This document shows positions 1-64,000 of a stretch of 64,000 nt of DNA, piece by piece. A program made the translations under genes and the position numbers. Within the stretch, counting starts at the first letter, position 1, and each line of letters opens with the position of its first letter. The stretch is taken from positions 1 through 64,000 of the forward strand of contig WRKR01000002.1 of NCBI GenBank assembly GCA_009782175.1. Reading direction: 5' to 3'. This DNA comes from Cystobacterineae bacterium. GTDB taxonomy: Bacteria > Myxococcota > Myxococcia > Myxococcales > Myxococcaceae. The notes beneath the pieces are model-generated. The model was not told the DNA's origin and did no database searches. It worked only from the letters and a program-made list of their open reading frames with translations.

Positions 1-2
1 GA

Positions 3-134
3 CATTTTGTCGAAAACACTTTCCTTCGACTCAAAGAATGGCGCGGCATTGCCACACGCTATGTAAAAAATACCGCCTCCTTCCTCGCTGCACTCCATGT
101 CAGGTGCATTGCTATGTGGACTAAAATCTATTGA
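3..134 (+). mobile_element. C-terminal end of an IS5-type transposase (cut by window edge)
   Basis: The frame open at the left edge encodes about 43 residues and ends in TGA. It contains VENTFLRLKEWRGIATRY, which matches the C-terminal Glu-containing block typical of IS5-family DDE transposases (V-E-N-x-F-x-R-L-K, then R-x-I-A-T-R-Y), followed by the usual hydrophobic tail. The rest of the element lies outside the window, so I cannot tell whether it is an intact insertion sequence or a remnant. No right terminal inverted repeat could be identified without the left end. The bases after the stop lead directly into a repeat-rich spacer. Confidence 0.7.
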
Positions 135-516
135 CGACACGCTCTAATATTCGCCGCCGCCGATGGGGCAAAAGTAGCTGGTGCAGCAAGGAAGGAGCTA
201 GGAAGCAACCGACGATGAGCCCCGCAGGGCCCTCGGAGAGTGGTTTTTTTTGGTTACTTTTTTTGGACATCCAAAAAAAGTGACTTGCCGAAGGCAAGGT
301 GCGCCTGCAGGGCGAAAATAGCCGGGCCGCAGGCCCACTCTGAAAAACAACCTCCGCCCGGGAGGGCGAAAAAACCCTTCGCCGAAGGCGACTCCCCCCC
401 CACGGAGGGAAAAAAATAAAAACAAAACCAACAGCGAAGAAAACAGTTTTGTTTTAAAAACCTTGAGAGGGCCACCGCCTTTAAGGCACTCTTAAAAAAC
501 CACTGCACACTCCACC
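135..516. other. Spacer after the transposase end, holding a dispersed repeat
   Basis: No credible gene is seen. The first hundred bases may include the right end of the insertion sequence. The second half holds a repeat that recurs near 57 kb and is annotated separately. The stretch is rich in A/T runs interrupted by short palindromes such as GCCGAAGGC and CTTCGCCGAAGG. Confidence 0.5.
240..448 (-). repeat. Dispersed intergenic repeat, copy A
   Basis: Read on the minus strand, this segment shares ordered blocks with 56986-57113 on the plus strand: AACTGTTTTCTTCGC, then GTCGCCTyCGGCGAAGGG, then a 43-base block (300-342 here, 57071-57113 there) differing at about two positions. Both copies lie in gene-free spacers and encode nothing convincing. 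A weaker partial copy, the CCCTCCGTGGGGGG part with a T-rich lead, is seen at about 2570-2625. Confidence 0.7.
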
Positions 517-834
517 ATGAAAATACTTGCCCCCTTTAAGAAACAAACCAGCCCCGCTTTCCTCTCGCTGTGCCTCCTTGCCAGCCTTGCCTGCAGAACG
601 ACGGCTGGCAGCACTGCCACCCCAAAGGGTGACAAAATGGCCAGCCCCACGGAAGTGCTCGTCAGCACTTTTGCCGGAAGCGGGGAGATAGACTGGGAGG
701 AGGAAGAAGGAGGCTTTGCCGACGGCCCAGCAAATGCTGCACGGTTTAATATTCCTTCCGGCATTGCCATAGACAAAGAGGGCAACCTCTATGTGGCGGA
801 CAATAACCGCATACGCAAAATAGGGCTGAAATAG
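517..834 (+). CDS. Short lipoprotein with a single NHL repeat
   Basis: 105 residues. The N-terminus is a lipoprotein signal peptide with lipobox LASLAC (Cys about residue 26), so the product should be anchored to the outer membrane or exported. After a linker it has one NHL beta-propeller blade: the [14 protein letters not shown] lead, then [16 protein letters not shown] and NRIRKI. NHL proteins normally carry four to six or more blades to close a propeller; this one stops after one. It may be a truncated copy of a larger gene left beside the mobile element, or a small protein that works as an oligomer. No partner gene is obvious. Confidence 0.55.
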
Positions 835-899
835 GGAGTGGCAGGGCACCCCCCCCTCCACACAGCCATGCCGCATTTTTTGGGTATACAGGTTTTTTT

Positions 900-951
900 G
901 CTATGCCGAGTTTTTTGCTATGCTGGGCTTTTTGGCAGGCTGAGTTTTTTT
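900..951. repeat. Three degenerate T-rich tandem units
   Basis: Three units of about 17 bases (GCTATGCCGAGTTTTTT, GCTATGCTGGGCTTTTT, GGCAGGCTGAGTTTTTTT) lie just upstream of the prenyl synthase gene. The reading frame is open across them, but the better start codon is downstream at 970, so they are most likely untranslated. Confidence 0.5.
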
Positions 952-969
952 AAAAGCACAAAGGAAAGC

Positions 970-1908
970 ATGCAAACACAACCCTGGGAGTTAAAGCAAA
1001 ACGCATTGCGGCAAACCATTGAAGCACGGCTTTTGGAATATGTGCAAACACGCCTTGGCCACGCCCCCAAACGCCTTGCCCAATGCATGGCCTACTCCCT
1101 GCTTGACGGCGGCAAACGCTTGCGCCCCGTGCTGTGCCTGGGTTTTGCCGAAGCCTTGGGGCCCTTGCTGCCCTGCGCCTATGAGGCAGCCATGGCCGTT
1201 GAAATGGTACACTGCTACTCCCTTATACATGACGACTTGCCCTGCATGGATGATGATGAGTTGCGCCGCGGCCGCCCCACCAACCACAAAGTATATGGCG
1301 AGGCCATGGCCATTTTGGCCGGCGACGCTTTGCTGACAGAAGCCTTTGCGGCCCTTGCGGGGCCCTTGGCAGCCCAGCCCAGCATTGAAGAAAGCCAGCT
1401 ACGCGCGCGCCTATGCCAGGAGTTGGCAATGGCGGCGGGGGCCCTGGGTATGGTAGGTGGCCAGGTGTTGGACACGGATGAAAACCGCCCGGCAGAGTTG
1501 GGCTATTTGCTCCGCCTGCACAAAATGAAAACAGGGGCCCTCATAAAAGCCGCCTGCCGCATGGGTGTGGTGGCGGCAAACAAAAACGGCGGCGAGGGGG
1601 GCGGCAACAGCGTTGAAAACCCCCAAGCCCTGCAGGCCGCTGAAACCTATGGTGAAGCGGTTGGGCTGGCCTTCCAAATTGCCGATGACTTGTTGGATGT
1701 TATTGCAACGCCGGAAGCCATGGGCAAGCCCACGGGTGCGGACGCCGCGGCGGGCCGTGCAACATTTCCGGCCGTGTTGGGCTTTGAGAAAGCCCAGGCC
1801 ATGGCCCAGGAGCAGGTGGACATTGCCTTGGCCGCTCTGCACTGCATAGAGCCGCAGCCAGGCCTCCTGGCAGGCCTTGCGCGCTTTGCTGTGGAGCGAA
1901 AACATTGA
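970..1908 (+). CDS. ispA: Polyprenyl diphosphate synthase (farnesyl/geranylgeranyl type)
   Basis: 312 residues; cytosolic head-to-tail condensation of isopentenyl diphosphate with an allylic diphosphate. The family marks are all present: GGKRLRP near residue 46, the first aspartate-rich motif DDLPCMDDD from residue 88 (the four-residue-spaced form usual for bacterial FPP/GGPP synthases), followed by RRGRPTNHK, and the second motif QIADDLLD near 239. ATG 970 is chosen because an AAGGA element lies just upstream and the 44 residues of the longer frame are low-complexity. The next gene starts inside this stop codon. Chain length cannot be fixed from sequence alone; C15 or C20 are both possible. 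Confidence 0.9.
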   Translation: MQTQPWELKQNALRQTIEARLLEYVQTRLGHAPKRLAQCMAYSLLDGGKRLRPVLCLGFAEALGPLLPCAYEAAMAVEMVHCYSLIHDDLPCMDDDELRRGRPTNHKVYGEAMAILAGDALLTEAFAALAGPLAAQPSIEESQLRARLCQELAMAAGALGMVGGQVLDTDENRPAELGYLLRLHKMKTGALIKAACRMGVVAANKNGGEGGGNSVENPQALQAAETYGEAVGLAFQIADDLLDVIATPEAMGKPTGADAAAGRATFPAVLGFEKAQAMAQEQVDIALAALHCIEPQPGLLAGLARFAVERKH

Positions 1909-2567
1909 GGTTGTGGGAAGCCTTGGAATACCCCAAGGCCATCCGCCAACTCCGCAGCGCCGTTTTGCCGGAGTTTTGCATGGCCTTAAAACAGCATATG
2001 CACGCATGCAACGCCCCACCTGAAGCCTTTTCAGCCGTGGAATTAACCATAGCCCTGCACCGCGTTTTCCACACCCCCTATGAGGTATTGCTGTTTGAGA
2101 GAGAGGCCTTAGCCCTGCCCCACCGGCTGCTGACAGGGCAACAACTGGGTTTTTTGCCACCCTCGCAGGCCAATGCTTTGCCTCAGCTCCACGCGTTTTT
2201 TGAAAAAAGCCACGGCCCCATGGCATTGGCACATGCGCTGCAGCTGGTGAAGGAGCGCAAGCTTTCAAAGCACCCAGGCAAGGTGGTGGTGGTGTTGGAA
2301 GAGAGAAGGCCCGTATACAAAGAAAGCTTTGAGGTGCTAAGCCAAGCAGGGGCGGCAAACTTGCCCTGGGTATTGCTGCTTGCCCGCACAAACATGGCAA
2401 CAGCAACAGAGGCCTTTTTGCCCCGCCATGCATTGGCAGCATTTTGGGGGAGTTTGGGGTTTATGCTGTGGCCCACCTTAGAGGGTACCCACATGGAAAA
2501 GCTAGAGGAAGTATTAAGGCAAGCCAAGGCCGCACACAAAGCAGTGGTGCTGCACCTGAAACTTTAA
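1905..2567 (+). CDS. DXS-like N-terminal domain without thiamine-binding residues
   Basis: 220 residues, TTG start overlapping the ispA stop by four bases. The sequence follows domain I of 1-deoxy-D-xylulose-5-phosphate synthase in order: YPKAIRQL, then AVELTIALHRVFHTPYE (DXS: VELTVALHYVFDTP), LPHRLLTG (DXS: YPHKILTG), FEVLSQAG (DXS: FEAMNHAG), FWGSLGFMLWPTLEGTHME (DXS: FEELGF-x-IGP-x-DGHD) and AVVLHLKL. The catalytic parts are gone: the SGH loop, the GHQ of GHQAYPH, the GDG-(x)-N thiamine/Mg site (here LEERRP and ARTNM). The pyrimidine and C-terminal domains of a roughly 620-residue DXS are absent. ispA-dxs is a common gene order, so this is probably a decayed or repurposed dxs. Homology is my reading by eye. 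Confidence 0.65.
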   Translation: MRLWEALEYPKAIRQLRSAVLPEFCMALKQHMHACNAPPEAFSAVELTIALHRVFHTPYEVLLFEREALALPHRLLTGQQLGFLPPSQANALPQLHAFFEKSHGPMALAHALQLVKERKLSKHPGKVVVVLEERRPVYKESFEVLSQAGAANLPWVLLLARTNMATATEAFLPRHALAAFWGSLGFMLWPTLEGTHMEKLEEVLRQAKAAHKAVVLHLKL

Positions 2568-2674
2568 GAGGGGGGGGGGTGTTTTTGTTTTTGGTTTTGG
2601 TTTCCCCTCCGTGGGGGGAGCGGGCAGCATAACAGCAGCTTAACCGAGGCAAAGTATAAAAACGCTCTGGTGTG
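2568..2674. other. Convergent spacer with G run and partial dispersed repeat
   Basis: The short gap between converging genes holds a run of about nine G, a T/G-rich stretch and CCCTCCGTGGGGGG, which also occurs in the dispersed repeat at 240-448. No clear terminator hairpin was found. Confidence 0.4.
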
Positions 2675-4015
2675 TTATTTGTTGCCCAGGAGGAATTCAG
2701 CGGCATGTTGAGCCCAAAGCTCATTGCCTCGCGCGTTCGGGTGGAAGGACTGCATAGAATTAAACCCTCTTGCGCCAACCAGCTTTATTGCATTGAGTGT
2801 GGAGGGCTCGTCAATGGGGGGCATATATACCAACCGTGGCCCGTTGGGGTTTTCGGCGTTCACCTTGTCAATGGTGCTTTGGATGGTGCTGTTGAGGTTG
2901 TTAACATAGTCCTTCACGGCTGGCTCACGGCTTGCCGGAACGCCGCCAAACTGCTGGGAGGTGTCCGAAAAGGGGTAGCCGCTGACATAAATGGTGGCAT
3001 TGGGGGCCGCTTCCAGCGCGGCCTTATAGGTGGTTTCCAACTTGGGCGCCAAACCTTCTTTAAGCAGCGTGTTGGCTTCCTTCAGGACTTTTTCAAACTT
3101 CGCGTCGCCGCCCGTTATCGTATTTCCGGCCCTCGCCAAATCCCCAAACAGGGCGTCGTTGCCGCCCGCTGTCAACAGCATAACGTCGGCTTTGAGGAGG
3201 GCAGCCTTGTTGTTTTCAAACTGGGTGTTAATGGAGGGCTCACTCTTCGCCCCACGTAGATCAAACCCATCCGTCGTCCCCCCTGTTTCAGCGAAGAAAT
3301 GGCTTCCCATGTTGACATTAATGCGAGCGTCTCCCTCCAAGAGGCGTGCCCATGCTTTGTCGGTACGGCCCGTCTTGTCCGTCTCCACATATGGGTAGCT
3401 GTATTCATTCGGGCTTCCCATATATTTGACGACAGACTCTACCGTAGAGTCATGCTTGCCGGCGCCTATGCCGGCCATATAAGAGTCCCCCAGCGCCGCC
3501 ATCTCCAAAGGAGAAGAGGCAGGCGGTTGTACCACCTTTTGAGTACCCAGCAATTCCCCGTTGGGCCCAGTAAAACTCAGCGTGGCCTCCCGCGGCTCTG
3601 TGCCCGCATTCGCGCGAAACATGACGTTTGCCAAGTCTGGTCCGCTGCCCTCAACCGTACCCGGCGCGTTGCCCACAGCATAGGGTTGAGCCCAAGCTTG
3701 GTCGGAGCTCACCTTCCAAGGCATACCTTCAGGCACATTAACAGAAAGGACGCCAATGCTTGTACCCGCCTGCTTCAGCTGCCCATCCGGCCCAATGCCG
3801 GCTATAGGCGGACCACCGGACATCGGCGCGGCCGACGCGGTGGCTGCCCCCCCCAACCCCATGGCTTGCTTGGCAGGCCCGCTCCCTTCAAAACAATCGA
3901 CGGGCAAAGCTGTGGAGGCAGGCATATTCGCCTGTATGTTGCCGGCGGGCTTCAAAGCTTCAGCTTGGCGAGGCTCCGGCATGGCGAGCGGTGGGGTAGA
4001 TGATGAAATTTTCAT
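2675..4015 (-). CDS. SGNH/GDSL hydrolase with BACON-like domain
   Basis: 446 residues. Residues about 86-163 form a BACON-like beta-sandwich: a MPWKVSSDQAW strand, a V-x-F-R-A-N-A-G-T-E-P-R-E-A-T segment and a closing V-V-Q. Residues about 170-440 are an SGNH hydrolase: block I ALGDSYMAG with nucleophile Ser about 178, block III GGND at 284-287, and block V SFHPNARGN with His about 425. The Asp usually three residues before that His is Gln, as in Ser-His dyad esterases. Likely an esterase or lipase. There is no Sec signal; the first 85 residues are Pro/Ala/Gly-rich and disordered-looking, so location is unclear. ATG 4015 is the only sensible start. It stands alone, converging on the DXS-like gene. 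Confidence 0.75.
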   Translation of the reverse strand: MKISSSTPPLAMPEPRQAEALKPAGNIQANMPASTALPVDCFEGSGPAKQAMGLGGAATASAAPMSGGPPIAGIGPDGQLKQAGTSIGVLSVNVPEGMPWKVSSDQAWAQPYAVGNAPGTVEGSGPDLANVMFRANAGTEPREATLSFTGPNGELLGTQKVVQPPASSPLEMAALGDSYMAGIGAGKHDSTVESVVKYMGSPNEYSYPYVETDKTGRTDKAWARLLEGDARINVNMGSHFFAETGGTTDGFDLRGAKSEPSINTQFENNKAALLKADVMLLTAGGNDALFGDLARAGNTITGGDAKFEKVLKEANTLLKEGLAPKLETTYKAALEAAPNATIYVSGYPFSDTSQQFGGVPASREPAVKDYVNNLNSTIQSTIDKVNAENPNGPRLVYMPPIDEPSTLNAIKLVGARGFNSMQSFHPNARGNELWAQHAAEFLLGNK

Positions 4016-4299
4016 GGCTTTTTAAACTGCCTTTGCAAAAATTGTGCGAAAAATGTGAGAGAAGAAATAAACCCTCAATATATACGGCGACCTTATCCTA
4101 TATTATAAGGATTTCACCTACAAAACTGATAGAAAAGTTTTAAACTGTGTGAAAATGTATGTACACCCTCTCTTGGGCTTGGGGCTCTTGGGCTTGGGGT
4201 TGGCGCCCATGTTTGTGGCCCACGCTTGTGGCCCATGTTTGTGGCCCACGCTTGTGGGTTTGAGGCAGCCTTTGGGGCAAGCTTGGGTTTTTGCAATTT
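4016..4299. other. Spacer with two 26-base direct repeats
   Basis: An AT-rich 4016-4140 part probably carries the promoter of the SGNH gene. It is followed by a duplicated TTGGGCTTGGGGCT segment and by two near-perfect 26-base units at 4206-4231 and 4232-4257 (CCCATGTTTGTGGCCCACGC plus six bases). No convincing gene. Confidence 0.5.
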
Positions 4300-4896
4300 T
4301 CAGCGCAGGCGATAGTGTCCTGTCCTTGGAAACAGGAAGAGGAGGTTTTCTTCCTGCACGCCAAAGCCGATGTTGTGGATAATCAGCGGCGTTCCGTTGG
4401 GGGATTTTTTGTCAGAGACGATGCCGATGTGACTGCTGCCTCCGCCCAGGTTCCATGTCACAACATCTCCGGGCAAAAAATCCTCCGCGCGTTTCCCTAG
4501 GGGAATGGCAAAACCTTGGCGTTTAAAAAAAGTCTGCAGGTTGGGAACGCGGCGATGGTCTATATTTCTGTCGGCTTCTTTGGCCCCCCAATTCTTCGGA
4601 TAGAGTGAAAAATGGGCCACCATGTCCTCGTGTACCAAACGTTGCAAATCCACCTTCTGTTGGCGCAGGGCGCGAATGACAACATCCGTGCATACGCCTG
4701 TTTGCAAAGGAACATCCCCCCCTGGGTAGCTGAGCTTGCGCCAGGCCGGATCATAACTCTTTGTCACCCCCACCTGGGCCCGCGCATCCGCTATAAGGCG
4801 TTGGGCATTAATGCCCCAACCTGTGGGCTTGCTTGCCATTAATACCACGCCCAACACCAGCCAGCATGCTTTCCATTGCTTTCCTGAAAAACGCAT
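4300..4896 (-). CDS. DUF1287 family exported protein
   Basis: 198 residues from ATG 4896. The N-terminus MRFSGKQWKACWLVLGVVL is a signal peptide. The mature part has the DUF1287 signature: GVCTDVVIRALR, then DLQRLVHEDM, FSLYPKNWG, NIDHRRVPNL, PGDVVTWNL and SHIGIVSDK. This family has an NlpC/P60-like layout with a Cys in GVCTDV and His residues in NIDHR and SHIGIV, suggesting a periplasmic cysteine hydrolase, but its substrate is not established. The longer frame to 5115 would run into the divergent kinase gene, so the shorter start with a signal peptide is preferred. Confidence 0.8.
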   Translation of the reverse strand: MRFSGKQWKACWLVLGVVLMASKPTGWGINAQRLIADARAQVGVTKSYDPAWRKLSYPGGDVPLQTGVCTDVVIRALRQQKVDLQRLVHEDMVAHFSLYPKNWGAKEADRNIDHRRVPNLQTFFKRQGFAIPLGKRAEDFLPGDVVTWNLGGGSSHIGIVSDKKSPNGTPLIIHNIGFGVQEENLLFLFPRTGHYRLR

Positions 4897-4982
4897 ATGG
4901 GTTTTGTATATCCAAAATACGCCTGCTTTAAAAACACCGCGCTTTGGCTCTGCACCCAAACTTGCTAGGCTGTGCCTAAACC

Positions 4983-6038
4983 ATGGTTTTAACTTCTCAT
5001 AGCCAAAAGCTGCTGCAAAGCTGCCTTCCGGAAACACTGGCTCAAGCGCTGTGGACAGGCCATGAGAAGCTCCTTGCCACCCTCTGCCCTGCATTGAGTG
5101 CTCAAGCACTGGCAAAAGCCATTGAGCAAGCCAAAGCCAACCTCCTTGCGGACGCTTTAATAGACATGGAGCGTCTGGCCCACTTCCTCTGCAAGCAGCA
5201 GCTTAAGCCCCAGCTGCTATGGCCTCTGTTGCCTACTTTGCGAGCAAGCTTGCTTGAGAAAAACCCTCTCGCCTCCACGGAAGCCGACGCATTTTTGCTG
5301 GCACTTGCTTTTGCATTGCAAGGTTTGTTTTGCCAAATGCAGGCGGACAAGGCCTCTTCCCACCTGGCTTTTCTGGGCAAACACTTTGCCTTCTTGCTGC
5401 ATGAAATTGCCAACCCTCTGGCCATTGCCGAAACCTCGGCCTTTCGCCTGCAACATTTGCTTTCCGCACAGGGGCCCCCCGCGGCCATGGAGCCTTTGGC
5501 GCAACTGCAAACGCAGTTGGCCTCTTTGCTGGAAACCTTGTACCAAATCCGCATGCTGGCATGGGAAGAGCCCAAAGCACCCAAAACCTGTCTGCTGAGC
5601 CTCACCCTGGAAAAAGCATTGGCCGCTTTGCCCAGGCATGAGGAGCTTCAGGTGCAGGCAGAAGGGCTGCATGGCCTGGGGGTGGTGCAAGCGGAGCCTA
5701 CGCAACTGGGGTGGGTTTGGAAAAACCTTTTTGAAAATGCTCTGCGTGCCATGGAGGGGAAAGGCAACTTGCTTGTCCGTGCAGAGCCTGGGCCACAGCA
5801 GATTTCTGTCTTCGTCGAAGACTCGGGGCCCGGCATTAATGAGCATTTGCGTGCGCACCTCTTTGAGCCTTTTGTCAGTGGCTATGCAGAAAGGACAGGC
5901 TTGGGTTTGGCTCTGGCCAAAACCATTCTGGAAAGGCATGGAGGCAGCATTTCCCTTCAGCAAAGCCGTTGGGGGGGCTCCTCTTTTGTGGTCCACTTGC
6001 TTCGTGCCCTTCCCCTCTCGCCCTCCCTTGTCCAATGA
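4983..6038 (+). CDS. Soluble sensor histidine kinase
   Basis: 351 residues, no membrane segment or signal peptide. Residues 1-125 are helical, Leu/Ala-rich and match no sensor domain I can name. The kinase core is clear: H box FLLHEIANPLAIAETS with His about 140, N box FENALRAM, G1 box VEDSGPGI and G2 box GLGLALAKTILERHGG. It should autophosphorylate on His140 and pass phosphate to a receiver, the nearest being the hybrid protein encoded with a four-base ATGA overlap immediately downstream. The signal must be cytoplasmic or delivered by another protein. Confidence 0.88.
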   Translation: MVLTSHSQKLLQSCLPETLAQALWTGHEKLLATLCPALSAQALAKAIEQAKANLLADALIDMERLAHFLCKQQLKPQLLWPLLPTLRASLLEKNPLASTEADAFLLALAFALQGLFCQMQADKASSHLAFLGKHFAFLLHEIANPLAIAETSAFRLQHLLSAQGPPAAMEPLAQLQTQLASLLETLYQIRMLAWEEPKAPKTCLLSLTLEKALAALPRHEELQVQAEGLHGLGVVQAEPTQLGWVWKNLFENALRAMEGKGNLLVRAEPGPQQISVFVEDSGPGINEHLRAHLFEPFVSGYAERTGLGLALAKTILERHGGSISLQQSRWGGSSFVVHLLRALPLSPSLVQ

Positions 6039-7177
6039 ATGTGAGAATTTTATTGGTGGAGGACAACCCTTCCCTGGTCAACAACCTCAAAGGTATACTC
6101 CATGAGCTGGGTTATTCCGTGCGCTGCGCGGACACTTGCCTGGAAGCCCTCAAAATCAGCAAAGAGTGGATGGACATTGCTTTGGTCGATCTCATGCTCC
6201 CGGATGGTGATGGGACGGCGTTGGCGCGTGAGCTCAAACAACAAAATCCACATGCGGAAATTATTTTGCTCACCGGTTTCGCCTCCATTGAGTCCGCAGC
6301 TCAAGCTGTGCGCGCAGGAGCTTGGGCCTATTTGGTCAAACCCTGTGCAACCCAGGAGTTGCTCTCCGCTGTTGAAACCGCCTCGCGCCACGTGCGCGCT
6401 CAAGAAGAAAAGAGACAACTGGCCAAACGGGCGCAAACAGCAGAAAAACTGGCTGCCGTTGGAACGCTCACCGCTGGCCTTTCGCATGAAATCCGCAACC
6501 CCTTAAATGGCGCCGCCTTGCAATTGGCTGTGCTGGAGCGCCGCATTCAAAAACTCCCCAAAGGCAAGCGGGCCGCTCTTCATGAGCCTCTGCTGCTGGT
6601 CAAAGACGAAATCCGCCGCTTGGAGCGTATCCTCGACGGCTTCATGCAGTTTGCGCGTCCCAACAACCTTGAGAAACAACCCCTGAGGCTGGACAAAGTC
6701 GTCGGACGCGTCATTGCCCTGCTGCAACCCGAAGCACAAAAACGCAACATTGCCCTTGAGTTTTCTTGTGTGGCCATTTCCGTATTGGGGGATGAGGATC
6801 AACTCTATCAAGTGTTTATGAATTTAACACTCAACGCTTTGGATGCAACACCCCAGGGGGGGACTGTTCGTCTGTTAACCATGCCCTCTGAGGAAAACCT
6901 GGCCATTGTTTCCATTGACGACAGCGGAGCCAGTGTCCCTCCCAATGAAGAAGACAGAATTTTTGAGCCATTCTTCACCACCAAAGCTCAGGGCTCGGGG
7001 CTTGGCTTGCCCATTTCACATGCCATTGTGACGCAGCATGGAGGCCACATCCAAGTGCGCGCTTCTTCTTTGGGCGGGGCTTGTTTTTTTGTCAGCTTGC
7101 CCAAACTTCAGTTGGACAATTCCAAGCTTCAGTTAGAAAACTCCAAGCTTCAATTAGAGCATTCTAAACCGCTCTAG
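6035..7177 (+). CDS. Receiver-histidine kinase hybrid
   Basis: 380 residues. Order: receiver domain 1-118 (acidic pocket VEDN, phospho-acceptor Asp about 52 in LVDLMLPDGDG, LTGF and VKP), HisKA helix with His about 151 in LSHEIRNPL, then HATPase_c with N box LTLNALDA, G1-like DDSGASV and G2 GSGLGLPISHAIV. The G1 box has lost its usual GxG form. ATG 6035 overlaps the upstream kinase stop (ATGA), so the two are translationally coupled. Phosphate can enter from the upstream kinase through Asp52 and leave through His151, probably to the NtrC-type regulator encoded opposite. The last 23 residues are three copies of a SKLQLEN-like heptad from a 24-base tandem duplication. Confidence 0.88.
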   Translation: MNVRILLVEDNPSLVNNLKGILHELGYSVRCADTCLEALKISKEWMDIALVDLMLPDGDGTALARELKQQNPHAEIILLTGFASIESAAQAVRAGAWAYLVKPCATQELLSAVETASRHVRAQEEKRQLAKRAQTAEKLAAVGTLTAGLSHEIRNPLNGAALQLAVLERRIQKLPKGKRAALHEPLLLVKDEIRRLERILDGFMQFARPNNLEKQPLRLDKVVGRVIALLQPEAQKRNIALEFSCVAISVLGDEDQLYQVFMNLTLNALDATPQGGTVRLLTMPSEENLAIVSIDDSGASVPPNEEDRIFEPFFTTKAQGSGLGLPISHAIVTQHGGHIQVRASSLGGACFFVSLPKLQLDNSKLQLENSKLQLEHSKPL

Positions 7178-7195
7178 AGTTATTTCAAGTCTACA

Positions 7196-7232
7196 CACTG
7201 GTTTCAGTGGAGGCGAGCTTTAGCTCGTCTCA
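7196..7232. repeat. Imperfect palindromic repeat between converging genes
   Basis: CTGGTTTCAGTGGAGGCGAG leads into a hairpin with stem GAGGCGAGC (7210-7218), loop TTTA and GCTCGTCTC (7223-7231). About 30 of 37 positions match 26845-26881. Its position between two converging genes suggests a bidirectional terminator role, but no U run follows. Confidence 0.5.
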
Positions 7233-7251
7233 TGAAGGGCTCCATTCAAAC

Positions 7252-8661
7252 CTAAACTGCTCTGGACAATATTTTTTCTTGAGGTTTGGCAGCATATTCT
7301 TTGAGCCGGTATTGTATTTTGCGAACGCTGATCCCCAAAATTTCTGCCGCCCTTGCGGTTGAGCCGCCGACCATTTTGAGTGTTCCCAGAATGGCTTCCC
7401 GCTCAATCTCATAAAGCGTTGCGCCGGGAATGAAAGCGCCCCCTCCTGCTTCTCCCATGGGCCTGTTGGGGCCACGCAAAGTCGGAGGTAGATCGTCCAA
7501 ACCAATTTCCGCATGGTTGCTTGCCAACACCGCCGCACGCTCTATAACATTTCCCAGCTCACGCACGTTTCCAGGCCAATCATAAGCAAGCAAACTGTTC
7601 AGCGCTGCCGAAGAAATGCCCTTAATTGTCTTGCCATATAGCTGTGAAAATTTTTCGACAAAATGGCTCACCAACTCGGGTATGTCTGACTTGCGGCTTC
7701 GCAAGGGAGGCAAAGTGACGGCCACAACATTCAGGCGATAGAACAAGTCTTCCCGAAATTTCCCCTGACGTACTTCCTCGGCCAAATTTTTGTTGGTGGC
7801 CGCAACAATGCGAACATCCACCTTGAGGGTTTGCATGCCGCCGACACGCTCAAACTCTTGTTGCTGCAAAACCCGAAGCAACTTAATTTGCAGCGCAGGA
7901 GAAACATCCCCAATCTCATCCAAAAACAAAGTGCCATCATGAGCCAACTCAAACCGGCCTTCTCTGCGCCCAAGGGCTCCCGTAAAACTCCCCTTCTCGT
8001 GTCCAAACAACTCGCTCTCCAACAAGGTTTCGGACAAGGCCGCGCAGTTGACTTTCACAAAGGGTTTTTCGCAGCGAGGTGATTCTTCGTGGATGGCATG
8101 GGCTACCAACTCCTTGCCCGTTCCGGATTCTCCCAAAATAAGCACCGTCGCCCGCGTAGGTGCCGCTCGGCGAACAATCTCAAATACGGAGCGCAATTCC
8201 GGACTGTCTCCAACAATGTGTTTGAAGCGAAAACGCTCTTGCAAACGCTCTCGCAACAAACTCCTGTCTCTGAGCAAAGCACGCTTCTCCAGGGCTTTCT
8301 CGAGGACAACCAAAACCGTATTCACATCCAAAGGCTTAATGAGGTAGTTTTCAGCCCCCTCACGCATCGCCTCAACCGCCGCCTGCACACTGCCAAATGC
8401 CGTCATCATAATAAAATGCGCATCCACCCCCTCGGAACGGCAACGCCGAAGCAGGGAAATGCCATCTAAATGCGGCATACGCACGTCACACAACACCGCG
8501 TCAGGGGCAAACTCCAAAAGCTTGCGATAGCCGGCCTCTCCGTCCGCACCCTCTGCAACATCAAAACCCTCCTCAAGCAAAATGGTACGCAAAGCTTTGC
8601 GGGCATTCTCTTCGTCATCTATAACCAGAATGCGAGCTCTTCTCGGGTGTTCTGCTTGCAT
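7252..8661 (-). CDS. NtrC-family sigma-54-dependent response regulator
   Basis: 469 residues. Receiver 8-120 with phospho-acceptor Asp about 59 in VLCDVRMPHLDG; AAA+ domain with Walker A GESGTGKE at 177-184, the sigma-54 contact loop as GSFTGA at 224-229 (more often GAFTGA), Walker B LFLDEIG; and a C-terminal Fis-type helix-turn-helix around ARAAEILGISVRKIQYRLKE. It activates transcription by sigma-54 RNA polymerase when phosphorylated. It starts two bases after the ccoG stop, so it belongs to the respiratory transcription unit, and converges on the kinase pair at 4983-7177, its probable partners. Target promoters are not known. Confidence 0.92.
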   Translation of the reverse strand: MQAEHPRRARILVIDDEENARKALRTILLEEGFDVAEGADGEAGYRKLLEFAPDAVLCDVRMPHLDGISLLRRCRSEGVDAHFIMMTAFGSVQAAVEAMREGAENYLIKPLDVNTVLVVLEKALEKRALLRDRSLLRERLQERFRFKHIVGDSPELRSVFEIVRRAAPTRATVLILGESGTGKELVAHAIHEESPRCEKPFVKVNCAALSETLLESELFGHEKGSFTGALGRREGRFELAHDGTLFLDEIGDVSPALQIKLLRVLQQQEFERVGGMQTLKVDVRIVAATNKNLAEEVRQGKFREDLFYRLNVVAVTLPPLRSRKSDIPELVSHFVEKFSQLYGKTIKGISSAALNSLLAYDWPGNVRELGNVIERAAVLASNHAEIGLDDLPPTLRGPNRPMGEAGGGAFIPGATLYEIEREAILGTLKMVGGSTARAAEILGISVRKIQYRLKEYAAKPQEKILSRAV

Positions 8662-8663
8662 GG

Positions 8664-10127
8664 CTATGGCTTCCCCTCTTTTTCTTGCAAGGCGGATTTT
8701 CCAGGAGCAATAAAACGGATGCTGGTTTTTTTGAGCTCCTGCGTTTGCAAGTTTAAAACCCTCATCTGCACTTCAGGAAGGGTGGGGCTCTGGCCTTCTT
8801 CCCCATAAAATATTTCTCTCAAACGCTCACGCTCAATACCCACACGAATATGAATGTGAATGTCTGAAAAGGGCTCCACTTCTGCCTGGGGAGGTCCCAC
8901 AATAATATCCGCACCTTCCAGAAAACTTGCCTCCACTTTATAGAGGGTTTTTTCGGGTTGCTTGCTCACCAGGTGCAATTTATATTGGTTATAAATTTTG
9001 GAGCCTTCCGCTATCCAAGGCGCTAAACCGGGTGGACGAGAAACCTGGACTTCGAAGGATTGACGCCTGGCCAAAGAAAAACCAAGCGCAGAAAAAGCAA
9101 TCAAAAACGCCACCGCATAAATAACAATGCGCGGACGAAAAAACCGCCGCTTCCCAACCGTGAGCTCCTGCTGAGAGGCCTGGCGAATAAGCCCTTTGGG
9201 CTTTTTGAGTTTTTGCATAACCTCATCGCAAGCATCTATGCATTGCGCACAAGCCAAACACTCCATCTGGAGGCCGCTGCGGATGTCTATTCCCGTCGGG
9301 CATACATAAATGCACCGCTTGCAGTCTATGCAGTCGCCCTGCTTGGGCGCTTCCTCCCCAGGCTTGGGCTTGGCCAGTTTTCCCCTGGGCTCACCCCGGC
9401 TGTAGTCATAGGAAATAACCACAGAGTCCTGATCGTGCAGCACGGACTGCATGCGCCCATAGGGACAAAGCACCACGCAAAATTGCTCGCGAAACCAGGA
9501 AAAATTAAAGAAAAACAAAAGAGTCAACGCAACCGTCCATAGAAAAGGGCTCAGATGCGCGGCGGGCCCTTCTCGGATCATCTCTATATAGACGGGAACG
9601 GATACAAAAAACGCAACGGAAGCATGCGCAATCAAGGCAGCCAGCAACAGAAAAAGCGTTTGCTTGATGATAAATTTAAAAACCTTGCCCACACTCCTTG
9701 GCTGGGCGGCAGCCTTCAGACATTGCTCCCTGGAGCCATCCACCCACCGCTCAACAGGACGAAACAAGGCCTCTAAAAACACCACCTGCGGACATGTCCA
9801 TCCACACCACACCCTTCCTCTCCAAGCTGTTATCAACAAAAGACTAAAAACAAAAGTCAGCGCAAAAAGAAGAACAATCCAAAAGTCCTGCGCATTAAAG
9901 GTTTTTCCAAACAAAAAAAACCGACGCTGAGCGACATCTAAAAATACGGCTGGATTTCCATTAATTTTTATCAGCGGAGCTGCGAAATAAAAACCAATCA
10001 ACAAAGCAAACACAACTCTGCGCCAAAAAATATAACGCCCTTTAACGTCGGCTGTGCGGATCATAATGCGGGAACCATCCGGCCGCATTGAAGACATAAT
10101 TTTTGATTCTTTTTCTTCTTCAGGCAT
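8664..10127 (-). CDS. ccoG: Cytochrome oxidase accessory protein CcoG (RdxA/FixG family)
   Basis: 487 residues. Membrane segments in the N-terminal half enclose CGWTCPQ; two ferredoxin-type cysteine clusters follow, CIDCKRCIYVCP and CLACAQCIDACD, for two [4Fe-4S] centres; one more membrane helix (IVIYAVAFLIAF) precedes a C-terminal periplasmic domain. CcoG is needed for cbb3 oxidase maturation, with a proposed role in copper reduction. The start at 10127 has GGAGG upstream. It is separated from ccoP by a 385-base spacer carrying a terminator, so it probably has its own promoter, and it is read together with the NtrC regulator. Confidence 0.92.
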   Translation of the reverse strand: MPEEEKESKIMSSMRPDGSRIMIRTADVKGRYIFWRRVVFALLIGFYFAAPLIKINGNPAVFLDVAQRRFFLFGKTFNAQDFWIVLLFALTFVFSLLLITAWRGRVWCGWTCPQVVFLEALFRPVERWVDGSREQCLKAAAQPRSVGKVFKFIIKQTLFLLLAALIAHASVAFFVSVPVYIEMIREGPAAHLSPFLWTVALTLLFFFNFSWFREQFCVVLCPYGRMQSVLHDQDSVVISYDYSRGEPRGKLAKPKPGEEAPKQGDCIDCKRCIYVCPTGIDIRSGLQMECLACAQCIDACDEVMQKLKKPKGLIRQASQQELTVGKRRFFRPRIVIYAVAFLIAFSALGFSLARRQSFEVQVSRPPGLAPWIAEGSKIYNQYKLHLVSKQPEKTLYKVEASFLEGADIIVGPPQAEVEPFSDIHIHIRVGIERERLREIFYGEEGQSPTLPEVQMRVLNLQTQELKKTSIRFIAPGKSALQEKEGKP

Positions 10128-10512
10128 GGGCTCTCAAACCTCCATGTTTTTCATATATGTATGGATGCTGTTATATCTAGATGCTGTGTCTGAATAATGC
10201 CTGCATATATGTTGGCTGTTGGTTATGGCTGTGGGTTATATGTATTTCGGCCTGTGCTGTTTCTTGCATGTGCTGCATTTGTTACATGTGTTCAATATGT
10301 TGTCAGCTATATATGTTTCATGCGCCGCATGTATTGTTGTTTGTATGTGTTAAATGTTGTTTGTATGTGTTATATGTATTGTGTGCGTTGTCTGCGCCGG
10401 TTTGCTTCGCATGGGGTTTGCTTCGCATGGTTAAATTTTAACAAGGCAGGGCATGAAAAGCGGCATGAGTTTTCATGCCGCTTTTGGAAAAACAACAAGA
10501 AGGGTGAAAGAG
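10128..10512. other. Spacer between ccoP and ccoG, T/G-rich
   Basis: The plus strand of 10150-10430 is strikingly T/G-rich, so a ccoG transcript starting here would have a C/A-rich, unstructured leader. Two perfect copies of TGTTGTTTGTATGTGTTA lie at 10335-10352 and 10355-10372. The end next to ccoP holds the terminator listed separately. The frames open on the plus strand are Cys/Val/Tyr-rich and unlike proteins. Confidence 0.5.
10456..10485 (-). terminator. Rho-independent terminator of the cco operon
   Basis: Perfect 13-base inverted repeat AAAAGCGGCATGA with a four-base loop, ending in TTTT on the minus strand, 28 bases after the ccoP stop. It separates ccoI-S-NO-Q-P from ccoG. Confidence 0.8.
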
Positions 10513-11070
10513 CTATTCAGCAGCGATAATCTCGCCTTGAGGCGCTTTCCCCGGCACGTTTGTGTTTCGTATGGACTCCACAAACACCGCAACTTGTTTC
10601 ACCTTTTCAGGACCCAGGCGAGCTCCCCAGGCTTCCATGCCTTTGTCAGGGAAACCATTCTCCACAGCATTAATAATGTCCATGGGCTCGGCACCATGAA
10701 GCCAATATTTGTCTGTGAGGTTTGGACCAATCCCTCCCTGTCCTTGGGCTGAATGGCAAGAAACGCAAACTCCGGCAAATACTTTCTTGCCTGCCTCAAC
10801 AGTGGCCGGATCGTTAACCAAGCTTTTGATAGACTCATTGCTTAAGGGAGAATCTGCAGCTTGTTTTGCTTGTTGAGCTGCAAGAGCATTCCTTTCTCCC
10901 TCATATTCATCCAAGGGGCTTGGCAGGGTTTGGGTTGTCTCATAAACAAACCAATATCCAAAAGCGAACACAATGGTCCCAAACAAAATGGCCAGCCACC
11001 AGTTGGGGAGGCGATTGTCTTCTTCTTCAATCCCGTCATAAACGTGGTGAACTCTATTTTTTTCACTCAT
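10513..11070 (-). CDS. ccoP: cbb3 oxidase subunit CcoP, short monohaem form
   Basis: 185 residues. The N-terminal CcoP_N region (HVYDGIEEEDNRLPNWW followed by one membrane helix, LAILFGTIVFAFGYWFVY) is followed by one cytochrome c domain with haem motif CVSCH and an axial Met candidate in PDKGMEAWG. Classical CcoP has two such domains and about 300 residues, so this is a reduced subunit with one c-type haem. It should take electrons from a periplasmic cytochrome c and pass them to CcoO. Its start overlaps the ccoQ stop by four bases. Confidence 0.9.
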   Translation of the reverse strand: MSEKNRVHHVYDGIEEEDNRLPNWWLAILFGTIVFAFGYWFVYETTQTLPSPLDEYEGERNALAAQQAKQAADSPLSNESIKSLVNDPATVEAGKKVFAGVCVSCHSAQGQGGIGPNLTDKYWLHGAEPMDIINAVENGFPDKGMEAWGARLGPEKVKQVAVFVESIRNTNVPGKAPQGEIIAAE

Positions 11071-11246
11071 TGTTGAACCTCGCCATCATCTTGCAAGGGT
11101 AAAGAAGCAACTTGTACATAATCCGACTTCTTGTGAACAAACATGACCGTCACCACAACAGCCAGGAAAAACCCAATGAAAATGAGCAATCCCGTCAATG
11201 GCAAGCTGGTGTAGTCGTCAATCATCCCTTCTAAATATCTGGACAT
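11067..11246 (-). CDS. ccoQ: CcoQ-like small membrane subunit
   Basis: 59 residues, beginning MSRYLEGMIDDYTS, with one membrane helix (PLTGLLIFIGFFLAVVVTV) and a charged tail (MFVHKKSDY). The size, single helix and position between ccoO and ccoP match CcoQ/FixQ, a small stabilising subunit of cbb3 oxidase. It starts two bases after the ccoNO stop and its TGA overlaps the ccoP ATG. Identification rests on context and topology because the family is poorly conserved. Confidence 0.75.
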   Translation of the reverse strand: MSRYLEGMIDDYTSLPLTGLLIFIGFFLAVVVTVMFVHKKSDYVQVASLPLQDDGEVQQ

Positions 11247-11248
11247 GT

Positions 11249-13681
11249 TTAGAGCCCTCCTCCTGAAGCATCTGCAGGCGTTGCAGCCACTCTCGCGGAA
11301 GGTGCATCAAATTTCACACCTTCACTTCGCCCAATTTTTTGCAAATAGGCGATGAGCGCGACAAGCTCGCTGTCCCAATTCCAAGAGTCCTCACTCACCG
11401 TTTTGGCCAAAGCTTTTAGAGCTTCTAGATCTAAGCTCTCCAGATCCTTTGCCTCCTGCAGGCCTGCCACAATTTCCAGCAGGATGCCTTTTAAGACGGC
11501 CTCAGCTTGAGTCTGCTGATCCAGCTCCGCATAATCTATCTGCGCATTCGTATAGGGAACACCCAGTTTCTGCATGGCACGTAGCTTTTTCTCAGCCAGC
11601 TTGACGTTGATCTGATTTGTCTTCAACCAGGGATAGGCCGGCATGTTGGAGCCCGCACTGATTTCACGCGGATCCAACATGTGTTTATAGTGCCAAGAAG
11701 ACGCCTGCTTGCCTCCTTCTCGGTGTAAATCAGGTCCTGTCCGCCGAGATCCCCATTGGAATGGATGATCATAAACAAACTCTTCCAGCTTTGAATGCTC
11801 GCCATAGCGCAGCGTTTCAGCCAAGAAGGGCCTTATTTGTTGTGAGTGGCAAAGATAACAACCTTCCCGGACATAAATATCTCTCCCCTGAAGCTCCAGC
11901 GCAGTATATGGCGTTTGATATTTGCCTTCACCCTGGGGCAGTTTTTGGTGGATGAGCAGCGTCGGCAAAAGCTCCGCCACACCTCCAATTAAAATAGCCA
12001 ACAGCGTCATTGTCGTAAATGCAAGCGCATTCCCTTCAATAATGCCAAACCATGACTTTCTGCCCGCCTTCTTGTCTCGCGTGTTGACGACCCAGGCAAA
12101 TATGCCCAACAACAGTATGGCGCCCATGAGAGCCATCGCAACCATGGCACTCGTCACAAAACCGATGGCCACGACAAAGACGAGAATAAGCCCCGAGAAA
12201 ACAAAGGGCCTGCCCAGGATAATTCCGACCAAGCCTTCTCCCGCAGGTGCAGACGCTTTGGGTGCAACCACAACCTCCACGGTGGTTGTGACGGCTTTGC
12301 CGGACAAGGCCGTTTTGAGAAGGTTCCAACACATGAGAAAGAACCCCAGCAAATACATGGCACCGCCCATTGCACGGACAATATAAGGAATTTCAAGCTT
12401 CGCCAATGTGGTAACAAAATTGGTATAAAGCAAGGAGCCATCAGGGCTTAGCGCTCGAAGCATCAAACCTTGAGTGACGCCCGCAATCCACATTGAAACC
12501 ATATAGAGAACGATCCCAATGGTGGCGAGCCAGAAATGCAAGTCTGCCCCTTTCACCGAATGCAGCTTCGTTCCATAGAGCCTCGGCACCAGCCAATAGA
12601 ACATGCCGGCCGCCATCAAACCGTTCCAACCCAAGGCCCCCGAGTGTACGTGGCCAATAATCCAGTCCGTATAGTGGGCAAGGCCGTTCACTGTTTTAAT
12701 GGAAAGCAAGGGACCTTCAAAAGTCGCCATTCCATAGAAAGTGACACCGGCCACAAGAAACTTCAAAACCGGATCTTCCCGCAGCTTGTGCCAGGCACCT
12801 CGCAGGGTCAGAAGGCCGTTCAACATGCCGCCCCAAGAAGGCGCCCACAGCATAAGGCTGAACAACATGCCCAAAGACTGTGCCCAGTCAGGAAGCGAGG
12901 TATAAAGCAAGTGGTGCGGGCCTGCCCAAATATAAATGAAAATGAGCGCCCAGAAGTGCACAACGGACAAGCGATAGGAATAGACAGGACGCTCCGCTGC
13001 CTTGGGGAGATAATAATACATAATACCCAAGACGGGCGTCGTCAGGAAAAAGGCGACGGCGTTGTGGCCATACCACCATTGGACCAAGGCGTCTTGTACA
13101 CCTGCATAGATGGAATAGGACTTGGTGAGTGCCACCGGCAGGGCCAGGTTGTTGGTAATATAGAGCACTGCAATGGTGACGATGGTGGCAATATAAAACC
13201 AAACCGCAACATAAATTTGCTTCTCGTTGCGCTTGGCCATCGTCCAAAAGAAGTTGAGGGCGAAAACCACCCAAATGATAACCACAGCCAAGTCAATGGG
13301 CCATTCCAGCTCCGCATATTCTTTGCCCTGCGTAATCCCCAATGGCAAGGTGATGGCAGCCGCCGCAATAATGGCTTGCCAACCCCAAAAATGCAGATTG
13401 GATAAAAAGCCAGAAGCTAACCGTGCCTTAAACAAACGCTGAATGGAATAATAGACACCTGCAAAGATCATATTGCCCACAAAGGCAAAAATGACTGCGT
13501 TTGTATGCAGCGGTCGCAACCGTGAAAATACGGTATAGGGGATTCCAAGGTTCAGCTGAGGCCAAACCAGTTGGCAAGCAACTAAAACCCCAACCAACAT
13601 ACCGACAACACCAAAGGTGATGGACGCCCAAATAAAGCGCCTCACAATGGCATCATCGTATTCGATACGTTGTGTGTGCAT
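11249..13681 (-). CDS. ccoNO: cbb3 cytochrome c oxidase, fused CcoN-CcoO subunits
   Basis: 810 residues. Residues 1 to about 480 are the haem-copper oxidase subunit CcoN with about twelve membrane helices and His ligand motifs such as [25 protein letters not shown] and [15 protein letters not shown]. After a short Val/Ala linker and further helices, the C-terminal part is CcoO: a membrane anchor then a monohaem cytochrome with [15 protein letters not shown] (about 605) and a Met candidate in [10 protein letters not shown]. Together they reduce oxygen to water at high affinity and pump protons. CcoN and CcoO are usually separate genes; here they are one polypeptide. ATG 13681 overlaps the ccoS stop. 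Confidence 0.95.
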
Positions 13682-13884
13682 TAATTTTCCTCCGATTTTG
13701 AAGGCAATGCCGGAATAACCGGCGGGGACTCATTGTCTTTTTCCAAGTTGTCTTTCTCCAGTGGGAACAGGGCCATCCTGTCAAAATGCTCAAAGTCTTT
13801 TTGGCGAACCGAATAAAAAAATAAAACAAGCCCTCCAATGACGAGAACCAAACTCACAAAAATCTGCAAAAGCAAAATATTCAC
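13681..13884 (-). CDS. ccoS: cbb3 oxidase maturation protein CcoS
   Basis: 67 residues from GTG 13884, which has AGGAGG six bases upstream and overlaps the ccoI stop (GTGA). It has one membrane helix ([19 protein letters not shown]) followed by the CcoS-type tail RQKDFEHFD and an acidic, Ser/Pro-rich end. CcoS helps insert haem and copper into CcoN. Its stop overlaps the ccoNO start by one base. Confidence 0.85.
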
Positions 13885-16301
13885 AACTGCACCTCCTGTG
13901 CTCGCCAAAAACCATTTGCCGCTCTCTTGCTTTGGGAACCACGAAGCGAAAAAACACAGAAGAAAATTAACCCCAAAGAAGAAATAGGCATGCTGATGGC
14001 GGCCCAAACGGGCGTCATATGCCCAAACAACCCCACCACCACCGCGGCAACATTATAAACCAAAGAAAGCCCGAGAATTTTTTTCGTCAACCGCCGCAAA
14101 GCCCTCGCTGAAGTCAACGCAGAGCCAATGCCCAACACACCCGCACTGACGAGAAAAAAATCGGACTTCCCAGGCATAACAGGGCGATCAATGGCCACAG
14201 CCCCTGCACACCAGGCCTTCTCAAATGCCATGGAGTCATTGACGCCATCTCCCAAATATAAACTGTCCATGGCGTCAATACGTTCCACCGCTTCAGCCTT
14301 CTGCTGTGGGGTTTGACTTGCCAAAACATGCGAATGCGAAATGCCCAACCTGTCCGCCAATGAAGAAGTCCGGTTCAGGCCATCTCCCGAAATAACCCAG
14401 AGCTCCACCCCTTGCTTTCGCAGTGCTTCAACTTCATGCGCAGCATCCGCACGCAAAAGCTCCGCCGTTTCTAATAAGGCCACTTCTTCGCCATTGCGCG
14501 ACAAAACCGTCGTCCTCTCTTGCGTGGAGGAGGGCACTGCCCAGGAAGAACGTCCTAAACGCCAGCACGCTTCTCCGCGCTGCCACTCCACGCCTTTGCC
14601 CGGCTCCTCATATACCGTCGCGTTGAGATCGAAACCAACGTCCATCCCTTCAAACGCAGCCGCAATGCACATGCTGACAGGGTGGCTCGATCGGGAAACC
14701 AAATTATAAAGCACATGCCGCGCTTCTGCGCTCATCTGCCAAAGCTTTTGCGGATTTTTTAATTCCAAGCGACCCAAAGTCAGCGTTCCCGTTTTGTCAA
14801 ACAGAACTTTTTTCACTTGAGTCAACCGGTCAAGCAAATCTCCACTGCGTATATAAAAACCGTGCCGCTTCAGCGCGGATTGCGTGAGCTCATATGCCAA
14901 GGGGATGGTTATCCCCAGCGCGCACGGACACGTCACAACAAGCAAAGCAACCGCAACATTAATGGCCTTGTCAAAACCTGCCCCCATCCACAGGAGAAAA
15001 CCCAACGAGGCAACCACCAAAACCCCCACCACCCATGCGCGGGACAGCTGGTTCCAAAACATCAAATGAGAATAGCCTCCCTTGCTCGGCGAGACTTGCC
15101 TCAGCAAAGGCACCAATGGAGAATCCGCAAAATCTGTCAAAGCCCGCCCAAGCAAAGCCGTTTTTCCAGCGTTGATGCTGCCCGCCATGGCCATGTCACC
15201 TTGAGAGAGGTGCTGCGGCTCCAACTCCCCTGTTATCCAATCCGTCGAAACCTCAGCCGGCCCTGACAACAAAGAAAGGTTGACAGGAATAACATCCCCC
15301 GGCGCCACCAAAAGCGTATCCGCTTTCCGAATTTCCGGCGCACGCACCAGATGAATGGCTTCCTTCGTCTTCACCCTCACCCAAAAACCCTCAGAGCCTC
15401 CATCCTCTAAAAGAAAACGCTTGTTTTTCTCCAAAACACGCTGCCGCAACCAACGCCCTGTCAACATCAAGGTTACGAAAATGTTGAGGGTGTCCAGGTA
15501 TGCTATATCGCCCCGCCCCTGGCTAAACTGCACCACAGAAACGGAATAAGACAACACAATGCCCAGGGCAATGGGCACATCTAAATGCAAAAGCCTCGTG
15601 CGCAAACTCGCCAGGGCAGAGTGGAAAAAAGGCCACCCCCCATAGAAAACCACAATGCTTGTCAAACCCATGCAGAGGTAGGTGAAAACTTGAAACAACA
15701 TGCCATCTGCCGGGGACATGCCAAAATAAAAGGCCGCTGAAAACAGCATGACATTCATCGAAATGCTGATGCACACGCCTAAACGGAAAAAACCCGTTGA
15801 AAACCCCTCCGGCTGCTTATGAGGCGCTCCAAATTGATAGCCAAAACGCTCTACGGATTTTATCCACGCATATATGTTGAATAGGCCACGGGCCCAAACA
15901 AGCTGGACTTTGCCCAAGGCTGGGTTGACAACAATTTTTCTCCCGCCCTCTTGCCTGCGAAACAACTCGTTCAGCAACCATACACAAGCCGTGCAATGAA
16001 TGCCCTGCACGTCCAACTCCATGGAGCACAACAAACCCTCCCCTTGCGTCGCCTTCTCCAACAAAGGCTCCAACCACGTATGGCTGCGTAGCTGCTTTGA
16101 AGGAACAGCCGCAGGCGGAATTTGTCCGTCAGCCAGGCTATAAAAAAGAGAAAGCTCCTCCGTGTGCAAAATTTGATAGACCGCTTCACACCCCATACAA
16201 CAAAACTGCGCATTTTTTGCGCTAAGGGGGACAGGGCTACCACAATGAATGCAAACTCTTAGCTTGTGGTTAACCTGGGTTAAATGAAGCGAGGCTGCCA
16301 T
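13881..16301 (-). CDS. ccoI: Copper-exporting P-type ATPase of the CcoI/FixI type
   Basis: 806 residues. N-terminal cysteine pairs CIHCG and CCMGC (putative metal-binding) are followed by a heavy-metal domain with GIHCTACV. The P1B ATPase core has the membrane motif VTCPCALG (about 457), phosphorylation site DKTGT (about 500) and the hinge GDGVND (about 685), with eight predicted helices. CcoI supplies copper for assembly of the cbb3 active site. It is the first gene of the cco operon; the Shine-Dalgarno before ATG 16301 is weak. The following ccoS gene overlaps by four bases. Confidence 0.93.
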   Translation of the reverse strand: MAASLHLTQVNHKLRVCIHCGSPVPLSAKNAQFCCMGCEAVYQILHTEELSLFYSLADGQIPPAAVPSKQLRSHTWLEPLLEKATQGEGLLCSMELDVQGIHCTACVWLLNELFRRQEGGRKIVVNPALGKVQLVWARGLFNIYAWIKSVERFGYQFGAPHKQPEGFSTGFFRLGVCISISMNVMLFSAAFYFGMSPADGMLFQVFTYLCMGLTSIVVFYGGWPFFHSALASLRTRLLHLDVPIALGIVLSYSVSVVQFSQGRGDIAYLDTLNIFVTLMLTGRWLRQRVLEKNKRFLLEDGGSEGFWVRVKTKEAIHLVRAPEIRKADTLLVAPGDVIPVNLSLLSGPAEVSTDWITGELEPQHLSQGDMAMAGSINAGKTALLGRALTDFADSPLVPLLRQVSPSKGGYSHLMFWNQLSRAWVVGVLVVASLGFLLWMGAGFDKAINVAVALLVVTCPCALGITIPLAYELTQSALKRHGFYIRSGDLLDRLTQVKKVLFDKTGTLTLGRLELKNPQKLWQMSAEARHVLYNLVSRSSHPVSMCIAAAFEGMDVGFDLNATVYEEPGKGVEWQRGEACWRLGRSSWAVPSSTQERTTVLSRNGEEVALLETAELLRADAAHEVEALRKQGVELWVISGDGLNRTSSLADRLGISHSHVLASQTPQQKAEAVERIDAMDSLYLGDGVNDSMAFEKAWCAGAVAIDRPVMPGKSDFFLVSAGVLGIGSALTSARALRRLTKKILGLSLVYNVAAVVVGLFGHMTPVWAAISMPISSLGLIFFCVFSLRGSQSKRAANGFWRAQEVQL

Positions 16302-16632
16302 TAGCTATTTCTATTGCGAATGGCGTGCCTATTATCCTTTTATTACCAATCCATTTTTTTAGAAGCTCAACAGATGCAATTCAAAAGCCAGGGGCCCCAT
16401 GAGTAAACTCCTATGAACACCCCTCAAACATTTTGTTGCACTTTCAGGGCCCCCCTTCTTATGCTTAATAAAAACGCTTCCCCACCCAAAGCCCGCTTCC
16501 CCAAAGCCCGGCCAATAGCTCCTGCGCCTTTTTTGAAGGCGCATTTTTTTCGTAAACCGCCTGTTTTAGGGTTTGGCTTGCGCAATTTTTTCGCAAGCCA
16601 TGGGCTTGGCCAAATCCCTTCTGAAACCTATT
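16302..16632. other. Spacer between actF and ccoI with hairpins
   Basis: No gene is convincing. Two hairpins are clear: TGCGCCTT/AAGGCGCA (16523-16543) followed on the plus strand by seven T, and GGCTTGCG/CGCAAGCC (16575-16599). Either could end the actF transcript, though the U run suits plus-strand reading. The half next to ccoI must carry the cco promoter; AGGCACG-N4-TCGC at 16330-16316 (minus) resembles a weak sigma-54 element. Confidence 0.5.
16523..16550 (+). terminator. Hairpin plus T run, plus-strand orientation
   Basis: An eight-base stem TGCGCCTT/AAGGCGCA with a five-base loop is followed by seven T. It has the form of an intrinsic terminator for plus-strand transcription although no plus-strand gene lies upstream nearby; it may block antisense reading into actF. 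Confidence 0.5.
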
Positions 16633-17814
16633 CTAATGTAGGTTCAAACTTTCTTGGAGATAAGGGTCGTTTTTGGAAATGAGCGGCACTTTCCGGAATT
16701 TTCTTTGCAGGCAAAAAACAAACAAGCCCACAAAACCCAAAAGGGCCGAAACTTCAACCCAGCCTATAGGGGGTGAAGAGAAATTGTAGGGGGTCACCAT
16801 TAAATAAATGTCTACCCAGCGACCTAACAATACGAGCAAGGCAACCATGGCAACGTAGTTGGGGTTGCGCTTGAGGGGGCGGGGCAACAGCAAAAAGAAA
16901 GGAAGCACCCAGTTGAGTGCAAAATTCAAATAGAAAATGGGCTGCCAGCCTCCATGCCAGCGGCGAACAAAATAAATGGTTTCCTCGGGGAGGTTGCCAT
17001 ACCAAATGAGCATAAACTGGCAAAACCACAAATAGGCCCAGAAAGTGCAGAAAGCAAACAAAAGCTTGGCCAAGTCATGCACATGGGGAATGCGAAACTC
17101 CGGAAGCAAGCCCGCCTTGCTTAAAAGTATGCACGTCAACACAATGGCCGCCACCGAAGAGGAAAGGAGGCCCGCAATATTATACATTCCAAAAACAGTG
17201 CTGAACCAATGCGCTTCCAGCCCCATAATCCAGTCGAAGGAAGCCATGGAAAACGTCAAAGCAAAACATACCAAAAAGCCTGTGGACCAACGCACCGACT
17301 GGTGGGTGCGCTCAAGCAAATTGTCTTTGTCCTGAGCCAAGGAAAGACGGCGCAAGCGAAAAGAGAATAAGAGCCACAGCGCCAACGCCACCAGCATGCG
17401 GGTGATATAGAATGGCGTATTTAAATAGGCGACTTTCTCGTGCAGAAGATGATCATACAGCGGTGAGTCGTGATCCATCACCCCCGGCCGCGCCCACTCA
17501 TAAATGGAGCCGCTGCCACTCAACAGGTTAACCAGTGTCAGCAAAATCAGCAGCGCACCCATGGGCAACAAAGCAGCATAACCCTCAAATACGCGCTTTA
17601 AAACAATGTGCCAACCCGCTTTGGCCACCGTGTTCAAAGCCAGCAAAACCAAGCCCCCCGCAGCCAAGGTGACAAAGAAAAAAGCACAAACCAAAAAATT
17701 GGTATAGCCCCATAGCGGCTCTTTAAGCATGGCAACAACAAGCCCTCCCAACCCTAAACCGGCCATTAGCAAAGCCACCATTTGTGTTTTGGCCGTCTTT
17801 CCTGCGCTCGTCAT
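16633..17814 (-). CDS. actF: Alternative complex III subunit ActF
   Basis: 393 residues, about ten predicted membrane helices, no cofactor motifs, matching the quinol:cytochrome c oxidoreductase subunit that is the shorter relative of the NrfD-like ActC. In known complexes ActF sits in the membrane next to ActC and forms part of the proposed proton path. It is the last gene of the act operon and its start overlaps the actE stop by four bases. Gene order ABCDEF supports the assignment. Confidence 0.88.
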   Translation of the reverse strand: MTSAGKTAKTQMVALLMAGLGLGGLVVAMLKEPLWGYTNFLVCAFFFVTLAAGGLVLLALNTVAKAGWHIVLKRVFEGYAALLPMGALLILLTLVNLLSGSGSIYEWARPGVMDHDSPLYDHLLHEKVAYLNTPFYITRMLVALALWLLFSFRLRRLSLAQDKDNLLERTHQSVRWSTGFLVCFALTFSMASFDWIMGLEAHWFSTVFGMYNIAGLLSSSVAAIVLTCILLSKAGLLPEFRIPHVHDLAKLLFAFCTFWAYLWFCQFMLIWYGNLPEETIYFVRRWHGGWQPIFYLNFALNWVLPFFLLLPRPLKRNPNYVAMVALLVLLGRWVDIYLMVTPYNFSSPPIGWVEVSALLGFVGLFVFCLQRKFRKVPLISKNDPYLQESLNLH

Positions 17815-18440
17815 AAGGCCCCCTGGGAAGGAGTGTCTACATTCTCACTCGTCTCGGCCGGCAACACAACCGTCGGACTTGAAGCTTGGAATGCACGGAT
17901 GTAACGAATTATTTTCCACCTGTCTTTTTGCGAAATCTGCTGCCCATAGCCATGCATGGAGCCTTGCCCCAACGTAATAACGTGGAAAAGCTGCCCGTCT
18001 TTCATGTTGCGCGCATTGCTCGCAAGCAAAGAAGGCGGACGCGAAAACACACGTGTCATAAGCCCTCCACCTTGCAAATCCATCGCATGGCAGGGAATGC
18101 ACAGGCGCGTAAATAACACCGTGCCTCGCTCAAGAATTTGCGCGTTCGCTTCAGCGTTTTGGGGCAGCGGATCCACCATCTCCACGCCTGCACGCAAAGC
18201 TTCTTCTGGGGTTGTTAAAACATAGGGGAACGGCTGATGGCCTCGGGGGACTGTCCCCTGAGGCGGGGGCCGCAACGTTTTTCCATCCGGAAAATGGGGG
18301 TTGGCTGAAAATGACTCATAGGCGAGGGAATAGGCCATGTCGGGCGAATATTCATAATTGGGCTTTGAAACCTCTTGCTCACAAGCCAAGCCCAGAAAAG
18401 CCAGACAACATGCCCAATAACATATTCCGGGAATTCTCAT
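17811..18440 (-). CDS. actE: Alternative complex III cytochrome c subunit ActE
   Basis: 209 residues. Lipoprotein signal with lipobox LGLAC (Cys about 20). It has one c-type haem motif CIPCH near residue 116 and a Met candidate in GSMHGYGQQ. The QPFPYVL and ARNMKDGQLFHVITLG segments are typical of ActE. This lipid-anchored monohaem cytochrome is the exit point for electrons from complex III, here presumably toward CcoP/CcoO of the adjacent oxidase. Both ends overlap neighbours by four bases. Confidence 0.9.
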   Translation of the reverse strand: MRIPGICYWACCLAFLGLACEQEVSKPNYEYSPDMAYSLAYESFSANPHFPDGKTLRPPPQGTVPRGHQPFPYVLTTPEEALRAGVEMVDPLPQNAEANAQILERGTVLFTRLCIPCHAMDLQGGGLMTRVFSRPPSLLASNARNMKDGQLFHVITLGQGSMHGYGQQISQKDRWKIIRYIRAFQASSPTVVLPAETSENVDTPSQGAL

Positions 18441-18934
18441 GGCACCTCCTGGACAACAACGGCACCTTGCGCTTGAAGAAAATGCCGAGCCTGCTCCGGT
18501 TCAGCCAACAACTCCAAAGCAAAACGATCGTCCGTCACACGCTCCAAGGGAACCACCTTTTTTCCTGGAAAAAGCTTCGAGCGCACAAAGAAAGCAAAAA
18601 CACTCATTAAAGCCGCAGATAACACGGCCGCTTCAAAAGTGACGGGAATGAAGGCAGGCGCCGAAACAAAGGGCTTGCCGCCCACATTCAGAGGCCATGC
18701 AATGGCAGAGGTATAGAGCATCAGCGAAAACATGCCGCCACCACCTCCCAAAGCTGCCAGCAAACATACCCAGGTGAGCTTTGAAGGCTTAAGCCCCATG
18801 GCCTCATCCAAACCATGCACCGCATAAGGCGTATAAACATCCACCACCTTCAACCCCGCTTTTCGAGCAGCCTTCGTCGCATTAAGAATTTGAGCTTCTT
18901 GCTCAAACCAACCCACTGTTCGGACTTTGCTCAT
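18437..18934 (-). CDS. actD: Alternative complex III subunit ActD (DUF3341)
   Basis: 165 residues with the DUF3341 pattern: a cytosolic N-terminus ([19 protein letters not shown]) followed by two membrane helices, with [18 protein letters not shown] between them. ActD is a membrane subunit without cofactors that packs against ActC. Overlaps actC and actE by four bases each. Confidence 0.92.
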
Positions 18935-20322
18935 GCTTTCACCTCATGCTCTGCGTGGTGTGCATTTTTGCGTTTTGCAAAGCTGTTCACCGCTTTCACC
19001 TCACCAATGGAAACCACGGGAAGGAAACGGACGAACAACAAAAAAAGCGTAAAAAACAACCCGAAGGTGCCTATAAAAGTGCCCACTTCTATAACGGTGG
19101 GCTTATACATCGCCCAACTCGAGGGCAAAAAGTCACGGTGCAACGAGGTGACAATAATGACGAAACGCTCAAACCACATGCCTATGTTGACGACAATGGA
19201 GAGAATGAAAGTCGCCACAATGGACGTTCTTATTTTTTTGAAATAAAACAACATCGGCGAAACAACGTTGCAGGAAAACATAATCCAATAGGACCAGGCA
19301 TAGGGACCAAAGGCCCGGTTAATGAAAGCAAAACGCTCCCAGGGGCTGCCGGAATACCAGGCCATGAAAAATTCGGTGGCATAGGAAAGCCCCACAATCC
19401 CCCCCGTGACGATGATGATTTTATTCATGTTCTCAATATGGTGGATGGTGATGAAATGCTCGAGCTTGAGCACCACCCGCGTAATAATCATCAACGTCAA
19501 CACCATCGCAAAACCTGAAAACACCGCCCCCGCAACAAAATAAGGTGGGAAAATGGTGGCGTGCCAGCCCGGCACAAGCGAGGTGGCAAAGTCCATGGAC
19601 ACAATGGTGTGCACAGAAAGCACCAAGGGCGTGGCCAAGCCCGCAAGCAACAAATAGAGCGTTTCATAACGCGACCAAATGCGGCTGGAGCCGTTCCAAC
19701 CAAATGACAGAAAACCAAATATCTTCTTTCGAAGTCCAGCCAGACGGTCGCGGATGGTCGCCATGTCCGGCATTAAGCCGATGTACCAGAAAACGGCTGA
19801 TACGGTGAAATAGGTGCTGATGGCGAATACGTCCCAAAGCAAGGGAGAGCGGAAATTCACCCAGAGGCTGCCGCGGCTGTTGGGATAGGGGAACATCCAA
19901 TAAATCAACCAAGGGCGCCCTGCGTGAATTAACGGGAAAATGGCCGCGCACATGACGGCAAACAAAGTCATCGCTTCCGCAGCTCGGTTGATGGAGGTGC
20001 GCCACTTCTGCCTGAACAAAAACAAAATGGCCGAAATTAACGTCCCAGCATGGCCTATGCCTACCCAAAAAACAAAGTTGGTAATGTCAAAAGCCCACCC
20101 TACCGTCTTGTTCAACCCCCATGTGCCTATACCTGTGGCAATCTGGTAGGCCACCATCCCAAAACCAATGCCAAGCACAGCAAAGGAAACAAGGAAAGCC
20201 AACCACCACCGCACAGTGGGACGCTGAATTAACGGCGTGACAATGTCATCGGTAACTTGCGACAACGTTCGTTCAGCTGTCACCAGCGGCGTGCGCAATG
20301 GGGAGACTTGTGCTTCACTCAT
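18931..20322 (-). CDS. actC: Alternative complex III subunit ActC (NrfD/PsrC family)
   Basis: 463 residues from ATG 20322, which has AGGAGG six bases upstream; the start lies inside the actB end (eight-base overlap). About ten membrane helices of the NrfD/PsrC family, including [18 protein letters not shown] and [17 protein letters not shown]. In this complex ActC is the quinol-binding membrane subunit that donates electrons to the iron-sulphur clusters of ActB. Confidence 0.93.
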
Positions 20323-23300
20323 CTTTGCCTCCTGCACCACGGTTTGTCACCTTGGCCATATAGGAAACAACAGGCCCAATGTTCAATTCCGTAAGTAGTT
20401 TGTAACTGCGTTCACGTTCTGCCATTTGAGAAACTTTTGAGTTTTTATCGTTCAAATCACCAAAATAAATGGCCTGGGCCGGGCATGTCTGTTGACAAGC
20501 TGTCAACACCTCCCCATCCTTGAGGGTGCGCCCTTGGTTGTTCGCCAGGGCTTTCCCCTCATAAATTCGCTGCACACACATAGAGCATTTCTCCATGACA
20601 CCGCGGGAACGGATGGCTACGTCAGGGTTGAGCACCATGCGCTCCAAAGCATCTTCATGCTTATATGTAAACCAGTTGAAACGTCGCACTTTGGGCGGAC
20701 AGTTGTTGGCACAATAACGCGTCCCCACACAGCGGTTATATACTTGCTGGTTTAAACCCTCACTCGAGTGCACCGTTGCCAAAACAGGGCAAACTGTCTC
20801 ACAAGGCGCATTCTCACAATGCCAACACATCATCGGCTGGAAAAATACCTCGGGAGCTTCAGGATCTCCCCCAAAATAACGGTCAATCCGCATCCATGAC
20901 ATTTCACGTCGGATTTTGACTTCACGCTCGCCTACAACAGGAATGTTGTTTTCTGCCTGACAGGACACAACACAGGCACCACAACCTGTGCATGCGTTTA
21001 AGTCCACCACCATCCCCCAGCGGTGCCCCTCATATTTGTGCCCCGACCATATGCTGTCTGGAAGCCCGCCTGTTTTCAACTCGTGCGTCGCCCCCTCGTG
21101 GACTTTGGATGGATTTTTAAAAAACTGATCCACCTCCATGGAGCGCACCAGCATGCGATCTTTCCCAAGCGGATCCAACTTTTCGCTATACGTCTGGCTT
21201 CGCGCCAGCTCCTTGTGTGCCCCCGTCTTGCTGACATCAACAGCAGCACCTGCTCGACGTGTTGCCGATAGCGAAGCAATGGCCAGCGGAGCAATGTTGG
21301 CACCCAGGTTGTTGCCCACCTTGCCTGCGGATGTTCGACCATATCCCGCAGAAACCGCCACAACACCGTGGGGAACTCCGGGAAGACAAAGCACTGGAAT
21401 ATGGACAAAACGACCTTCTACCTGCAATTTTATCTCGTCGCCGTCGCGGACACCCCACTCCTCTGCTTGAGTTTTGCCCACCGCAGCATAATTCGTCCAT
21501 ACGGTTTTGCTGAGTGCATCAGGCAACTCTTGCAGCCAAGCATTGTTGGCGTGCTCTCCATTGCGCAAATAGAGCGAAGGGTGCACCAAAAGCTCTGTAG
21601 GAGAAGGCGAAACCTTCGAGAGACGAACCAACTCCTCCAGTTTGGAAACATGGGCTGCTTCCATGGACGGAAGCGACTTGGACGCTTTGCTTTTATGCCA
21701 TATGCCCCTGCGCAACACCTCTTCCCAGAAGAGCTGGAAAGGAGCTGTGTTGCCTGGATAAATTTCCTTCTCCCAGAATGAGCGCACAAATTCATAGTCG
21801 CTTTTGGGCTCTCCCGCCCAAGCCAACAAAGAGGCAATGCGGCTTCGCGTATCAAAAAGCGGAGAAATAAGAGGTTGAGAAACGGCCCATGTGCCATGCA
21901 AAGGCTGTGCGTCAGACCAGGATTCCAGCCAGTGGCTTTCCGGTGCGTGCACGCTGCATAAGGAAGCTGTTTCGTCCAGGCGATCTGCCGTTGAGAGGGA
22001 AAAAAGGCCTTTCAACGACTCGCCAAGCTGAGCCCCTTGAGGATGGGCATAAACAGGGTTGACGCCAAGGAAAAGAGCTGCCCCCACCTTCTTGGCCGCC
22101 AACTCTGCCAAAAACTCATCAAACAACAACGCCTTGTCATCCAACTTGCGGGCAGTGCCAAAACGAACAGTTATGCCCGAGTTTTGAAGCGCCAAATTGC
22201 AAAGCAAGGCCAAAAGCTGAACGCCCGGCTCATCACCCCCATAGAGGACAAGAGCCTTGGGGCCGGCTGCTTTGAGCTCCGAAACCAAACGCGCCAGCTT
22301 TTTGTCTGAAAACCCGGCGGGCAACTGGGTGTCGAGCGGGGAAAGCGCCGCTTGAACGACGGGCTCTGACACGGATGTGGGCGCCAACTTGCGCAGCAAA
22401 GCGGCCAGCACAGGAAGCATTGCCGAGGGTTTGATGGCATAGCGGATGTCCGCGCATGCACCCGTTAAAGAAAGCGTAGACTCCACTTGAATGTGGCGCA
22501 ACATGGATCGGCGCTCTTCTTCGCTTGCTATGCACTTCTGGCCTGCCATGCACTTCTGGCTTTCTGTGTCCTTCTTGCCTTCTATGTCCCTGGCCTTCGC
22601 ATATTGGCGCGAAAACCCCACCGGAGACAGCCAAGAGCCTAAAAAGTCCGCCCCAAAAGAAACCACACATCGGGCTTGGTCTATGAGAAACTCAGGAAGT
22701 TGCCTGGAGCCAAACAATACTTCGGTCGCTCTGGCCAGGGCATCCAGCTCGCCACTCGCATCATAGCGAACCGCTTTGGCCAATGGGTATTTCCGCAAAA
22801 ACCTGGCCAAAGCCGCTTCTTCGGATGGCCCTGTGCACCAAGGCAATATGACGCGGATGGCTTTGCCTTCAGCCTCAGCTTTCTTGAGGGCTTCAGCCGT
22901 TAAACTGTCCACCTCTCCCCAGGAAATGGTCCACGGGGGTTGAGAAGGGCCACGCGCCCGGTTCGCATCATAAAGCCCCAACACAGCAGCCTGTCCTGTG
23001 GCACATAAAGCACCCTGAGAAACGGGGTGCTGAGCATTTCCCTCCATTTTAATGGGGCGCCCATCGCGTGACTTCGCAAGAAGGCCACATTGCGCAGAAC
23101 AAGCGCCACATACGGAGGCATACCAAAGGGAGGCGCCAGGGGTTAATTCATCCGGCTTCTGTGTGAAGGGAAGAATTTGTTGCTCAGGCCCGCGCTGGCA
23201 AGCGGCAAGCACAGCTGCACCCGACAAGCCCATGAGTTTAAAAAAGTCGCGCCTGGAGCTTTGCTCAACAGGGGTTGCCGATATCCCCACGGGCAACTCT

Positions 23301-23401
23301 TGTGCAAACTCATTGCCCTTCTCTTTTTCAACCTCCCCATCCCCTGAATATTCGGAAAGGCTTTGCCATAAACGTGGTTTGGGTTCATTCAAATTGGACA
23401 T
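20315..23401 (-). CDS. actB: Alternative complex III subunit ActB (molybdopterin-like plus ferredoxin domains)
   Basis: 1028 residues. A twin-arginine signal [11 protein letters not shown] (about 48-58) directs Tat export. Residues about 85-740 are a molybdopterin-oxidoreductase-like domain opening with CGACSAQCG and GALCATGQ. Residues about 775-1000 are an iron-sulphur domain with [39 protein letters not shown] and CSMCVQ, giving four cubane-type clusters that carry electrons from ActC to ActA/E. An insertion near 22530-22590 carries a small duplication (QKCMAGQKC) from a tandem DNA repeat. actB lies 12 bases after actA. Confidence 0.94.
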
Positions 23402-23413
23402 GGGTCCCTCTCT

Positions 23414-23995
23414 CTAACGATGGCAGGCAGAACAGTCTGTGGGTGGGTTAAGTTCTCTTTGGACAGGCTTGGTCCCCGGTTCCATCCAAGCCAAAGGCAC
23501 AGGCGCTGGCTTCTTCTCCTGGAGTGTTTTTCGATGACAATCCAAACACCACCCCATCGTCATGGTTTCTTGCTGCCAAACGCGTACCATCGTCTCCACT
23601 GGGCCGTGGCATTCCTGACAAATAAGTCCACCCGCCACAACATGGCTGGAGTGGTCAAAAAAAGCATGGTCCGGCAGGCGGTGTACGCGCACCCAAGGTA
23701 TGGGCTGGTTGTTTTCAACATAGCTTGCCAGTTTTTGAATCTCCAGCGAGCCCATTTTCACTTGGGAATGACAATTCATACAAACACTGGAAGGGGGGAC
23801 TCCCGCATGGCGGCTTTTCTCCGCGCCGAAATGGCAATATTGGCAGTCCATCTCATAAAGCCCTGCATGCAAAGCATGCGAATAGGCAATGGGCTGCTCT
23901 GGCATATAGCCCTGCTGGTTATTCAGCGGGCCTGAGCATGCGCAAACAGCGACAGCTCCCACCGCAAGCGTTAAACTCGAAATTCGCAACCTCAT
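23414..23995 (-). CDS. actA: Alternative complex III pentahaem cytochrome ActA
   Basis: 193 residues. Five CxxCH haem motifs are visible: CQYCH, CMNCH, CQECH, CLDCH and CSACH. The N-terminus has a lipoprotein-like signal ending VCAC. ActA is the periplasmic pentahaem subunit that accepts electrons from the ActB clusters. Together with the following genes it defines the operon as alternative complex III. Confidence 0.93.
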   Translation of the reverse strand: MRLRISSLTLAVGAVAVCACSGPLNNQQGYMPEQPIAYSHALHAGLYEMDCQYCHFGAEKSRHAGVPPSSVCMNCHSQVKMGSLEIQKLASYVENNQPIPWVRVHRLPDHAFFDHSSHVVAGGLICQECHGPVETMVRVWQQETMTMGWCLDCHRKTLQEKKPAPVPLAWMEPGTKPVQRELNPPTDCSACHR

Positions 23996-23997
23996 GG

Positions 23998-24711
23998 TTA
24001 AGCTCCCGACGAAGTCGTCGCTTCGCCCTGTCGCAGACGCTTCAACACCGAACGAAAAGGAAAAACTTCACCCACACTTAAGCCTGACGCTGGCCAAACC
24101 ACACAGCAACAAACCACCAACAACAAACACGTGGGTGCCGCCAAAGGCATTGCAAACAACACCCCCGGCGCAGCTGCAGCATCCGGCCCAAAGTCCACCG
24201 CAGCAACAAACCAGGACTTCCACGCGGACCCAAGCCAAGTTGAGCTCCAACGGCAACTGACAGCCATGCCTATGCCTGACAAACCCGTCAAAGCAAGCAG
24301 CGCATAATAAGAGGCGGGCCTCGCTTGAGCCCTATCCCCCGCTCGCCAAGCTTTTGCCCTCAAAAGCACTTTCTCCAAAGCCCCAAAAACCAGCCCTACC
24401 CAAGCTGAAAGAAAAACCAGCTCCCAAAAACCCAAAAGCAGCGGGGGGAAAAGACGTGGCGCCACCACATATAAGGCAGAAACAACATGCAACAACACAA
24501 TGCCCAGCAAACCAAATACCAAGGCAAGCTCAGAAACAAAGGGGGCTTGTTGTGGCTGCATTTGTGCCGGCAGCGCCTCCAGGGAGGGAGGGGCAACAGC
24601 CGCAGGCCGCTTCACAGAAAAGCGCACCAGCAAGGAGCCTGCGAGCAAAAACAATGAAAACAACGGGAAATATTTCAGGCTAAGGTGGGTTAATTCGGCA
24701 AGAGGATTCAT
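23998..24711 (-). CDS. Polytopic membrane protein, NarI-like
   Basis: 237 residues from ATG 24711, which overlaps the upstream cytochrome stop (ATGA). Five membrane helices are predicted. The spacing, and a His in LLHVVSALYV, recall the NarI/gamma-subunit b-type cytochromes, but few of the usual haem-ligating His residues are present, so haem binding is doubtful. It lies between a dihaem cytochrome c and actA in a single coupled operon, suggesting a membrane partner of that cytochrome in quinol oxidation. The family assignment is tentative. Confidence 0.55.
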   Translation of the reverse strand: MNPLAELTHLSLKYFPLFSLFLLAGSLLVRFSVKRPAAVAPPSLEALPAQMQPQQAPFVSELALVFGLLGIVLLHVVSALYVVAPRLFPPLLLGFWELVFLSAWVGLVFGALEKVLLRAKAWRAGDRAQARPASYYALLALTGLSGIGMAVSCRWSSTWLGSAWKSWFVAAVDFGPDAAAAPGVLFAMPLAAPTCLLLVVCCCVVWPASGLSVGEVFPFRSVLKRLRQGEATTSSGA

Positions 24712-25535
24712 GCATTCCCTCGCTTCCGGCTCCAAAGGATGAGCGCCAGGCCAACCACAAGGCCCATGCCTTCCAGACCCAGGTATAAAAAGTGTGTCCC
24801 TTCAAGGTTGGATATGCTCCCATCACGAGCAACATCCGCCAAAAAGGCTTTTATTTGGTATTGCTCCGTGGGGGTTAAAGGGGCTTTTCCATAGAGGGCC
24901 TTCATCATCGGCGTCGACATTTCTTCAAGAGCAGGCACCAGCTTGTTTTCTCCAAGCCGCGCATAAGCAAATGTCAAATCCGGGCCTACAGAGCCACCTC
25001 CCCAAATGGACATGCCCCGTACATGGTGACAACCCAAACAAGAAGGGCCCCCATTCTCCAAACCTGCCCTCCCTTCAAACAGCGCCGCCCCCAACGCCAC
25101 CTCTTCAGGCGTCGCATCCGTCCCCCACTTGGGGCCATCATAGGGGATGCAGGCCTCCTTCAACCCATCACAATAGGTCCAATAACTCCATAGGCTCTCA
25201 AATTCGGACTCTTCGAGATCTTGAGGAGCCATCTCCAGCCCTTTAAACTTCTGGACAAGCTCCACCGCAACAGCATCCCCAGAAGAAATAACCTCGGCCG
25301 GCGCATTGACAAAACGCTTCACCCAGGCCTTCTCTCTCCGCCGGGTTATCTCTTTTAAATCAGGCCCCGTCTTGTCGCCATTGCCTATAGTATGGCAACT
25401 GGAACAGCCCTTGCCCTTCAAGCCAAACAGCTTGGAGGCCGCTTCAAACTCCACAGGAAGCTCCGACTCAGCCTGAGCTGTTGTCGCTATAGCTAAAGCA
25501 AGAACCGAAATTCTAAAAACCATAGGCGAAGACAC
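24708..25535 (-). CDS. Membrane-anchored dihaem cytochrome c
   Basis: 275 residues from GTG 25535, chosen because GAGGAGG lies seven bases upstream and a signal peptide (VFRISVLALAIATTAQA) follows. Two cytochrome c domains carry CSSCH and CLGCH; Met candidates occur in LEMAPQ and EMSTPMM. A C-terminal membrane helix (LYLGLEGMGLVVGLALILW) anchors it. It is the first gene of the act operon, coupled to the NarI-like gene. It may be an extra electron carrier around complex III or part of a separate small cytochrome b/c module. Confidence 0.8.
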   Translation of the reverse strand: MSSPMVFRISVLALAIATTAQAESELPVEFEAASKLFGLKGKGCSSCHTIGNGDKTGPDLKEITRRREKAWVKRFVNAPAEVISSGDAVAVELVQKFKGLEMAPQDLEESEFESLWSYWTYCDGLKEACIPYDGPKWGTDATPEEVALGAALFEGRAGLENGGPSCLGCHHVRGMSIWGGGSVGPDLTFAYARLGENKLVPALEEMSTPMMKALYGKAPLTPTEQYQIKAFLADVARDGSISNLEGTHFLYLGLEGMGLVVGLALILWSRKRGNA

Positions 25536-25936
25536 TCGGTACCCTCCTCGCAAATACAGGAGACGCATGCAAATCCAAGACCAAAAGAAATCCAAGCCAA
25601 CCCAGGAAAATCTCGTGTCGTTTTTCTCGCAAGCCCTGAGCACGCGAAAAAAATGCACCGCCTCTTAATTCAACATATCTGCAAACAAAAAAATCTAATA
25701 AGGAAACTCAAGTAAACAACTAACAAAAGAATTTCGAATGCACCCACAAAACCCCGCGCCGTTTTTTTCCGCAATGCATGGGCTAACGAAAAAAATGCGC
25801 CACTCCGCTCTTCCATATGGCCGCCCTATGGCCCTCAATTTTTCTTATCAATTTTCTCTGTTCATGTTTGTGGCGGCCTTTTGTTCAAAACTTATTTTCG
25901 TTTTTCTTCGTGTGGTCGCCTTCTTTTTGCACTCTT
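25536..25936. other. Promoter region of the act operon
   Basis: The region upstream of the dihaem cytochrome is AT-rich at 25665-25740, as expected of a promoter, but I cannot name a -35/-10 pair with confidence and see no FNR-like TTGAT-N4-ATCAA site or clear sigma-54 site. The segments CACGCGAAAAAAATGC and CTAACGAAAAAAATGC are similar to each other. The short frames here do not look like proteins. Confidence 0.4.
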
Positions 25937-26305
25937 CTATAGCTTGTCAAGAATAAAAGCGGCGAGCAAATCCGCTTCTGAGGAGTTTGGGCGTGCTTGT
26001 TCTGTTTTTTGCGCAAACTGAAGGGTTATAATGTAGCCGGGTTGTACACAATAAGCTGTTTCACCAATAATAGCAGAAGAAGCCATCAGCTGTTCGGCCT
26101 CCAGCTCGTCAAGCTGCGCCATCGTCTTCACGCGTCCCACGAGGGCCTTCTCGTCCTCACCGCTCTCCAGACGAACAAAATGCACCGCTGGAACCAAAGG
26201 AAAGCGTCTAGACTCTCCTTGCACCATGAGTTGTCCGTCACTTAAATCCACCCTGTCTTCCGTCGCCCATGCTTCCAACTGTTTTTCAGGCAAAAAAAGG
26301 TTCAC
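25937..26305 (-). CDS. Conserved-looking hypothetical protein
   Basis: 122 residues, soluble, acidic, no signal peptide or cysteine motif. Segments such as RRFPLVPAVHFVRLESGED, LVGRVKTMAQLDELEAE and SAIIGETAYCVQPGYI have the balanced composition of a folded protein with strands. I recall similar small proteins in myxobacterial genomes but cannot name a family or function. It is divergent from trxA with a 96-base promoter gap, and is read toward the act operon. Confidence 0.6.
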   Translation of the reverse strand: MNLFLPEKQLEAWATEDRVDLSDGQLMVQGESRRFPLVPAVHFVRLESGEDEKALVGRVKTMAQLDELEAEQLMASSAIIGETAYCVQPGYIITLQFAQKTEQARPNSSEADLLAAFILDKL

Positions 26306-26401
26306 GCTCCTATATTAGAGCAAAAGTTTATATTTGGTCACGAGCTTTGTTGTTCCTCCTGCACAGCTTAGGCGTGTGCTGCCCCAAAGAAAGGAAAACC
26401 C

Positions 26402-26725
26402 ATGTCGCTTGCAAAGGAAATTTCTGATGTAGAGTTTCAAAATTATGTCCTTGAGTCCCCTCTTCCGGTGCTTGTTGATTTTTGGGCGCCGTGGTGTGGC
26501 CCTTGCCGCGCTGTTGCCCCCATCCTCGAAGAAATTGCCAGCGAGTATGCCGCAAGCCTGCGCGTGGCCAAACTCAATGTGGATGAGTGCTCGCAAACAG
26601 CGCAGCAATATGCAGTCCGCTCTATCCCTACCCTCCTGCTTTTTAAAGAGGGAAAAGTCGTCGAGCAAGTCATCGGCTCCCTCCCCAAAGCAAAACTCGA
26701 GGAGCTCATCAAAAAAGCGCTTTGA
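26402..26725 (+). CDS. trxA: Thioredoxin
   Basis: 107 residues with the complete thioredoxin fold signature: DFWAPWCGPCRA active site (redox pair in WCGPC), cis-Pro loop SIPTLLLF, and DECSQTAQQYAVRSIPT. It reduces protein disulfides in the cytosol using thioredoxin reductase. It stands alone, divergent from the hypothetical gene, so it is probably driven by its own promoter in 26306-26401. An AAAGGAAAAC element precedes ATG 26402. Confidence 0.96.
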   Translation: MSLAKEISDVEFQNYVLESPLPVLVDFWAPWCGPCRAVAPILEEIASEYAASLRVAKLNVDECSQTAQQYAVRSIPTLLLFKEGKVVEQVIGSLPKAKLEELIKKAL

Positions 26726-26842
26726 GTCCACCCGCGCTACCTTAACTCCTCTCTCGGGGCCCTCTTTCACACCACTCCGGATAGCCTATAGCCCTTAAAG
26801 GTTGAAGTGAGCGTGGCAAGGCCGGACGAGGGTGTTTCATTA

Positions 26843-26881
26843 TCCAGACCGGTTTCAATTGAGGCGAGCTCAAGCTCGCCT
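26843..26881. repeat. Imperfect palindromic repeat, second copy
   Basis: TCCAGACCGGTTTCAATT (26843-26860) followed by AGGCGAGC-TCAA-GCTCGCCT (26862-26881). The hairpin recurs at 7210-7231, and the 18-base lead recurs exactly at 53073-53090. It lies between the converging trxA and ribD genes. Confidence 0.6.
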
Positions 26882-26918
26882 GCACTCCGCTCCGCTTGAG
26901 GCCTGGGCGCAGTTGGCT

Positions 26919-28025
26919 TCAGCGCAGTTGGCTGCAGATGAGCACGTCCTCAGCTATGCGCTCAACGTGTGAAATGGGCAAGAGGGGCGCCTGGGCTATT
27001 TTTTTAAGTTGCAAAGGGCCGCTCCAGGGAATTCCGCCGCTCCCAATAAGCTTGGGCGCCAAAAACAACAACAACTCGTCCGCAAGGCCCTCTCTTAAAA
27101 AGGAATGAAAAACACCGGCTCCACCTTCTATGAGGAGGTGCGTGCAACCTTTTTCTCCAAGCTTTTTGAGCAGCGCCACCAGTGAAATGCTCCCCCTCTT
27201 CAGGGGCAACTCCCAGAGCTCCACTCCCCGCTTTCTCAACAAGGCTGCTTTGTGTGCATTGTGCTGGCCTGAGGTGGCCAGAATGGTTTGCGCCTGCTTT
27301 TGTGTTTGGAAAATGTGCGCCCCCAGGGGTGAGCGCAGCTGGGTGTCCAAAATAACGCGCAAGGGGTTTCTGCTTTTTTTCCCTTTGAGGCGGCTGGTGA
27401 GGCGAGGGTTGTCCGCAAGCACGGTGCCCACCCCTATAACAACGGCATCTGTACAATCCCTCAGCTTGTGTACGCGTTGGCGAGAAGCTGCACCCGTAAT
27501 CCACTTCGAGTCCCCCGTCGCCGTGGCCAAAAAACCATCCAAACTTGAAGCCACCTTTAAAGTGACAAAAGGCCTCCCCGTCTTCACCCACTTGAAAAAA
27601 GGACGGTTCAACCTGTCGGCTTCGTTTTGCAATACCCTGGGCCACACCTGAAGGCCTGCTTTGCATAGGTGGCGGTAGCCCTTCCCATTCACCAGGGGGT
27701 TCGGGTCTGCCGAGGCAAACACAACACGTGCAATGCCGGCTTCTATAATGGCTTGCGCACAGGGGGGAGTCCGTCCCTGGTGGGCACAGGGCTCCAAGGT
27801 GGTGTATAAATCCGCCCCCCGGGCCGCGCTTCCTGCTTTTTTCAGTGCCACCACCTCCGCGTGCGGGCCTCCGGCGTGGGCATGGAAACCCTTCGCCACT
27901 GCTTTCCCGTTTTTAACAACTACTGCACCTACAACAGGGTTGGGGCTCGTCCGCCCCAGGCCCTTGGCTGCTTCAGCAAGGGCCATGCGCATCCACTTCT
28001 CAGCTTCATCCGGCGGAGGCCTCAT
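26919..28025 (-). CDS. ribD: Bifunctional riboflavin biosynthesis deaminase/reductase RibD
   Basis: 368 residues. The N-terminal deaminase has HAEVVAL and the zinc ligands in [16 protein letters not shown]; the C-terminal reductase (residues about 155-365) has [29 protein letters not shown] and [14 protein letters not shown]. It carries out the second and third steps of riboflavin synthesis from GTP. ATG 28025 is preferred over a TTG at 28040 because AAGGAAAG precedes it. It overlaps the end of nrdR by 20 bases and is the last gene of the long minus-strand run. Confidence 0.94.
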
Positions 28026-28509
28026 GTGGCTTTCCTTCAATGGCCTTCTTCATGGACTCTTGCTGCAACAACTCAGCAAGCTCTGCCATAAACTCAGAAA
28101 TGTCCCTAAAGGAGCGGTAAACGGAGGCAAAGCGTACATAGGCCACTTGGTCCAAAGAGGAGAGCTGCACCATCGCCTCCTGCCCAATGAGGGAAGAGGC
28201 CACCTCCTTGTCACCCAACTCCTGCACTTTGCGCTCAATGGCCAAAGCCGCCGCCTCCAGCTGCTCCATGGAAACAGGCCTCTTCTCACAAGCTTTGCGC
28301 AGCCCCAAAAGCAACTTGTCCCGGTCAAAATTCTCACGGCGCCCATCCTTCTTCACCACCGTGGGGTTTAACTCTTCAACACGCTCATAGGTTGTAAACC
28401 GGCGCCTGCAGCTTTCACAACTGCGCCGCCGGCGAATGGACAAGCCCTCTGAGGACTCTCTCGAGTCCAAAACACGGGTGTCTTTTTGTCCACAAAAGGG
28501 GCAGTGCAT
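28006..28509 (-). CDS. nrdR: Transcriptional repressor NrdR
   Basis: 167 residues. Starts with the zinc ribbon MHCPFCG ... [20 protein letters not shown] (two Cys pairs) followed by an ATP-cone domain ([19 protein letters not shown]). NrdR represses ribonucleotide reductase genes when its cone binds ATP/dATP. The glyA-nrdR-ribD order is common, and no nrd genes are in the window. Confidence 0.95.
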
Positions 28510-28517
28510 AAAAAACG

Positions 28518-29765
28518 CTATTCTCCCTCGTTCGCAAACATGGGAAAGGCGCTTGCAAACTCCTTCACGCGCGCGTGGATTTTTGCCAACACCGCCTCGT
28601 CCCCACCGCTGGCCAATGCCTCCCCCATTAACTTGGCTGTCTGCTTCATGTCGGACTCTTTCATGCCGCGCGTCGTCAACGCAGGCGTGCCCACGCGTAT
28701 TCCGGAGCTGAGGTTTGGTTTTTGTGGGTCAAACGGAATCTGGTTTTTGTTGACGGTTATGCCTGCCTTGCCCAGCCACTCTTCTGCCAATTTCCCCGTC
28801 AGCTGCTTGGGCCTCAAATCCACCAACATCAAATGGTTGTCGGTTCCGCCGGAGCACAGACGAAAACCTTCCTCCATCAAACCCTGTGCCAAACTCTTCG
28901 CATTTTTGACAATCTGCTCCTGGTAGCGTTTGAAAGAAGGTTTCAAAGCCTCACCAAAGGCCACCGCCTTCGCCGCAATAATGTGCATTAAGGGCCCACC
29001 TTGCATGCCCGGAAAAACAAAACTGTTCACCGCTTTTGCATGGGCCTCTTTGCAAAGCACCAAACCACCCCGGGGGCCGCGCAAAGTTTTGTGCGTCGTG
29101 CTCGTCACAATGTCGGCCAACGCCATGGGAGAGGGGTGTATGCCAGCGGCCACAAGGCCCGCAAAATGTGCCATGTCCACCACCAGCTTCGCCCCTACCG
29201 CGTCTGCAATTTCTCGGAATTTGACAAAATCAAAAAACCTCGGGTAGGCCGAGCCCCCAGCAACAATTATTTTAGGGTGGTGCTCCTTCGCCAAGGCCGC
29301 CGCCTGGGCATAGTCTATGGTTTCTGTGTCGCGCTGCAAACCATAGTGGATGGCCCGGTAGAGACGGCCGGAAAAATTAAAGGAAGCGCCATGCGTCAAA
29401 TGGCCGCCGGAGTTTAAATCCAGGGCCAACAGGCAATCGCCCGGCTGCATCTGCGACATATATGCAGCCATGTTGGCCTGGGAGCCGGAGTGCGGCTGCA
29501 CGTTGGCCGCCTCGGCACCAAACAGCTGCTTCACGCGCTCTATGGCCAGTGCCTCCACCTTGTCGACCTCTTCGCAGCCGCCATAATAACGCCTGCCAGG
29601 GTAGCCTTCGGCATATTTGTTCGTCAGGACAGAGCCTGCCGCTTCTAAAACCGAGCGGCTCACAATGTTTTCGGAGGCGATCAGCTCCAACCCCTCCTTT
29701 TGCCGGAGCTCCTCCAGAGAAATGGCATTAAAAACCGCAAAGTCTGTCTTGGCAAGTTCCAACAT
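28518..29765 (-). CDS. glyA: Serine hydroxymethyltransferase
   Basis: 415 residues, the usual length. The PLP lysine lies in [15 protein letters not shown] (about 229); other marks are [34 protein letters not shown] and [11 protein letters not shown]. It interconverts serine and glycine while loading one-carbon units on tetrahydrofolate. Eight bases separate it from nrdR. Confidence 0.97.
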
Positions 29766-29813
29766 GGCCTCTCTTTTCTCACTTCAGTTTTTTCAAATCC
29801 GCTTCCGCTTCAC

Positions 29814-30149
29814 TTAGGGCAATTTCCAAGCATTGCCACTCAATGCCCGTGGATGGGGTTGCCCCATCTCTACTTCCCAACGTGTGCCGCTGAGGGCATC
29901 CCCCCCCAGGTCGCATACTTTTTGTTGCAACAGGGTATAGGTGTTTTCTTCTTCCTCTTGTCGAGGGACTTCTATTTTCCCCAAGTCCCTGGAGCCTGAA
30001 GGAAGGCTGACTGCACTGGTATAGTCTCTGACGGAGCATGTCGTGCGTTTGGCCTCTTCTTGCACCGGCTGTTGGACAACCACCGGAATGTGCGTGCGGC
30101 AACCCAAAACAGCCAAGCCAACTCCAGCAAAAAGCAAAAATCCTCTCAT
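29814..30149 (-). CDS. Small lipoprotein, possibly frameshifted near its end
   Basis: 111 residues from ATG 30149, which overlaps the rpiB stop (ATGA). The signal peptide MRGFLLFAGVGLAVLGC is a lipoprotein signal with Cys about 17. The body contains two more Cys (TTCSVRDY and QKVCDLGGDALSG) in a pattern seen in small myxobacterial lipoproteins, but I cannot name a family. The frame ends in SGNAWKLP. In another frame, translation continues with [18 protein letters not shown] to a stop 13 bases before glyA, which looks more like protein; a one-base shift near 29850 may be real or a sequencing error. Confidence 0.5.
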   Translation of the reverse strand: MRGFLLFAGVGLAVLGCRTHIPVVVQQPVQEEAKRTTCSVRDYTSAVSLPSGSRDLGKIEVPRQEEEENTYTLLQQKVCDLGGDALSGTRWEVEMGQPHPRALSGNAWKLP

Positions 30150-30604
30150 GGGCAATCCTCCATTTTATAAACTTTGGCCAACCGAAGCTGATGCCGCCCA
30201 CCTTCAAAAACATTGTGCAAAAAAGCATCTACTATCGCCACCGCTAAACCCTCTCCTGTCACACGTTGCCCCAAACACAAAACATTCGCATTGTTATGCT
30301 GCCTGGCCAAAGTCGCCTCATATGCACTGCGGCAAACAGCCGCACGTATGCCTTTGTGTTTGTTGGCCACCATCGCCATACCATTGCCTGTCCCGCAAAT
30401 AAGGACGCCCATGTGCTCTGGCTTTTGCGCAACCCAGGCCGCAAGCTTTATGGCAAAGTCAGGGTAGTCCACGGCGCTTTCTGAGTCCGTCCCTAAATCC
30501 ACAACCTCAAAGGAGCCCAGTTGTTGAATATAAGCAACAAGCTTGGCCTTTTGGCCAAACCCTGCATGATCGGCTGCCAATGCCACGGCTTTTATGGGTT
30601 TCAT
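30146..30604 (-). CDS. rpiB: Ribose-5-phosphate isomerase B
   Basis: 152 residues with RpiB/LacAB marks: ALAADHAGF at the N-terminus, VDYPDFA, LICGTGNGMAMVANKHKGIRA and HNNANVLCLG. The catalytic Cys of RpiB is present in LICGTG. It interconverts ribose-5-phosphate and ribulose-5-phosphate. It lies 12 bases after fabF within the operon. Confidence 0.95.
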   Translation of the reverse strand: MKPIKAVALAADHAGFGQKAKLVAYIQQLGSFEVVDLGTDSESAVDYPDFAIKLAAWVAQKPEHMGVLICGTGNGMAMVANKHKGIRAAVCRSAYEATLARQHNNANVLCLGQRVTGEGLAVAIVDAFLHNVFEGGRHQLRLAKVYKMEDCP

Positions 30605-30616
30605 AACTTGCGTATA

Positions 30617-31867
30617 TCAAACCGCCTTGAAGGCCAAAACCACATTGGTCCCTCCAAATCCAAAAGAGTTGGAAAGGGCAATACGCACGCGTGCTTTGCG
30701 TGCTTCATTGGGCACATAGTCCAAGTCACACTCTGGATCTGGCTCCGTCAAGTTGATGGTGGGGTGCACCATTCCGCGAGAAACGGTGAGCCCTGTTATA
30801 ATGGACTCTATGCTGCCGGCCGCACCCAAGGTGTGGCCCAACATGGACTTGGTGGAGCTGATCATCAACTTGTCGGCGTGGCTTCCAAAAACCTTTCGAA
30901 TGGCACGCGTCTCTGACACGTCATTGTAGGGCGTCGACGTCCCGTGCGCGTTGATATAGTCAACGTCACTGGGTGCCAGCTTCGCATTGTTCAGCGCCAG
31001 CTGCATGCAACGCCTCGCCCCCTCGCCCCCCGGTGCAGGTTGCGTCACATGAAAGGCATCTGAGCTGGCCGCATAGCCGATAATTTCACACAAAATGTCA
31101 GCACCCCGCCGCTTGGCGTGCTCCAGCTCCTCCAGGATGACAATGCCTGAGCCTTCTCCCATGACAAAGCCATCACGGTTTTTGTCAAAAGGACGGCTCG
31201 CTTTCTGAGGCTCGCTGTTGTTCGTTGACAAAGCCTTCATTGCGCTAAAACCACCAATGCCCATACGCGTAATGGGTGCTTCAGAGCCGCCTGCAATCGC
31301 CGCATCCATTTCACCACAAGCGATGGATTTGCAAGCCTCACCAATGGCGTGGGCACCCGTGGAGCAGGCAGAGACAGGCCCCCAGTTGGGCCCCTTGCAG
31401 TTATAGCGAATTGAAATCAGCCCCGGGGCCATGTTCGCAATAATCTGAATGATGAAATAGGGGGAAATGCGCTCCCAGCCCTTCTCCTGGCCCTTGAGAC
31501 AGTTTTCTTCAAAACTGCTAAAGCCGCCAATCCCTGAGCCAACAACGACACCTACTCTCTCTGGAGCATAGGCAGATAACCCATCCTCACCGGAAAACCC
31601 AGCCCCCTTAACGGCCATGTTCGCTGCTGCCAAAGCATATTGGCAAAAGAGATCCATACGGCGGACTTCTTTTCTGTCAATAAAATCCTCAACAACAAAA
31701 TCTCCAGCTTCACCGGCAATGTGGGTGGTCAGCTTGCCAACATCAAATCGACTGATTTTGCCAATCCCCGATTTGCCCTCAAGCAAGGCATTCCACGTCT
31801 TTTCTGTGCCCGTCCCCAAGGAGGTGACAAGCCCTGTCCCAGTTATAACAACACGGCGGCCTAACAT
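30617..31867 (-). CDS. fabF: 3-oxoacyl-ACP synthase II
   Basis: 416 residues with the Cys-His-His triad: [22 protein letters not shown] and [10 protein letters not shown]. Start [18 protein letters not shown] is canonical. It elongates acyl-ACP chains with malonyl-ACP. It sits directly after acpP. This is the housekeeping enzyme, in contrast to the two more divergent synthases at 43.5-47.1 kb. Confidence 0.97.
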
Positions 31868-31875
31868 AACGGAAC

Positions 31876-32118
31876 CTATTTTTTGTGCGTGGCAATGTAA
31901 TTGATGGCGTCACCCACGGTTTTAATGCTCTCCGAATCCTCCTCCGGAATTTCAATCTGAAATTCGTCTTCCATCACCATCAGCAAATCCACAATGTCCA
32001 AACTGTCTGCTCCCAAGTCCTCAATGAAAGAACTCTCCGGCTTAATCTCATCCTCTCCTACCGCCAACTTCTTCGTTATGATGGATTTGATTTTTGCCTC
32101 AATCTCTTCTTTCAACAT
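31876..32118 (-). CDS. acpP: Acyl carrier protein
   Basis: 80 residues, acidic, with the phosphopantetheine attachment serine in [12 protein letters not shown] (Ser about 40). The length and helix pattern match fatty-acid ACP. It lies between fabG and fabF and is the only carrier protein visible in the window, so the aryl-polyene-like enzymes would need this or one from elsewhere. Confidence 0.97.
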
Positions 32119-32178
32119 GCTTTTAGCCTCCTGAATACAACACGTTAAAAAATTCCCGCGAAAAACAACCCACGGGCT

Positions 32179-32919
32179 TCACATATACATGCCACCGTTC
32201 ACCTTTAAAACTTCACCCGTAATATAAGAAGCCTCTTCACTCGCCAAAAAAACCACAGCTCGCGCAATGTCTTCTGCTTTTCCCAGCCTCCCAAGCGCAA
32301 TGGACGCCACCATCTTCTCTTTCACCTCCGCAGGCAACCTCGCCGTCATCTCCGTATCAATAAACCCCGGAGCCACCGCATTAACGCGAATGGAGCGCGA
32401 AGCCAACTCCCGAGCCAAGGACTTGCTCAGGCCAATGAGCCCCGCTTTGGAAGCAGCATAGGCCGTTTGCCCCGCGTTTCCCATTTCTCCAACAACAGAG
32501 GCCAAATTCACAATGGCGCCTGAGCGCTGGCGAAGCATGGGGCGCGTCACCGCGCGGCATAACGCAAAAGCACCACGCAGGTTTGTGCTCAACACCGCAT
32601 CCCAATCCTCATCTCGAAAACGCATGACAAGGCCATCAATAGCAATACCTGCATTGTTGACAAGTACATCCAGGCGCCCGTGCTTTTTCACAACCTCCTC
32701 CACCAGCTGCGTGCAGGCTTTGGTGTCGACAACATCCAACGACCATGCGCTGGCCTGAGCACCCACAAGCTTCACCACTTCTTCTGCCTCCGCTTCGTTG
32801 CCCGGGTAATAGGTGAGTGCAACGATAGCTCCGCGACGCGCAAACTCCATGACGCAAGCACGGCCAATTCCTCGAGAGCCACCCGTCACCAAAACAACTT
32901 TGCCCGCAAAATCATTCAT
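32179..32919 (-). CDS. fabG: 3-oxoacyl-ACP reductase
   Basis: 246 residues, short-chain dehydrogenase: NAD(P) motif TGGSRGIG, NNAG, catalytic Ser in NLASVVG and Tyr-Lys in YAASKAG, and the FabG end YITGEVLKVNGGMYM. It reduces 3-oxoacyl-ACP with NADPH. The start overlaps the fabD stop by four bases. Confidence 0.96.
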   Translation of the reverse strand: MNDFAGKVVLVTGGSRGIGRACVMEFARRGAIVALTYYPGNEAEAEEVVKLVGAQASAWSLDVVDTKACTQLVEEVVKKHGRLDVLVNNAGIAIDGLVMRFRDEDWDAVLSTNLRGAFALCRAVTRPMLRQRSGAIVNLASVVGEMGNAGQTAYAASKAGLIGLSKSLARELASRSIRVNAVAPGFIDTEMTARLPAEVKEKMVASIALGRLGKAEDIARAVVFLASEEASYITGEVLKVNGGMYM

Positions 32920-33863
32920 TGCATTCCTCCCAACAGGGCATGGAGACTTTTCTCATCTTCTATATGGGCACAATTCATTTGAGGACAAATCCTCTTTATT
33001 AAACCACTGAGCACTTTTCCGGGGCCAAACTCAATGGTTTGGCATATGCCCTCACGGGATAAAAACTCGACGGATTCTGTCCAGCGTACGGGTGCTGCCA
33101 CTTGCTCAAGCAACAACGCGCGCATGCGCGAAGGGTTTGCATTGGGCAGAGCTTCCACGTTGGAGACAATCGGCGCCGAAGGCTCCGAAAAACAAAATGG
33201 CTCAAGCACCGCCGCAAAGCGCGCTTTCACCGGCAACATGAGCGGACAATGAAAGGGGGCTGACACAGGCAAGCGCAGCACCCGGCGGGCGCCCGCTGCT
33301 TTGAAAAGCTCTCCGGCACGCTCCACTGCCGCCACATCCCCTGCTATCACCGTCTGGTTGGGCTCGTTGTAGTTGGCAGGGGCAAGCACCTGGCCCTGGG
33401 CCGCCTCACCGCAAATGCGCTGCACCTTCGCAACATCCACTCCCAAAACAACCGCCATGGCGCCCACACCTTCAGGGACAGCCTCCTGCATCAACTGGCC
33501 ACGTGCCCGAACGGCACGCACCGCATCCTCAAAGGGCAATGCCCCAGAAGCCACCAATGCAGAATATTCCCCCAGCGAGTGCCCGGCGAAAAACACGGGC
33601 TTCAATGTTGAGCGCTTTGAAAATGCAACCCATGCGGCAATGGAAGTCGTCAAAATGGCCGGCTGCTGGTTGGCCGTTCGCTTCAACTCTTCTTCAGGCC
33701 CCTCCCAGCACAAAACAGAAAGCTTCTCCCCCAATGCCTCATCCGCTCGCTCAAATATTTCACGGGACTCAGAAAAAGCTTCACACAAGGCTTTCCCCAT
33801 GCCGACATATTGGCTGCCCTGCCCTGGAAAAACATGCGCTGTTTTGTTGATCATCTCTTTCAT
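32916..33863 (-). CDS. fabD: Malonyl-CoA:ACP transacylase
   Basis: 315 residues with HVFPGQGSQYVGMG at the N-terminus, nucleophile Ser in FAGHSLGEYSAL, the conserved Arg in RAVRARGQLMQ and His in VSAPFHCPLM. It loads malonyl groups on ACP. An alternative ATG at 33854 (MINKTAHVFPGQ) is equally plausible. It follows fabH by 25 bases. Confidence 0.95.
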   Translation of the reverse strand: MKEMINKTAHVFPGQGSQYVGMGKALCEAFSESREIFERADEALGEKLSVLCWEGPEEELKRTANQQPAILTTSIAAWVAFSKRSTLKPVFFAGHSLGEYSALVASGALPFEDAVRAVRARGQLMQEAVPEGVGAMAVVLGVDVAKVQRICGEAAQGQVLAPANYNEPNQTVIAGDVAAVERAGELFKAAGARRVLRLPVSAPFHCPLMLPVKARFAAVLEPFCFSEPSAPIVSNVEALPNANPSRMRALLLEQVAAPVRWTESVEFLSREGICQTIEFGPGKVLSGLIKRICPQMNCAHIEDEKSLHALLGGMQ

Positions 33864-33888
33864 GTCCGTGAGCTCATCCCTTCACTCT

Positions 33889-34881
33889 TTACCAGCGAAT
33901 TAGGCCCGCACCCCAGGACATCCCCGCCCCAATTGCCATAACAAGAATTAAGTCGCCAGCCTGAAGCTTCCCCGCACGGTTGGCCTCATCCAAAGTCAGC
34001 GGTACAGAAGCGGACGAAGTGTTGCCATAGCGGTTGATGTTGATATGGGCCTTCTCAATCGGAATGCCAATGCGCTCCAAAATGGCCTCAAGAATGCGCA
34101 CATTGGCCTGGTGCGCCATAACATGCTTCACCTGCTCAAGCGATATGTTGTGCTCGCTGAAAATGCGCTCCACGGCTTGCACCAAAGCCGTCACCGCAAA
34201 TTTATAGACTTCGCGCCCTCGCATCGATACCTTGTTGTGTCGCGCAAGAAAACTTTCGGGTGTCAATGGGAAACGGCTCCCTCCACCCGGTATGCACAAA
34301 ATGTCCGCGGCAGAGCCATCTGAATAAAGCTGCAACTTCAGCAATCCACGCTCTGGGCTGTCTGCCTCTTCTGTGGGGACAAGAACCATGGCTCCTGCTC
34401 CGTCTCCAAACAAAATGCTGCTCCCTCTGTCTTCCCAATTGGTAATGCGGCTTAAAAGCTCTGCTCCCACCACCAATACACTCTTCACCGCCCCCGTTGC
34501 AATGTATTGAGAGGCAACAGACATCGCAAACAATGAGCCTGCACAAGCAGCACTCAAGTCAAAGGCAAAAGCGTTTTTCGCCCCCAGCTTGTGTGCCAAA
34601 TGCACAGCACATGCCGGCGTCTGCATGTCAGGCGTCACCGTCGCCACAAGCACCATGTCCAATTTTTCTGCAGAAAGCCCTGCCATCTCCAAAGCCTGGA
34701 CAGACGCAGCAAAAGCCAAATCCGATGTCGCCTCCTCAGGCGCAGCAATGCGACGCTCGCGGATCCCCGTGCGCGCAACAATCCAAGCATCCGAAGTCTC
34801 TATTCGCGCTGCCAACTCGTGGTTGCTCAACACTTTCGAGGGGACATAACTTCCCGTGCCTATAATTTTAACTCGTCTCAC
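33889..34881 (-). CDS. fabH: 3-oxoacyl-ACP synthase III
   Basis: 330 residues; Cys in SAACAGSLFAMS (about 114), His in MAHQANVRI and Asn in YGNTSSASVP form the FabH triad. N-terminus VKIIGTGSYVPSKVLSN is canonical. It starts fatty-acid chains from acetyl- or branched acyl-CoA. The 110-base gap before it, toward rpmF, is where plsX lies in many genomes; no trace of plsX is seen. Confidence 0.96.
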   Translation of the reverse strand: MRRVKIIGTGSYVPSKVLSNHELAARIETSDAWIVARTGIRERRIAAPEEATSDLAFAASVQALEMAGLSAEKLDMVLVATVTPDMQTPACAVHLAHKLGAKNAFAFDLSAACAGSLFAMSVASQYIATGAVKSVLVVGAELLSRITNWEDRGSSILFGDGAGAMVLVPTEEADSPERGLLKLQLYSDGSAADILCIPGGGSRFPLTPESFLARHNKVSMRGREVYKFAVTALVQAVERIFSEHNISLEQVKHVMAHQANVRILEAILERIGIPIEKAHININRYGNTSSASVPLTLDEANRAGKLQAGDLILVMAIGAGMSWGAGLIRW

Positions 34882-34916
34882 GAGGTCGGCTGTCTAGCTC
34901 TAAAACGCGAAGATGT

Positions 34917-34940
34917 CACCGCATAGATTTTTTTGCGGTG
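34917..34940 (-). other. Hairpin between rpmF and fabH
   Basis: Inverted repeat CACCGCA/TGCGGTG with a ten-base loop rich in A on the minus strand, in the untranslated gap between rpmF and fabH. It could act as an attenuator or processing site separating the two parts of the operon. Only the structure is seen; its role is inferred. Confidence 0.4.
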
Positions 34941-34991
34941 CACACCTCCGTCTAAAATATGCCCAAAACTCAATTCTAAAACCGAGTTAGC

Positions 34992-35180
34992 CTAGTTGTT
35001 GTCAACCGTCAAAACCTTCTTCGTGCCATAATAACCACAAACGGCACAAACCCTATGCGAAACCAAAGCCGCTCCACACTTGGAGCAACGGTTTAGCTGA
35101 GCAGCACAACGAAGGTTGTTGTTGGCCGCTCGACGTCTATCGCGGCGCATTTTTGAGGTCCTCTTCTTTGGAATACCCAT
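34992..35180 (-). CDS. rpmF: 50S ribosomal protein L32
   Basis: 62 residues, start MGIPKKRTSKMRRDRRRA as in L32 proteins, followed by a zinc ribbon with CSKCG and CAVCG, the zinc-binding (C+) form. It follows yceD as in many bacteria. Confidence 0.97.
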   Translation of the reverse strand: MGIPKKRTSKMRRDRRRAANNNLRCAAQLNRCSKCGAALVSHRVCAVCGYYGTKKVLTVDNN

Positions 35181-35205
35181 GACACTTCCTTTTTCAGCAC
35201 TCCCT

Positions 35206-35778
35206 TCATGTCTTGCATTTTGAGAGTTGAATTTCTTTTAACTTCGCAAACCTCGGCTCTACAAGCTTTAACTCACACCCACATGAATGGGTGTTATAAT
35301 TGCATCCACATCTCGCACATAACCCCTTGCAGGTTTCGCTGCATAGCACGGAAATGGGCAAAGCAAGCAAAACTTGCTCTTTTGCCAAAAGCGACAGCGG
35401 AATTGTTTTCCCGTCAAAAGGCTCTATGTCCGCTAAAGCCATCTGGAAAGAGCCTGCCCTTTCAAAATCCTCCGCGCCTCCAAACTGCTTGAGTGCCCTT
35501 CCATAGTTGGCCTGAGGAATAAGCAGGGTTGAAAATGAAACAGGCAAAGAAAAGGAAACCTCCTCCAGGCAACGTGCACATCCTGTCCGCAGCTGCAAAG
35601 TCAGCTCTGCTTTCAACAAAACTTTTCCGTCTGTTTTTTGCAGCTCCGCACACAGCAATGAAGAATTTATCCAAGAAATATCACTCACTTCTCCGAACAT
35701 CTCATCCAACAAGGCTGGAGAAAATTCACGTTGAAGCTTAAGTGAAGGCTCTTGAATTTCTTCAATTCGAACGGACAT
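35206..35778 (-). CDS. yceD: YceD family protein (DUF177)
   Basis: 190 residues. It has the DUF177 pattern: a central LTLQLRTGCARCLEEV with a Cys pair, an acidic mid region, and a C-terminal metal-ligand cluster CSETCKGLCARCGCN. YceD is linked by position to rpmF and is thought to act in 23S rRNA processing or L32 insertion. It appears to be the first gene of the run to ribD. Confidence 0.9.
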   Translation of the reverse strand: MSVRIEEIQEPSLKLQREFSPALLDEMFGEVSDISWINSSLLCAELQKTDGKVLLKAELTLQLRTGCARCLEEVSFSLPVSFSTLLIPQANYGRALKQFGGAEDFERAGSFQMALADIEPFDGKTIPLSLLAKEQVLLALPISVLCSETCKGLCARCGCNYNTHSCGCELKLVEPRFAKLKEIQLSKCKT

Positions 35779-36108
35779 GAAACACCAAAGGCAGGGCGGC
35801 AGCTTTTACTTCAGTCTGCTGGCCCAAGTCAACCGGCTGTGCCTTCATTTTCCCCTTATAGGGCCCCAGAGGCGCTTTCTGCTCGGGTTATGCACTTAAA
35901 GTGCACACCGCTCCCCTCTCCCCTCAAACTTTCACCCTCAAACTTCAACATTGTCTGACTTTGTCAGACTCGTTTTTGCATAGGCCAGCATGGAGGTGCC
36001 GCAGGCGGCTTCTGGGCGCCTTTTTCAGGGAATGGGCTAATTTAAGGGCATGGGCGAAGAAGTTCCATGGAAAAGACGCATGAGCTATTTTAGAAGGCTT
36101 TTGAAGAC
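35779..36108. other. Divergent promoter region with a perfect palindrome
   Basis: This is the gap between divergent yceD and the phosphoesterase, so it should hold promoters for both. It contains the odd-length palindrome TGCACTTAAAGTGCA at 35891-35905, a near match to TGCACTTAAGTGCA at 53173-53186. No gene is seen, and I cannot assign -35/-10 boxes reliably. Confidence 0.45.
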
Positions 36109-36975
36109 ATGCGCATTGCCATTATTGCCGATATTCATGGAAACTTCATCGCCTGTGAAGCTGTCATGAAGGATATACGCCGCCAGGCGCCGGACCTCAT
36201 TGTCGCCGCGGGGGACTTGGCGCTGCGAGGCCCCCACCCTACAGAGTCGGTGGATTTGGTTTTTTCAGAGTGCCAACACGTTCTCATCGGCAACACCGAT
36301 GCTTATTTGGCTGAGCGCTATATACGCGGGGCTTATCAAGAGCAGGCGCATTGGAAAACAGAGCTCCTGCAATGGACACGCGAAAAACTGGGCCCGGAGC
36401 GCCTGAACAAAATGGCTCAGCTGCCCTTCTCTTTGTCTCTTATGCCCTATCTGGGCCAAAGCATTTTCATCTGCCATGCCAACCCCAGAAACCTGGAAGA
36501 CTCCTTAGAGCCTACCCTGCCTGAAGCCGCCCTGCGCTATTATCTCGAAGGCATTCGCGCACGCGTCATTGTTTTTGGACACCTCCACTTCCCCTATCGC
36601 CGGCGCGTGGGCTCAAGCCTCCTCATTGATGTGGGCTCCACAGGCTTGCAACGCGATGGGGATTGGAGAGCTTCCTATGGCCTTGTTACCTTCACCCCCA
36701 CCAGCCGCAAAGTGCAAATCCGCCGCGTTAAATACCCTGTGCGCCAAGCAACACAAGCGTTGACAGGACGCTCCGTCCCCGGTGCACGCATGCTGGCACA
36801 AAAACTCCTCGAAGCACGCTACCAAAAACACCTCGAGTTCCTCTATGCCGCCCGCCGCTTCCTCGGCATGGCTCCAAGCCGACTCCCAGAGCCCAAAGAG
36901 GCTTTGCAAACTTTGAAAACAACAAAAAACAACGCCTTGCCTCCGCCCCATCACCCCCATAAACCTCAGCCCTAA
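36109..36975 (+). CDS. Metallophosphoesterase (YfcE/calcineurin-like)
   Basis: 288 residues. Metal-binding motifs in order: ADIHGN (10-15 region), AAGDLALRGP, IGNTDAYL, a His in IFICHANP, and GHLHFPYRR. These five blocks define a dinuclear-metal phosphodiesterase or phosphatase; substrate unknown. The C-terminal 80 residues are basic, then Pro/His-rich (LPPPHHPHKPQP) and may be disordered. It is monocistronic, followed about 200 bases later by tatA. Confidence 0.85.
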   Translation: MRIAIIADIHGNFIACEAVMKDIRRQAPDLIVAAGDLALRGPHPTESVDLVFSECQHVLIGNTDAYLAERYIRGAYQEQAHWKTELLQWTREKLGPERLNKMAQLPFSLSLMPYLGQSIFICHANPRNLEDSLEPTLPEAALRYYLEGIRARVIVFGHLHFPYRRRVGSSLLIDVGSTGLQRDGDWRASYGLVTFTPTSRKVQIRRVKYPVRQATQALTGRSVPGARMLAQKLLEARYQKHLEFLYAARRFLGMAPSRLPEPKEALQTLKTTKNNALPPPHHPHKPQP

Positions 36976-37170
36976 ACCTCCAGGGGCCTTTGAAGGTCAA
37001 GGCCTTAAAAAAACATTCTGAAATGAGCCTCTTAGAAAGCTCCCTCCCCTTTCATCTTGTGTTTCTCGCGGGAAACATGAGCGTTTTTATGTTCCAAGCC
37101 GCTCAAGCGTCTGGCGCTTGGGCATATAACCGGCTATGTTGGGGCTTAAGTCCACTGAAGGAGTCTGCCT

Positions 37171-37425
37171 GTGTTCGGTCTCAGAGCCCAAGAGCTGGTG
37201 TTTATTTTTCTAATTTTATTTTTGCTGTTCGGCGCAGCGCGTTTGCCTCAACTTGGAAAGTCGTTGGGCTCAGCCATTCGCAACTTTAAAAAGGGAATTT
37301 CAACTGACGAAGAGCATAAGGATGAGAATGAGGACGAGGACGAGGAACAAACGGCCCATAAAAACCTAGAGGCAAATACGAATGCTTCTAGCATAAACCC
37401 TTCAAAAATAGGCTCGAAAAATTAA
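37171..37425 (+). CDS. tatA: Sec-independent translocase subunit TatA
   Basis: 84 residues from GTG 37171 with AAGGAG upstream. It has an N-terminal helix ELVFIFLILFLLFGAARLP, the FG hinge and the amphipathic helix KSLGSAIRNFKKGI, then an acidic tail. TatA forms the variable pore of the twin-arginine pathway, which would export ActB encoded in this window. TatB and TatC are not in the window. Confidence 0.92.
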   Translation: MFGLRAQELVFIFLILFLLFGAARLPQLGKSLGSAIRNFKKGISTDEEHKDENEDEDEEQTAHKNLEANTNASSINPSKIGSKN

Positions 37426-37853
37426 CCTTCACCCCCTCGGCCAAAGCCTCTCCACAAGCCAACACTTCGCCGCCTCTTTGTCTTCTCAAAACAATATACA
37501 GCAATACCCAGCAATATACAGGAGCTGATTCTCCCGCTCTCGTTTTTTCAAGGGGAACCGCGGCTTGCTGTACACCCCTTCCTGGTGGAAGCAGGTCCGC
37601 GTGGGGAGCGGTGGAACAGCTTGCTTTGGCTTGAGGCGGCCCGACAGTGTTTTTCCCCTCTCTTTAAGGGCATGTTTTCCGTTTTTATTTTGTGTTTGTA
37701 TTTTGTGCTTATTGTTTTTTAAAAAATGGGGTTTTGCACCCTGGGGGCTGCGTTTGGGCGTTGGCTGAGTTTGGGAGTTGACAAGCTCCTGCGGCTTAAG
37801 ACAAAACGGCTGGGTATCAAAATATCCTTCACTCCAACAACTCCAGGCAGATT
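37426..37853. other. Spacer between tatA and ilvE
   Basis: It contains direct AATATACAGCAATACCCAGCAATATACAG duplications around 37490-37521 in short units, and T-rich tracts at 37680-37725. A run of T before 37730 may end the tatA transcript, though no strong hairpin was found. No credible gene; the ilvE promoter should lie toward the right end. Confidence 0.4.
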
Positions 37854-38801
37854 ATGAGCACAAACACAACAAAGGCAACCGCGGAAAAAATTTGGATGGA
37901 TGGCAAGCTGCTCAATTGGGATGAAGCCCAAATCCACGTCTTAACCCATGGGCTCCACTATGGCCTGGGGGTGTTTGAGGGCATCCGCGCTTATAGGGCT
38001 CAAAACAACCGCCTCGCCGTCTTTCGCCTCACGGAGCATATGCGTCGCTTTGTGGAGTCCGCGCACATTTGCCAGCTGAATATGCCCTATACCCAAAAGC
38101 AGCTGGAAACAGCCTGCCTGGAGCTTTTGCGCTCTCAGTCGGAGACGCTCAAGGACATGGTATATATACGCCCTGTCGCCTTCATGGGCGACGGCTCCAT
38201 GGGCCTGGCCGCCATCAACCCCACCCGCGTCGCCATCATCGCCTGGGCCTGGGGCTCCTATCTGGGCGAAGAGGGCCTCTCCAAAGGCATACGCGCGAAG
38301 GTGAGCTCCTATGGCCGCTTGCATGTCAACACCGCCATGTCCAAGGCCAAAGTCAACGGCCACTATGTCAATTCCATTTTGGCAAAACGCGAGGCGGTTT
38401 TGTCCGGCGTCGACGAAAGCATTTTTTTGGACACCCAGGGCTATGTGGCAGAAGCTTCAGCCGAAAACATTTTCGTCGTCGACCGCCACGGCACCGTCAA
38501 AACCCCTCCCCTCTCGCTGGCTATATTGGATGGGATTACGCGGGAGAGTGCCATCCAAATCCTCCGCAATGACATGGGCTGCAAAGTGGAAGAAGTTGCC
38601 TTCACCCGCGATGAGCTTTATGTCGCCAAAGAAGTTTTTATTACGGGGACTGCCGCCGAAGTTACCCCCATCCGCGAAGTGGATGGACGCCAAATTGGCC
38701 CTGGCACCGTGGGCCCCAAAGCCAAAGAGCTTCAGGAGCGCTACCTCAAAGCCGTGCGCGGCCACTATCCCCAATATGAAAACTGGCTCAGCTATGTTTA
38801 G
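37854..38801 (+). CDS. ilvE: Branched-chain amino acid aminotransferase
   Basis: 315 residues, fold-type IV PLP enzyme: IWMDGKLLNWDEA, HGLHYGLGVFEGIRAY, YIRPVAFMG, the PLP lysine in MSKAKVNGHYVNS, and the EASAENIF and FITGTAAEVTPIREVDG motifs. It transfers amino groups between glutamate and the keto-acids of Leu, Ile and Val. It stands alone; two direct AGAGTCCCCAAC copies follow its stop. Confidence 0.95.
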   Translation: MSTNTTKATAEKIWMDGKLLNWDEAQIHVLTHGLHYGLGVFEGIRAYRAQNNRLAVFRLTEHMRRFVESAHICQLNMPYTQKQLETACLELLRSQSETLKDMVYIRPVAFMGDGSMGLAAINPTRVAIIAWAWGSYLGEEGLSKGIRAKVSSYGRLHVNTAMSKAKVNGHYVNSILAKREAVLSGVDESIFLDTQGYVAEASAENIFVVDRHGTVKTPPLSLAILDGITRESAIQILRNDMGCKVEEVAFTRDELYVAKEVFITGTAAEVTPIREVDGRQIGPGTVGPKAKELQERYLKAVRGHYPQYENWLSYV

Positions 38802-38910
38802 AGTCCCCAACTGTAGAGTCCCCAACACATAAAACCGATTTAGCTGTTCGTTTAGCTGCTCGCCTGTGGGCAAGCTCCCTCTTGGAGCAGCTCAATTCCG
38901 GAGTCCATCC

Positions 38911-41900
38911 ATGTCAACACACGTGCTGACTCAAAGCATGCAAAGCCTTTTTCCAGCGTTGAGCATACTGTTTTTGGCGTTTTTCCCCTTAGGTGTTTCG
39001 GCCACAGAACAATATAAAACGACCTCCTCCTTGGCGGAGCTCTCTTTGCCCCCCAGCTTGCAAAGTTGGCGCGCTTGGGCCATGTATCAAAAGGAATTCC
39101 GTTCCTGCCCCTTGGTTGCGGGCACAGTGGGCGTGGATGAAAACCATTTTCTCTGCTCCTGGCCAGGGAAACTCTCTCTTCATGTCGACAACCAAGGTGT
39201 ACGCCTGCACCAAAGCTGGCAACTGAAAACCGAAGGCTGGGTTTTTCTGCCCGGTAGCCTAGAGCATTGGCCACAAGAGGTACGCATCAACGGTATGCCA
39301 GGGGCTACCGTCAACCACGGCGGCCCAGCACTGCGCTTGCCACCTGGCCAATATGAAATAAGTGCCCATATCCCCTGGAAGGAGCGCCCACAAACGCTGA
39401 GTGTGCCCAAAGCGGTTGGGCTTATTGAGTTGCGCATGGAGGGCAAACCCGTGCCTCATGTGCAACGTAAAGGCGACACGCTGACGCTGGGCCGCCAAGT
39501 GGCTGACAGTGCTGAAACGGCGGAGCTTCGAGTCTATCGCAAACTGAGCGACGGCATTCCCGCAGAGTTGGAGACGGAGCTGCATGTGCACATTTCCGGC
39601 AAGGCGCGCGAAGTCAGCCTGGGGCCCGTGCTGCCGGAGGGCTTTGTACCGCTGCTGCTCAACTCACCGTGGCCGGCACGCCTGGACGCGGAAAACCGCC
39701 TGCAGGTGCAGGTGCAGCCGGGCAATGCTGTGCTGAGGCTTTATGCACGTGCCACCACCCCCCTCAAAGAGCTTGCCTTATATTTGCCAAAGGACAGCAA
39801 TATTCCCGAAGACACCGAGGCTCCGGAAGACACCCATGCCCCTGAAGGCAAAGGCAAACAGGCGGAGGCGAAAAAGGCACCCCCCCTGTGGGTGGCTCAG
39901 GAAATTTGGAGTTATGAGGCCGCCTTGGCCTTGCGCTCCACAGCTGTGAGTGGCGCGGCACAGGGGAACCATGTGCCCGCATTGCAGGTGGATCCGCGCC
40001 AGTCCGGCGTTCCGGCAGCATGGCACAACCTGCCGGCCTTTGCACTGGAGGACAACGCCTTGCTCAGCATTGAGGAGCGCGCGCGCGGACTGGCGGCAGA
40101 TGAAAGCAACCGGCTGATGTTGCAGCGTGAGTTGTGGCTGAATTTCGCCGGAGACGGTTATTTCGCGCGCGATAATATTTCCGGCAGCATGCGACACGGC
40201 TGGCGTTTCGACCTTTCCGCACCCTATATGCTTGAGCGCGCCAATGAGACACTGGGCAGCAACGCTTCAAGTGCACTGTTGATTACGCGCGGCGAAAAGC
40301 CAGACACGACGGGCGTTGAATGGCGAGAGACGCAAGTGGGGTTGAATGCCGGTATACGCATTCAAAAAGGCGTCAACGGCATTGTCAGCCGTCTGCCCGT
40401 TAATGGCTGGCAGCAGGATTTTGACAGTGTCCACACAAAATTGCGCCTGCCCTATGGCTATCGCCTGCTTGCCGCACCCGGGGCTGACCATGTCAGCAAC
40501 AGTTGGCTGGAGAGCTGGACGGTGCTCTATATTTTCTTCGCCGCCTTCATCACCCTGCTGGCCTGGCGGCTGCTTGGCTTTGGCGGCGGCATTGTTTCCG
40601 CCCTTTATTTTCTTCTGGCCATACAGGAAGCCGCTGCACCCACGTGGACACTCGCACTCGCGCTTGGTTTTTCTCTTTTGGCACGAGCACTCCGAGGTGG
40701 CAGGTTGGGCAAACTCTGCAAAGGGCTGCGCTGGGTTATGCTGGCCTCCCTCATTTTGGTGAGCCTCTTTTTCATTCCACAACAATTGCGCAGCGCACTT
40801 TATCCTCAGCTTGAAAGCACAGGTGAAGAGAGCGCCTTGTCCTTCCCGCTTCTTGAGCGTTTGCGCGAGGAGCGCATTGCTCTTGCTGGCTGGAGCGAAG
40901 ACAGTTCGCCATATTATGCAAGCGCAGAAGCTCGACCGGAAATAAGCCCTATGGCCGCCCCTCCCTCCGTCTACCCGGAGCTTTCAGAGGAGCCTCTTTC
41001 CCAAACAAGGAGCTCCGTGAGGAAAGCGGATGCCCCCGCGCCAAAAAAACAGAAACAAAATTTAAACCGCTATAGCCAATCCACCGTTATACAAACCGGC
41101 CGCGGCGAGGCCAATTGGCACCATGGACACCTTTATTCCCTCTCCTGGAGTGGGCCGGTGGTGGCCAACCAGGAGGTTTCTCTCTTCATCAGCCCCCCAT
41201 GGTTGACATGCATTTGGCGTGTGCTGCTCTGTGTATTTTTGGGTATACTCATTTGGCGCCTTATGCGAGGCACCACCCCTGAGCCCAAACCTGTGCCCAA
41301 AGAAAAAAAGGAAAGCACCCCCCCAGCAGAAAGTGAAGAAGGGGAAAGCGGCTCCACCCACATTCCACCTCCTGCTGAAACCGGCAACACCACCACTGCC
41401 GCCATGGCATGCATGCTCCCCTGCCTTCTGCTTGCCCTGCTATGGCCAGGTGCAGCAACAGCGCAAAACACCTCCAACGCTGCGGCCACAGCGAGCATGC
41501 CTTTCCCCTCAGAGGCGTTGCTTAATGAAATGCAAAAGCGCCTCAGCAAAGCGCCAGGCTGCGCACCCAATTGTGCCGCCTTCTCCTCCGTAAAAATTCG
41601 CGCCGCCGGCGATGAAATATATGTCTCCCTGGAAGCAAATACCGCCGCCGCCGTCGCACTGCCGCTGCCTGTTGGGGAAGACAACCTGACTCTCCTTGAG
41701 GCGCGGCTTAACGCTGCCACAGCCGGCCACCTGTTGCACCACAACAACGGTGTGTGGATGGCTTTGGAGCGCGGTGTGCACCACATTGAGTTGCGTTATG
41801 CTGTTAATGGAGCCTCTTCCTCACTCTATTTTCCGCTGCGGCCCATGCGCGCGCACTTTTCAGGGCAGGGGTGGAGCACGGAAAGCATTGACGAAAACCG

Positions 41901-43398
41901 CCTCATTAATGAAACCCTCAACTTGCTGCGCACCACACCACTGCCCAGCGCTGAGGCGGTGACGGAAGCCGGTGCAACACAGCAGTTTCCGCCTTATGTG
42001 CGCGTATTTCGCCACCTTGAGTTTAACTTGGACTGGAGCAGCACCACCCAGGTTTTGCGGTTGGCGCCTGAAAAAGGCGGGCTGACGCTGCCTGTGCCTT
42101 TGCTTGAGGGGGAGCATGTAACAACGCCGGGCATTAAAGTGCAGGAGCGCCATGCCCTCGCCTCGTTGGGCAGCAGCGAAAGCATGGCTCAGTGGGAGGC
42201 ACGTCTTGACAAAAGCGAAACGCTGACGCTAACCGCGCCCGCGCTGACAGAGCGCGCAGAGGTGTGGAAAATAAGCGTCGGCCCCTCATGGCATATAGAG
42301 TGGAATGGTGTGCCCCTCACCATTCCGGCGAAGGTTGGCACTGAGCAGGTTTTCCAGTTTAACCCACTGCCGGGTGAAACGTTGACGCTGAGCCTCTCGG
42401 AGCCGAAGGTGGCTGAAGGCATGGTGCGTGCCATTGACGAGGTAACCCTGGAAAGCAAATTGGGGCAACGCGCCACAACCCATACGCTCCATTTTAGGTT
42501 GCGTGCAAGCCAGGGGGGAGAGCACCTCTTCACCCTGCCTGACAACTCCTTCGAGGTGCTTTCTGTCCAACGGGACAACACCCCCCTCAGCCTGCGCCCG
42601 CGTGAGGGCAAACTGACGCTGCCGGTGTCTCCCGGCAGCCAGCAGTTTTCCATTGAAATGCGTCAGCACGTTAACATTCCATTTATATTCCAAAGCCCGG
42701 AGTTTTCGCTTGGCTGGCCCTCCGCCAACATTAGCCTCAACACGCTGCTCCCCAAAGAGCGCTGGGTGCTTGCCGTCTTCGGCCCACCCGTCGGCTCCGT
42801 CATCCTCTATTGGGGGGAGCTCCTCATTGCACTCACCCTCGCCGTTTTGCTGGCCAAAAGCCGTCTGGGGGGCTCTTGTTTTTCAGGACAATTTTCAGAA
42901 AAGCGGCCTTTGCTGCGCCTGCACCACTGGCTGTTGTTGACGCTTGGCTTTTCCACATATTCCTGGCTTGCACTCGCCCTCGTCGTCGCCTGGCTTTTGG
43001 CCTTCAGCTGGCGCTCCCAAACCCAACTCACCGCATTTCGAGAAGCTCGTCCATGGCGCTTCAATTTTCTGCAAGTGGGCTTGGTGTTGCTTAGCTTCGC
43101 CGCACTCGTCACCCTCATTTCCGTCATTCCCTCAAGCCTCATGGGTACACCGGAAATGCACATTGTCGAGGACAGGTATTTCAGCGACGGCACCCATGTA
43201 CACCGCTTTGCCGACCTCTCCTCTGAAGCATTGCCCACCCTGAAGGTTGTCAGCCTGCCTTTGTGGACTTATCGCCTCGCCATGCTTTGCTGGGCACTTT
43301 GGCTTGCCGTTGCCCTCATGGGCTGGCTGCGCCAAGGCTTCTCCGCCTGGGCTTCCGGAGGCTGGTGGCAACCCCTTTTCCGCAGAAAAAAACAATAA
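38911..43398 (+). CDS. Very large exported/membrane protein of unknown function
   Basis: 1495 residues from ATG 38911, giving a signal peptide (LFPALSILFLAFFPLGVSA); the 15 residues before it are unlikely coding. Layout: beta-rich extracytoplasmic region to about 530; a cluster of membrane helices around 540-630 (LYIFFAAFITLLAWRLLG, FLLAIQEAAAPTWTLALALG); a Pro/Lys-rich loop; another helix (IWRVLLCVFLGILIWRLM); a second signal-like helix (ACMLPCLLLALLWPGAATA) near 850; a second beta-rich region to about 1300; and four or five C-terminal helices. The two halves repeat the plan beta region plus helices. I do not recognise a named family or catalytic motif. It is monocistronic and converges on the aryl-polyene-like operon. 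Confidence 0.85.
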   Translation: MSTHVLTQSMQSLFPALSILFLAFFPLGVSATEQYKTTSSLAELSLPPSLQSWRAWAMYQKEFRSCPLVAGTVGVDENHFLCSWPGKLSLHVDNQGVRLHQSWQLKTEGWVFLPGSLEHWPQEVRINGMPGATVNHGGPALRLPPGQYEISAHIPWKERPQTLSVPKAVGLIELRMEGKPVPHVQRKGDTLTLGRQVADSAETAELRVYRKLSDGIPAELETELHVHISGKAREVSLGPVLPEGFVPLLLNSPWPARLDAENRLQVQVQPGNAVLRLYARATTPLKELALYLPKDSNIPEDTEAPEDTHAPEGKGKQAEAKKAPPLWVAQEIWSYEAALALRSTAVSGAAQGNHVPALQVDPRQSGVPAAWHNLPAFALEDNALLSIEERARGLAADESNRLMLQRELWLNFAGDGYFARDNISGSMRHGWRFDLSAPYMLERANETLGSNASSALLITRGEKPDTTGVEWRETQVGLNAGIRIQKGVNGIVSRLPVNGWQQDFDSVHTKLRLPYGYRLLAAPGADHVSNSWLESWTVLYIFFAAFITLLAWRLLGFGGGIVSALYFLLAIQEAAAPTWTLALALGFSLLARALRGGRLGKLCKGLRWVMLASLILVSLFFIPQQLRSALYPQLESTGEESALSFPLLERLREERIALAGWSEDSSPYYASAEARPEISPMAAPPSVYPELSEEPLSQTRSSVRKADAPAPKKQKQNLNRYSQSTVIQTGRGEANWHHGHLYSLSWSGPVVANQEVSLFISPPWLTCIWRVLLCVFLGILIWRLMRGTTPEPKPVPKEKKESTPPAESEEGESGSTHIPPPAETGNTTTAAMACMLPCLLLALLWPGAATAQNTSNAAATASMPFPSEALLNEMQKRLSKAPGCAPNCAAFSSVKIRAAGDEIYVSLEANTAAAVALPLPVGEDNLTLLEARLNAATAGHLLHHNNGVWMALERGVHHIELRYAVNGASSSLYFPLRPMRAHFSGQGWSTESIDENRLINETLNLLRTTPLPSAEAVTEAGATQQFPPYVRVFRHLEFNLDWSSTTQVLRLAPEKGGLTLPVPLLEGEHVTTPGIKVQERHALASLGSSESMAQWEARLDKSETLTLTAPALTERAEVWKISVGPSWHIEWNGVPLTIPAKVGTEQVFQFNPLPGETLTLSLSEPKVAEGMVRAIDEVTLESKLGQRATTHTLHFRLRASQGGEHLFTLPDNSFEVLSVQRDNTPLSLRPREGKLTLPVSPGSQQFSIEMRQHVNIPFIFQSPEFSLGWPSANISLNTLLPKERWVLAVFGPPVGSVILYWGELLIALTLAVLLAKSRLGGSCFSGQFSEKRPLLRLHHWLLLTLGFSTYSWLALALVVAWLLAFSWRSQTQLTAFREARPWRFNFLQVGLVLLSFAALVTLISVIPSSLMGTPEMHIVEDRYFSDGTHVHRFADLSSEALPTLKVVSLPLWTYRLAMLCWALWLAVALMGWLRQGFSAWASGGWWQPLFRRKKQ

Positions 43399-43544
43399 AA
43401 CGTCCACTGCACGTGCAACACAAGCTTAAGTCTGGTCCCAAGCCTTAGCCCTCTGCAAATGCTGAAATTGCTGAAATTGTTTTAAGTTATGGCATACCCT
43501 CAGGTTACCTCAATCTGCTTGAGCCACTTCATCTCAAAGCTGTT

Positions 43545-44762
43545 TTAAAGCCGTTTAAAAATGAGTGAGGTATTAATTCCGCCGAAGGCGAAGTTGTTGG
43601 ACATCACATATTCGGTTTCTATGGCCCTGCCTTCTCCCGTGAGGTAATCCAACTCTGCGCATTGGGGGTCCACCTCTTGCAGGTTGAGGTTGGGGGCAAA
43701 CCAGCCCTCATTCATCATCTGTATGGTCAACCAGGCCTCAATGGCTCCGCAGGCGCCCAGCGTATGGCCCAAATAACTTTTGAGTGTGCTGACGGGGAGG
43801 GGGCGGCGGAATATGTTTCGCGTAATATGGCTTTCTGCAATATCGCCCGTCCCGGTGGCCGTTCCATGCGTATTTATATAGCCAATGGCCTGAGGGGGGA
43901 GGCGTGCATCTTCCAGGGCGAGGCGGAGTGCGCCCCCCATGGTTTCCGGGTTGGGGTGCGTCACATGGGTGCCATCCGTATTCGTCCCAAAGCCCACCAC
44001 CTCTGCATAAACCTGAGCACCCCTCGCCAGGGCGTGTGTATATTCTTCCAAAATGAGGGTGCCTGCTCCCTCTCCTATAACCAGGCCGTCTCTGTTTTTG
44101 TCATAGGCAGCGGGAGTAGAAGCGGGGGCCTCATTTTTCGTGCTGGTGGCAAAGAGGGTATCAAACACGGCTGCATCTGCTGCGCTTAATTCTTCTGCGC
44201 CGCCGGCAAGCATAATGTCCTGGAGGCCATGGCCTATGGTTTCATAGGCATAGCCAATGGCCATGCTGCCGGAGGTGCAGGCGGTGTTGGTGGGAATCAT
44301 TCTTCCGGTGAGGCCATAAAACACTTCGAGGTTGGTGGCGCAGGTATGGGGCATGGCCTTTATATACGTAGTGGCATTCATGTCCTTCAAGTCGCCGTGG
44401 ACAAGCATGCCATAAAAGTCCATGAGGGGGGGGACGCTGCCCAGGGAGGAGCCATAGGCCACACCGCAGCGGCCATTGCGCAAAAGGGGTGAGTCCACGA
44501 GGCCGGCCATGTGCAGGGCGTTGTTGGTGGCGGTGAGGGAGAGGAGGGCGACGCGGCCCATGCCGCGGATTTTTTTTCGTGGGTATTCCGGGAGGGCGGC
44601 ATCTATAGGGGCGGCCAGCCGGGTATTCATTTTCTCATATTTGTCCCAGGCGTCCATGCGGCGCACACAATTTTTATAGAGGCGCAGCTTGGCCAAAATA
44701 TCTGGCCACGCATTCCCCAGCGCGCTGACGACGCCGCCGCCGCTCACCACCACGCGCCTCAC
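43545..44762 (-). CDS. Beta-ketoacyl-ACP synthase, aryl-polyene (ApeR-like)
   Basis: 405 residues, FabF-like with a complete Cys-His-His triad: NTACTSGSMAIG, INTHGTATGTGD and LGHTLGACGA. The start MRRVVVSGGGVVSALGNAW and the VRRMDAWDKYEKMNTRLAAP region are closer to the synthases of aryl polyene gene clusters than to fabF. It would extend a polyene chain with malonyl units. It is last in a five-gene set where all neighbours overlap; ATG 44762 overlaps the reductase stop. Confidence 0.8.
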   Translation of the reverse strand: MRRVVVSGGGVVSALGNAWPDILAKLRLYKNCVRRMDAWDKYEKMNTRLAAPIDAALPEYPRKKIRGMGRVALLSLTATNNALHMAGLVDSPLLRNGRCGVAYGSSLGSVPPLMDFYGMLVHGDLKDMNATTYIKAMPHTCATNLEVFYGLTGRMIPTNTACTSGSMAIGYAYETIGHGLQDIMLAGGAEELSAADAAVFDTLFATSTKNEAPASTPAAYDKNRDGLVIGEGAGTLILEEYTHALARGAQVYAEVVGFGTNTDGTHVTHPNPETMGGALRLALEDARLPPQAIGYINTHGTATGTGDIAESHITRNIFRRPLPVSTLKSYLGHTLGACGAIEAWLTIQMMNEGWFAPNLNLQEVDPQCAELDYLTGEGRAIETEYVMSNNFAFGGINTSLIFKRL

Positions 44763-45484
44763 AGCAAGCCACCGTCAACGGCAATCACCTGCCGCGTAAT
44801 ATAGGAGGCCGCATCGGAGAGGAGAAACAGCACCAGGGCCGCCACCTCCTGGCTTTTTCCTATTCTCCCCATGGGTATAGAGGGGAGGAGTTTCTCCAGG
44901 GGTGCCTCTTTCACCATTTCCGTATCAATAAGCCCTGGGGCAATGCAATTTACCGTAATAGAGCGGCTTGCCAGCTCCAGGGCGAGGGCTTTGGTTGCGC
45001 CAATAATGCCGGCTTTGGAGGCACTATAATTCACTTGTCCGCGGTTGCCGGCAATTCCGGAAACGGAGGCGAGGCTAATAATTCTGCCCTGTTTTTTTCT
45101 GCAAAGGGGCATAACCAGGGGGTGGAGCACATTATAAAATCCATCCAAGTTGGTATGGAGGACTTTGTCCCATTCCTCTGCGGTGAGGGCCGGAAAGGCA
45201 TTGTCCGCGCAAATGCCCGCATTGCAGACAATGCCCCAAAGGGCGCCCTCTCTTTGGCTATATTCCTCGAGGGTGCTTTGTGTTTCTTTTCTGTTGGCAA
45301 TATCAAAGCGGAGCAGCTCCACGGCTTTGCCTTGTGCTTTTATTTCTTCTTGCAGGGAGAGGGCTGCATTTTCGCTGTGGCAATAGTGGGCAATAACCTT
45401 ATAGTCCGCCGCTGCTGCTGCCAGGGCAATGGCTCTGCCTATGCCCCGGCTTGCTCCCGTAACCAACACACTTCTTCCATTCAT
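44759..45484 (-). CDS. FabG-like ketoreductase, aryl-polyene (ApeQ-like)
   Basis: 241 residues; short-chain reductase with TGASRGIG, CNAGI, catalytic Ser in LASVSG and Tyr-Lys in YSASKAG, and the FabG-type end SYITRQVIAVDGGLL. It should reduce the 3-ketoacyl-ACP made by the flanking synthases. Both ends overlap neighbours by four bases, so translation is coupled. Confidence 0.85.
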   Translation of the reverse strand: MNGRSVLVTGASRGIGRAIALAAAAADYKVIAHYCHSENAALSLQEEIKAQGKAVELLRFDIANRKETQSTLEEYSQREGALWGIVCNAGICADNAFPALTAEEWDKVLHTNLDGFYNVLHPLVMPLCRKKQGRIISLASVSGIAGNRGQVNYSASKAGIIGATKALALELASRSITVNCIAPGLIDTEMVKEAPLEKLLPSIPMGRIGKSQEVAALVLFLLSDAASYITRQVIAVDGGLL

Positions 45485-45930
45485 CTGTTTATCACCGCCG
45501 AAAAATCCGCGGACTCCATAATGGTAAGTTTGGCTGAAACTGCTTTTATCTGGCCTTCAAAAACGCTGCATTGGAAGGAGGAAACATTGTCCACAACGGT
45601 GTCCTCTTCTATTTCAATGCGGACTGTCCCCTGAAGCACAGGCACATGCAGCACCAACTCTGAAACGCTGAGGATGAAGCCGAAGAGGGGTTTTTCGCCT
45701 GCGGCCCGCCTCTTCAGTCCGGAGAGGGCGGAAGTGCTTTGGGCCATCAACTCAAAGCCTGCCCAGGCGGGCAAGCCCTTCAACGCTTCTTTAAAAAAGA
45801 GGCAATCCTCCTCAATGTCATATTCTGCGACCAGGGCGTGTCCTTGGGGCTCCCAGGAAACAATTCTGCTTAAGAGAAACATTTTCCCTTCGTGGGGGAT
45901 TAAGGTTGCCAATTCTTCTTTGTCGATCAT
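45481..45930 (-). CDS. Hotdog-fold 3-hydroxyacyl-ACP dehydratase (ApeP-like)
   Basis: 149 residues from ATG 45930 (overlapping the upstream synthase stop). LIPHEGKMFLLSRI corresponds to the FabZ/ApeP catalytic His block and GLPAWAGFELMAQSTSALSG to the second helix block with its acidic residue. It would dehydrate 3-hydroxyacyl-ACP to the trans-enoyl form, leaving double bonds unreduced to build a polyene. Confidence 0.78.
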   Translation of the reverse strand: MIDKEELATLIPHEGKMFLLSRIVSWEPQGHALVAEYDIEEDCLFFKEALKGLPAWAGFELMAQSTSALSGLKRRAAGEKPLFGFILSVSELVLHVPVLQGTVRIEIEEDTVVDNVSSFQCSVFEGQIKAVSAKLTIMESADFSAVINR

Positions 45931-47129
45931 AGCTCTTCCGCCCTGCGCATGAGGAGGCTTAAGTTGCAACCCCCAAAGGCAAAGGAGTTATTCATACAAT
46001 AACGGGCTTTCCTGAAGTGGGTTTTTTCTGCAGGCAACCTCTCCTGGGCTTTCACCAAGTGCAAAGCGGGGAGTGTTTCATCCACAACACCATCCCAGCA
46101 ATGGGGGGGCAACGTGCCGGTGTGCAGCACACCCCAGCACAGGGCCAACTCCAAGGCCCCCGCCGCCCCCAAAGTATGCCCTATAACAGCTTTGGTGGAG
46201 CTGGCCGGTGGTTGGCCCTTGCCGAAAACAGCATGCATGGCTTTTGCTTCTGCGCTGTCATTGAGGCGTGTCCCCGTCCCGTGGAGGTTAACATAGGCCA
46301 CCTCAGTGGGGCTTATTCCCGCGTGGTGGAGGGCAGCCTGCATGGCGGCGGCGGCCCCTATGCCTTCGGGGTGGGGAGCCGTCATGTGGAAGGCGTCGGC
46401 GCTCTCGCCATAGCCTGCCAGCACCATGGCCTCCTCCTCCAATTTTTCTCTGGAGAGCACAAAAAAGGCTGCCCCTTCTCCCAGGTTAATGCCCTTGCGG
46501 TTTTTGCTAAAGGGGTTGCTATGTTCTGCAGAAAGCGCCTCCAATGCCCAAAAGCCCAGGAGAGAAGCCTCGGAGGCAATGTCTACCCCGCCGGCAACAA
46601 CAGCATCACACAGGCCAAAAGCAATAAGCTCTGCCCCTCGGGCAATGGCTGAAGCGCTGGAGGCGCAGGCTGTGGCGAGGGAAAAAACCGGCCCCTCAAG
46701 GCCCAAAAACCGGGCGGCATATTCAGCGGGCCTGGCGGCGCTTTGCAAGGAGAGTTGATAGCCTTGAGGCCATGCGCCCCTTTCAAAAAAAGACCGATGT
46801 GCCGGGAGGGAGTCCTCCGTCCCATTGTCACAGGAGCCCAGGCACAGGCCCACCCTCTGAGGGCCAAAGCGCTGCAAGGCTTTTTCCGCCGTAGGGCGCA
46901 GTTGTTGCAGCGCGGTGGTACAGAGGAAAAGCAGCTTGGTGGCGGCCTCTGGAGGTGGCGTTGGGGCGCGGCCGACGAGGAAGCTGTGGGTTTTGGCGCC
47001 GACATGGAGGGTGGTGGGGAGAATGCCGCTTTGGTCGCCGCGCACAGCGGCCTCAAAAAAAGGCTCAAAGGCCTGTCCGGCGCAGCAAATGAGTCCGGGT
47101 TTTGAGAGGAAAATGGGCTGAAAACTCAC
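45927..47129 (-). CDS. Beta-ketoacyl-ACP synthase, aryl-polyene (ApeO-like)
   Basis: 400 residues from GTG 47129, which has GGGGAG seven bases upstream and overlaps the DUF3261 stop (GTGA). Triad: ATACASSASAIARG, NLHGTGTRLND and [13 protein letters not shown], all intact. The N-terminal part is divergent from FabF and lacks the usual long opening, like ApeO-type synthases. It probably works with the ApeR-like enzyme, the reductase and the dehydratase on an ACP-bound chain. Confidence 0.78.
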   Translation of the reverse strand: MSFQPIFLSKPGLICCAGQAFEPFFEAAVRGDQSGILPTTLHVGAKTHSFLVGRAPTPPPEAATKLLFLCTTALQQLRPTAEKALQRFGPQRVGLCLGSCDNGTEDSLPAHRSFFERGAWPQGYQLSLQSAARPAEYAARFLGLEGPVFSLATACASSASAIARGAELIAFGLCDAVVAGGVDIASEASLLGFWALEALSAEHSNPFSKNRKGINLGEGAAFFVLSREKLEEEAMVLAGYGESADAFHMTAPHPEGIGAAAAMQAALHHAGISPTEVAYVNLHGTGTRLNDSAEAKAMHAVFGKGQPPASSTKAVIGHTLGAAGALELALCWGVLHTGTLPPHCWDGVVDETLPALHLVKAQERLPAEKTHFRKARYCMNNSFAFGGCNLSLLMRRAEEL

Positions 47130-47818
47130 AAAAACGCTCCCCAAATAACATAGGAATAGCCGCGCAAATGGTTGATATATTCAACCCTGTCGGCTTTTTT
47201 TTCAATTTCAATAATGGGTTTATTCCCCTCATAGAGGAGGCGTTTTTCCACACCTGAGTCCTGCGTTGTGGTGTGTAGCCTCAGCTTCCCCAGAGAGAGG
47301 CGCAGGGCCTCGGGTGTATAAAAACACAGTTGGAAGTCCGCCACCACATATTCAGGTTTTATGTGTTTGGGGAAATGAGCGGAAGAGAAGCTTAAGTTTT
47401 TCCCATCATACACCAGAGTACCCAGGCTGTTGCCCATGTCATTGAGCAACTCTATGTGGAGGCTTGTTTTATCCGCCTTTACCCAGGCACTCATATGGAA
47501 AGGGGCCTCTCCCTGGGTACCACTAATGCGTTGAGGCATATCCAGGTTTTTTTCAATATATTGAGGTGGCAACAAAACAAAGAAGGAGCTGTTGCTCAAG
47601 GGAACAGGCGCATAACTATTTTCAGTTGCTATTTTTTTTGCGCAAGAGCCCCCCAGAAAAGGGAGAAGCACCCCCCAAAGGAACAACACATAGCGAGCTA
47701 CATAGCGAGGCAGATGGCGAGGCAGATGGCGAAGCACATGGCGAGGCAGATGGCGAGGCGGCATGGGTGTGGGTTTTAGCAAGTTTTGCTCTGCATGGCG
47801 AGGCGGGGTTTTTTCCAT
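47126..47818 (-). CDS. DUF3261 lipoprotein of the aryl-polyene-like operon
   Basis: Up to 230 residues. The mature region starts after lipobox-like LGGSC (about residue 59) and shows the DUF3261 plan: MPQRISGTQG, LGTLVYDGKNL, YVVADFQLCFYTPEALRLSLG and IIEIEKKADRVEYIN. DUF3261 lipoproteins precede the ApeO synthase in aryl polyene clusters and may help deliver the product to the outer membrane. The leader is odd: PRHLPRHVLRHLPRHLPRYV arises from a 12-base tandem repeat, so the real start is uncertain; an ATG at 47764 is the alternative. It is first in the operon. Confidence 0.7.
   Translation of the reverse strand: MEKTPPRHAEQNLLKPTPMPPRHLPRHVLRHLPRHLPRYVARYVLFLWGVLLPFLGGSCAKKIATENSYAPVPLSNSSFFVLLPPQYIEKNLDMPQRISGTQGEAPFHMSAWVKADKTSLHIELLNDMGNSLGTLVYDGKNLSFSSAHFPKHIKPEYVVADFQLCFYTPEALRLSLGKLRLHTTTQDSGVEKRLLYEGNKPIIEIEKKADRVEYINHLRGYSYVIWGAFL
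47696..47764. repeat. 12-base tandem repeat in the DUF3261 leader
   Basis: About five copies of a GATGGCGAGGCA unit, read on the minus strand as Arg-His/Tyr-Leu-Pro repeats. It sits before or within the signal peptide region of the lipoprotein gene. Confidence 0.6.
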
Positions 47819-48179
47819 GTCTGATGAAAAAACCTACATATAACTCGAGTGGATAGCCCGGCTGGCCCAGAGAAAGTCAGTTGCAAAAATAAGTGACTAA
47901 GGATATACGGCAATGAGCATAGCAGAGGAACCGGCCGGAAGTCCCTTCTAGAAGCTTTTGCATATGGTTTCCTTTTTCAAAACGCAGCCCCCTCGCGAAG
48001 CTCCGCTTTCCCCCAAAGCCATGGTGGCAGCAACACGCGCGGCAACAGCTGTAGCAACATATACAGCAGCATATGAAGCAATACATGTAGCAACACTTTG
48101 ACTTACGTTTTTGCAAAAATGGAACACTTTCAGGGCCGACACCTATTTCCTTAAAGCTTGTTTTGTGAGCAATAACCTT
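47819..48179. other. Divergent spacer between the polyene operon and the Cys-repeat gene
   Basis: It should hold promoters for both directions. 48020-48100 has repeating GCAACA/GCAGCATATGAAGCAATACATG units. Frames open on the minus strand give only Ala/Val-Cys repeats and are not believed. No gene is seen. Confidence 0.4.
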
Positions 48180-50105
48180 ATGAGAACAAATAACAATTTA
48201 AATATCCGTCTTTTATCCACAGCAGGGGCATTGGCCTGCATGTTGGGGTGGGCCTGCACTGCAGAAGTGGGTTTTTTCAACAGCTTCGTGGATGGGGGCT
48301 GTGTTACGGGAAGCCCTCAGGCTTGTCCTCAAGGCCAAAGCTGCATAGGCCCCATGGGCTCCCCTATGGGGGTTTTGGGCCTCTGTTTGTCTGAGTGCCT
48401 CGTGGGAGAGCCCAATGCCTGCCCTGAAAATACCCATTGCCTGCCCATAACAGGGGAAAAGGAGTTGGGGACTTGCCAAAGCAGCTGCAACCCCAATGCC
48501 CCCAATGCCTGTCCCAAGGGGCAAGCCTGCACAGAAATAGAGGGCACGCCCACCTGTCAACCTCTCCCTGAGTGTTATGTGGGCGACAACATGTGCCCTG
48601 CGGGACAAAGCTGCGTGGGCAACCCTGGCGCTCCCGCAGGCAGCCCGGGCCGTTGCGAGGCTGAGGCTGAGGCCGAGTGCCGCATAGGTGAAAACAGTTG
48701 TGCAGAAGGCCATGTCTGCAAGGGAGAAGAAGGTGCAAAAACCGGCGAGCCAGGCTCATGCCAACCCGAATGCCGCGTCGGCAGCAACAATGGGTGCCCT
48801 GACGGCCATGCCTGCATAGGCACTGACAATCCACAATACCTGGAGCCGGGAAGATGTTACCTCATCTGCCATGGCGACAACAATGAGTGCCCGACAGGCC
48901 AAGTCTGCATAGGCGCGCAAGCGGGCACTTCGGGCACATGCCAAATGCCACCCCAGTGCGTTGTGGGCGACAACAGCCTGTGTGAGTTGTGGCAAAACTG
49001 CATAGGCATTTCCAGCAACCAAGTGGGCGCCCCAGGCCGCTGCCAGGGAGAGCCCGAATGCCGCGTGGGCGACAACCATTGCCCTGCATGGCAAAGCTGC
49101 ACAGGCTATGAAAGCAATGCCAACAACGCCCCGGGCCGCTGCCAGGGAGAGCCCGAATGCCGTGTGGGCGACAACCATTGCCCCCTATGGCAAAGCTGCA
49201 TAGGCTATGAAAGCAATGCCAACAACGCCCCGGGCCGCTGCCAGGGAGAGCCTCAATGCCGCGTGGGCAACAACAATTGCCCTGTCAACACCCAGTGCAT
49301 AGGCTATGAAAGCAATGCCAACGGCGCCCCAGGCACCTGCCAAGCCGCTCCTGCTCCCAGAGATATTACCCGGCTTTATATGTTTTTTGGCCACAACTCG
49401 GTGGGGGGAGAAATAGTCAGCGGCTTGTCCAACCAAGTGCAGGGGTTGAGAATACTCTCTTATACGCCGACCTCTATAACCAACACGGCGGGAAACCATT
49501 TCGGCTCACCCACCCGCCAACCCGGACTGCTGAATGTAACCACCTATGGCTTGTATAACACCTATAACCAAGCCATCCAAGAGGTGGACGCTTTCACGGC
49601 ACATGTGCGCGGCATCATCAATGGACGCGGCAACATTCCCGGACAACCCCTGGACATTGTCTTCATGAAGTTTTGCTTCCTGGCTTTCTATAATATGAAT
49701 TCAGGACAGGAAACCTCGCTCTTTAATTATTATGCCGAGCAGATGGACATCCTCCAAAGAGACTTCCCCTCGCTGATTGTGGTGCACCTCACCCAAACCA
49801 CCCGGCCTTGCGCGGAGACTCAAAGCTATCTCCACGCGGCCAATATACGCTCTATGAATTATAGGCGACTCATGCTCAACCGCTATGCCAGCGGCGGCCG
49901 GGTTTTCGACTTGACGCTTGCCGAGGCCACCGGCGCCAACGGGAACGTCAACCATTGCACCTACCGCGATGCCTCCGGAGAACTCGTCCTGGGGCTGCGC
50001 TCAGAATATGCACCCAGCTCCACCAGCACCGATGGACACCTCAACACCACAGGACGCAATACCATAGCTCGGGAATTGGCCAACTTCCTCGCCAACGTCC
50101 GTTAG
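48180..50105 (+). CDS. Cysteine-repeat lipoprotein with C-terminal SGNH-like domain
   Basis: 641 residues from ATG 48180. The N-terminal hydrophobic helix ends in a non-canonical lipobox MLGWAC (Cys about 26). Residues about 45-390 are some ten repeats of about 33 residues of the form ECRVGDN-x-CP-x4-CIG-x(7)-GAPGRCQ, each with four Cys, disulfide-knotted by appearance; the last three come from nearly identical 99-base DNA units. Residues about 398-641 form one domain: MFFGHNSVGGEIVSGL, DIVFMKFCFLAF, DFPSLIVVHLTQTTRP and STDGHLNTTGRN. The Ser in HNSVG and the D-x-H in TDGHLN suggest an SGNH-type hydrolase without the GDSL motif. Function unknown; probably surface-exposed. The following terminator isolates it. 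Confidence 0.8.
   Translation: MRTNNNLNIRLLSTAGALACMLGWACTAEVGFFNSFVDGGCVTGSPQACPQGQSCIGPMGSPMGVLGLCLSECLVGEPNACPENTHCLPITGEKELGTCQSSCNPNAPNACPKGQACTEIEGTPTCQPLPECYVGDNMCPAGQSCVGNPGAPAGSPGRCEAEAEAECRIGENSCAEGHVCKGEEGAKTGEPGSCQPECRVGSNNGCPDGHACIGTDNPQYLEPGRCYLICHGDNNECPTGQVCIGAQAGTSGTCQMPPQCVVGDNSLCELWQNCIGISSNQVGAPGRCQGEPECRVGDNHCPAWQSCTGYESNANNAPGRCQGEPECRVGDNHCPLWQSCIGYESNANNAPGRCQGEPQCRVGNNNCPVNTQCIGYESNANGAPGTCQAAPAPRDITRLYMFFGHNSVGGEIVSGLSNQVQGLRILSYTPTSITNTAGNHFGSPTRQPGLLNVTTYGLYNTYNQAIQEVDAFTAHVRGIINGRGNIPGQPLDIVFMKFCFLAFYNMNSGQETSLFNYYAEQMDILQRDFPSLIVVHLTQTTRPCAETQSYLHAANIRSMNYRRLMLNRYASGGRVFDLTLAEATGANGNVNHCTYRDASGELVLGLRSEYAPSSTSTDGHLNTTGRNTIARELANFLANVR
49048..49344. repeat. Three 99-base coding tandem repeats
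   Basis: Units start at 49048, 49147 and 49246; each encodes a 33-residue cysteine repeat. Units one and two differ at only a few bases, unit three is a little more divergent. Confidence 0.85.
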
Positions 50106-50134
50106 CGCGCCTCAGCACCGCCTTAACCCACCTC

Positions 50135-50173
50135 GCATGCCGGGAAGCTTTCTCTTCCCGGCGTGCTTTTTTT
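50135..50173 (+). terminator. Rho-independent terminator
   Basis: Thirteen-base stem GCATGCCGGGAAG/CTTCCCGGCGTGC with a six-base loop and seven T, 30 bases after the lipoprotein stop. Confidence 0.92.
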
Positions 50174-50771
50174 AATGCTCACGCGCATACCCCGCTTTGC
50201 TTTAGCTTGCAGACAAAACCCCCACCCTCTCATGGGGGCTGCTGTCCATAATAAAATGCCAGAGCGGCTTTATGTTGAAGTGAGCCTTCAAAGACATAGC
50301 GCGTGAGGCTCGCTATGGAACCGATAATGGGCCTTATTTGCGAATTGTAGGCAAAAGCTGTTTTGCAGCGCTATTTTTTGCCCAAATACACATGCCTGCC
50401 CACACTCAGCTTCTCTTTTTCCTTCACAAGCCCGCCTAAAAGAAAAATTTGCAACCCTTTTCATGCCTTAAACCTTATTCCTCACAAACACAGACAGCAG
50501 CTTTTTTCAAAAATGTGCTCTGTTGCGCAGAAATGTATTCAGAGGCACAGAAATATCTCCCTGAAAACAACTATATGCACAATGTAGTCCTGGGCTGTAA
50601 CAAAAGTGTGGCCTATGCGAAAACGCGAATGGAGCGTGAGCTCCAAAGGAGTTGCCTTACGAAAACAACCTCTATTTCCGCTCTATTTTTTTTGCATACA
50701 GGGCGCCTACACCTATGAGCATGTGAAATTCTCTCCTTCAGCCTCACAGTCAGTCTCATGAAGCCTCACAG

Positions 50772-50868
50772 TTGGGTTTAGCCGTTGAGCTTTGCAGTTG
50801 AACTTTGCCGTTGAGCTTTGCAATTGAACTTTGCAGTTGAACTTTGCAGTTGAACTTTGCAGTTGAGC
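50772..50868. repeat. 13-base tandem repeat array
   Basis: About seven copies of TTGAACTTTGCAG (variants TTGAGCTTTGCAG and TTGAACTTTGCCG), in phase from 50785, with a degenerate first unit at 50772. It is noncoding and lies about 190 bases upstream of the second cysteine-repeat gene. Confidence 0.8.
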
Positions 50869-51055
50869 CTTCATTGCATTCGCCCTTCACGCATATGGGC
50901 CGGAGGTTTTTGCTTCCACTTAAAATGCCTCCTCAAAAAAACTTAAGCTCCCGCCCCACTTGAGAGCTCTAACTCTTTAATATTCTTTTAAATTAACCTC
51001 ATTTGTTTGCTTAAAACTTCCTATTTTTATGTCCAAAACAAGAAGAAGATAGATT

Positions 51056-53032
51056 ATGAATATACAACTCAGTTGTTTTAAATGTGCAAAACTTGCATTC
51101 ACCCTTGCCTTGGGGGTTGGGTTGGCTTGCTCAGGGGAGGCTGAGCGACAAAACTCCAATTCCACAGGCCTTAAAACCAAGCTGTCCGCAGCCCACCCCG
51201 ATGTCCCCTGGACACAACTGGGCTCCACCCCTGCGGAGCTGAGTGCGCTCAGCCAGAAAAAGGTTTTCCTTGCGCACAATACCGTTGGCTCCAACCTTGT
51301 CAGCGGACTTAGGCGCGTTGCCCCTGGGCTTTCTATACGCTCGGGCAGCTCGGCCTCCTCGTTGAGTGCCCCCACCCTCCTGGAGCATTTAATAAGCTAT
51401 GAGGCCAGGCCCCTGGAAAAAATAGCGGCCTTCGAAAACCTGGTAAACAACCTGGGGCCCCTCCTGGATATTGCCCTCATAAAGCTGAGCCACATTGACT
51501 TTGATAAATTTGTAGGCATCCGCGTAGAGGACATAACCACCGCCTATGCGGCCACCATAAGCAGGCTGCAAGCCCGCTTCCCCCATGTGGTTTTTGCGCA
51601 TGTTACGGCACCGCTTTATACGCGCGCCGCCTCCTGGGACAATGCCTCAAGAGAGCAATTTAATGCCTGGCTGCGCACCACCTATAAAGGCCACGTTTTT
51701 GACTTGGCCGCCCTGGAAGCCATGCGCGCCGATGGGAGTTTGGCGCTCGCCCTGGACGGGCGCAGCCCCGCGCTGGCCGACGAGTGGGCCCAGGATACCC
51801 ACCAACTCAACACGGAAGGCGCCAACCGCATTGCCACCTCCCTCATCGGCTTTTTGGCTTCAGACTTTTCCTGCGACAACACCCCGGAGCCCGAGTGCCG
51901 CATAGGGGACAACAGCTGCCCCGCCAACCATATATGCATAGGCTTGGACAGCAATGTACAGGGTGCACCGGGGGCTTGTCAGCTTGTGGAGCCGGAGCCC
52001 GAGTGCCGCATAGGGGACAACAGCTGCCCCGCCAACCATATATGCATAGGCTTGGACAGCAATGCGCAGGGTGCGCCAGGGGCTTGTCAGCTTGTGGAGC
52101 CGGAGCCCGAGTGCCGCATAGGGGATAACAGCTGCCCCGCCAACCATATATGCATAGGCTTGGACAGCAATGCGCAGGGTGCACCGGGGGCTTGTCAGCT
52201 TGTGGAGCCGGAGCCCGAGTGCCGCATAGGGGACAACAGCTGCCCCGCCAACCATATATGCATAGGGTTGGACAGCAATGCGCAGGGTGCGCCGGGGACA
52301 TGTGTGCGAGAGCAAGTTGACACAGGGGAGCCTTGGACAAGCGTTGAGTTTTCTCCAGCTGACTTAAATGCTTTGCGGCTTCGCAAAGTTTTCTTCGGGC
52401 ACAACTCTGTGGGCCAAAACACCATTGACGGGATGAAACGTGTGGCTTCGACCCTGAGCATACGCTCGGCCAACAGCAGCAATTTAAATGCTGTTATTGG
52501 GCAACTTGGAACGGCTCCGGCGCTCGTTGAATATCTGATCGACAACAACGGCAACCCCCTTGCCAAAATTAACGCCTTTGAAAACGCCATGAAAACCGTT
52601 GGCAACCGTGTGGATATTGCTTTTATGAAGCTGTGCTATGCGGACTTTCCCACCAATATAAACAACCTCATTGCCGCCTATGAGGCAGCCATGAACAGGT
52701 TGCAAAGAGATTTTCCAAGCGTGCTTTTTATACACATTACTGCGCCGCTTTATGACTGGAATGCCTCCTGGGACAATGCCTCAAGAGAGCAATTTAACAC
52801 CTGGCTGCGCACCACCTATAAAGGCCGCGTTTTTGACTTGGCAACCATTGAGTCCATTCGCCCCAACGGCACCATCGCCTTGTCACGGGACAACAAAACC
52901 ATTGCCTTGGCCAATGAGTGGACTTCTGACGGCGGACACCTCAATGAGAGCGGCGCAAACCGTATGGGAAGCGGGCTTATAGGCTTCTTGGCTTCTCAAC
53001 CCCTCAAAACAGACAACATCCTTCTCTTCTAA
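51056..53032 (+). CDS. Lipoprotein with two SGNH-like domains around a cysteine-repeat array
   Basis: 658 residues. Lipoprotein signal with LGVGLAC (Cys about 25). Domain 1 (about 67-272) and domain 2 (about 440-650) are homologous: KKVFLAHNTVGSN versus RKVFFGHNSVGQN, both with DIA-x-(I/M)-KL, SRLQARFPHVVFAHVTAPLY versus NRLQRDFPSVLFIHITAPLY, and ASWDNASREQFN in both. Domain 2 keeps Ser in HNSVG and the SDGGHLN end; domain 1 has Thr for Ser and QDTHQLN, with His displaced, so it may be inactive. Between them are four 36-residue repeats, each with four Cys (PECRIGDNSCP ... CIGLDSNAQGAPGACQ). It is clearly related to the 48180 gene with the domain order changed. Confidence 0.82.
   Translation: MNIQLSCFKCAKLAFTLALGVGLACSGEAERQNSNSTGLKTKLSAAHPDVPWTQLGSTPAELSALSQKKVFLAHNTVGSNLVSGLRRVAPGLSIRSGSSASSLSAPTLLEHLISYEARPLEKIAAFENLVNNLGPLLDIALIKLSHIDFDKFVGIRVEDITTAYAATISRLQARFPHVVFAHVTAPLYTRAASWDNASREQFNAWLRTTYKGHVFDLAALEAMRADGSLALALDGRSPALADEWAQDTHQLNTEGANRIATSLIGFLASDFSCDNTPEPECRIGDNSCPANHICIGLDSNVQGAPGACQLVEPEPECRIGDNSCPANHICIGLDSNAQGAPGACQLVEPEPECRIGDNSCPANHICIGLDSNAQGAPGACQLVEPEPECRIGDNSCPANHICIGLDSNAQGAPGTCVREQVDTGEPWTSVEFSPADLNALRLRKVFFGHNSVGQNTIDGMKRVASTLSIRSANSSNLNAVIGQLGTAPALVEYLIDNNGNPLAKINAFENAMKTVGNRVDIAFMKLCYADFPTNINNLIAAYEAAMNRLQRDFPSVLFIHITAPLYDWNASWDNASREQFNTWLRTTYKGRVFDLATIESIRPNGTIALSRDNKTIALANEWTSDGGHLNESGANRMGSGLIGFLASQPLKTDNILLF
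51887..52318. repeat. Four 108-base coding tandem repeats
   Basis: Units begin at 51887, 51995, 52103 and 52211 and are almost identical in DNA, far more so than protein constraint would require, which points to recent duplication or gene conversion. Each encodes a 36-residue four-cysteine repeat. Confidence 0.9.
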
Positions 53033-53521
53033 AAAGCTTCCAGAACGTTTTTACTTAGAACTGATTTGATTCTCCAGACCGGTTTCAATTTGGCATGAGG
53101 TCGAGGCGGGCGAGGCTTTTGTGAGGAGCAAGCTCCGGTGGAGCTTGCTGACGGAAGGGAGGTGGTAGGGAGTGCACTTAAGTGCATGACCCGAACAAAA
53201 ACGAGCCCAACGAAGAGATCATGTCAAAGTGAAAGCGGTCCAGAAACAAAGCTCACAGAGAAGCCCTCAGAAACAAGGGAAGCTGGCCTGACGGCCAGCT
53301 TCTTTTTCTCCATTTTGCTTGCAACGCAAGCTTGCCAACCCATAAATTATACAAAGCAGCCCTGCGGCACAAATAACCGCAGCGCAGCCTTAACCACAGC
53401 GCAGCAGAGCAAGCGCGCCAAAGCCTGCCTCGAGAAGCAAGCCTCAGCTGAAACCGGCCTATAAGCTCACTGCAACATGGAAACGCCCTAGGCGGCTATT
53501 TTTCATTTATAAATAAAAAAC
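53033..53521. other. Spacer with repeat lead, palindrome and terminator
   Basis: It holds the 18-base lead TCCAGACCGGTTTCAATT (53073-53090), shared exactly with 26843-26860 but here followed by a degenerate hairpin, the perfect palindrome TGCACTTAAGTGCA (53173-53186) and a terminator at 53279-53307. A 108-codon plus-strand frame spans it but reads like noise. No gene is called. Confidence 0.5.
53279..53307 (+). terminator. Rho-independent terminator
   Basis: Perfect ten-base stem GAAGCTGGCC/GGCCAGCTTC, four-base loop, then five T. It lies about 250 bases after the second lipoprotein gene and probably ends its transcript. Confidence 0.85.
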
Positions 53522-53641
53522 TCATTCCTCTTCGGAAGGCTTGGAAGCGCGCGCAATAGCAATAATGGGGAAAGCCAGCACCGCCAACAGAATTAAGGCG
53601 GCACAAACATAAATGCTAATTTCAAGAACCGTAAGACTCAA
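53522..53641 (-). CDS. Possible small membrane protein
   Basis: 39 residues from a TTG at 53641 preceded by GGGAGG seven bases upstream: one membrane helix (ISIYVCAALILLAVLAFPII) then a short basic and acidic tail (RASKPSEEE). The pattern of a single helix plus charged end with a good ribosome site is typical of real small membrane proteins. A longer frame to 53755 is open but its extra part is not convincing. Function unknown. Confidence 0.4.
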   Translation of the reverse strand: MSLTVLEISIYVCAALILLAVLAFPIIAIARASKPSEEE

Positions 53642-53992
53642 TGCAAAACCTCCCGCATAAGACGTGGGAATGCTGTCACTGCTATAAATAAACTGCAACC
53701 CAATATTCACACCCCTATTTGTTTTTATTGCATTATAAAAACTTAGCTTCAACACAAGCTTTCATTATGGCCTTAAAGCCTGTCGTTTTGAGGCACGAGG
53801 CGCGCGACAAACAACCCTGCTTTCTGAAGGCAGCCCTTTTGGCAAAGCCCACTTAAATGAGCGTGTTAGCCTTCTCCAAACGAAGCGCTCTGGGTGGAAT
53901 TCCCGTGGCTGGGTGTTTCCTGGGGCTGCATAGCTATACACAACGCTCAAAATGCTTGCTTTGGCTGTGGCAAGCTGGACAATCCATCTCCT

Positions 53993-54976
53993 ATGCCTAA
54001 AGTCATTCGCCTCTATAAGCACGGGGGGCCCTCTGTGCTTTGCCTTGAAAACGTGGATGTGGAGCCTCCTTTGCCTGGGGAGGTGCAGGTATTGCAAACG
54101 GCCATTGGCCTCAATTTTGTGGATACCTATTATAGGAGTGGCCTCTATGCTTTGAGTTTGCCCAGTGGCCTGGGCATGGAGGCTGCCGGCACGGTGTTGA
54201 GTGTGGGCCGTGGCACGGAGGGCTTTGTTGAAGGTGACAAGGTGGCCTATGCCTGGGGGCCCATAGGCGCCTATGCTGAGTTGCGCAATGTGCCTGCGGC
54301 CTGTTTGCTAAAATTGCCCTCGCATGTGTCGCCCGAGGTGGCTGCTGCTGTTTTCCTCAAAGGGTTGACGGCGGAGTTTTTGTTGTTTCGCTTGCAGCAA
54401 TTAATGCCGGGCTCCACCCTTCTGGTCACCGCTGCGGCAGGGGGTTTGGGCTCTCTTTTGTGCATGTGGGCGCACTCGCACGGCATCCGCGTATGGGGAG
54501 TCGTAGGCAGCGAGGCAAAAAGACAAAAAGCCCTGGCCTTGGGTTGCGAGCGGGTGTGGTTGCAAGGCGAGGCTTTTTCCAAGGAGGTGCAGAGGGCCAC
54601 CTATGGCCTGGGCGTGGACGTGGTTTTGGACGGCGTAGGCAAAGCCAGCTTTTATGAGGCACTGAGTTGCCTCAAGCCCAAAGGGCTCATGGTCTCCTAT
54701 GGCAATGCCTCCGGGGCCGTGGAGCCCATGTCTCCTTTGGAGTTGGCTTCCAGAGGCTCGCTGTTTTTGACGCGCCCGCGCCTGGCGGACTATATAGCGA
54801 CGCGCAGCGAGTTGGAAGCCGGCGCAGCCCACCTCTTCCAGGCCTTGGCCAAAGGCTATATTCGCGCGCATTGCGAGCAAAGCTGGCCCCTGTCTGAGGC
54901 GGCCAAAGCCCATGAGGCCCTGGAGTCGCGCCAAACACAAGGCTTGTCCATATTGTGTGCGGAGGGAAACAAATAA
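53993..54976 (+). CDS. qor: Quinone oxidoreductase (zinc-free medium-chain reductase)
   Basis: 327 residues from ATG 53993. MDR fold of the Qor type: KHGGPSVLCLENVDVEPP, GLNFVDTYYRSGLY, PSGLGMEAAGTV, GDKVAYAWGPIGAYAE, and the NADPH site VTAAAGGLGSLLCMWA; the zinc ligands of alcohol dehydrogenases are lacking. It should reduce quinones or enones with NADPH in the cytosol. The product ends 8 bases before the terminator it shares with the tRNA. Confidence 0.9.
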   Translation: MPKVIRLYKHGGPSVLCLENVDVEPPLPGEVQVLQTAIGLNFVDTYYRSGLYALSLPSGLGMEAAGTVLSVGRGTEGFVEGDKVAYAWGPIGAYAELRNVPAACLLKLPSHVSPEVAAAVFLKGLTAEFLLFRLQQLMPGSTLLVTAAAGGLGSLLCMWAHSHGIRVWGVVGSEAKRQKALALGCERVWLQGEAFSKEVQRATYGLGVDVVLDGVGKASFYEALSCLKPKGLMVSYGNASGAVEPMSPLELASRGSLFLTRPRLADYIATRSELEAGAAHLFQALAKGYIRAHCEQSWPLSEAAKAHEALESRQTQGLSILCAEGNK

Positions 54977-54983
54977 ATTCCCC

Positions 54984-55010
54984 AAAAAAAGGCTCTCATT
55001 GGAGCCTTTT
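54984..55010. terminator. Bidirectional terminator between qor and tRNA-Gly
   Basis: AAAAAAAGGCTC, a six-base loop, then GAGCCTTTT gives a hairpin with A and T runs on both sides, suitable for qor on the plus strand and the tRNA on the minus strand. The 15-base GGAGCCTTTTGTTGA motif is directly repeated just after it. Confidence 0.7.
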
Positions 55011-55030
55011 GTTGATGGAGCCTTTTGTTG

Positions 55031-55102
55031 AGCGGGAAAAGGGATTTGAACCCTCGACCCTCGCCTTGGCAAGGCGATGCTCTACCGCTGAGCTATTCCC
55101 GC
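55031..55102 (-). tRNA. tRNA-Gly (anticodon GCC)
   Basis: 72 bases on the minus strand fold as a full cloverleaf: acceptor stem GCGGGAA/TTCCCGC with discriminator T, D arm GCTC-AGCGGTA-GAGC, anticodon stem TCGCC/GGCGA with loop TTGCCAA (anticodon GCC), variable loop GGGTC and T arm GAGGG-TTCAAAT-CCCTT. CCA is not encoded. Confidence 0.97.
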
Positions 55103-55160
55103 TTGGAATATGGGGTGCTTCCTAGCGCTAAGTGAGAGGGGCGTCAAGGCCCTAAGCTTA

Positions 55161-56552
55161 TTAATAGGCATTTTTGGACAAAAAACCTCCGCACAGGGTT
55201 TTGAGCAAAATTTTCATGTCCAAGCCGGGGGACCAATTTTCTATATAATAGAGGTCAGCCGCAATGCGCTCCTCAATGGAAGTCTGCCCCCTTAGGCCTT
55301 GAATTTGGGCCAAACCCGTCATGCCTGACTTCATCATATGCCTCAAATGGTAGCGCGGAATACGCTTTTTAAACTCCTCAATAAACACCGGGCGCTCGGG
55401 CCTGGGCCCGACCAAACTCATTTCTCCCCACAACACATTCCAAAGCTGCGGCAACTCATCCAGGGAAAACTTGCGCAGCACAGCTCCCAGGCCTGTACAA
55501 CGCTTGTCCTGAGGGGAGGCCATTTGCGCCCCCACCACCTCTGCGTCTGTGCGCATGGTCCTATATTTCAGCATCCAAAACAGGCGCCCGTCCATACCCA
55601 TGCGCTGCTGGCGATAGAGCACCGGGCCCTTGCTGCCCAGCTTCACCAGCAAAGCAATCAGCAACATCAGCGGAGAGAGCAACACCAGAAAAACGAAGGC
55701 GCCCAGCACGTCAACGCTGCGCTTCACAATGCGGCTCCAGGCATCCACCGGGGCGCTTTGCAACTCTATCATCGGCAAACCGCCAAACTCCTCCAAGCCC
55801 CCTTTGAGCGTCATATATTCCCCCAAATCAGGAACAATTTTGACATCCACCGTACGCAAGGCCAGCTGCCTCATCAGCTCAGCCAGCAAGGACTGCTTCG
55901 CAAAGGGCAAGGCCACAATAACATGGTCCACGGGGTGCTCATCCAATATGCGGCCTATGTCTTCTATGCCGCCCAAAATGGGCCCAACCTCCGGCGGGTG
56001 CTCCAACTCTTCAGGCTTGTGCGTCAAATAACCCTTCAGCTCCAAACCCAACTCCCGGTGAGAGAGCAGCGCGTTAACTACTTTTTGGCTTAAAGCACCC
56101 GTGCCCACCATCAGCACATAGTGGATGTTATAGCCGCGGCGACGCACCTTGTTGAGGAGCGAGCGAAACAAAATGCGCTGCGTCGACAACAACACAAAAG
56201 CCAGCCCCACAAACAACAGCAAAGTGACGCGAGAATAGCGCTCCCGGAAAAAATAAGTCAGCGTCACCAACAGCACCGTGGCCACCACGGTTGCCCTTAA
56301 AACCTCCAAAACCTCCCCCCAATGCGTACGCGCGCGGTTGGTGCGATAAAGCCGCATTTGCCGAAATACCACAGGGAAAACCAACAACACCACGCCCAGA
56401 GCCCATAAGCTGTCCTCCCGGGCCGGAATAACCTCATGCGGCAAGCCCGAATGAAACCTCAACCCATAGGCCAAAGCAAAAGCACACAGGAGTGCAAGCT
56501 CATCCATGAGCAGCTTGATGGCGTTATAAAACCGTTGAAAACGTCTAAACAC
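55161..56552 (-). CDS. Undecaprenyl-phosphate sugar phosphotransferase (exopolysaccharide)
   Basis: 463 residues, polyisoprenyl-phosphate hexose-1-phosphate transferase of the WcaJ/WbaP type. Four N-terminal membrane helices, a Rossmann-like CoA-binding middle domain (YNIHYVLMVGTGALSQ, VDHVIVALP), a re-entrant helix (KRSVDVLGAFVFLVLLSP) and the catalytic cytosolic end with KYRTMRTDAE, FSLDELPQLWNVLWGEMSLVGPRPE and GLAQIQGLRG. It transfers a sugar-1-phosphate to undecaprenyl phosphate to start polysaccharide repeat units. No glycosyltransferases flank it here, so it is a solitary initiating enzyme. Confidence 0.93.
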   Translation of the reverse strand: MFRRFQRFYNAIKLLMDELALLCAFALAYGLRFHSGLPHEVIPAREDSLWALGVVLLVFPVVFRQMRLYRTNRARTHWGEVLEVLRATVVATVLLVTLTYFFRERYSRVTLLLFVGLAFVLLSTQRILFRSLLNKVRRRGYNIHYVLMVGTGALSQKVVNALLSHRELGLELKGYLTHKPEELEHPPEVGPILGGIEDIGRILDEHPVDHVIVALPFAKQSLLAELMRQLALRTVDVKIVPDLGEYMTLKGGLEEFGGLPMIELQSAPVDAWSRIVKRSVDVLGAFVFLVLLSPLMLLIALLVKLGSKGPVLYRQQRMGMDGRLFWMLKYRTMRTDAEVVGAQMASPQDKRCTGLGAVLRKFSLDELPQLWNVLWGEMSLVGPRPERPVFIEEFKKRIPRYHLRHMMKSGMTGLAQIQGLRGQTSIEERIAADLYYIENWSPGLDMKILLKTLCGGFLSKNAY

Positions 56553-57224
56553 GGGTGGCTTTCTCTCCTGGCACTACGCCCAGCGTGGGGTGGTGCCTCA
56601 TGGGGCCAACACAGGGCTTAAGGTTCAGGGCTTAAAGCTCAGGGCTTAAAGCTCGTTTCTGTCTAAGCTTATGCACTTAAGCCGCACTCCCCACCTCCAC
56701 CCTTCCAGAAGCCCGCTCCACTGGAGCTTGCCCCTCACAAAAACCCAAACCTTCCTTCTATGATGGCAAACCTAAAACACTCTCCCAACAACACAATGAG
56801 ACACCAACACATATTGCCATAACACCCACACAGCTTCAACCCAACAGGGCCTTCATTGGCGTTTGCCCTCTCAAACTATTTGTGCTCCAAAATGCGGTCG
56901 GAAATTCTGGCCAGCACCCCCCACATTTTGTCAATGCTGAGCTGCTGCTCCTTTGTTTATTGGAGGGAACAAAATTGTTTCTAAAACTGTTTTCTTCGCC
57001 TGGCGGCGGGCATTTTAAATAGGGTTTTTTTTGTCGCCTCCGGCGAAGGGTTTTTGGCAGGGTTGTTTTGCAGAGTGGGCCTGCGACCCGGCTATTTTCG
57101 CCCTGCGGGCGCAGCTGAGACTCGCTTCGCTCACCTGACTCCGCTACGCGCAACATGAGAGAGAGCGAGCTCTCTCTCATGCTGTGCAGAACGAAGTCCC
57201 GCCTCCCTGTCCGGGGCTGAACAA
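56553..57224. other. 672-base spacer with dispersed repeat copy B
   Basis: Near the left end two close CAGGGCTTAAAG copies and TATGCACTTAA, a half of the palindrome seen at 35.9 and 53.2 kb, occur. 56986-57113 is the dispersed repeat. 57140-57180 has a GAGAGAGC/GCTCTCTCTC inverted repeat. No gene is called; a 141-codon minus-strand frame overlaps the repeat and does not look like protein. Confidence 0.5.
56986..57113 (+). repeat. Dispersed intergenic repeat, copy B
   Basis: Shares three ordered blocks with 240-448 read in the opposite orientation; the last, 57071-57113, matches 300-342 over 43 bases with about two differences. It lies downstream of purF. Confidence 0.7.
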
Positions 57225-58583
57225 TTAAGGCAGTTGTGTGGGGTAGCGGCCTGAAACACAAGCATCACAAAAACCATTGGCGGGTTGCATGGCCTCCTTA
57301 AAGCCTGTGGGGGACAAAAAAGCCAAGGTATCCGCACCAATATGGGTACATACCTCTTCAAGGCTATGGGAGGCGGAAATGAGTTCAGCGCGGGAGGGAG
57401 TGTCTATGCCATAGCAGCAGGGCCACTCTGTAGGTGGGCTGGCAATGCGCATGTGTATTTCGCCAACGCCCGCGGAGCGCAGCAAGGAGACAATTTTTTT
57501 GGAGGTGGTGCCGCGGATAATGGAGTCGTCCACTACAACCACGCGCTTTGCATTTAACACGGAGCGCACAGCCGAAAGCTTCAGCTTCACACCAAAATTG
57601 CGAATGCTTTGCTGAGGCTCAATAAAAGTCCTCCCCACATAGTGGCTGCGGATGAGTCCCTGCTCATAGGGTATGCGTGCAGCCTGCGCATAGCCAATGG
57701 CTGCCGCAACCCCCGAGTCTGGAACTGGAATAACCACGTCCGCTGAAACAGGGTGCACTCTGGAGAGGGCCGCCCCCATGCGCTTTCGCGCCTCATGCAC
57801 GGAGCAACCAAACACCTCAGAGTCCAAGCGCGCAAAATAAATATGCTCAAATGCACAACAGGCCCGCTTGGCTTTGGCAAAGGGGAAGTGGCTTTCCAAG
57901 TGCCCTCCCTGGAGGACGCATATTTCTCCTGGCTCTATTTCTCGGACAAAGTCAGCCTCAATCAAATCCAAGCCCGTGGTTTCAGAGGACACCACCCAAA
58001 TGCCGTCACGCTTGCCCAATACCAAGGGGCGTATGCCATATATATCCCTCGTCGCTATAAGCTTGCCCTCAGCCAAAAGCACCATGGCATAGCCTCCCCG
58101 GAGGTGCCCCAATGCCTCTATGAGAGAAGCCTCTACTGCAGGCGCCTTCGCATGGGCCACCAAATGCATAACCACCTCCGCATCCGTCTCGGACTGGAAT
58201 ACGGCCCCCTTCTCCTCCAGTTGGCAGCGTACCTCCTCATAGTTGACAAAGGCCCCGTCCATGGCCACCCCCAAGGGCCCCCTCGCATAGCTTACACATA
58301 GGGGCTGCGCATTTTGCAAAGCATGCTTCTCCCGCTTCGGGTAGCGCACGTGCCCTATGGTTAAACCTCCTGCCGCCCCCGAGGGGCTTCCATTTAAATA
58401 TTGAAGGGCTTTGTCATCAAATACGTCCACCACCAAACCCCGCTTCACCACCTCGCGTATATGCCCCTCATCCCATAACACCATTCCAGAGGCCTGCTGC
58501 CCGCGGTGCTGCAAGGCATGCAAACCCAAATAGGTGAGGTTGGCTGCTTCTCTATGTCCGGCAACTCCAAAAATTCCACACAT
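57225..58583 (-). CDS. purF: Amidophosphoribosyltransferase
   Basis: 452 residues. Starts MCGIFGVAG, with Cys2 as the glutaminase nucleophile, followed by LQHRGQQASG and NGSPSGAAGG; the phosphoribosyltransferase part has VVVVDDSIIRGTTSK. Cys residues in KRACCAF, TEWPCCYGID and FCDAC match the iron-sulphur cluster ligands of the Bacillus-type enzyme. It catalyses the first committed step of purine synthesis. It is divergent from the ceramidase-like gene with only 54 bases between. Confidence 0.96.
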   Translation of the reverse strand: MCGIFGVAGHREAANLTYLGLHALQHRGQQASGMVLWDEGHIREVVKRGLVVDVFDDKALQYLNGSPSGAAGGLTIGHVRYPKREKHALQNAQPLCVSYARGPLGVAMDGAFVNYEEVRCQLEEKGAVFQSETDAEVVMHLVAHAKAPAVEASLIEALGHLRGGYAMVLLAEGKLIATRDIYGIRPLVLGKRDGIWVVSSETTGLDLIEADFVREIEPGEICVLQGGHLESHFPFAKAKRACCAFEHIYFARLDSEVFGCSVHEARKRMGAALSRVHPVSADVVIPVPDSGVAAAIGYAQAARIPYEQGLIRSHYVGRTFIEPQQSIRNFGVKLKLSAVRSVLNAKRVVVVDDSIIRGTTSKKIVSLLRSAGVGEIHMRIASPPTEWPCCYGIDTPSRAELISASHSLEEVCTHIGADTLAFLSPTGFKEAMQPANGFCDACVSGRYPTQLP

Positions 58584-58637
58584 GGCACCTGCTTTAGTCT
58601 CTTTGGAAAAAACCTGCTAGGAGATGAGAACATTCCC

Positions 58638-59921
58638 ATGCACCTTTCTTCAAAAAAAAGCCGCCTCAAATACCACCCCCTCGGCATGAGTTTTCTCTTG
58701 CTTTTGGGCGGCCTCTATGCCTTCGCTTCCTTCCCTCTGTGCAAAAATACACATGCCCCCCCGGCCCTCCTCTCCTCTCAATATACGCAAGCACCTGTGC
58801 AGGTGGGCGCGGCCAAAGCTGAAATTTCCATTCCCCATTGGCCTGTTGCCATGGCCGGCTATGGCCCCTTGCGCCCCAAGGCCACAGAGCAAAGCCTGCC
58901 CCTCTATGCCCGCGCCATTGTCCTTCGCTCCTCCGGCTTTGAGTTGAGCCTCCTCTCTTTGGAAACCCTCCTCGTCCCCCCTGCCCTCACTCAAAAACTC
59001 CAACAACAGCTGGGGGAGGTTGTGGTGGTGCCTACGCATACGCATAGCTCCCTCGGGGGGTTTGACGCGCGCTGGCAAGCACAAATAAGCACCATGGGGC
59101 GCTTTGAGGAGGCTGTGTATGAGGCGGTGCTTGAGGCCTGCCTCCAGGCTGTTGCACAGGCCCGGCAAAACCTGCAGGAGGCACACTTCGCCTGGGAGCA
59201 AAGCCAGCTTGAGGCGTGGACGCAGCCGCGCTCCGGCACGCAGGTAGAAAGCCGCCTCTTGAGGCTGCGCTGGCAGAGCAAGGCCGGCCCCCTCGCCCAG
59301 GTGCTGGTGCTTGCAGCCCACCCCACACTCGCCCCCAAGAGTGAGAAACAACTCCACCCGGATTTTCCGGGGGAGTTGGCCTTGCTTGAGGAAGGTGCGG
59401 GCCATGGGGTTACGTTGGTGTGGCCCTCGGCTGTGGCCAATGCGCGCATTAGCCTCCCCCATGCAACACCCCAAAGCTTTGCGCAAAAACTCCACGCGCA
59501 TGTGCAAGCTTGGCCTCCTCCTCCCGTGGAAAACTCAACCCCCCTTCAACTCTCCTATGCGCGCATTCGCTTTGCGCTGCCGGCGGTGGACACCTCCAGG
59601 CTTGTGCCCAAACTCCTGAGCAGGCCTGCAAACAACCTCTTGTGCCAAGGCATTCCCCCCGAGGCAGAGTTTTCTGTTTTGGCCCTGGGGGCCTTGCAGC
59701 TTGTGGCGGTGCCTTTTGAGGTTGGCGCTGAGGCGGCACGGGCTTTGGAGGAGGCCGGGCTGGGCCATGCTTTGTCCATGGCCAACAACTACCTCGGCTA
59801 TATGGAAACACCAGGCAATGTGGAGCAAAGCCTGGGCGAGTCCTCCCTCCAATATTTTGAAAAAACCTTGCTGGAAAAAATAACGCAGGCCGCCCAACTC
59901 AGGCCCTGGGCCGGGCCTTAG
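58638..59921 (+). CDS. Neutral ceramidase-like exported protein
   Basis: 427 residues from ATG 58638. One N-terminal membrane helix or signal anchor (GMSFLLLLGGLYAFASFPLC), then a domain opening with VQVGAAKAEISIPHWPVAMAGYG, typical of the neutral/alkaline non-lysosomal ceramidase N-terminal domain, and VVVPTHTHSSLGG, matching its metal-binding and nucleophile block (usually THTHSGPGG, here S-S-L). It lacks the C-terminal domain of real ceramidases (about 650 residues). Substrate uncertain, possibly lipid or peptidoglycan amide bonds. Its last 23 bases overlap the converging DnaJ/TPR gene. Confidence 0.65.
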   Translation: MHLSSKKSRLKYHPLGMSFLLLLGGLYAFASFPLCKNTHAPPALLSSQYTQAPVQVGAAKAEISIPHWPVAMAGYGPLRPKATEQSLPLYARAIVLRSSGFELSLLSLETLLVPPALTQKLQQQLGEVVVVPTHTHSSLGGFDARWQAQISTMGRFEEAVYEAVLEACLQAVAQARQNLQEAHFAWEQSQLEAWTQPRSGTQVESRLLRLRWQSKAGPLAQVLVLAAHPTLAPKSEKQLHPDFPGELALLEEGAGHGVTLVWPSAVANARISLPHATPQSFAQKLHAHVQAWPPPPVENSTPLQLSYARIRFALPAVDTSRLVPKLLSRPANNLLCQGIPPEAEFSVLALGALQLVAVPFEVGAEAARALEEAGLGHALSMANNYLGYMETPGNVEQSLGESSLQYFEKTLLEKITQAAQLRPWAGP

Positions 59922-61656
59922 GGCCTGTTAACAAACGTAACTCCCGCTGTGCCTCTATGTGCCCGGGCGCCAAAGCGAGGCACTGTATAAAAAGTTTTTT
60001 GGCTGCTGCCGCCTCCTTTCTGAGTTTGGCCAGGCGGCCCAAAAAATAATAGGTGTCAGCAAAGGCCGGGTTTTGTTGTTTTGCCTTCTCCAAATCCACC
60101 AAGGCCGCCTTCTCCCCATAGCCAAAAATAAAGCGCTTGGTATAGCCCGCATAGGCCCAACACTCCGCGGAGCCGGGGTTCAGCTTTAAGGCCTCCTGCA
60201 ACAAAGGCAATGCCTCGGCAAACCTCCTGGAGCCCACCATACGCGCGGCTTTTTTAAACAAAGCCTCTGCGGCAAACAAAGCCTCCAGGCCCACCTTCTC
60301 CTCTTCCTCTGCTCCTCCAGCCAATTTTAACAGCAAGGCTTTGCGCGCCTCCTCGTCGCTTAAACAGCGGTAGGCTTCCCCCAATTGGGCAAACAACTCC
60401 GTCGCCAAGCGCTTGGTGTTTTCAGCGGCCTGGGGCGGCAATTTGTCCGGGTGGAATTGGCGTACCAGGGCAAAATAGGCACGCTTAATTTCCGGGCCCT
60501 TTGCCTCTTTGCTCAGCCCCAAAATGGAAAAAGCATTCTCCTTCTCCCAGGCCTTTTTGGTGGCCCTAAGCCGCTCCTCCCACAGGGTTTCCGCAGGGGA
60601 AGGCTCCTCAGGCAGAGAAAAAAGTTTGGCGGTGGTTTTGCTGAGGGGCTTTTCCACAAAAGCCCCCGGGGAGGGTGGCGGCAACTCCAGGGAAAACTCA
60701 AGCGGTGTAGGGGAGGGCTCCGCATAAAAAGCCAAGGGCGGATCTGCAGGCAGAGAAAAAAGCTTTGAGGTGGTTTTGCTGAGGGGCTGTGGAGCAGCAC
60801 ACGCCAAAGAGGGCTCTGCCTCCGTTGGAGGCGGGAAAAGCCCTCTGTCCCCCTCTCCGCTGGAGGTGGGGCTTAAACCCTCGTCGGGCACCCATATTTC
60901 TGCTTGCCACAATACAAAAGCCGTCACCCCATAGAGGCCCAACGTGGCCCCATGCTGCAGGGCTTTGGCCGGTATGCCGCAAAACCTCAAGTGGCCTATG
61001 GCCTCAAACTCCGCCTCCTCCCAGGGTAGGTTTTCCGCATAGGCCGCGTGGGGGCCCCCTTTCCAGGGCAAAGCCCACACCTCCTTCAAACGCTGCTCTA
61101 AAAAAGAGGGAGGCAAGGCCCTTGCCGCTGACAAAAACAGGCCCCAGTTGTCCTCCATGGAAACCAAGGGCGGGGAGGCTTTGGGCCAGGCCTCTTGCCA
61201 AACATAGAGGCCTTGAGTCCACAACATGGCCCGCCTTAAAACTTGCTGCGTAACACCATTTAAGCAGCGCAAAAGCAAAGCCGCTTCCATTTGCCCTGAG
61301 GCCAGCTGCCGGCTTAGCCACTGCTCCATGTTAAAACCTGGCGCCTCCAACTCCAAGGGTGCCAACAAACCCTCAGCCAACAGCCAACGCTCACAAGTGT
61401 CCTCAAGCCATGTGGACTGTGTCGCCTCAAGCCTCCCACCTCGGAAAACAAAACCCAGGCGCCCTCCCTCATTCTCCAAAAGCAACTGCCCCTCTGCCTG
61501 GGCCATGGTGAGGCGACCCAGCAGCCTGAGTGCTGAAGCCAAAGCCAACTGGCCGCTGGCGGGTATGCTGGGGAATACCCTGTTGGCGGGTGCAGGCAGC
61601 CAACGCTCAGCTGGCGGAGGCGACGAAAAAAACCTGGGCAACTCATTCATTTCCAT
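59899..61656 (-). CDS. DUF4388-like/DnaJ/TPR protein
   Basis: 585 residues. N-terminal about 33-150 resembles DUF4388 (GQLALASALRLLGRLTMAQAEGQLLLE, GFVFRGGRLEATQS). A middle low-complexity part holds two copies of PLSKTTSKLFSLP. Residues about 375-440 are a J domain (AFSILGLSKEA, IKRAYFALVRQFHPDK with the HPD triad), then a TPR region (FAEALPLLQEALKLNPGSAE, FADTYYFLGRLAKLRKE). The J domain should stimulate a DnaK-type chaperone. This architecture is characteristic of deltaproteobacteria/Myxococcota; the role may be in motility or signalling but is not known. ATG 61656 or 61650 can be the start. Confidence 0.8.
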   Translation of the reverse strand: MEMNELPRFFSSPPPAERWLPAPANRVFPSIPASGQLALASALRLLGRLTMAQAEGQLLLENEGGRLGFVFRGGRLEATQSTWLEDTCERWLLAEGLLAPLELEAPGFNMEQWLSRQLASGQMEAALLLRCLNGVTQQVLRRAMLWTQGLYVWQEAWPKASPPLVSMEDNWGLFLSAARALPPSFLEQRLKEVWALPWKGGPHAAYAENLPWEEAEFEAIGHLRFCGIPAKALQHGATLGLYGVTAFVLWQAEIWVPDEGLSPTSSGEGDRGLFPPPTEAEPSLACAAPQPLSKTTSKLFSLPADPPLAFYAEPSPTPLEFSLELPPPSPGAFVEKPLSKTTAKLFSLPEEPSPAETLWEERLRATKKAWEKENAFSILGLSKEAKGPEIKRAYFALVRQFHPDKLPPQAAENTKRLATELFAQLGEAYRCLSDEEARKALLLKLAGGAEEEEKVGLEALFAAEALFKKAARMVGSRRFAEALPLLQEALKLNPGSAECWAYAGYTKRFIFGYGEKAALVDLEKAKQQNPAFADTYYFLGRLAKLRKEAAAAKKLFIQCLALAPGHIEAQRELRLLTGPKARPRA

Positions 61657-62136
61657 AAACTAACCCGCCAACTTCCTGAATTTTTGAAAGCACACTTTGG
61701 GCGTGCCGCAAAGCCTCTTTGGGTGGCCAGTGGCCTTCCCTTAAACCCTGAAACTTTTTTCAACACCTTGCCTTTGCTCATGCCTGGCCCCCCTTGGGGG
61801 CCTTTGCCCCACCCCTTCAAAAACCCATGAGGCCATGGGTTGAGGCCCATGCCGCATAAGGCCTATGTTATAAAGCCTATGTCTCATAAAACCCATGTGT
61901 TCTGCAAAATCTGCTTCCAAAAAATTTTCAAAAAAGAAAAGGGGGGAGGCCCTTCAAAAAAACTCACCTCTTTGCAGAGGGCCTTTCATGCAATAGCCTC
62001 ATCATCCCCATTCCTCTTCCTTTGGGAAGCGGTTATAGTGGACACTTTGTTATAGTTTTAGTTGTGCTTGTCGTTGTGCTTGTTTGTATTCCACTGTTTC
62101 CCTCTAAGCACTCAAGGAAAAGGAGTTGTTTTTGCG
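61657..62136. other. 480-base spacer upstream of pckG
   Basis: 61832-61854 holds GGCCATGGGTTGAGGCCCATGCC, whose arms pair imperfectly. Around it the units GGCCTATGT, AGCCTATGT and ACCCATGTG recur. An AT-rich block at 61905-61940 and TTATAGT-containing sequence at 62031-62060 are candidate promoter parts for pckG. No gene is seen. Confidence 0.4.
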
Positions 62137-63906
62137 ATGACTACCACCACCACTTCCCTCAGCAATAACCAGCATCTGCTCAAATGGGTTCATGACATGG
62201 CGGCCATGTGCCAACCTGACAGCGTCCTCTGGCTGGATGGTTCTGACGCCGAAAACAAGCGGTTGATTGAAGACGCCCTCGCAACAAAAATATTTCTGCC
62301 GCTCAACCCAGAAAAACACCCCGGCTGCTATTTGCACCGCTCCAACCCCAATGACGTTGCGCGCGTCGAGCACCTCACCTTCATCTGCTCCCACAACAAA
62401 GAAGATGCGGGCGTTACTAACCATTGGATGGCGCCCGACGAGGCCTATGCCAAACTCAAGGCCCTCTTTAAGGACTCCATGAAGGGCCGCACCATGTATG
62501 TCATCCCCTATGTCATGGGGCCACTGGGCTCCAAACACTCCAAAGTCGGCATTGAGTTGACCGACAGCGTTTATGTGGCACTCAACATGCGCCTTATGAC
62601 GCGCATGGGCAAGGCCGCCCTGGAATTCCTTGGCGACAAGAATGACTTCAACCGCGGCCTGCACTGCACCGGCGACATTAACCCGGAACGCCGCTATATA
62701 TGCCACTTCCCCGAAGATAACACCATCTGGTCCTTCGGCTCCGGCTATGGCGGCAATGCGCTTTTGGGCAAAAAATGTCTGGCGCTGCGCATCGGCAGTT
62801 ATTTGGGACGCACAGAGGGGTGGATGGCTGAGCACATGCTCATTCTCGGCCTCGAAAGCCCCCAGGGAGAAACCTCCTATGTCGCCGCCGCCTTCCCCTC
62901 CGCCTGCGGCAAAACCAACTTCGCCATGATGGTTCCGCCTAAAGCCTTCAATGGCTGGAAAATCCACACCGTGGGCGATGACATTGCGTGGCTGCGCGTG
63001 GGCGAAGACGGAAGGCTGTGGGCCGTCAACCCCGAAAACGGTTATTTCGGCGTGGCCCCGGGTACCAACTTCAGCACCAACCCCAACGCCATGCACTGCG
63101 TGGACAAGGACAGCATTTTTACCAATGTTGCTGTGACCAAAGACAACACCGTGTGGTGGGAAGGCATGGACGGCGAAGTGCCCGAGGAGTTGACGGACTG
63201 GCAAGGCCGCCCCTGGAAAAAAGGCTCTACCGAAAAAGCCGCCCACCCCAACAGCCGCTTTACGGCGCCGGCCAAAAACAACCCCGTGCTTTCCAAGCAT
63301 GTGGATGATCCACAAGGCGTCCCCATTTCTGCCCTCATTTTCGGCGGCAGAAGAAGCCATACGGCGCCGCTTGTTTTGGAGTCCTTCAACTGGGCGCATG
63401 GCGTCTATATGGGCGCAACCTTAGGCTCCGAAACCACCGCCGCCGCCATAGGCCAAGTGGGCGTGGTACGCAGAGACCCCATGGCCATGCTGCCTTTCTG
63501 CGGCTATAACGTCGGCGACTATTTGCAGCACTGGCTGAACATGCAGTCCAAACTGAAAAACCCACCACGCATTTTCCAAGTTAACTGGTTCCGCAAAAAC
63601 GCAAACGGCAAATTCCTCTGGCCGGGCTTTGGAGAAAATATGCGCATCCTCAAGTGGATGGTGGACCGCTGCCAGGGCAAGTGTGATGCCGCCGAAACCT
63701 TGTTTGGCTGGGTGCCCAAAGAAGGCCAGTTGGAGCTTTCGGGGCTTAACATTTCCCCCGAGGCCATGCGTGAAGCTACCTCCCTCAACCTCGACGAGTG
63801 GAAGGTCGAGCTTGAGTCCCAAAAAGACTTCTTCGAAAGCGTTGGCCCACGCATGCCCAAAACCTTGGAGCTCATCCGCCAGCAACTGCTTTCACGCCTT
63901 CCCTAA
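62137..63906 (+). CDS. pckG: GTP-dependent phosphoenolpyruvate carboxykinase
   Basis: 589 residues from ATG 62137, with AAAAGGAG upstream. The GTP-class enzyme marks are FPSACGKTNFAMM (kinase-1a P-loop with the catalytic Cys), GDDIAWLRVGEDG, MGPLGSKHSKVGIELTDS, FGGRRSHTAPLV and NWFRKNANGKFLWPGFGENMR. It interconverts oxaloacetate and phosphoenolpyruvate for gluconeogenesis. It is a single-gene unit ended by a strong terminator. Confidence 0.97.
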   Translation: MTTTTTSLSNNQHLLKWVHDMAAMCQPDSVLWLDGSDAENKRLIEDALATKIFLPLNPEKHPGCYLHRSNPNDVARVEHLTFICSHNKEDAGVTNHWMAPDEAYAKLKALFKDSMKGRTMYVIPYVMGPLGSKHSKVGIELTDSVYVALNMRLMTRMGKAALEFLGDKNDFNRGLHCTGDINPERRYICHFPEDNTIWSFGSGYGGNALLGKKCLALRIGSYLGRTEGWMAEHMLILGLESPQGETSYVAAAFPSACGKTNFAMMVPPKAFNGWKIHTVGDDIAWLRVGEDGRLWAVNPENGYFGVAPGTNFSTNPNAMHCVDKDSIFTNVAVTKDNTVWWEGMDGEVPEELTDWQGRPWKKGSTEKAAHPNSRFTAPAKNNPVLSKHVDDPQGVPISALIFGGRRSHTAPLVLESFNWAHGVYMGATLGSETTAAAIGQVGVVRRDPMAMLPFCGYNVGDYLQHWLNMQSKLKNPPRIFQVNWFRKNANGKFLWPGFGENMRILKWMVDRCQGKCDAAETLFGWVPKEGQLELSGLNISPEAMREATSLNLDEWKVELESQKDFFESVGPRMPKTLELIRQQLLSRLP

Positions 63907-63934
63907 GGCAGTGCTTGCAAACGGCCCACTCCAC

Positions 63935-63971
63935 CTGCCGCAGGGGATTTTCCCCTGTCGGCAGTTTTTTT
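63935..63971 (+). terminator. Rho-independent terminator of pckG
   Basis: Stem CTGCCGCAGGGGA/TCCCCTGTCGGCAG with a three-base loop, then seven T, 28 bases after the stop. Confidence 0.93.
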
Positions 63972-64000
63972 AAGAGAGAGGCGGGGCTCAGCAACAGCAA

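Follow-up and report, generated by a model that had tools for sequence, protein, structure and literature searches.

Two putative lipoproteins of a Cystobacterineae bacterium join predicted SGNH-fold domains to four-cysteine repeats

The window, a stretch of 64,000 nucleotides at the start of contig WRKR01000002.1 of a Cystobacterineae bacterium, a myxobacterium of the termite gut, carries two adjacent genes, A and B, which encode putative lipoproteins combining four-cysteine repeats with SGNH-like domains. Both open reading frames lie where an earlier note on this DNA had placed them and have the architectures that it described. The features are as follows:

48180-50105, + strand: gene A, putative lipoprotein of 641 aa, repeats-domain (open reading frame)
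48300-49340, + strand: four-cysteine repeats of gene A, 11 copies over residues 41-387 (Cys spacing)
49365-50102, + strand: gene A SGNH-fold domain (155-bit family match, AlphaFold model, PDB fold matches)
49398-49400 and 50037-50039, + strand: putative Ser codon and putative His codon of gene A (codons checked)
50135-50166, + strand: intrinsic terminator 3' of gene A (13-pair stem with 9 GC pairs, then T7)
51056-53032, + strand: gene B, putative lipoprotein of 658 aa, domain-repeats-domain (open reading frame)
51221-51871, + strand: first SGNH-like domain of gene B, B1 (198-bit family match, residue table, codons)
51896-52303, + strand: four-cysteine repeats of gene B, 4 copies over residues 281-416 (Cys spacing)
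52337-53005, + strand: second SGNH-fold domain of gene B, B2 (AlphaFold model, PDB fold matches, 231-bit family match, conservation)
52406-52408, 52634-52636, 52928-52930 and 52937-52939, + strand: Ser, Cys, Asp and His codons of B2

At its N-terminus, the gene A product has a hydrophobic stretch up to LGWAC, a non-canonical lipobox whose Trp at -2 falls outside the usual pattern, and that of gene B is also hydrophobic and ends in the lipobox-like VGLAC. Because the terminator between the two genes is strong, the sequence suggests that they form separate transcription units. The repeats follow the spacing C-x6/7-C-x5-C-x8-13-C, with 99-bp tandem copies at 49028-49342 within the gene A array and a 108-bp tandem array with 96% matches at 51884-52297 in gene B. 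All motifs quoted in the earlier note are present (FFGHNSVG; VFMKFC and DIAFMKLC; DFPSLIVVHLT and DFPSVLFIHIT; TDGHLN and DGGHLN), and the three family profile scores listed above exceed chance. B1 is a paralogue of B2 (54% identity, E=3e-65) and forms its sister clade in the tree.

Structure prediction gives two confident AlphaFold models, one for B2 (pLDDT 96.3, pTM 0.92) and one for the gene A domain (pLDDT 89.4, pTM 0.88). For both, SGNH enzymes are the top PDB fold matches (best E 1.1e-6 and 2.0e-6), including PAF acetylhydrolase, PatB, OatA, sialate O-acetylesterase and acetylxylan esterase, with moderate Foldseek TM-scores of 0.42-0.57. The proposal of an SGNH-like domain therefore holds at the level of fold, and the models support a three-layer alpha/beta/alpha SGNH architecture (clan CL0264). 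The corresponding Pfam signal is weak: PF13472 (Lipase_GDSL_2) matches 30 of 77 relatives at E<=0.01, with a best value of 7.6e-6, and the window's domains do not reach its gathering cut-off of 32.9 bits, neither window protein matching at E<=1 nor B2 at E<=0.1. Profile-profile alignment with hhalign against 26 canonical GDSL domains gives P=94% and E=2e-8 and places DGGHLN on the block V DGxHPs. The family thus resembles GDSL/SGNH hydrolases in fold, block order and the block V DxxH, yet it has H-[QN]-S-V-G instead of the GDS motif, lacks the block III Asn (GxND) and displays an additional near-invariant K-x-C-Y-x-D motif.

The family comprises 168 loci in a dozen or so phyla, and its members are found widely, in cyanobacteria and in genomes from groundwater, the sea and soil; no relatives turned up among viral contigs or in phage and plasmid collections. 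NCBIfam holds nothing relevant for the domain, Pfam has no entry for it, PDB sequence searches returned no significant match, and the literature consulted offered nothing relevant on the motif or the gene cluster. Across these sources (Pfam, NCBIfam, PDB and literature), the evidence supports a family missing from the standard protein catalogues, as the earlier note had suspected. The 2.7-Mb genome of the window organism holds 8 copies, an expansion within the genus, and the architectures of gene A and gene B both recur in a second species of that genus (locus L116).

Genomic context shows that the family often lies beside genes for building or decorating surface polysaccharides, which points to a new enzyme for attaching small groups to cell-surface sugars or taking them off. 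At least two of three core neighbours (an AsnB-like protein, an AMP-ligase and a NadE-like protein) occur within five genes at 27 of 72 family loci, which are not independent of one another, compared with 0 of 20 control GDSL loci; 33 of the 72 have no core neighbour. Hexapeptide-transferase genes also cluster with the family, and other neighbours include glycosyltransferases, polysaccharide exporters, sugar transferases and exosortases, the last at 5/72 loci. On contig C43 of the window genome, four paralogues with a single domain each stand in a row with the linked genes and a paralogue of gene A; the stretch examined there shows no exosortase. Genes A and B themselves do not adjoin the amidotransferase/ligase cluster in the window, so their link to polysaccharide rests on these paralogues and on the sister species, in both of which the last domain of gene B adjoins the AsnB-like, AMP-ligase and NadE-like trio.

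Several known systems share parts of this arrangement. The O-acetyltransferases PatB (DUF459), OatA and AlgX/AlgJ are likewise extracytoplasmic SGNH enzymes found alongside polysaccharide or wall biosynthesis, but no MBOAT or AT3 partner appears among the family's most frequent neighbour families, and the block order of AlgX-type proteins is permuted whereas that of the family is not. In the Dlt D-alanylation system, too, the extracytoplasmic SGNH protein (DltD) occurs together with an AMP-ligase and a carrier protein. Unlike Dlt, the family is accompanied by extra amide-forming enzymes, and no DltB-type membrane acyltransferase is seen nearby; no MBOAT/DltB partner occurs in the 25 most frequent of 87 matched neighbour families, a scope in which a rare one could be missed, and the DltD profile gives no match. 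With XrtA/PEP-CTERM exopolysaccharide loci the family shares amidotransferase and AMP-ligase neighbours of its SGNH gene that are related to TIGR03108 and TIGR03098, although these neighbours score below both curated cut-offs.

Taken with the fold, this context makes it somewhat more likely than not that the products of genes A and B are surface lipoproteins in which SGNH-fold esterase or acyltransferase domains, carried on a cysteine-rich stalk, act on the cell's own surface polysaccharide. A more specific version, possible though rather doubtful, treats the family as the transferase that works outside the cytoplasm in an undescribed system, dependent on a carrier protein, for adding an amidated acyl or aminoacyl group to exopolysaccharide; the AMP-ligase and carrier would load this group, the AsnB-like and NadE-like enzymes would amidate it, and the hexapeptide transferase and SGNH protein would place it. 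The domains might instead serve digestion, as carbohydrate esterases (acetylxylan esterases, for instance) that attack plant fibre inside the termite gut. The sister species are MAGs from termite guts (PMC7024585), the fold matches include esterases for acetylxylan and sialate, and the family is expanded in this genus, but its relatives span the many other habitats named above, they are linked to genes of polysaccharide biosynthesis instead of degradation, and the genus's own cluster holds biosynthetic genes, which makes a digestive role unlikely.

Residue conservation, scored over 108 aligned domains in B2 numbering (105 or 107 covered at some positions), identifies a candidate catalytic pair. 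Ser24 is kept in 101/105 domains and His201 in 104/107, with Asp198 of the block V DxxH in 98/107. The position directly before the serine is Gln or Asn in 99/105 (Gln 84, Asn 15), and the block III region reads K-[FL]-C-[YF]-x-D, where position 102 is V/I/A/L/M/T/Y and is Asn in 0/108. Other conserved polar residues are H22, N28, N71, K77, K98, C100, D103, T135, N147 and R150. The serine of H-[QN]-S-V-G and the histidine of DGGHLN fall where blocks I and V are predicted to lie. The earlier proposal that the catalytic serine sits in this motif in place of GDS is plausible, as the residue is near-invariant; its alignment with the GDS serine stays uncertain by one residue, since Ser24 follows strand 18-22 of the B2 model while the profile alignment sets position 23 under the GDS Ser. 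A G-x-N-x-x-P-x-x-K block follows strand 63-67, where the block II oxyanion-hole Gly would be sought. A parallel is offered by the SASA/CE6 sialate and xylan acetylesterases (PF03629), which likewise have no Asn in block III and carry a Gln immediately next to their catalytic Ser (PMC9487903). Unlike SASA proteins, the family lacks the block III HQGE motif, and none of its 77 members matches PF03629 at E<=0.01.

Not every copy retains these residues. B1 reads HNTVG...DTHQLN, with a Thr codon at 51281 and a Gln codon at 51803 replacing Ser and His, and is probably catalytically dead; its two G001 counterparts have also lost both residues together, and all three domains are otherwise intact. The gene A domain, which is fast-evolving in the tree, lacks Asp103, and its Asp before the His stands at -2 instead of -3. 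Such copies would fit domains that have no catalytic role and serve, on a stalk, as SGNH-fold modules for carbohydrate binding or adhesion, for which the non-enzymatic SGNH fold of the OSK domain is a precedent (PMC9487903), and other large surface proteins have these repeats too. We give this view little credence, given that B2, A and almost all relatives keep a near-invariant Ser and His, together with the further conserved polar residues typical of an active site. Still less probable is that Cys100 or another conserved residue acts as nucleophile, in an enzyme of another kind built on an SGNH-like alpha/beta/alpha scaffold: Cys100 is kept in 103/108 domains and becomes Ser in degenerate copies, and the profile register favours position 23 over Ser24, but the SASA arrangement is matched both at the block V His and at the Gln/Asn-Ser pair, and L025 retains Ser and His despite a Ser at position 100.

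For a surface esterase or acyltransferase acting on the cell's own polysaccharide, Ser24 would be the nucleophile and His201 the base, with Asp198 where it is kept, and Gln/Asn23 would line the oxyanion hole like the Gln beside Ser in SASA esterases. The substrate may be an acyl ester on the exopolysaccharide, whose substituent would be made or attached inside by the carrier protein, AMP-ligase, Asn-synthase-like, NadE-like and hexapeptide-transferase proteins and removed or moved outside by the SGNH protein. In gene B, the active copy would be B2, and the degenerate B1 could serve for binding or as a spacer. The missing block III Asn, a block II with no assigned Gly, the uncertain block I register, the moderate TM-scores, the Asp losses in gene A, the position of A and B away from the amidotransferase/ligase cluster in the window and the 33 loci with no core neighbour count against this reading. 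If it is right, a fold can be assigned to a widespread SGNH family, along with a predicted Ser-His pair, a SASA-like Gln/Asn in place of the block III Asn, and testable partner genes named by its conserved neighbourhood. It would also enlarge the set of enzymes that modify bacterial exopolysaccharide, with a bearing on biofilms and myxobacterial predation, and would show such enzymes multiplied and mounted on stalks in the small genome of a gut bacterium.

Two further suggestions of the earlier note fare less well. A knottin, or inhibitor cystine knot, needs at least six cysteines, with three knotted disulphides per unit. The repeats of genes A and B have four cysteines each and cannot form such a knot, so that designation is rejected; their best Pfam match is Lustrin_cystein (PF14625, E=3.6e-7, gene B array). 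Modular exchange between the two genes is likewise not supported, because their domains lie far apart in the tree (1.7 changes per site along the branch), both architectures persist from one species to another, and many other proteins of the genus, large surface proteins among them, carry the repeats as fusions. Duplication followed by separate fusion to a genus-wide repeat module would be the simpler account.

Genes A and B, which encode putative lipoproteins and share an SGNH-like domain, are arranged as follows:

48180-50105, + strand: gene A (641 aa)
50135-50166: strong terminator after gene A
51056-53032, + strand: gene B (658 aa)

Given the strong terminator 3' of A, gene B is probably a separate unit. 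The gap between the genes also holds a 13-bp direct repeat, GTTGAACTTTGCA, in 6.4 copies (50784-50866). Both N-termini resemble lipoprotein signals, that of A with an atypical Trp at -2. Cysteine positions agree with the layout described in the earlier note: in A, 11 four-cysteine repeats (residues 41-387) precede a single domain, and B has a domain (B1), 4 repeats and a second domain (B2), with DNA-level tandem repeats in the arrays at periods of 99 bp (A) and 108 bp (B). The exchange of parts between the two genes that was also proposed is unneeded and should be dropped; both the architecture of A and a protein with the B-like order domain-repeat-domain are present in G001, one of two species of the same genus (with G002) known as MAGs from the guts of the higher termites Embiratermes and Cornitermes (PMC7024585).

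An SGNH-like domain had previously been proposed from motifs, and independent evidence from models and profiles now bears this out, leaving the fold well supported and close to certain. The B2 model, built from 77 sequences, reached a pLDDT of 96.3 and a pTM of 0.92, and its PDB matches at E <= 0.001 were without exception SGNH/GDSL-type proteins, including a PAF-acetylhydrolase-like protein (1.1e-6), PatB, sialate O-acetylesterase and PAF-AH, with OatA just behind. A separate model of the gene A domain (pLDDT 89.4, pTM 0.88) gave the same answer, its matches also including some designed scaffolds. PF13472 matched 30 of 77 family members at E <= 0.01, and a profile-profile alignment against 26 canonical GDSL domains of related genomes (P=94%, E=2e-8) paired DGGHLN with block V. 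Searches with the window proteins found no name for the domain in Pfam or NCBIfam. Elsewhere in the window, the protein encoded at 2675-4015 (- strand) is of the conventional GDSL/SGNH type and scores above the cut-off of PF13472 (E=1.7e-9).

Conservation across 108 domains, in B2 numbering (residue 1 at base 52337), identifies Ser24 (Ser in 101/105), His201 (His in 104/107) and Asp198 (Asp in 98). Ser24 is likely the nucleophile; a profile alignment placed the GDS serine at position 23 rather than Ser24, with a margin too narrow to rely on. The block III sequence is K-[FL]-C-[YF]-x-D, and the Asn that stands for the N of SGNH occurs there in none of the 108 domains. Position 23, directly N-terminal of Ser24, is Gln or Asn in 99/105. 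The SASA family likewise lacks the block III Asn and places Gln beside Ser, which inverts the oxyanion hole (PMC9487903). Since the present family has no HQGE motif of the SASA type, this likeness is best regarded as a mechanistic analogy, not membership.

Some copies are degenerate. B1 carries HNTVG and DTHQLN, replacing Ser with Thr, His with Gln and Cys100 with Ser, while two domains of the G001 counterpart have Ala/Leu and Thr/Gln at the Ser/His positions and the same Cys100 change. These three domains form one clade, sister to B2, which may reflect a single loss; even as one event, the clade shows Ser and His lost together. In the long-branched gene A domain, Ser and His are retained but Asp103 and the Asp at -3 are gone.

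The family extends well beyond this genus. The window's own genome (2.7 Mb, 65 contigs) holds eight domain matches, three in the window and five on contig C43, and 19 of 60 related genomes have the domain. Scanning a single genome for each species brought up 168 relatives; the 79 loci kept from these span Myxococcota, Actinomycetota, Cyanobacteriota, Chloroflexota, Planctomycetota, Thermodesulfobacteriota, Pseudomonadota, Bacteroidota, Spirochaetota, Acidobacteriota, Elusimicrobiota and further groups, and include a single archaeal MAG. Relatives are mostly stand-alone proteins of ~280 aa, with a signal-like N-terminus in 60/80 by a crude test. The domain of the Burkholderiales MAG Pmx449_bin24 (locus L040) clusters with those of termite-gut myxobacteria, not with other Pseudomonadota, which suggests horizontal transfer. 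A 1272-aa G001 protein with one SGNH-like domain (L117:2747-6565, contig C198) begins weakly like Phage Mu Gp48 (E=0.0011); directly upstream is a 924-aa ORF, baseplate-like by eye and without a Pfam match, and the 1272-aa protein is possibly a tail-like particle protein.

Gene neighbourhoods point to polysaccharide. Within five genes of the 72 relatives with flanks, 27 loci contain at least two members of the trio of Asn-synthase-like amidotransferase, AMP-ligase and NadE-like enzyme, versus no such locus among 20 ordinary GDSL loci of the same order (Fisher p=0.0005, relatedness ignored). A hexapeptide transferase is present at 23/72 loci, a carrier protein at 7 and an exosortase at 5, and the neighbours also include glycosyltransferases, polysaccharide exporters and sugar transferases. 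The amidotransferase resembles TIGR03108 and the ligase TIGR03098, in both cases below cut-off; these two models belong to exosortase-associated exopolysaccharide loci. In Porphyromonas, a sugar uronamide is the product of an Asn-synthase-type amidotransferase, relatives of which lie in exosortase loci (PMC7468200). The three enzymes adjoin the last domain of gene B in G001 and G002 (L037, L038). On C43, one strand carries in a row four SGNH paralogues, two hexapeptide transferases, a carrier-like protein, the amidotransferase, ligase and NadE-like enzyme, and a gene-A paralogue. We lean slightly towards action on the cell's own polysaccharide as the best reading, be it as an esterase or as a transferase; on a more novel and testable reading, the SGNH family may be part of a carrier-dependent decoration system.

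Amidotransferases of all three termite-gut species (L009:9540-11522, L037:3962-6019, L038:3953-5917) begin MASIAG; nearly all others with an intact start begin MCGI. The MASIAG start lacks the glutaminase cysteine, so these enzymes may use free ammonia.

The nearest named window neighbours of A and B are a sugar transferase (55161-56552) and an upstream cluster resembling the aryl-polyene type:

43545-47818, - strand: row of two keto-acyl synthases, a ketoreductase, a small unmatched ORF and a DUF3261 protein

Further along, 58506-59921 (+ strand) encodes a protein matching neutral ceramidase in its N-terminal part only (PF04734, E=5.6e-14).

The repeats, earlier called knottin-like, have four cysteines each, and that label should be dropped; the only Pfam match above cut-off for the A and B proteins is Lustrin_cystein, on B's repeats. 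Arrays of this kind recur in further large lipoprotein-like proteins of the genus and turned up in none of 33 other genomes searched within the order; across the genus they form a shared module for display or as a stalk. Similar cysteine-rich repeats lie near the N-terminus of at least six more such proteins (L159, L160, L161, L162, L163, L164, L165), several of which then have in common a C-terminal region that ends close to NCNTSS, and L165 has RCC1-like repeats, judged by eye.

Follow-up and report, generated by a model that had tools for sequence, protein, structure and literature searches.

Between the two SGNH-like domains encoded by the gene at 51056–53032 (+ strand) of the window, the 64,000-nucleotide stretch of DNA analysed here, lies a tandem array of four near-identical 36-residue cysteine units, and comparison with related species gives good support to the view that this array has been homogenised since the species split. 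We put at roughly 60% the probability that the 658-aa product is a surface lipoprotein in which a dead SGNH domain is joined to an intact SGNH esterase through a disulfide-rich spacer of recombining units, a function that we infer. The gene was delimited from its open reading frame, a lipobox pattern and a match to its own genome, and comprises a lipoprotein-type signal, a degenerate SGNH-like domain (N domain, 51239–51868, +), the cysteine array and a second SGNH-like domain (C domain, 52364–53002, +). Comparisons within the genus draw on one genome per species, namely the genome that contains the window (G000) and those of two other species (G001 and G002).

With a score of 779, the array outscores every other Tandem Repeats Finder row among the window's 20; it has a period of 108, 3.8 copies and 96% matches between 51884 and 52297, and the nearly identical 108-base repeats described in the first-pass annotation are thus real. 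Four units of 36 codons (108 = 3 x 36 bases) with the pattern C-x6-C-x5-C-x13-C extend over 51887–52318 (+) in the frame of the gene, phased unit starts falling at 51890, 51998, 52106 and 52214, and the end of this span, from 52298 onwards, lies beyond the limits of the repeat finder and is diverged. Units 1 to 3 differ from each other at 4, 3 and 3 of their 108 positions and unit 4 differs from them at 15–17, of which 13 fall in its last 24 bases, so that the array consists strictly of three full units and about 0.8 of another. Over the stretch that all four have in common, a single codon (Val/Ala, in unit 1) alters the protein and the remaining changes are synonymous, giving pS values of 0.09–0.17 and pN values of 0–0.015. 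The copies are close without being of very recent origin, and their amino-acid sequence has been kept almost unchanged; third positions, described earlier as sharing in the near identity of the four units, are close without being identical.

An assembly error that expanded or collapsed the array had also been raised as a concern, and we consider it very unlikely that the length of the array is simply a product of short-read assembly. Such arrays do trouble assemblers, as is evident from the G001 and G002 assemblies, both of which break within theirs; against this, the window's contig runs straight through, and cysteine units occupy the same place in the gene in all three genomes of the genus. 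Furthermore, the longest exact repeat inside the array is 92 bases and each unit carries a different combination of variants, and hence the four units are distinct. The concern survives in one respect, that additional identical units may have been collapsed.

Both of the other species carry the same gene. In G001 it is found in two contig parts, the first of which encodes the signal and two N-type domains with one cysteine unit between them, followed by an array of four complete units and one cut unit that runs off the contig, while the second, on another contig, encodes the last part of an array together with the C domain; the two contig ends (C217 start and C157 end) have 67 bases in common. 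At least five distinct units are therefore present in G001, or at least six if both parts belong to one gene, and unit number between species is four in the window against at least five, probably at least six, in G001. The length variation that the first-pass annotation expected between strains is thereby supported between species. Only the end of the array and the C domain are seen in G002, where contig C75 begins inside a unit.

DNA identity between core units is 93.1–96.6% inside the window's array (6 pairs), whereas the same units average 59.3% identity to those of the G001 array (28 pairs) and 58.3% to those of G002 (8 pairs). In a tree of 34 units, from which three of the original 37 were left out because their core was incomplete, all four units of the window fall into a single group (97/95), and dS among them is 0.09–0.19, whereas between species the C domain gives values of 0.89 and 0.97. 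Since the same array is built from different units in two relatives, it was rewritten after the species split, and homogenisation from that time is well supported; the recent expansion or conversion suggested earlier from the window alone is now backed by a comparison with two species. Strong homogenisation is shown in the window's array alone, and in the arrays of G001 and G002 it is a weaker proposition. The G001 units average 73.9% identity among themselves and 71.1% to those of G002, they form no single group in the tree, and dS is 0.40 for the most alike G001 pair.

The adjacent paralogue at 48180–50105 (+) is taken from the ATG at 48180, the mechanical open reading frame beginning at 48111, and encodes a lipoprotein-like signal, nine cysteine units defined by pattern and one SGNH-like domain. 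Core identities between its successive units are 48, 53, 59, 63, 62, 63, 94 and 76%, as against 95, 97 and 94% in the window's array, and the contrast previously drawn with a neighbour whose repeats have mostly diverged therefore stands (48–94% versus 94–97%). The last three units of the neighbour had been described as close, which is true of units 7 and 8, while unit 9 is not really so; Tandem Repeats Finder places 99-bp units at 49028–49342 (+), with 3.2 copies and 88% matches. Units 1 (94/80), 2, 4 and 6 each pair in the tree with a unit of the G001 neighbour, and unit 9 groups with a G001 neighbour unit plus one unit from contig C43, so these five of the nine predate the species split; units 3 and 5 have no resolved placement in the 34-unit tree. 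Units 7 and 8 pair together, and the G001 neighbour shows the same pairing of its own units 7 and 8 (99/90 and 98/96), a more limited homogenisation at one and the same position in both neighbours. Adjacent paralogues thus provide a natural contrast: the units of one mostly retain their positional identity from species to species, and those of the other have been rewritten in one lineage.

The source of the window's units is local, as no near copy of the unit was found elsewhere in the window's genome, where the three other matches are all partial (72% over query bases 4–96, 84% over 38 and 90% over 29) and where a distant donor was not found. Change of the array by recombination or slippage under purifying selection is most likely, and the comparison of species supports it. 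We propose that units of such length and likeness, lying in frame, would be added, removed and overwritten through recombination or through slippage in replication; that in the window's lineage such turnover would have brought the array close to uniformity after the lineage parted from its relatives; and that selection would have retained the amino-acid sequence of the unit during turnover. In this lipoprotein, predicted to be of the outer-membrane type, four near-identical units of 36 residues would keep an SGNH domain that is dead apart from an SGNH esterase domain that is intact. Disulfide bonding, secretion to the surface of the cell and the role of spacer are all predicted features of this arrangement, and the intact domain would act as esterase or deacetylase on a polysaccharide that carries acyl groups.

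Turnover of the same kind could also be neutral, the array being a passive spacer exposed to slippage and to purifying selection on unit sequence, with a length that has no selected effect. It would fit with this that silent changes build up in the array with dN close to zero, and that other cysteine-rich lipoprotein-like genes of the genus have homogenised arrays with other unit lengths (78 bp in 11.3 copies with 90% matches; 87 bp in 6.9 copies with 93% matches), as a general process predicts. However, neutrality leaves unexplained the retention of many cysteine-module genes in genomes of 2.1–2.7 Mb, and we regard it as a possibility of some weight that we would nonetheless bet against.

Phase-variable surface proteins had been offered as the analogy for the array, and this part of the earlier interpretation finds no support. 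A unit of 36 codons is a multiple of three bases, and so its gain or loss alters the length of the protein without a frameshift and leaves the on/off state unaffected, which rules out phase variation by frameshift. More broadly, a strictly phase-variable or antigenically variable surface protein, in which repeat number would govern expression or immune exposure, seems to us scarcely credible. The lipobox pattern and the homogenised tandem repeats are features that such a protein might have, as is a second tandem repeat of 13 bp (50784–50866, +; 6.4 copies by Tandem Repeats Finder), which lies between the neighbour and the gene, 190 bp upstream of the latter, and could in principle affect transcription. 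Yet the 13-bp array is missing from the corresponding stretch of G001, and a search of 50100–51300 for sigma-70-like sites, other promoter types being outside its range, found none on the + strand and three on the strand opposite the gene. Moreover, the opposite of antigenic diversification is seen, the amino-acid sequence of the unit being almost invariant. Elsewhere in the genome the 13-bp repeat has only three short matches (E 0.3–0.6).

The reading as a two-domain surface lipoprotein depends further on the anatomy of the protein. It has a lipobox-like GLAC at Cys25, and its G001 counterpart has GVAC, both recognised by pattern only, which make it plausible that the protein is secreted or sits at the surface. 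By motif and alignment, the C domain has GHNSVG in block I and SDGGHLN in block V, so that the Ser and the Asp-x-x-His are present, although the block V Asp is not always at this position among other SGNH copies. The N domain has HNTVG and QDTHQLN, with Thr in place of Ser and Gln where the aligned His would be. In G001, one N-type domain has HNAVG with NDALLN and the other HNTIG with GDSQLN. Among the 16 SGNH copies translated, a set that excludes G001 C198 and G002 C12, both of them further copies within the genus, the Ser and the aligned His are absent from all three N-type domains, where Thr or Ala replaces Ser and Gln or Leu replaces His, and both are kept in all 13 others. Judged by these motifs, the N domain is probably a catalytically dead pseudoenzyme.

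An AlphaFold2 model of the C domain, built from five sequences, has a mean pLDDT of 80.7 and a pTM of 0.83. At E <= 0.001 Foldseek matched it to nine chains, drawn from seven PDB entries, with TM-scores of about 0.4–0.5; the best is 2hsj (E 8.2e-06), whose title is putative platelet activating factor, and the matches include OatA, PatB and a lipopolysaccharide acetyltransferase domain among acetyltransferases, as well as a GDSL-family protein, a GDSL esterase and platelet activating factor acetylhydrolase. A second structural comparison returned Z values of 12.3–14.6 over 50 rows, mostly SGNH-type esterases, with designed scaffolds, recognised by title, at ranks 1, 4 and 5. On the strength of the model, the C domain has an SGNH-type alpha/beta fold. 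At the level of sequence the relationship is remote: the Pfam GDSL cut-off was not reached, PF13472 (GDSL_2) appearing in three of the five alignment members (best E 0.0037) and not being listed for the window's own C domain, and a comparison of the SGNH alignment with solved structures by sequence gave four matches at E 0.54–0.93 that were taken as chance. The model of the full-length protein is poor (mean pLDDT 58.7, about 50 in the array), too poor for a structure search, and the cysteine array matched no solved structure by sequence up to E 1.

Regarding the family to which the cysteine units might belong, PF14625 (Lustrin_cystein) scores 30.8 over the whole protein, in four stretches, against a cut-off of 27; single unit copies score 15.8–17.2 each and the neighbour paralogue 14.9, and no match exceeds the cut-off in the search of the three genus genomes. 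Identity with the TraA-type cysteine repeat was considered and rejected. Neither the 658-aa protein nor the neighbour has an NCBIfam match up to E 10, and the TIGR04201 search of the genus gave no row at 51056–53032 and 15.6 bits at the neighbour, against a cut-off of 25. TIGR04201 does exceed its cut-off once in each genome of the genus, in frames of 242–274 aa (G000 C12, 20255–20320; G001 C218; G002 C8).

Sequence exchange in this gene may extend to the SGNH-like domains themselves, in which a conversion-like tract was detected by sequence comparison: 77 of 80 bases at 51629–51708 (+) in the N domain are identical to those at 52763–52842 (+) in the C domain. The two domains are 60.7% identical overall and 96.2% identical over the best 26-codon segment, a value that none of 2000 codon shuffles reached, the segment having been picked as the best. 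Codons for the same residue are identical in 21 of 22 cases inside the segment, against 39 of 84 outside it. Seven other N-versus-C pairs, serving as controls, peak at 70.5–80.8%, with between 9/19 and 14/19 same-residue codons identical inside, and for three of them 21, 29 and 47 of the 2000 shuffles came out as high. The peaks of six of the seven controls fall where the window's does, which indicates that this region is conserved in general; what sets the window's gene apart is identity at silent positions within the tract, for which conversion is the likeliest cause.

A profile of the C domain matches 50 of the 96 family genomes, that is, the three of the genus, with eight stretches in G000 (two of them in gene 51056–53032), seven in G001 and five in G002, and 47 of the 93 others, with one each. 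The profile of the cysteine array finds 18 stretches in G000, 14 in G001 and 16 in G002. Outside the genus it matches one of the 93 family genomes, and weakly (E 1.8e-4 in a 74-aa frame, with at most 42 candidates scored per genome), and across the phylum it matches none of 192 genomes, family genomes included, at E 1e-5 (at most 20 candidates scored per genome). At this depth of search, where absence is no proof, the module appears to be found almost only in the genus, whose genomes measure 2.1–2.7 Mb compared with 3.9–13.8 Mb for the other 93. A wider proposal, which we make tentatively and hold to be rather improbable in its entirety, is that this small-genome lineage expanded modular cysteine-array lipoproteins together with SGNH esterases, and that a dead SGNH domain would serve as a binding module tied to a live one by a disulfide-rich spacer of adjustable length, with intragenic recombination tuning the spacer and copying between the domains.

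In G001 the 3' end of the gene borders a cluster that encodes, in order, a NAD-synthase-like protein, an AMP ligase, an asparagine-synthase-type protein, a pair of hexapeptide transferases and a pair of SGNH proteins. The gene's contig in G002 carries the first three of these cluster genes, and the others are on another contig. This adjacency in two species speaks for the enzyme reading, and the separate location of the cluster in the window's genome speaks against it. The families concerned (NAD synthase, AMP-binding ligase, asparagine synthase) were tested on the G000 copy only. The cluster of the window's genome is on contig C43 (locus L019, 3594–14121), apart from gene 51056–53032, and there four SGNH genes precede two hexapeptide transferases, the asparagine-synthase-type gene, the AMP ligase and the NAD-synthase-like gene, with a Cys-SGNH gene after them.

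Cysteine-rich genes of other kinds were also observed in the genus. The 78-bp array cited above belongs to a lipoprotein-like gene of 1080 aa in the window's genome (L096, contig C26, 4527–5405) and the 87-bp array to a gene of G002, which also has a 96-bp unit in about 27 copies (75% matches) within a 1043-aa open frame (L097, contig C29, 1189–3786). At four loci (L020, L021, L022 and L024) cysteine modules are joined to a C-terminal region of another type that has an end motif in common, and a PQQ_2 match was found in L024, one of the two such fusions tested with Pfam. Within the window itself, 43545–47818 on the minus strand encodes two ketoacyl synthases, a reductase, a FabA/ApeP-like protein (below cut-offs) and a DUF3261 protein, a run that we take to be reminiscent of an aryl polyene cluster.

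Two of the three genus genomes are metagenome bins with names matching termite gut samples; a study of higher-termite gut genomes identifies Co191 as Cornitermes sp. and Emb289 as Embiratermes neotenicus, and counts five Myxococcaceae and four Polyangiaceae bins (PMC7024585). The gene would mark a surface repertoire detected almost exclusively in a single genus of small genomes and, if spacer length matters, genes of this type would make it possible to test how the reach of an enzyme is set by recombination. Our literature search found no paper combining SGNH, a cysteine-rich repeat and a lipoprotein, and the closest known systems each correspond to one part of the gene.

SGNH/GDSL hydrolases, which include carbohydrate esterases, PatB and OatA, resemble the C domain in its modelled fold, in the Ser of block I and in the Asp-x-x-His of block V. 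The family name recalls GDS(L) in block I, where the C domain has GHNS; the domain is too distant for the Pfam cut-offs and, unlike those enzymes, it is one of two such domains in a single lipoprotein-like protein, the other being degenerate and a cysteine array lying between them. TraA of Myxococcus xanthus is an envelope protein whose cysteine-rich tandem repeats are suggested to form a rigid stalk (PMC3325183). TraA combines a PA14-like domain, TIGR04201 repeats and MYXO-CTERM, whereas the 658-aa protein has SGNH-like domains, a lipobox pattern and no TIGR04201 match. In Legionella pneumophila, 7 of 26 intragenic tandem repeats are given as polymorphic among strains (PMC2639597); those repeats lie within genes as they do here, but copy number was compared among strains there and between species here. 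The vls cassettes of Borrelia undergo concerted evolution, with copies more alike within than between lineages (PMC3828179). Here the units form a tandem array in one gene, silent cassettes were not seen and amino-acid diversity in the window's array is low, and the likeness to vls lies in the similarity of copies within a lineage.
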